From contig SOIK01000223.1 in assembly GCA_004377245.1 (NCBI GenBank), forward strand, positions 1-14,637: a stretch of 14,637 nt of DNA. The letters are read 5' to 3'. The notes beneath the pieces were generated by a model. That model made no database searches, was not told where the DNA came from, and worked only from the letters and a program-made list of their open reading frames with translations. Below, in pieces: positions 1-14,637 of the stretch. The DNA is from Sulfurovum sp. (GTDB lineage: Bacteria; Campylobacterota; Campylobacteria; Campylobacterales; Sulfurovaceae). The number at the start of each line of letters is the position of its first letter. Positions within the stretch are counted from its first letter, which is position 1. The translations under genes were made by a program, and so were the position numbers.

Positions 1-1
1 A

Positions 2-613
2 CTTGCAGGACTCATCAAAGAAGAACTTAATGTAGAAGTAGATCACCAGCACTTTATAGGCAAAGAGGTGGAAAAACTCACTTCCATGATAACGGAAATG
101 ATGGTGAACATCTATGAAGAAAAAATGTCTCAGATCGATCCAGAGCAAAGACAAGAGATAGAGCGCATCTTATACCTTCAAGTACTTGACCCTCAGTGGA
201 GAGACCACCTTTATGAGATGGATGTACTCAAAACAGGTATCGGACTTAGAGGCTACAACCAAAAAGATCCACTGACCGAGTACAAGCAAGACAGCTTTAA
301 ACTCTTTACTGACTTGGTACAACGTATCAAATATGAAGCAGTGAAAGTACTTCAACTTGTACAGTTTAACTTTGAATCTCCCCAAGAGGAAGAGGCTGCA
401 GTTGAGCACATTAGAGAAAAGTTGGAGAGTGATATCGCTGAAACTTCACTCAATCAATCTTATGAAGAGGGTGTGATCACGGAAGATCTTAGCCGTAAAC
501 CTATATCAGGAACTAAAAAACCAAAAAGAAATGAGCCTTGCCCCTGTGGTTCTGGTAAAAAATATAAAAACTGTTGTGGACAGAGTGGACCGAAAAAAGG
601 TCTTTTGGCATAA
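2..613 (+). CDS. secA: Preprotein translocase ATPase SecA, C-terminal part (5' end outside window)
   Basis: SecA is the cytoplasmic ATPase motor that pushes unfolded preproteins through SecYEG. Only the last 203 residues are visible, open from the window edge. The segment with LYLQVLDPQWRDHLYEMD and GIGLRGYNQKDPLTEYK is the conserved helical-scaffold/helical-wing region of SecA. The extreme C-terminus (about nt 539-577) carries the SEC-C zinc finger, C-x-C-x8-C-C in CPCGSGKKYKNCC, which in other bacteria binds zinc and contacts SecB or ribosomes. The stop codon TAA at 611-613 shares its last base with the ATG of the next gene, so the two are probably translationally coupled. Nothing is degenerate in the visible part, and the identification is certain. 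Confidence 0.97.
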   Translation, partial: LAGLIKEELNVEVDHQHFIGKEVEKLTSMITEMMVNIYEEKMSQIDPEQRQEIERILYLQVLDPQWRDHLYEMDVLKTGIGLRGYNQKDPLTEYKQDSFKLFTDLVQRIKYEAVKVLQLVQFNFESPQEEEAAVEHIREKLESDIAETSLNQSYEEGVITEDLSRKPISGTKKPKRNEPCPCGSGKKYKNCCGQSGPKKGLLA

Positions 614-1839
614 TGTCCACTCCCGCTAAACTTCCCTTGCCTAACAAGAAGTTTGTTAAGCATATCATCAGACACTATCTGAAATACGACAGAGAGAACC
701 CTTTTATCTTTATCTCCGCACTGCTAGCCTTTTTAGGTGTCTCAGCGGGTGTGATGGTGTTGATGATCGCTATGGGGATCATGAACGGAACACAAAAAGA
801 GTTTACCAAACGTCTTTTTGTCATGAACTACCCTCTTACAGTACTTCCTCTTGAAGAAAACTCTGTCAATGACACACTCATACAAACTCTTTCCCAAAAA
901 TTCCCTCATTTAAAATTCAGTCCATACTACACCACTCAAGTCATCACTAGGAATGCTGGTGCAGTACAAGGAAGTTTGCTCTATGGTGTTGACTACAATA
1001 AAGAGAGTCAGATCAATCATATCTTTGCAAAAGCCAAAGGTGATACAGAGAGTAAATTTAGAGTCGTCGTAGGTGATGCTCTCTCTTTTGAGATGAATGC
1101 ACCTAAAGGCGAAAAAGTAACCCTCTACTTTTCAGAGCAACAAGCCATCGGTTTTGGAACGATGCCTCTACAAAAACGTTTCATTGTAGATGGTGTTTTT
1201 GATTCAGGTTTGAAAGCCTATGATAAAGCCATCATGTACACTTCTCTCGAAGCTTTTGAGAAACTACTCAAGCGAGAACATGGGACCTATGATGGTCTGC
1301 ATATCTACACTCAAAAGCCACTTAAAGAGATGGAAGCCATCAAAAACGCTTTACCACCTACTACAGTGATAGAGGGTTGGTGGCAACAAAATGGTAGCTT
1401 CTTTGCAGCGATGGAGATGGAGAAAAAAGCCCTCTTCTTGGTGTTACTACTTATTATACTTGTAGCATCACTGAACATCATCTCCTCTCTTTTGATGACT
1501 GTCATGAGCAGACGAAGCGAGATCGCTCTTATGCGTACACTGGGAGCCACTAAAGTAGAGATAAGGTCTATTTTCTTCAGACTAGGACTCATCATAGGAA
1601 CAGCAGGCATAGTTGCAGGTACCCTACTTGGTAGTCTCGGTATATGGGTACTCAAAACCTTTGACCTCATCTCTATGCCTGAAGATGTTTACGGTACCTC
1701 TAAACTACCCGTAGACTTGACCATGAATGATTTTGGACTTATAATACTGGGGACTTCTATCATCATCTTACTCTCTGCACTCTACCCTGCGAAAAAAGCT
1801 TCACAGACAGATCCATTGACTGTGTTGAGGAATGAGTAA
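613..1839 (+). CDS. LolC/LolE-type ABC transporter permease (FtsX/MacB fold)
   Basis: Inner-membrane permease of the lipoprotein-releasing (Lol) class, expected to work with a LolD-like ATPase that is not in this window. The ATG at 613 is preferred, giving 408 residues: it overlaps the secA stop as TAATG, while the upstream in-frame GTG (574) lies inside the SecA zinc-finger codons. The protein has an N-terminal cytoplasmic stretch, membrane segment 1 (about residues 31-55, ending in AMGIMNG), a periplasmic domain of about 215 residues, then three membrane segments (about 273-297, 322-347, 373-392). The motif MSRRSEIALMRTLGAT after segment 2 and the ending YPAKKASQTDPLTVLRNE are typical of FtsX-domain permeases. 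LolC and LolE cannot be told apart here; many non-gamma bacteria use one such protein. Lipoprotein release is inferred from the family. Confidence 0.88.
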   Translation: MSTPAKLPLPNKKFVKHIIRHYLKYDRENPFIFISALLAFLGVSAGVMVLMIAMGIMNGTQKEFTKRLFVMNYPLTVLPLEENSVNDTLIQTLSQKFPHLKFSPYYTTQVITRNAGAVQGSLLYGVDYNKESQINHIFAKAKGDTESKFRVVVGDALSFEMNAPKGEKVTLYFSEQQAIGFGTMPLQKRFIVDGVFDSGLKAYDKAIMYTSLEAFEKLLKREHGTYDGLHIYTQKPLKEMEAIKNALPPTTVIEGWWQQNGSFFAAMEMEKKALFLVLLLIILVASLNIISSLLMTVMSRRSEIALMRTLGATKVEIRSIFFRLGLIIGTAGIVAGTLLGSLGIWVLKTFDLISMPEDVYGTSKLPVDLTMNDFGLIILGTSIIILLSALYPAKKASQTDPLTVLRNE

Positions 1840-1865
1840 GGGATTCTACCTATCAACTCAACTCT

Positions 1866-2018
1866 CGTTCCCAAATTGTATTTGGGAATGCGCCCTGACT
1901 GCAAGGAGGAAGTGCCCTTGGGGTGCATATGAAAGTTCATTATGCAGTATGTATTTTTTTAGAAGTTCCCTTTATTTATTATGTTGATGTATGGATTCCC
2001 AAACACAGTTTGGGAACC
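1866..2018. repeat. REPIN-like inverted pair of REP palindromes between convergent genes
   Basis: This non-coding gap (1840-2033) separates two convergent genes. It holds two related perfect palindromes. The first is TTCCCAAAT (1868-1876), TGT, ATTTGGGAA (1880-1888). The second is TTCCCAAAC (1996-2004), ACA, GTTTGGGAA (2008-2016). The loops TGT and ACA are reverse complements and the innermost pair changes from T-A to C-G, so the second copy is the first in opposite orientation with a compensatory change. The flanks also match when inverted (AACT a few bases outside each). This is the architecture of a REPIN or BIME, which RAYT (Y1 transposase) proteins mobilise elsewhere in the genome. The hairpins may also act as a bidirectional terminator. 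No transposase gene is nearby. The ~100 bp between the palindromes shows nothing else I can name. Confidence 0.7.
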
Positions 2019-2033
2019 AGTTAAGAGTTAATG

Positions 2034-4640
2034 CTATTTATTAATAATATGAGCAGGAGATTCAATCGTACGTTTTAAAAACTGTAGTGGCATAAGAAGT
2101 ATATCTTGTGCTGCACTTGTCTTTACTTTTGGTTTATCTAGAGTCCCAGAGATTTTCAATCCAACTGTCATACTTTTGTCTTTGCCCATCAAAATATAAC
2201 CTAACAGAGGAAGATTTCCAACAAATTTTCCCAGTTCTCTAGCTGTCTGTATGGCAAGATTCATTTTAATGGTTTTTGTCTTGATATTTACTTCTCCCTT
2301 ACCAACGATCGTTGCAGAACCCCCTTTAATATAAACAGAGTCAAAAATTACTTTATCTCCTATCCTTCTATATTCAACAACTCCCTCTTGTATCTTAAAT
2401 CCTTTTTTTGAAAAACCTGGATTTTGTAAAGTGGCTAAAGCTGGTATGGTATTCATAAATGCCAAAGTATTGTTGTAAGCTTTAAAGTCACTCATTACCC
2501 CACCCTCAACAATTATCTTCCCTTTCATTACTTTATCTGGATTGCCAGATATTTTAATTGTATAGCGTCCGTTTTTCAAACCCTTAAAATCGATAAGAGG
2601 ATGCAAAAATTTATCTTTCATGCGTAAAGCTTGCATGGAAAACAGTTTTCCTTTTTTATTGAACTTTACGATATCTCCATCTAAACTTCCTATAGCGTTA
2701 ATATCACCATTCGCTTTTACCTCTACATCATAGCTATCTGTTACAAGGGTATGTTTATCATATCTTAGTTTACTATTTTCTCCTAAAATCACTAATCTTT
2801 TTATATAACTCTTTTTTGCTTCACTTTTTTGTGCTTCACTTTTTTTAATTTTTTCCCTTGAAGATAAAAATTTTTTAAGATCTATATTTAGATTTTTAAG
2901 TTTTATACGTGATTTATCTGTATTGAAATGGAAACGCTTGTCAAAAGCATAAAAGTCTACACCATTTTTTGTGACCTCCCCACTACAGGGTACTCTTGTA
3001 TGACACACATTGTCTTTCTCATAGAAGAAACATGATCTTCTATGAAGTTTTCCCTTAAAGGTATAGGTCTTAAAGTCTTTAGTAGTAATATCAAGATTTC
3101 CTCCATCTATCTGTATACCAAGATTTTTCAGATAAGGTTTTATCTTCTCTATTTTTGCTACCTGTATCAACATCTCTTTAGGGCGATTCACTATCTTCAA
3201 CTTCAATGTTGGTATATCAACTACAATATTTTTACTATAATCCAAAGTCAATGGCAATAGTTTGTTTTTAATCACAAAGAATTTCTCTTCTTCCCCTCCT
3301 ATACTAATCTGCTTCGCATCAAAGATAAGATCAACTTTTTTTTCTTTTAGATCTATCTTTCCATTTGCTCTACCTGCATACCAGCTCTCTTTTAGATCAA
3401 TATCCTTAAGAGTGATAAATCCTTTGTCAAACTGTACATTTCCTTTAAGGACAGGTAGTCTTGTCTTGTTGATATAGAGATCTCCCTTCCCTAGATCAAC
3501 ATTGACAAATACGGAAGTTTTTTTAGTAGATTCCTTTAACGGTATATCTATCTTCACATTCACTTTAGCCATACTACCTTTTTGTGTAACAGGTATCTGT
3601 AATTTATACGCTTTAAGTATCTCTTGCACTACACTATCGATAACACTTTTAATATGAAGATCAAGTTTAAGTATCGTAGGTTTTTCTCCTACCAAATCTG
3701 TAATAGCCACTTTACTTCCAGCTAAACTTCTTTCTTTATACGTAGGATTTTTCAAATCAAAATAGAGCCCACCTTCTTTATAGGTCAAGATAACACTTTC
3801 TGCCAAAACTGGTGACAAGTTCTCTTTATAGTGAATTTTTACATCTTCAAAAAGTACATTTCCTTTGAGTGCATCAAAATCCATCTTAAAGCCACCATCC
3901 TCAAGCGATCCTCTTCCTATTAAAGAGTATAACCTATATCTTTTTGCCTGAACTTTTTCAACGATCCAACTTTTTATAGACTCTTTCAGTGGAAATTTTT
4001 CTATAAGTGTTTTTAAATCCGTAAACTCTTCACTATTAAGTATAAAGTCTATTGTATTTTTCTCTTTGCTTGCTTTAAATTTCCCCTTGATATTATAAGC
4101 ATCAAACGTACCTTTCGTCTCCAACCTGTTACGCTTTGGATAATAAACAAGTTCTCCCTTTATATCAATATTATCCTTTTTCAGATGCAACATAGAGACA
4201 TCTGCGATAAATTTTTGCCCTTCTCTTTGTATATTTCCAGCAATCGCATAATCATCACTGGTAATATAAAGTATATCATCTGCAAAAATAATGTTTAACT
4301 CATTGTTTTGAAAGTGGATTTTTTCTAACTCTATATAATCAAAAAAGGTAAAAAGATATTTGATATTGTCAAACGTTTCATCTAAATTATCAAACGAAGG
4401 TTTAGCTTTACTTTGAGGAATAACTATATTATGTGCTTTAAGTGTGAGTTTTTTATCGAGTTTGATGTATAATTCATCTATCTTGTAGTGACCAAAAGTA
4501 AGGTTCTCTGCATGTATACCTACTTTTAGCCAATAGAAAAAAGCCACAAAAAGGATAACCAAAAAGATGAGTGTATTACGCAATACCACATGGAGAACAT
4601 GGATAGTATGGGCAGAAAACATCGCACTGGTTTTTATCAT
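2034..4640 (-). CDS. AsmA/YhdP-like membrane-anchored envelope protein (868 aa)
   Basis: Large protein with one N-terminal membrane segment (about residues 20-40, TLIFLVILFVAFFYWLKVGI) followed by over 800 residues rich in short alternating beta strands and Asp-Leu/Lys patterns. The C-terminal ~170 residues (GRYTIKISGNPDKVMKGKIIVEGG onward, with NTIPALATLQNPGFSKKGF and GSATIVGKGEVN) match the AsmA-like C-terminal / DUF3971 region of YhdP-type proteins. In Gram-negative bacteria these are long bridge-like proteins linked to phospholipid movement to the outer membrane; that role here is inferred. A Lys/Ser/Glu-rich insertion (KKSEAQKSEAKKS) sits near the middle. ATG at 4640 is chosen because AAAAGG lies 8 nt upstream on the minus strand. 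The start overlaps the divergent mltG start by 74 bp. The alternative GTG (4589) or TTG (4583) would still overlap. Confidence 0.8.
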   Translation of the reverse strand: MIKTSAMFSAHTIHVLHVVLRNTLIFLVILFVAFFYWLKVGIHAENLTFGHYKIDELYIKLDKKLTLKAHNIVIPQSKAKPSFDNLDETFDNIKYLFTFFDYIELEKIHFQNNELNIIFADDILYITSDDYAIAGNIQREGQKFIADVSMLHLKKDNIDIKGELVYYPKRNRLETKGTFDAYNIKGKFKASKEKNTIDFILNSEEFTDLKTLIEKFPLKESIKSWIVEKVQAKRYRLYSLIGRGSLEDGGFKMDFDALKGNVLFEDVKIHYKENLSPVLAESVILTYKEGGLYFDLKNPTYKERSLAGSKVAITDLVGEKPTILKLDLHIKSVIDSVVQEILKAYKLQIPVTQKGSMAKVNVKIDIPLKESTKKTSVFVNVDLGKGDLYINKTRLPVLKGNVQFDKGFITLKDIDLKESWYAGRANGKIDLKEKKVDLIFDAKQISIGGEEEKFFVIKNKLLPLTLDYSKNIVVDIPTLKLKIVNRPKEMLIQVAKIEKIKPYLKNLGIQIDGGNLDITTKDFKTYTFKGKLHRRSCFFYEKDNVCHTRVPCSGEVTKNGVDFYAFDKRFHFNTDKSRIKLKNLNIDLKKFLSSREKIKKSEAQKSEAKKSYIKRLVILGENSKLRYDKHTLVTDSYDVEVKANGDINAIGSLDGDIVKFNKKGKLFSMQALRMKDKFLHPLIDFKGLKNGRYTIKISGNPDKVMKGKIIVEGGVMSDFKAYNNTLAFMNTIPALATLQNPGFSKKGFKIQEGVVEYRRIGDKVIFDSVYIKGGSATIVGKGEVNIKTKTIKMNLAIQTARELGKFVGNLPLLGYILMGKDKSMTVGLKISGTLDKPKVKTSAAQDILLMPLQFLKRTIESPAHIINK

Positions 4641-5520
4641 CTCTTTCGCCTTTTATACTACACTACCCATCAAAACGACACAAACACTCTTTGTGCCTCA
4701 AGGCTCTATAGGAAACATTATATCACAGCTGACTAAAAAAGGCTACGCATTAAGTAAGATCGACACCTATATACTCAGACTTATAGGCACACCCAAAAGT
4801 GGATGGATCTATATAGGCAAAAATGAACTCAATCGTATCGACTTTCTCTATAAACTCACAAATGCAAAAGCGATGATACACAAGGTCACACTTATCCCGG
4901 GAGAAACTTCTGAACTCTTTTTTGATACTCTCTCACAAAAGTTACAATTAGACAAAACTAAACTTCAAAAATATTACCAAGAGTTCTCCTTCTACCCTGA
5001 AGCAGGTATCTATGCCGATACCTACCATGTTCCTTATGGCATAAAAGAGAAACATCTCATGCATTTTCTCATAAGAGAATCAGAAAAAAAATATAAGAAA
5101 ATTTCAGAAAAGATCTATGGGAACTACAGTCAAAAACAGTGGCAAAAAGTACTGATCATCGCTTCTATCATTCAAAAAGAAGCAGCAAATGATCAAGAGA
5201 TGCCATTGGTCTCTTCTGTTATCTATAACCGACTTAAAAAGGGTATGCGATTACAGATGGATGGGACACTGAATTATGGTAAATACTCACATATCAAAGT
5301 CACCCCAGAGCGCATACGCACTGATGAAAGTACCTTCAACACCTACAAACACAAAGGACTACCATCCTCTCCCATAGGAGCAGTCAGCCTCTCTGCCATC
5401 ACTGCCGCCATAAAACCTGCAAAAACAGACTACCTCTACTTTATGAAAAATGATAAAGGTGTACATGACTTTGCAAAAACTTTTAAAAAGCATCGTAAGA
5501 ACATTCAGAAAGCTAAATAA
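4567..5520 (+). CDS. mltG: Endolytic murein transglycosylase MltG
   Basis: MltG cleaves nascent glycan strands at the inner membrane and is thought to set strand length during peptidoglycan synthesis. The 317-residue protein has an N-terminal membrane anchor (about residues 14-34), a LysM-like region, then the YceG/MltG catalytic domain. The signature IIASIIQKEAANDQEMPLVSSVIYNRL (about 197-222) contains the catalytic glutamate, E205, and is followed by MRLQMDGTLNYG and the conserved TYKHKGLPSSPIGAVS. ATG at 4567 has AAGGA 11 nt upstream and there is no other Met before the membrane segment, so the start is fairly secure even though it lies inside the divergent YhdP-like gene. Length and motifs agree with Campylobacterota MltG. 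The regulatory signals must lie inside the neighbour's coding region. Confidence 0.95.
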   Translation: MSVLRNTTWRTWIVWAENIALVFIISFAFYTTLPIKTTQTLFVPQGSIGNIISQLTKKGYALSKIDTYILRLIGTPKSGWIYIGKNELNRIDFLYKLTNAKAMIHKVTLIPGETSELFFDTLSQKLQLDKTKLQKYYQEFSFYPEAGIYADTYHVPYGIKEKHLMHFLIRESEKKYKKISEKIYGNYSQKQWQKVLIIASIIQKEAANDQEMPLVSSVIYNRLKKGMRLQMDGTLNYGKYSHIKVTPERIRTDESTFNTYKHKGLPSSPIGAVSLSAITAAIKPAKTDYLYFMKNDKGVHDFAKTFKKHRKNIQKAK

Positions 5521-5550
5521 TTAACTCAACTTTCACACATGCAATTCCAC

Positions 5551-5576
5551 GTCATTCTCAGCTTGACTGGGAATCT
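5551..5576. repeat. dRS3-like imperfect palindrome (ATTC..GGGAAT)
   Basis: ATTCTCAG (5554-5561) and CTGGGAAT (5567-5574) form an 8-bp stem with one wobble pair around the loop CTTGA. The flanks GTC and CT fit the widespread GTCATTCCC...GGGAATCT repeat pattern, of which the neisserial dRS3 repeat is the best-known example. It lies between the convergent mltG and small membrane protein genes and supplies the last codons and stop of the latter. It may also terminate transcription, although no T run follows. A single degenerate copy gives only moderate confidence that it is a true repeat. Confidence 0.45.
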
Positions 5577-5857
5577 ACAAAGGTTTTGTATCTAGCTTGA
5601 TTAGAGAGTATCAAATCTGCATAGACTTTTTTAGCCATCACATACTGAATAGTATCTTCCAAATCTTTATAAGAGGTATTTTTCTTCATCAACATACAAC
5701 TCTCTAGCACTTCAGCATTTGCAAACTTTACTACCGTACACAACTCATTTATCTGCATAACAGCATCAAGTGCAACATCTTTGTTTTTCTTTGACAATAT
5801 ATAGTAAAGCGTAGTAATAATGCCGCAAATCAAATAAAAGAAATTTTGTTGACCCAA
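5558..5857 (-). CDS. Small single-pass membrane protein of unknown function
   Basis: I do not recognise this 99-residue protein. It begins with a hydrophobic stretch (about residues 7-22, FYLICGIITTLYYILS) followed by a charged, probably helical domain with two cysteines (C40, C54). The likely start is TTG at 5857, two bases after the stop of the upstream metallophosphoesterase, suggesting one operon and translational coupling. The first ATG in frame (5758) would remove the membrane segment. No clear ribosome binding site precedes the TTG, so the start is uncertain. The last codons (VDSQSS and stop) come from a repeat-like palindrome, so the original C-terminus may have been different. It is probably a real gene because of its operon position and membrane-anchor architecture. 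Confidence 0.55.
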   Translation of the reverse strand: MGQQNFFYLICGIITTLYYILSKKNKDVALDAVMQINELCTVVKFANAEVLESCMLMKKNTSYKDLEDTIQYVMAKKVYADLILSNQARYKTFVDSQSS

Positions 5858-5859
5858 AG

Positions 5860-6960
5860 TTAAATAATATACGCTATCTCAGCCTGTGAATTAAGTCTCA
5901 TGGGCGGTCCCCAAAACCCGATACCACTGTTGACATAGATATAAGAGCCATGTGAGAGTTGGTGCAATCCTTTAACGTAGGGTTGCTGTAGTTTCACCAG
6001 ATGGTTAAACGGCCAAATTTGACCTCCATGGGTATGGCCACTGAGAATGAGATCAGGTTTGTATGCTTTGAGTTCCTCTATAAACTTTGGTTGATGTGCC
6101 AAGAGTATAGTTTGGTAGTTAGTATTACACTCTTGGAATGCCTTATCGATATTAGGTTCAAGTAGATTTACACGATAACCAAAAAGATCAGTAACACCTA
6201 CAATATTGAGTTTCAGCTCATCGATAGTTACACTCTCATTGAGCAGAAACTTTATATTGGTTTCTTTCATAAAAGCGATGATCTCCAAAGGATCGTGGAA
6301 ATATTCATGATTACCAAGGATATAGTAGATTCCGTATTTTGATCGGATATGGGTGAGTTCAAGAACAGCCTCTTTAACTGCCTCTATTTTTGTATCAATA
6401 AGATCACCGGTAATGACAACGATATCGGCTTTGAGAGAATTGATCTTTTCTACAGAATGTTTGACAAATTCTCTATCGATCAATCCCCCTATATGCAAGT
6501 CACTGATCTGTACGATCGAAAAGTCAAAAAGATTTGGTTTTACTACATTTATAACGGGTTCTTTCATACCTTCATATACCGCTGTACTGACATAACCCGC
6601 AGAGAGAGCAAGCATCATACCATCTCCACTTTTTTTGATAAAATCCCGTTTTGACTGATCCACATTTTTCAGTGTTTTGTGAAAGAGATGGATAAATTCA
6701 TGAACGACCAGATACAAAAGAAGGACAAATGAAATACCTATAGAAATAGAAAAAAGATAATAAATGGAGGCAAATAGTAACTCTGTGTATCGGCCCAAAA
6801 CATAGAAGATATTTGAAATGAAGTTGAGTCCCAAGAGTATGGTTAAAACTTTTTTTGTTTTATGTGAGACTAGTAATTTTTTGATCACTCTAGAGTAAAA
6901 AAGATAGTGCAGCGCAAAGAAAAAGAGAAGAAAAACAGAAAAGAATAGAAAAGTTCTCAT
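5860..6960 (-). CDS. Membrane-anchored calcineurin-like metallophosphoesterase (YkuE-like)
   Basis: 366 residues. The N-terminal third has about three membrane segments (roughly 3-22, 38-56, 64-88) and another hydrophobic stretch at 112-128, just after KRDFIKK, which resembles a worn Tat motif. The catalytic domain starts near residue 145 and carries the full dinuclear-metal set: D154 and H156 (QISDLHIGG), D186 (TGDLID), N217 and H218 (LGNHEYF), H289 (LAHQPK), H309 and H311 (SGHTHGGQIWP). Characterised YkuE-like relatives hydrolyse phosphoesters or UDP-diacylglucosamine (LpxG type), but the substrate cannot be read from sequence. AAGGAGGAG lies 5 nt before ATG 6960, a very strong ribosome binding site. 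The small membrane protein gene follows after 2 nt. Confidence 0.9.
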   Translation of the reverse strand: MRTFLFFSVFLLFFFALHYLFYSRVIKKLLVSHKTKKVLTILLGLNFISNIFYVLGRYTELLFASIYYLFSISIGISFVLLLYLVVHEFIHLFHKTLKNVDQSKRDFIKKSGDGMMLALSAGYVSTAVYEGMKEPVINVVKPNLFDFSIVQISDLHIGGLIDREFVKHSVEKINSLKADIVVITGDLIDTKIEAVKEAVLELTHIRSKYGIYYILGNHEYFHDPLEIIAFMKETNIKFLLNESVTIDELKLNIVGVTDLFGYRVNLLEPNIDKAFQECNTNYQTILLAHQPKFIEELKAYKPDLILSGHTHGGQIWPFNHLVKLQQPYVKGLHQLSHGSYIYVNSGIGFWGPPMRLNSQAEIAYII

Positions 6961-7028
6961 TAATACTCCTCCTTCTTAAGATGTTGTATCTGATAACTCT
7001 AAAACGTTATAACAATATAACATAAATA

Positions 7029-7919
7029 CTAGAGCAATTGTTTCAAATCATTCAAATCAAACAAAAGTACATTCTCTTCTTTTGTTTGCATAAGTTCATT
7101 GGAAAACCCATCTTTGGAAAAAAGTGCATACACATCTACTTTCATACCTGACTGTAAAGCTTTGGCTTTGAGTTTGGTAAGTTCATTTTTACATACTTTT
7201 CGATCTTTATATTTACACTCACCCAAGATGAGTTTTTTATCACTTGTGATGGCTAAGATGTCGAACTCACTGTGTTGGTTCCAGTAGCTACCACTACTTA
7301 GCAGTGGTGTAGATGATTCATAATGCTTTACAAGTAGTGCATCACAGAGTTGCTCGTAGACCAAAGAGCGTAAGCGCTCATAGTTTTTCTGAAAATTCTC
7401 TAAAAATGCACTGCCATCACCTTGAACTAACTCTTTTCTATAATACGTCACAAAACCAAACCAAAAACGCATAAAGGGGTCCACAAAACGAAGTTTATCT
7501 TGTATGCGGTAAGAACGAAGCTCTTTTTTGAGTTTATGTTTGGGATGCAAACGTAATGGGCTTTCCCTTGTAGGTTCCAGAGAAAGAATGTTGAGGGCTA
7601 TCAATTCTTTTATGATCTCTTCACCTGCTGATTCACTCAATCGTGCCTTCTTCAGTACCGAGTAAAATTTACCATCACCTCTAGCCACAGCCATAAGCAC
7701 TTCCCGGTAAGGAGTCTCCAGCAGATAAGAGGGAGAAACAAGGGTTTGGAATTTGGAGAAGTTTTGCACAAAGTTAGACTCAACCATAGAAAAAACATCA
7801 TCAAAATAATCTAATGCTATACTCTCCTCTACTCCTCCCAAAATAGAAAAATACTCAATAGCCTGTTCTAACTCTAAGTAAGAGAAGTGATGAAAAAATG
7901 TTTTAAATGATGTTCTAAT
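7029..7919 (-). CDS. DUF234 protein (orphan C-terminal half of an archaeal-type ATPase), unusual start
   Basis: DUF234 is normally the C-terminal part of archaeal-type STAND ATPases. Here it stands alone, without a Walker A/B ATPase domain. It has a winged-helix-like middle (GKFYSVLKKARLSESAGEEIIKELIALNIL), the block RFVDPFMRFWFGFV, and a C-terminal nuclease-like core. Counting from the proposed ATT start, that core has D220, then E234 and K236 in ILGECKY, a PD-(D/E)XK-type arrangement. The first usable canonical codon is TTG at 7841 (270 aa), but the frame stays open upstream and encodes a plausible family N-terminus (FFHHFSYLELEQAIEYFSILGG). The only initiation-like codon there is ATT at 7919, 6 nt after AAAGG, giving 296 aa. 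No ATG, GTG or TTG exists before the stop at 7929-7931. Function unknown. Confidence 0.7.
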   Translation of the reverse strand: MRTSFKTFFHHFSYLELEQAIEYFSILGGVEESIALDYFDDVFSMVESNFVQNFSKFQTLVSPSYLLETPYREVLMAVARGDGKFYSVLKKARLSESAGEEIIKELIALNILSLEPTRESPLRLHPKHKLKKELRSYRIQDKLRFVDPFMRFWFGFVTYYRKELVQGDGSAFLENFQKNYERLRSLVYEQLCDALLVKHYESSTPLLSSGSYWNQHSEFDILAITSDKKLILGECKYKDRKVCKNELTKLKAKALQSGMKVDVYALFSKDGFSNELMQTKEENVLLFDLNDLKQLL

Positions 7920-7931
7920 GCTTGACCTTTA

Positions 7932-8026
7932 ATTAATGTTGAATAATTTTAACATACTTTTGTTACAATAACTTTAGTTAATCATGATGTTTTTTTCATC
8001 AATTATTTGTATATAAAGTATTTTAC
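7932..8026. promoter_or_regulatory. Divergent intergenic region between DUF234 gene and NtrC-like gene
   Basis: This AT-rich gap must carry promoters for both divergent genes. On the plus strand TATAAA (8012-8017) is a good -10 box, but it would put the transcript start only about 2-3 nt before ATG 8027, a near-leaderless message. An alternative -10 is TACAAT (7964-7969), giving a leader of about 50 nt that includes a small hairpin (TGATG 7985-7989, CATCA 7997-8001). The NtrC-like gene has no clear Shine-Dalgarno sequence. TTAATCA (7979-7985) equals one half of the dyads found before both amtB genes, but the other half is missing. Confidence 0.35.
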
Positions 8027-8761
8027 ATGGAACAATTTTTCACCAACTCAGAGCAAGTACAAAATATCATTAAAGGGTTCAACCTCACTAAAACCCTCTT
8101 TGTCTCTTCTATCATCATAGGTGAAGCAAATATAGGGAAAAAGACTCTGGCACGTTACCTTTTCCCTCATGCACATTTAGTCTCTGGAAAAGAGCAGGAA
8201 AAAGTAGAAGCCGCATTGGAAGAGTATGATGAACTCATTATCACAGATTTTGAAAAACTCAGCAACCAGGAGTCACTTGATCTGGACAACAAACGTATCA
8301 TCGCTACAGCAAACTATGTAGGGAACAAGCAAACCATAGATAACCTCTTTGCCTTTATCTATACCATGCCTTCTCTTAAAGAGCGACCTGATGACACAGC
8401 ATACATCAGAGACATTTTCATCAAAGAGGCACAATCCAACCTTATGCTAGAAGATAAAGTCTTTGCTGTGGATGACATACATATAAACCTTAGTGACAAT
8501 AGTAAAACTCTTAAAAAATCCATCTACCAACATTTGATGAATCACTCAATGGGCGAGAAAGATATCCAAGAAGCTATCTACCACTACATTTTGCAAGATT
8601 TGGAGGGTAACAATGGATACAAAGAGTATCTTGGACTTTATGAAAAACCTCTCATAGAAGCTGGGCTAAAAAAGTTTGGCTCACAACTACAACTCTCCCA
8701 AGTTTTAGGCATCAACAGAAATACCCTTAGGAAGAAGATACGTGAACACAATATTGATTAG
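8027..8761 (+). CDS. Reduced NtrC-like regulator: AAA+ remnant with Fis-type HTH
   Basis: 244 residues that read as a shrunken NtrC-type protein. There is no receiver domain. GEANIGKKTLA (32-42) corresponds to the NtrC Walker A (GESGTGKE-like), DELIITDFEKL (68-78) to a Walker B-like strand, RIIATAN (90-96) to sensor I, and MPSLKERPDD (114-123) to the PLRERREDI motif. Only about 30 residues separate Walker A from the Walker B-like strand, and GAFTGA, needed to contact sigma-54, is absent. The C-terminus (about 216-241, GSQLQLSQVLGINRNTLRKKI) is a well-preserved Fis-family DNA-binding helix-turn-helix. It probably acts as a nitrogen-related DNA-binding regulator without sigma-54 activity. This is inferred from homology to NtrC and the downstream ammonium genes. 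The start is ATG 8027, with a weak ribosome binding site. Confidence 0.78.
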   Translation: MEQFFTNSEQVQNIIKGFNLTKTLFVSSIIIGEANIGKKTLARYLFPHAHLVSGKEQEKVEAALEEYDELIITDFEKLSNQESLDLDNKRIIATANYVGNKQTIDNLFAFIYTMPSLKERPDDTAYIRDIFIKEAQSNLMLEDKVFAVDDIHINLSDNSKTLKKSIYQHLMNHSMGEKDIQEAIYHYILQDLEGNNGYKEYLGLYEKPLIEAGLKKFGSQLQLSQVLGINRNTLRKKIREHNID

Positions 8762-8890
8762 AACGCTTTTTGAGCAAAGCCCAAAAAACTACGCTAACGC
8801 TGTATTGTCTTACGATTCGGCATTTAGTGCCTCACTTGCACTGCATTTTAGATGCTTGTCAGCAGACAGCTCACGCGACTGGTCGCTCAT
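8759..8890 (+). repeat. Structured intergenic repeat, copy A (NtrC-like/NtrB-like gap)
   Basis: Begins with TAGAACG (8759-8765), whose TAG is the stop codon of the upstream gene. Hairpin 1: TTTTTG (8767-8772) pairs with CAAAAA (8782-8787) around A-GC-AAA-GC-C. The linker CTACGCTAACGCT (8789-8801) follows. Then come two hairpins with the same loop: GGCA-TTTAG-TGCC (8819-8831) and GCAT-TTTAG-ATGC (8843-8855). Next is GTC-AGCA-GAC (8858-8867), then GCTCAC and the terminal hairpin GCGAC-TG-GTCGC (8875-8886). Positions 8837-8860 are identical (24 of 24) to 11098-11121 in copy B. It lies inside the presumed transcript, before the NtrB-like ribosome binding site. Confidence 0.75.
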
Positions 8891-8913
8891 TAAACTCTTA
8901 TACGGTGAGCAAA

Positions 8914-9606
8914 ATGAATATTAATTTTGAAGCATTTATAGAGTGGGACAACAGTCCTTTTATACTCTTTAACTCTGAAAGAAAAATACTCTATTTGAAC
9001 AATGTTGCTGAAATTTTATTTGGCTATGTATCAAAACAAGAACTTTATGACATTGCTCTGGCTTATGCACCGCAAACCTTTGGATACAAAACCACAACTC
9101 TTTCTTTAAATTATGACTCTTTTAACTTCTATGCTATTACAGTAGGATACGAGAATGAAGATCAGATCTCTATACGCTTTTACAATGCACCACGTGCAAA
9201 ACCATCATCTCCATTAGAGACAGATAAACTTATAATGACAGATATCAATATACTGCTTGAAGCAAATATTGCACTTTTTAAGACCAAAAACACTAACCCT
9301 CTTCAACTCTTAGCTGATCAGGACTTACCCTCTTTTAAGATCGATCAAAACAAATTTTCTAAACTACTTCGTAAAACCTTGAATGCTTTTAGGGCTTCTG
9401 ACTCCATTGGTATCACACTTAAACTACTTATAGGTGAGCATGTCATCATAGCAGATAAAAAAGAGTCTATAGTACAACTTTCAGTAGAAGCCAATGGTCG
9501 GTATCATGATGCGGATGATGAGATAAAGTCTCTAGCAAGCCAAAGTCATATTTCTTGTTTACTCAAAGAACATACTATTAAATTAGAGATACCCCTCATC
9601 CAATAA
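8914..9606 (+). CDS. Reduced NtrB-like protein: PAS domain with histidine-kinase-core remnant
   Basis: 230 residues from ATG 8914, which has GGTGAG 4 nt upstream. An earlier in-frame start would translate the structured repeat and is rejected. Residues about 8-90 look like a PAS sensor domain (SPFILFNSERKILYLNNVAEILFGYVSKQELYD). The C-terminal part (about 108-230) has the layout of a kinase core: an NtrB N-box echo in KLLRKTLNAFRASD, then strands ending KLEIPLI. However, there is no phospho-acceptor histidine in an H-E/D-x-x-N/T context and no DxGxG or GxGxG ATP-lid motif, so phosphorylation activity is unlikely. Following the NtrC-like gene, it is probably its partner and signals by direct contact, an inference. 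The 152-nt gap between the genes holds repeat copy A. Confidence 0.72.
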   Translation: MNINFEAFIEWDNSPFILFNSERKILYLNNVAEILFGYVSKQELYDIALAYAPQTFGYKTTTLSLNYDSFNFYAITVGYENEDQISIRFYNAPRAKPSSPLETDKLIMTDINILLEANIALFKTKNTNPLQLLADQDLPSFKIDQNKFSKLLRKTLNAFRASDSIGITLKLLIGEHVIIADKKESIVQLSVEANGRYHDADDEIKSLASQSHISCLLKEHTIKLEIPLIQ

Positions 9607-9632
9607 CCTAAAATATAGTATAAACTTCATAA

Positions 9633-9649
9633 TGATTAAAAATTAATCA
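9633..9649. promoter_or_regulatory. Candidate operator dyad upstream of amtB1
   Basis: Perfect inverted repeat TGATTAA-AAA-TTAATCA, 68 nt before the amtB1 ATG, in the 111-nt gap after the NtrB-like gene. TATAAA (9659-9664) 9 nt downstream is a possible -10 box, so the dyad would cover the -35 region. The same arms and spacing recur before amtB2. It is 17 bp long with TG...CA ends, the geometry of enterobacterial NtrC sites (TGCAC-N7-GTGCA). No sigma-54 GG-N10-GC promoter is visible in this gap. A ribosome binding site AAAGGA (9706-9711) precedes amtB1. Confidence 0.6.
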
Positions 9650-9717
9650 ATCATCTACTATAAAAAATTTTAATACATGTTAATATTGTTTTGTAAAATT
9701 ATTTTAAAGGAATTTGA

Positions 9718-10977
9718 ATGAAGTTAAAATTTTTATCTCTCATGGCAACACTCTTGCCGGTAGCCGCAATGGCGGAAGACACACTCGACACAGGTGATAC
9801 AGCATGGATGCTTGTAGCCACAGCATTTGTTATGCTGATGACACCTGCAGGTTTAGCGCTATTTTATGGTGGTATGACAAGAAGTAAGAACGTACTCAAC
9901 ACTATGGGGATGAGTCTTATTGCATTTGCAGTAGGTACTCTTGTATGGGTTGTTGCTGGTTACAGTATCGCATTTGGTGCAGGTGACTTTTTTGGTACAG
10001 GTAAGATCATGCTTGATGGTATTACAGATAAATCACTTACGGGAACTATCCCTGAGCTTCTTTTTGTAGCATTCCAAGGTACTTTTGCTGCTATCGCAGT
10101 TGCGATCGCATCTGGATCAATGATCGAGAGAGTAAAATTCTCAACATTTACTATCTTTGTTGCACTTTGGATCTTAGCAGTATATGCACCAGTAACACAC
10201 TGGGCATGGGGTGGTGGGGAAACACTGAACTTCGGTGAGATGGACTTTGCCGGTGGTACAGTTGTACACATCAATGCCGGTGTAGCTGGTTTTGTAGTTG
10301 CCATGCTTCTAGGTAAAAGAAAAGGATATGGTACAACTGCGATGAAACCTTTCTCTCCAGTGCTTTCTGTACTTGGTGCTACACTACTATGGTTTGGTTG
10401 GTTCGGATTTAATGCCGGTTCTGAAGTAGCTGCTGATGGTGTTGCGGGGAATGCATTCCTTATCACTAATGTTGCTGCGGCTCTTGGTGTTATCGGTTGG
10501 TTAGTTGCTGAGTATATCGTGTACAAAAAAGCAACACTCATCGGTGGCGCTTCTGGTGCGGTTGCCGGTCTTATTGCTATTACACCTGCTTCTGGTTCTG
10601 CTGGGGTTTCTGGTGCACTTATCATCGGTCTTGTTGGTGGTATCTTAGGATTTATCGCTGTCGCTAAACTTAAAAAGATGTTTAAAGTAGATGACAGTCT
10701 TGATGCATTCTGGATACACGGTGTTGTAGGTATCTGGGGTAGTATCGCTACGGCTATCTTCATCGCTCCATATCTTATGGCAGATGATTACAGTATGGGT
10801 ACACAACTTGTTGCTCAATTTAAAGCAATTGGTTTAACCATTGTTTATAGTGCTATCGTAACAGCCATCGTTTACTTTATCGCTGCTGCCATTACAGGCG
10901 GAGGAAGAGTAGATGAAGAGACTGAGCACGTTGGTCTAGACGAAGCAACTCACGGTGAAAAAGGTATAAATTTATAA
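9718..10977 (+). CDS. amtB: Ammonium transporter AmtB (signal-peptide subtype)
   Basis: 419-residue ammonium channel of the inner membrane, probably a trimer. A cleavable signal peptide (about residues 1-19, ending AAMA-ED) precedes the 11-helix core, as in E. coli AmtB. The Phe gate region is FQGTFAAIA (F119, F123). HWAWGG (W162) lies at the external ammonium site. D176 and H184 stand in MDFAGGTVVHINAG and H334 in FWIHGVVGIWG, so the twin-His pore and the conserved Asp are intact. WFGWFGFNAGS (225-235) is the Amt signature. The C-terminal tail GLDEATHGE is the cytoplasmic segment that PII proteins regulate. It forms an amtB-glnK module with the next gene, separated by 254 nt. That is unusually wide and is filled by repeat copy B and a leader hairpin. 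Confidence 0.97.
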   Translation: MKLKFLSLMATLLPVAAMAEDTLDTGDTAWMLVATAFVMLMTPAGLALFYGGMTRSKNVLNTMGMSLIAFAVGTLVWVVAGYSIAFGAGDFFGTGKIMLDGITDKSLTGTIPELLFVAFQGTFAAIAVAIASGSMIERVKFSTFTIFVALWILAVYAPVTHWAWGGGETLNFGEMDFAGGTVVHINAGVAGFVVAMLLGKRKGYGTTAMKPFSPVLSVLGATLLWFGWFGFNAGSEVAADGVAGNAFLITNVAAALGVIGWLVAEYIVYKKATLIGGASGAVAGLIAITPASGSAGVSGALIIGLVGGILGFIAVAKLKKMFKVDDSLDAFWIHGVVGIWGSIATAIFIAPYLMADDYSMGTQLVAQFKAIGLTIVYSAIVTAIVYFIAAAITGGGRVDEETEHVGLDEATHGEKGINL

Positions 10978-10978
10978 A

Positions 10979-11162
10979 TAGAACGTGTATAGGGCAAAGC
11001 CCTACTTCTGTCAAAATTTAAAAACGTGCATTAAAGCACCTTTTAAAAATTTGATTGCTAACGCTGAGTTTTACGACTCAGCGTTTAGCGCTTCGCATGC
11101 ACTGCATTTTAGATGCTTGTCCTCAGCGGAAGGCTCATGCAACTTGTTGCATTTTGGGCTTT
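10979..11162 (+). repeat. Structured intergenic repeat, copy B (amtB1/glnK1 gap)
   Basis: Begins with TAGAACG (10979-10985), 1 nt after the amtB1 stop. Hairpin 1: TAGGGC-AAA-GCCCTA (10990-11004). An extra AT-rich hairpin (about 11012-11054, inner stem GTGC/GCAC) is inserted here only. GCTAACGCT (11057-11065) matches the copy A linker and can also pair with AGCGTTTAGC (11080-11089). Then AGCG-TTTAG-CGCT (11080-11092), GCAT-TTTAG-ATGC (11104-11116), TCC-TCAGC-GGA (11120-11130), and the terminal hairpin ATGCAAC-TT-GTTGCAT (11137-11152). GGGCTTT (11156-11162) complements AAAGCCC of hairpin 1 (10996-11002). This is the longest copy. Confidence 0.75.
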
Positions 11163-11174
11163 AACCAAAAGTGA

Positions 11175-11573
<399 letters not shown>

Positions 11574-11582
11574 CAGATATTT

Positions 11583-11618
11583 GCACAAGGGATTCTCTCC
11601 CTTGATGCATATTTTCTA
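11583..11618 (+). terminator. Probable intrinsic terminator after glnK1
   Basis: CAAGGGA (11586-11592) pairs with TCCCTTG (11598-11604) around the loop TTCTC. The stem can extend by GCA/TGC with a bulged A. A short T-rich run (ATATTTTC) follows. It lies 12 nt after the glnK1 stop and separates the first amtB-glnK module from the promoter region of the second. Confidence 0.6.
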
Positions 11619-11623
11619 CTATA

Positions 11624-11640
11624 TGATTAATATTTAATCA
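11624..11640. promoter_or_regulatory. Candidate operator dyad upstream of amtB2
   Basis: Perfect inverted repeat TGATTAA-TAT-TTAATCA, 118 nt before the amtB2 ATG. Arms and spacing are identical to the dyad before amtB1; only the three central bases differ. A further single arm TGATTAA lies at about 11677-11683. TATTTT (11651-11656), 10 nt downstream, could be a -10 box at the same relative position as at amtB1, but it is weak. The rest of the gap to 11758 is AT-rich, with TAGGA (11747-11751) as the amtB2 ribosome binding site. Confidence 0.58.
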
Positions 11641-11758
11641 ACTTTAATTTTATTTTTTAAATTATTTACTCCATACTGATTAATTTTATAACAACATATC
11701 CTTTCAATCCTTTCCAATAACAGATACACTAATACATTCAAAATATTAGGAATTAAAT

Positions 11759-12931
11759 ATGGAAATGAATTACGTCATAGATACTTTCTTTGCTATCTTT
11801 GCAATGACCCTCATCATCTTCATGGTGCCAGGTTTTGCCATGCTCGAAGCGGGATTAGTACGAACTAAAAATGTCACCTCTGTACTCACAGTAAATGTCA
11901 TGATCTATGCTGTAGCCTCTATGTCTTTTCTACTCATAGGGTATGAGTATGCTTTTGGAAGCTGGGATCATCAAGATGGTGTGAGCAAATGGGCATTCTT
12001 TATGTTCCAAATGGCATTTGTCGGTAAAGTAGTCAACATCATGAGTGGTGGGGTAAGTGAACGGTCTCGTATCTTACCTTTGGCCATATTTACTGTTATC
12101 GTTGGGGCATTTATCTACCCAACCATTGTCAACCTCACATGGGGTGCCAATTTTTTATCAGGAACAGCACTAGATATTTCAGGGCTCTCTGACCTTGCTG
12201 GTTCTACTGTTATCCACTCTACTGGTGGTTGGGCATTGGTTGCAGCTATACTCATTATGGGACCTAGACGAGGTAGATACAAAAATGGTAAAGTCCGTGT
12301 TATCCCTGCATCTAACATTCCTTTAGTAACATTGGGTGCTTTATTACTCTGGATAGGTTGGTTTGGATTTAATGGTGGAAGTGTCGGATCTATCTCTTCA
12401 AAAGACCATGCAGATGCTGTAGCACTCACTATTATGAATACCAATACTGCTGGGCTCTCTGGTGCCATTTCTGCTTGGTTACTTACCTACTTTAGATACA
12501 AAAAGTTCGATATCACCATGATACTCAATGGTGCACTAGGTGGACTCGTAGCAGTAACAGCAGGACCAGACCAATACGATATCCATACACCTATTTTAAT
12601 TGGTGCTATTGGTGGAGCATTGGTAGTCTGGTGTGTACCGCTTTTTGATAAACTCAAGCTAGATGACCCAGTGGGTGCCTTATCGGTACACTTAGTCAAT
12701 GGTATCTGGGGTACATTGGCAGTAGGTATTTTTATAGCAGATGTAAGCATTTTGTCTCAATTAAAAGGTATACTTATAGTAGGAGCTATCGTTTTCCCAC
12801 TCTCTTGGATTACGATATACACTATTAACAAAATCTTTGTACTACGTGCAGGGGATGATGAACAACTTGAGGGGATTGATGCTACAGAGTGTGGTATGGA
12901 ATCATACCCTGAATTTAAACGTAGTATATAG
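11759..12931 (+). CDS. amtB: Ammonium transporter, second subtype (no signal peptide)
   Basis: 390-residue Amt channel that lacks a signal peptide: the first helix starts at residue 5. The C-terminus EGIDATECGMESYPEF resembles the GIDxxEHGxEAYPEF tail of cyanobacterial-type Amt proteins rather than the first AmtB. Functional residues are kept: Phe gate FQMAF (F83, F87), W128 in NLTWGAN, D145 and H153 in DLAGSTVIHSTGG, WIGWFGFNGGS (198-208), and H311 in SVHLVNGIWG. In the tail, the usual His of E-H-G is Cys (ECG), which may alter PII contact. The two transporters are clearly not a recent duplication, unlike their PII partners. glnK2 follows after 197 nt containing repeat copy C and a second structured element. 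Different affinities or pairings are plausible but not readable from sequence. Confidence 0.95.
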   Translation: MEMNYVIDTFFAIFAMTLIIFMVPGFAMLEAGLVRTKNVTSVLTVNVMIYAVASMSFLLIGYEYAFGSWDHQDGVSKWAFFMFQMAFVGKVVNIMSGGVSERSRILPLAIFTVIVGAFIYPTIVNLTWGANFLSGTALDISGLSDLAGSTVIHSTGGWALVAAILIMGPRRGRYKNGKVRVIPASNIPLVTLGALLLWIGWFGFNGGSVGSISSKDHADAVALTIMNTNTAGLSGAISAWLLTYFRYKKFDITMILNGALGGLVAVTAGPDQYDIHTPILIGAIGGALVVWCVPLFDKLKLDDPVGALSVHLVNGIWGTLAVGIFIADVSILSQLKGILIVGAIVFPLSWITIYTINKIFVLRAGDDEQLEGIDATECGMESYPEFKRSI

Positions 12932-13010
12932 GACGTCATCTGAACAAAGTCCAGATGACTACGCTGACGCTAAGTCAACTTCAGCAGTTGGCTCACGCAA
13001 CTTATTGCGT
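12929..13010 (+). repeat. Structured intergenic repeat, copy C (amtB2/glnK2 gap)
   Basis: Begins with TAGGACG (12929-12935), whose TAG is the amtB2 stop codon. Hairpin 1: TCATCTG (12936-12942) pairs with CAGATGA (12952-12958) around A-AC-AAA-GT-C, the same core layout as copy A. The linker CTACGCTGACGCT (12959-12971) differs from copy A by one base. AGTCAACT (12973-12980) pairs with AGTTGGCT (12986-12993) around the loop TCAGC, the loop also seen in copy B. The terminal hairpin is ACGCAA-CTTA-TTGCGT (12995-13010). The TTTAG-loop hairpins of copies A and B are absent, so this is the shortest copy. Confidence 0.75.
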
Positions 13011-13025
13011 TTAAATAAATTATAT

Positions 13026-13095
13026 CAGGGGACATTGGTTGCACCTAAAGGTATTTCCTTTGGTCACTTTCGAAGAAAGTAAAGCTATGTCCCTG
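13026..13095 (+). other. Three-way-junction-like structured element before glnK2
   Basis: Outer stem: CAGGGGACAT (13026-13035) pairs with ATGTCCCTG (13087-13095) with one bulged G. Inside are two hairpins: ACCTAAAGG (13043-13051) with CCTTTGGT (13057-13064), one bulged T, loop TATTT; and ACTTTC (13066-13071) with GAAAGT (13075-13080), loop GAA. Together they make a 70-nt closed three-way junction ending 33 nt before the glnK2 ATG. It could be a regulatory leader, a small RNA or a dispersed repeat. I do not recognise it as a known riboswitch or tRNA. Confidence 0.55.
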
Positions 13096-13098
13096 TGA

Positions 13099-13470
<372 letters not shown>

Positions 13471-13503
13471 TAAGTACTAAGTGTTAAGCGGGTAGTGCCA
13501 AGA

Positions 13504-13518
13504 GAGGTTTTCTACCTC
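13504..13518. terminator. Possible weak bidirectional terminator between glnK2 and yigZ
   Basis: GAGGT (13504-13508) pairs with ACCTC (13514-13518) around TTTCT in the 41-nt gap between convergent genes, overlapping the last codon of yigZ. An outer pairing of GTAGT with ACTAC may extend the structure. No clear T tract follows in either direction, so this is tentative. Confidence 0.3.
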
Positions 13519-14078
13519 CTATCTACTACTTGCTCCTTGAACTTAGTTATTTTTTCTTCACTTCCTTTAATCTTCCACTCCACACTATTTACTCCAAAAT
13601 CACGTTTATATTGCACTAAACCTAATTGTTTGAGCATATAAAGTATTTTATCAACATCACTATAGGAAGTTTCAAATATATACTTTATTTCTTTTGCATA
13701 AGGAACCAACTTGGCCTCTTTGAGTACATCTTTTACAGCCAAAGCATAGGCTCTTGCCATACCTCCAGTACCAAGCTTAATACCCCCAAAATAACGTACT
13801 ATAAGCACAGCACAATTGATCAACGCTTCACCTCGAAGTACATTTAAAGCAGGGACACCTGCACAGCCTTTAGGTTCACCATCATCTGAGCTGTTTTCGA
13901 CTACCTGTTCAAATTCATTGAGGTATCTTAATGCGTAGACTACATGATTTGCTTTGGGATGCTCTGCTTTGAGTTTGTTCTGTAGTCCCTCATACTCTGA
14001 CATCGGTACAAGATGGGTGATAAATTTTGAACGATTGACTTCTGTTGTAGCACTATAAGCTTTTTCAATGGTGTTCAT
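13512..14078 (-). CDS. yigZ: YigZ/IMPACT family protein
   Basis: 188 residues. The N-terminal UPF0029/Impact domain is clear: SKFITHLVP near residue 17, SSDDGEPKGCAGVPALNVL (63-81) and VRYFGGIKLGTGGMARAYA (94-112), the hallmark motifs of the family. The C-terminal ~60 residues form the small DUF1949-like ferredoxin-fold domain (ETSYSDVDKILYMLKQLG). Bacterial YigZ has a suggested role near translation or proline peptide metabolism, but its biochemical function is unsettled. The start at ATG 14078 overlaps the upstream VanZ-like gene by 14 nt, suggesting co-transcription with it and hemH. Length is slightly shorter than the ~204 residues of E. coli YigZ. Confidence 0.92.
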   Translation of the reverse strand: MNTIEKAYSATTEVNRSKFITHLVPMSEYEGLQNKLKAEHPKANHVVYALRYLNEFEQVVENSSDDGEPKGCAGVPALNVLRGEALINCAVLIVRYFGGIKLGTGGMARAYALAVKDVLKEAKLVPYAKEIKYIFETSYSDVDKILYMLKQLGLVQYKRDFGVNSVEWKIKGSEEKITKFKEQVVDRR

Positions 14079-14424
14079 ATTTTATCAATCTTTTTATAAA
14101 AGGATAAAACAACAATCCAATCCCAATCCCAATAACATCTGCTACAACATCCAATACTTCCGCACTGCGATTGGGTGTAAAAAATTGAGAAAACTCTATA
14201 AAGACCGCGTAAATAAATAGTAGTAAGAAAGTTTGAAACAATGTTATAGAATAAGCAAATCTAAGTAGTAGAGTCAACACTGCAAAAGCAATAAAGTGTA
14301 TACTTTTATCCGACAAAGAACCTATTTTCGGTGCCATATCCTGTGGTATTACTGCAAATATATAACTTCCAATCAGAGCTAACCAAAAAAAAGCCCTAAA
14401 AACAAATGGATAGTTAAACTGCAT
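14065..14424 (-). CDS. VanZ-like small membrane protein
   Basis: 119 residues from ATG 14424. Four membrane segments are evident (about 8-26, 43-57, 61-77, 92-110). Family marks include DKSIHFIAFAVLT (39-51), with the Asp-Lys and His of the VanZ-like superfamily, and EFSQFFTPNRSAEVLDVVADVIGIGIG (77-103), with the typical E...Q...R...D..D spacing. The start at 14424 overlaps the hemH stop by 11 nt. A longer start at 14466 would add 14 residues but overlap hemH by 53 nt with no ribosome binding site, so it is not preferred. VanZ itself gives low-level teicoplanin resistance; the function of this housekeeping-type relative is unknown. Confidence 0.8.
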   Translation of the reverse strand: MQFNYPFVFRAFFWLALIGSYIFAVIPQDMAPKIGSLSDKSIHFIAFAVLTLLLRFAYSITLFQTFLLLFIYAVFIEFSQFFTPNRSAEVLDVVADVIGIGIGLLFYPFIKRLIKYEHH

Positions 14425-14637
14425 TAACTTTATCCACAATGAACTTAGTAAACTTGTTACTATCATTCATACATGATGCAACGATGTAATCTTCATATTT
14501 AATCTTCTGGGCTATCTCTCTATGTTCAATATCCAGTTCAAATACCGTCTCTGAATTATCAAGTGTAAATGCAAGTGGATAGATAAGCACTTTTCTATGT
14601 GTAGGGTTACGCAATACATCCACAAGATTAGGTTCAA
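14414..14637 (-). CDS. hemH: Ferrochelatase HemH, C-terminal part (5' end outside window)
   Basis: Ferrochelatase inserts ferrous iron into protoporphyrin IX, the last step of haem synthesis in this pathway. The visible last ~74 residues, running open to the window edge, include EPNLVDVLRNPTHRKVLIYPLAF, then TLDNSETVFELDIEHREIA, which holds the conserved DNSET and E.D.E.R metal-site segment of the C-terminal domain, and a final ASCMNDSNKFTKFIVD. These match the C-terminus of Campylobacterota HemH. The catalytic His of the N-terminal half is outside the window. The gene is probably the first visible member of a minus-strand run hemH - VanZ-like - yigZ with overlapping reading frames. Confidence 0.88.
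   Translation of the reverse strand, partial: EPNLVDVLRNPTHRKVLIYPLAFTLDNSETVFELDIEHREIAQKIKYEDYIVASCMNDSNKFTKFIVDKVNAV

Follow-up and report, generated by a model that had tools for sequence, protein, structure and literature searches.

Dispersal and Insertion Sites

The structured repeat that fills three intergenic gaps of a Sulfurovum contig is probably a non-autonomous mobile DNA element of ~85–90 bp, occurring between genes in tens of copies in many genomes of one order of Campylobacterota. In the window, the 14,637-nucleotide stretch of DNA analyzed here, the initial annotation had described a three-copy set. All three copies lie where it placed them and the hairpin arms that it quoted are present (Table 1), but the set turned out to be genome-wide. 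A covariance model (R1) built from nine compact copies of the same genome, which is 58% complete, gave 36 matches at E <= 1, including all nine training copies; 35 of the 36 reached E <= 0.001 and 33 were outside the window. A 19-base pattern of the end hairpin, allowing up to three mismatches, matched the genome 15 times and its reversed control 0 times.

R1 matches were found in 28 of 41 genomes, with copy numbers ranging from 80 in G011, 23 in G003 (99% complete) and 16 in G020 (100%) to none in G002 and in G009, a 99%-complete congener. In a phylum-wide sample, 82 of 397 genomes had a match, with at most 10 candidates scored per genome and 295 unlisted match-free genomes counted irrespective of kinship. 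The named hosts among the matches listed include Sulfurovum, Sulfurimonas, Sulfuricurvum, Sulfurospirillum, Hydrogenimonas and others, and the element accounts for much structured intergenic sequence in the first four. The conserved unit measures 84–92 nt and consists of three hairpins and two further helices; copies are also found as tandem arrays. Only 21 of 208 copies overlap an open reading frame (ORF) of >=75 amino acids by more than 40 nt.

Table 1. Copies of the element in the window and their parts
Feature	Position	Strand	Remarks
Copy 1	8762..8894 (ends approximate)	+	R1 match 8755-8894, 66.4 bits; internal insertion
Copy 1, site			between gene with Fis-type HTH and following gene
Copy 1, hairpin 1	8767..8787	+	TTTTTG A GC AAA GC C CAAAAA
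Copy 1, insertion in hairpin 2 loop	8811..8858	+	similar in copy 2 and other copies of the genome
Copy 1, 3' part of hairpin 2, loop AGC and partner GCT	8857..8872	+
Copy 1, hairpin 3	8875..8886	+	GCGAC..GTCGC
Copy 2, amtB1–glnK1 gap	10978..11158 (ends approximate)	+	R1 match 11016-11158, 33 bits; two insertions
Copy 2, hairpin 1	10990..11004	+	TAGGGC AAA GCCCTA
Copy 2, hairpin insertion after hairpin 1	11009..11057	+	similar modules in L015, L040, L044
Copy 2, helix A	11060..11070	+	AAC ... GTT
Copy 2, insertion in hairpin 2 loop	11073..11121	+
Copy 2, 3' part of hairpin 2 and loop pairing AGC/GCT	11122..11136	+
Copy 2, hairpin 3	11137..11152	+	ATGCAAC..GTTGCAT
Copy 3, between amtB2 and glnK2	12932..13015	+	compact 84-nt form; best R1 match, 104.4 bits; R1 training copy
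Copy 3, hairpin 1	12935..12959	+
Copy 3, helix A	12966..12976	+	GAC GCTAA GTC
Copy 3, hairpin 2	12977..12989	+	AACT TCAGC AGTT
Copy 3, loop-to-flank pairing	12983..12993	+	AGC/GCT
Copy 3, hairpin 3	12995..13010	+	ACGCAA..TTGCGT

Dispersal, copy numbers differing among congeners, and filled versus empty sites are observed directly, as is the conserved fold; the earlier suggestion of a hairpin-based mobile repeat is supported. The two genes parted by copy 1 overlap in all six relatives examined. The amtB2–glnK2 gap, the site of copy 3, is 11–27 bp long in 15 of the 19 other genomes in which it could be measured and holds an R1 match in one of the 19; in G017 the sequence runs straight from ATATAG to TAAATTATA. 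The TAG with which copies 1 and 3 open belongs to the preceding gene as its stop codon, and the one at copy 3 is present in the G017 empty site as well. Copy 2 is absent from the closest relative by AmtB2, and the amtB1–glnK1 gap of G017 has no R1 match and contains a different hairpin. The flanks of copy 1 show, by eye, a diverged similarity of ~17 bp; site 1 on C219 is, in G017, occupied by other sequence and is no clean empty site. Any effects on host genes, such as the parting of the two overlapping genes at copy 1, would probably be by-products.

Placement is not random, a point against the mobile-element reading: the amtB1–glnK1 gap also carries a copy in G020 and G023 (and a truncated one in G014), and the same ribosomal-operon gaps carry copies in a Sulfurimonas and in a genome of the window's genus. 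Other copy-bearing gaps include nusG–rplK and rplJ–rplL. By a simple ORF rule, 76 copies between co-directional genes are sense and 54 antisense, while 21 lie between divergent and 16 between convergent genes; many of the sense copies start exactly where the preceding gene stops, at its stop codon.

Fold and Covariation

The conserved fold consists of hairpin 1, helix A, hairpin 2, a loop-to-flank pairing and hairpin 3, and it covaries deeply. We measured covariation by pair counts, with shuffles and slid partners as controls, in place of R-scape. In alignment A5, 450 cells were doubly changed, compared with 149 in the shuffles and at most 102 in the slid controls, and the covariation score was 0.625 (0.180 shuffled, at most 0.133 slid). 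Pairs with double changes numbered 14 of 22 in A3, 19 of 22 in A4 and 22 of 25 in A5. A measure of further pair types did not rise above the shuffles, being as high or higher in 406 of 500 shuffles for A5 and 237 of 500 for A3. The proposal that structure is selected over a shared primary sequence is supported: both refuting conditions set in the initial annotation were checked in substitute form and neither applied, as further copies turned up and covariation was far above the controls.

Two short covarying helices go beyond the initial annotation: helix A (RAC/GTY) and a pairing of the loop AGC with a GCU beside its stem, the latter giving a pseudoknot topology. Three of the helices went into the building of R1, which favors rows paired at those positions. 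Neither helix A nor the loop pairing was included in it, and these are still paired to 98.6% and 97.6%, respectively. What had been described as the stems of a CAGC-type loop mixes two things, a 4-bp stem around the loop TCAGC and a separate 3-bp pairing of the loop AGC with GCT just 3' of that stem. A pseudoknot of the linker GCTGA with the loop TCAGC was unsupported, as position 41 varies between C and T while its would-be partner, G61, hardly varies.

The observation made on the window copies is confirmed, with the correction that copies 1 and 2 carry insertions (Table 1). In comparison with shuffled sequence, folding gave z = −3.63 for copy 3, −4.12 for copy 2 and −0.08 for copy 1, the copy in which a 48-nt insertion splits hairpin 2.

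Folding Strand

Mismatches in hairpin 1 hint that the folding strand is the complement of the one annotated initially, acting as single-stranded DNA, a reading that we consider moderately supported. On the top strand of A5, hairpin 1 has 74 A.C and 3 G.U mismatches: beside the loop there are 45 A.C and 0 G.U, in the foot pair 19 and 1, and at the remaining positions 10 and 2. In hairpin 3 the numbers are 5 A.C and 0 G.U, and the pair 41–46 has 13 C.A and 0 T.G; contact 53–67 goes in the opposite direction, with 44 T.G and 4 C.A. The signal comes mostly from one conserved mismatch beside the loop and from the foot, where the two bases perhaps do not pair at all. In helix A, hairpin 2 and the loop pairing, wobble is nearly absent on both strands (6 GU and 9 AC among 1740 cells). 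We had also considered that an absence of wobble indicates a double-stranded palindrome, an idea dropped because A.C exceeds G.U in hairpin 1.

Directly 3' of hairpin 1, the + strand carries CTAC in 87 of 106 parsed rows of A4 and A5, a count somewhat favored by the presence of the motif within R1. Tag and pair counts are also given for A4 and A5 alone because A6 was gathered with a pattern fixing several bases, CTAC among them. On the complementary strand the order is therefore 5'-GTAG-hairpin 1-, as in GTAG-tagged REP repeats.

Alternative Explanations

A structured RNA gene or cis-acting RNA (a processing signal, a 3'-UTR stabilizer or an attenuator), whose usefulness had led to its spread through the genome, would be consistent with the very strong covariation and pseudoknot topology, with the many sense copies starting at a stop codon, with the compensatory differences of the G020 and G023 amtB1–glnK1 copies from the window copy, and with the top-strand T.G tolerated at contact 53–67. 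We nevertheless regard it as fairly unlikely. Of the 130 copies between co-directional genes, the 54 antisense ones argue against it, as does the lack of the element in the nitrogen gaps of most relatives examined. Among rows kept for a well-paired hairpin 2 (32 of 206 distinct rows were excluded for not meeting the parsing pattern or for having fewer than 3 of the 4 hairpin 2 pairs), top-strand GU accounts for 6 of the 1722 standard pairs in helix A, hairpin 2 and the loop pairing; in the well-paired stems of 44 tRNAs from the fetched loci it accounts for 43 of 524. Rfam searches gave no match at any window copy (E up to 5) and nothing above cut-off at a copy in seven other loci (E up to 1); the sole match touching a copy was a sub-threshold tmRNA-type one in L353, adjoining a true tmRNA gene. 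The narrower suggestion of a processing signal is unsupported, with copies in the gaps of many genes and in both orientations. Control of amtB/glnK by a nitrogen- or PII-linked RNA element would fit the three copies in a row in the nitrogen block and the recurrence in the amtB1–glnK1 gap, yet is highly improbable: the copies are genome-wide and in both orientations, nearly all matches of the genome are outside the window, the amtB2–glnK2 gap is short and lacks a match in most relatives, and the ribosomal gaps also carry copies. A special tie to nitrogen genes fails.

In a classical DNA-transposon MITE, inverted-repeat ends would be the mobility signal and the hairpin core cargo or an internal enhancer. 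In one species, G011, the core does occur additionally within longer forms that end in inverted repeats and have equal flanks of 3 bp. Matches to the terminal inverted repeat (TIR) patterns are far above control in that species, where one TIR has 57+51 matches against 1+1 in the control and the second 47+48 against 4+2; in G019 the numbers are 13+13 and 0+2. The elements have few discrete sizes, and with all 95 rows listed, the flanks are equal (ATT/AAT) in 18 of 21 pairs of 100–300 bp, 9.5 being expected. Against this, the same core lies within two different TIR families in G011 and cores elsewhere lack these TIRs: matches to the ATTAGASTTCTTGCA pattern stay at the level of the control in G023 (3+3 versus 2+3) and G014 (3+4 versus 5+3), both of which carry cores. 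We consider this explanation unlikely. Inverted-repeat ends and equal flanks were seen in G011 and not at the window copies. No autonomous partner was seen among the listed facing pairs of the first G011 TIR, which span 59–290 bp, nor by eye among ~100 of the 108 places of the second. One further facing pair of the first TIR spans 672 bp and has unequal flanks.

A link to RAYT/IS200 enzymes was not found, which weighs against the mobile-element reading: Y1_Tnp was searched in 34 genomes, 30 of the 73 Y1 places were scanned without an R1 match, and G003 and G020 had no Y1_Tnp match at E <= 1e-5. PDDEXK_2, a guess for the mobilizer, was rejected, with seven genes in G011, none in eight other genomes, and no surrounding TIR pair; a single apparent match to a TIR falls at a gene's end. 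In L317 and L150, where elements lie on both sides of a gene, nusG and ribosomal protein genes are what they enclose.

For the mobile DNA element that we prefer, the fold may act as single-stranded DNA on the complementary strand. A putative HUH-type or other enzyme could recognize it on an exposed strand, for example the lagging-strand template, and cut and move the folded strand, and selection for copies that can be mobilized again would keep the arms complementary as the sequence drifts. More tentatively, and with some doubt, the element could represent a new mobile class, recognized as a folded single DNA strand with two consecutive pseudoknot-like modules (each a hairpin whose loop pairs with a tract beside its foot) and spread through the order by a non-RAYT enzyme, its complementarity being kept by selection for movement and not for an RNA function. 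If the single-stranded DNA reading is true, hundreds of drifted substrates of one DNA-processing enzyme form a natural experiment, and the covariation map shows the contacts needed by the enzyme or the fold. On the same reading, strong covariation alone is no proof of functional RNA, and the amount and direction of wobble mismatches are worth checking.

Comparison with Known Repeats

The element is probably mobile DNA without autonomy, akin to GTAG-tagged REPs and MITEs, because in relatives the genes at copies 1 and 3 overlap or mostly have a short gap between them, because the closest relative by AmtB2 lacks copy 2, and because equal 3-bp flanks occur in G011. With MITEs it shares the lack of autonomy and coding sequence, the dispersal and the filled and empty sites, and in G011 only the inverted-repeat ends with equal flanks; it differs in the window copies, seen without such ends, and in that conservation resides in an internal core of several hairpins. 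BOX elements of Streptococcus pneumoniae are modular, with optional internal blocks, and are alike in this modularity, though from a different phylum. Integron attC sites are single long imperfect hairpins with core sites adjoining an integron integrase, which the three-hairpin layout does not fit.

Our literature search, which covered few subscription journals, pointed to one paper on Sulfurovum repeats (PMC3733652) and one on REP and HUH enzymes (PMC6006769). The ends of IS200/IS605 elements are described as folds that are recognized in single-stranded form and have a short guide tract on the 5' side of the foot of the hairpin (PMC6006769). Similarly, on the complementary strand of our element, the loop of hairpin 2 pairs with three nucleotides that lie 5' of this hairpin; IS200/IS605 guide tracts, however, pair with cleavage sites, whereas this one pairs with its own hairpin loop and has no linked transposase gene. 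Sulfurovum sp. NBC37-1 is stated to harbor GTAG repeats together with CGTC repeats (Di Nocera 2013, PMC3733652). Like CGTC repeats, our element is intergenic and in part of the copies has hairpin 1 flanked by GACG (CGTC on the other strand). CGTC repeats are described there as single 8–9 bp hairpins with a CCA-like tail, for which that description reports no dedicated transposase (PMC3733652); our element differs from this form, and the first base of its RACG varies (AACG, GACG, TACG, CACG).

The rule given for REPs in PMC6006769 places GTAG or GTGG 0–2 nt 5' of a hairpin, with a bulge in the "long" type, and our element conforms to this placement on one strand; by eye, its stems seem to depart from the G+C rule of the same source. 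As in GTAG REPs, short intergenic palindromes are dispersed in tens of copies, with GTAG, on one strand, directly preceding a hairpin whose stem contains a mismatch, and with stems that vary while keeping their complementarity. GTAG REPs are single hairpins of 21–65 nt and have a RAYT/TnpA_REP (Y1) gene flanked by the repeat, whereas the present element has none in the 30 Y1 loci, measures 84–92 nt with three hairpins and two 3-bp covarying helices and, unlike GTAG REPs, is found in many genera of one order.

Copies and Host Range

The repeat that the initial annotation had described as three copies filling a nitrogen block is a real, widespread element and is not nitrogen-related; the proposed link to nitrogen did not hold up. 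A 19-base pattern of the end hairpin matched 15 places in the window's genome (completeness 58%) and none in a reversed control. R1, a covariance model built from nine compact copies, gave 36 places at E ≤ 1 in the same genome, three of them inside the window, and thus extends the original set. Among the window's own genome and its relatives, 28 of 41 had R1 matches, the count per genome ranging from 0 to 80; the congener G009, although 99% complete, is free of copies. In a sample of the phylum, matches at E ≤ 0.001 were present in 82 of 397 genomes, which belong to 14 of 68 genera. Each of these 82 is labeled as the same order or nearer; the 295 unlisted genomes without a match carry no kinship label. 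A sequence pattern found at least 115 stretches in named genomes among the matches listed, with hosts including Sulfurovum, Sulfurimonas, Sulfuricurvum, Sulfurospirillum, and Hydrogenimonas, and one stretch in a viral contig. The copy on viral contig L412 (5679–5792) lies between divergent portal and protease genes, so phages can act as its carriers.

Two genomes have the element in head-to-tail arrays. In the related genome G011, forms of the element with inverted repeats ATTAGASTTCTTGCA come in a few sizes, and of 21 facing pairs of 100–300 bp, 18 have identical 3-bp flanks (ATT or AAT), the chance level being 9.5 when right ends are dealt anew. On G011 contig 87 (locus L430), another inverted-repeat stretch is nested within an element copy, in the position of hairpin 1; the insertions in two of the window copies may have arisen by nesting of this kind.

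Element copies in the window and arrays in fetched loci
Feature	Location	Description
Copy 1	window ~8762–8894	carries insertion
Copy 2	window ~10978–11158	carries insertions
Copy 3	window ~12932–13015	compact form
Array	L166 15803–16223	period 90, 4.7 copies, 100% matches
Array	L168 2554–2927	period 92, 4.1 copies, 94% matches; mosaic differences between copies

Filled and Empty Sites

The element is apparently mobile and REP/MITE-like, and the reading of a hairpin-based mobile repeat is borne out by the genome-wide copies and by the comparison of filled with empty sites. At copy 1, the flanking genes overlap in all six relatives examined and are separated by the element in the window; the two flanks show a diverged similarity, judged by eye. 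At copy 3, the amtB2–glnK2 gap measures 11–27 bp in 15 of the 19 other genomes with a measurable gap, and G017, the closest relative by AmtB2 identity (92%), has ATATAG-TAAATTATA exactly where the window carries the element. Of the 19 genomes, G004 alone has an R1 match in this gap; the longer gaps of G011, G001, and G019 (55, 81, and 160 bp) have none. Elsewhere in the window's genome, the genes around the copy at C219:12641 overlap or abut in all three relatives aligned. For each of the copies at C219:9770, C98:1547, and C98:8096, two or more relatives have a gap that is ~100–140 bp shorter by match coordinates; the junctions are untidy in the alignments, and G017 has a different sequence of similar length at the first of these sites.

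The site of copy 2 is filled in G020, G023, and, truncated, G014, and the G017 gap there has no R1 match. AmtB1 (window 9718–10977) shows 92% identity to that of G017 but 54–56% to the same-place AmtB1 of five other species, and common ancestry of the relatives' copies with the window copy is therefore uncertain. As AmtB2 shows 85–90% identity to those same five species, AmtB1 of the window and G017 likely represents a gene replacement. The nusG–rplK and rplJ–rplL gaps (L317 and L150; gene identification by eye for L7/L12, which ends L317) are filled in a Sulfurimonas genome and in G013, a genome of the window's genus; the copies are antisense in the former and sense in the latter, so these gaps probably received the element in separate events.

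The nitrogen block itself encodes a Fis-type HTH protein, two ammonium transporters, and two P-II proteins, and it holds one further gene that had no match in Pfam or NCBIfam. It also contains other hairpins: a second, different long one (CAGGGGACAT ... ATGTCCCTG) 3' of copy 3 in the amtB2–glnK2 gap (window 13026–13095), missing from that gap in G017, and GCAGATGGACTCTGTTCATCTGC between copy 2 and glnK1 (window 11183–11205). An inverted repeat with CTCTCGTTCCCA-type ends was noted at window 1852–2032 and in L221 and L235; similar repeats fill the amtB1–glnK1 gap of two relatives, indicating another repeat family at work.

Fold and Covariation

The fold is unusually rich and covarying. In A5, an alignment of 70 distinct rows and 25 pairs, 91.7% of the cells are standard pairs and 22 of the 25 pairs show changes on both sides. 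Doubly changed cells number 450; shuffled alignments give 149 and slid partners no more than 102. The covariation originally claimed from three copies is thus confirmed by pair counts far above both controls. The alignments A3 and A4 agree. Further pair types were not above shuffles, 406 of 500 (A5) and 237 of 500 (A3) being at least as high. Two helices absent from both R1 and the initial annotation are as strong: helix A (RAC with GTY), paired in 98.6%, and a helix in which loop AGC pairs with GCT directly 3' of hairpin 2, paired in 97.6% and seen in such variants as AGC/GCT, GGC/GCC, AAC/GTT, and GAC/GTC.

Across 174 copies, A3 columns 41 and 46 hold C-G in 102, T-A in 58, C.A in 13, C.C in 1, and T.G in none; this pair, together with G40-C47, would make helix A another hairpin, its loop pairing with the flank. 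Hairpin 2 and the loop pairing might form together in one molecule, but a single nucleotide would then have to cross the stem. In G011 loci L180 and L187, the loop portion of hairpin 1 is inverted, GGACTTTGTT replacing GAACAAAGTC with the arms intact, the outcome expected of template switching between the arms.

Folding Strand and Possible Mobilization

We infer from the sequence patterns that the element folds as a single strand, the one complementary to the strand read here. Over 174 copies, from a total of 206 distinct ones, helix A, hairpin 2, and the loop pairing contain 1,716 Watson–Crick cells, 6 G.U, 9 A.C, and 9 others, whereas in 44 tRNAs from the fetched loci G.U makes up 43 (8.2%) of 524 standard pairs and A.C occurs once. 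On the top strand, hairpin 1 has A.C in 74 cells vs. G.U in 3 (45 vs. 0 beside the loop, 19 vs. 1 at the foot pair, and 10 vs. 2 in the rest), and hairpin 3 has 5 vs. 0. Because an A.C mismatch reads as G.T on the opposite strand, the hairpin 1 mismatches would be tolerable wobbles on the complementary strand, which carries GTAG directly 5' of this hairpin. The mismatches favor that strand moderately, as the loop-side and foot positions may be unpaired. Contact 53–67 runs in the opposite direction (T.G 44 and C.A 4, n = 174); our interpretation is that this contact is unpaired, given that base 53 has its partner in base 43.

The folded strand is more likely DNA than RNA, since copies occur in both orientations: by a simple ORF rule, 76 of 208 copies are sense, 54 antisense, 21 divergent, and 16 convergent, with 20 copies at edges and 21 overlapping ORFs outside these classes. 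In the best-fitting model, an HUH-type or similar nuclease would recognize the folded GTAG strand. Known RAYT-type enzymes showed no link: of 73 Y1 places, the 30 with loci that were scanned held no copy, and G003 (23 copies) and G020 (16 copies), both near complete, gave no Y1 match; the enzyme may have been lost, may be a distant one, or may act in trans. G011 has seven PDDEXK_2-family genes, none of which appeared linked to the element, and a search of eight other genomes gave no such gene.

Relation to Known Repeats

The literature searched yielded no description of a composite of this kind, with the additional helices and an order-wide range. Hairpin 1, compared by description, may be partly known: Di Nocera et al. 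(2013; PMC3733652) describe GTAG and CGTC repeats, report the two kinds from Sulfurovum sp. NBC37-1, and note frequent GT pairing in GTAG repeats. By the REP rules in PMC6006769, hairpin 1 fits by tag and bulge.
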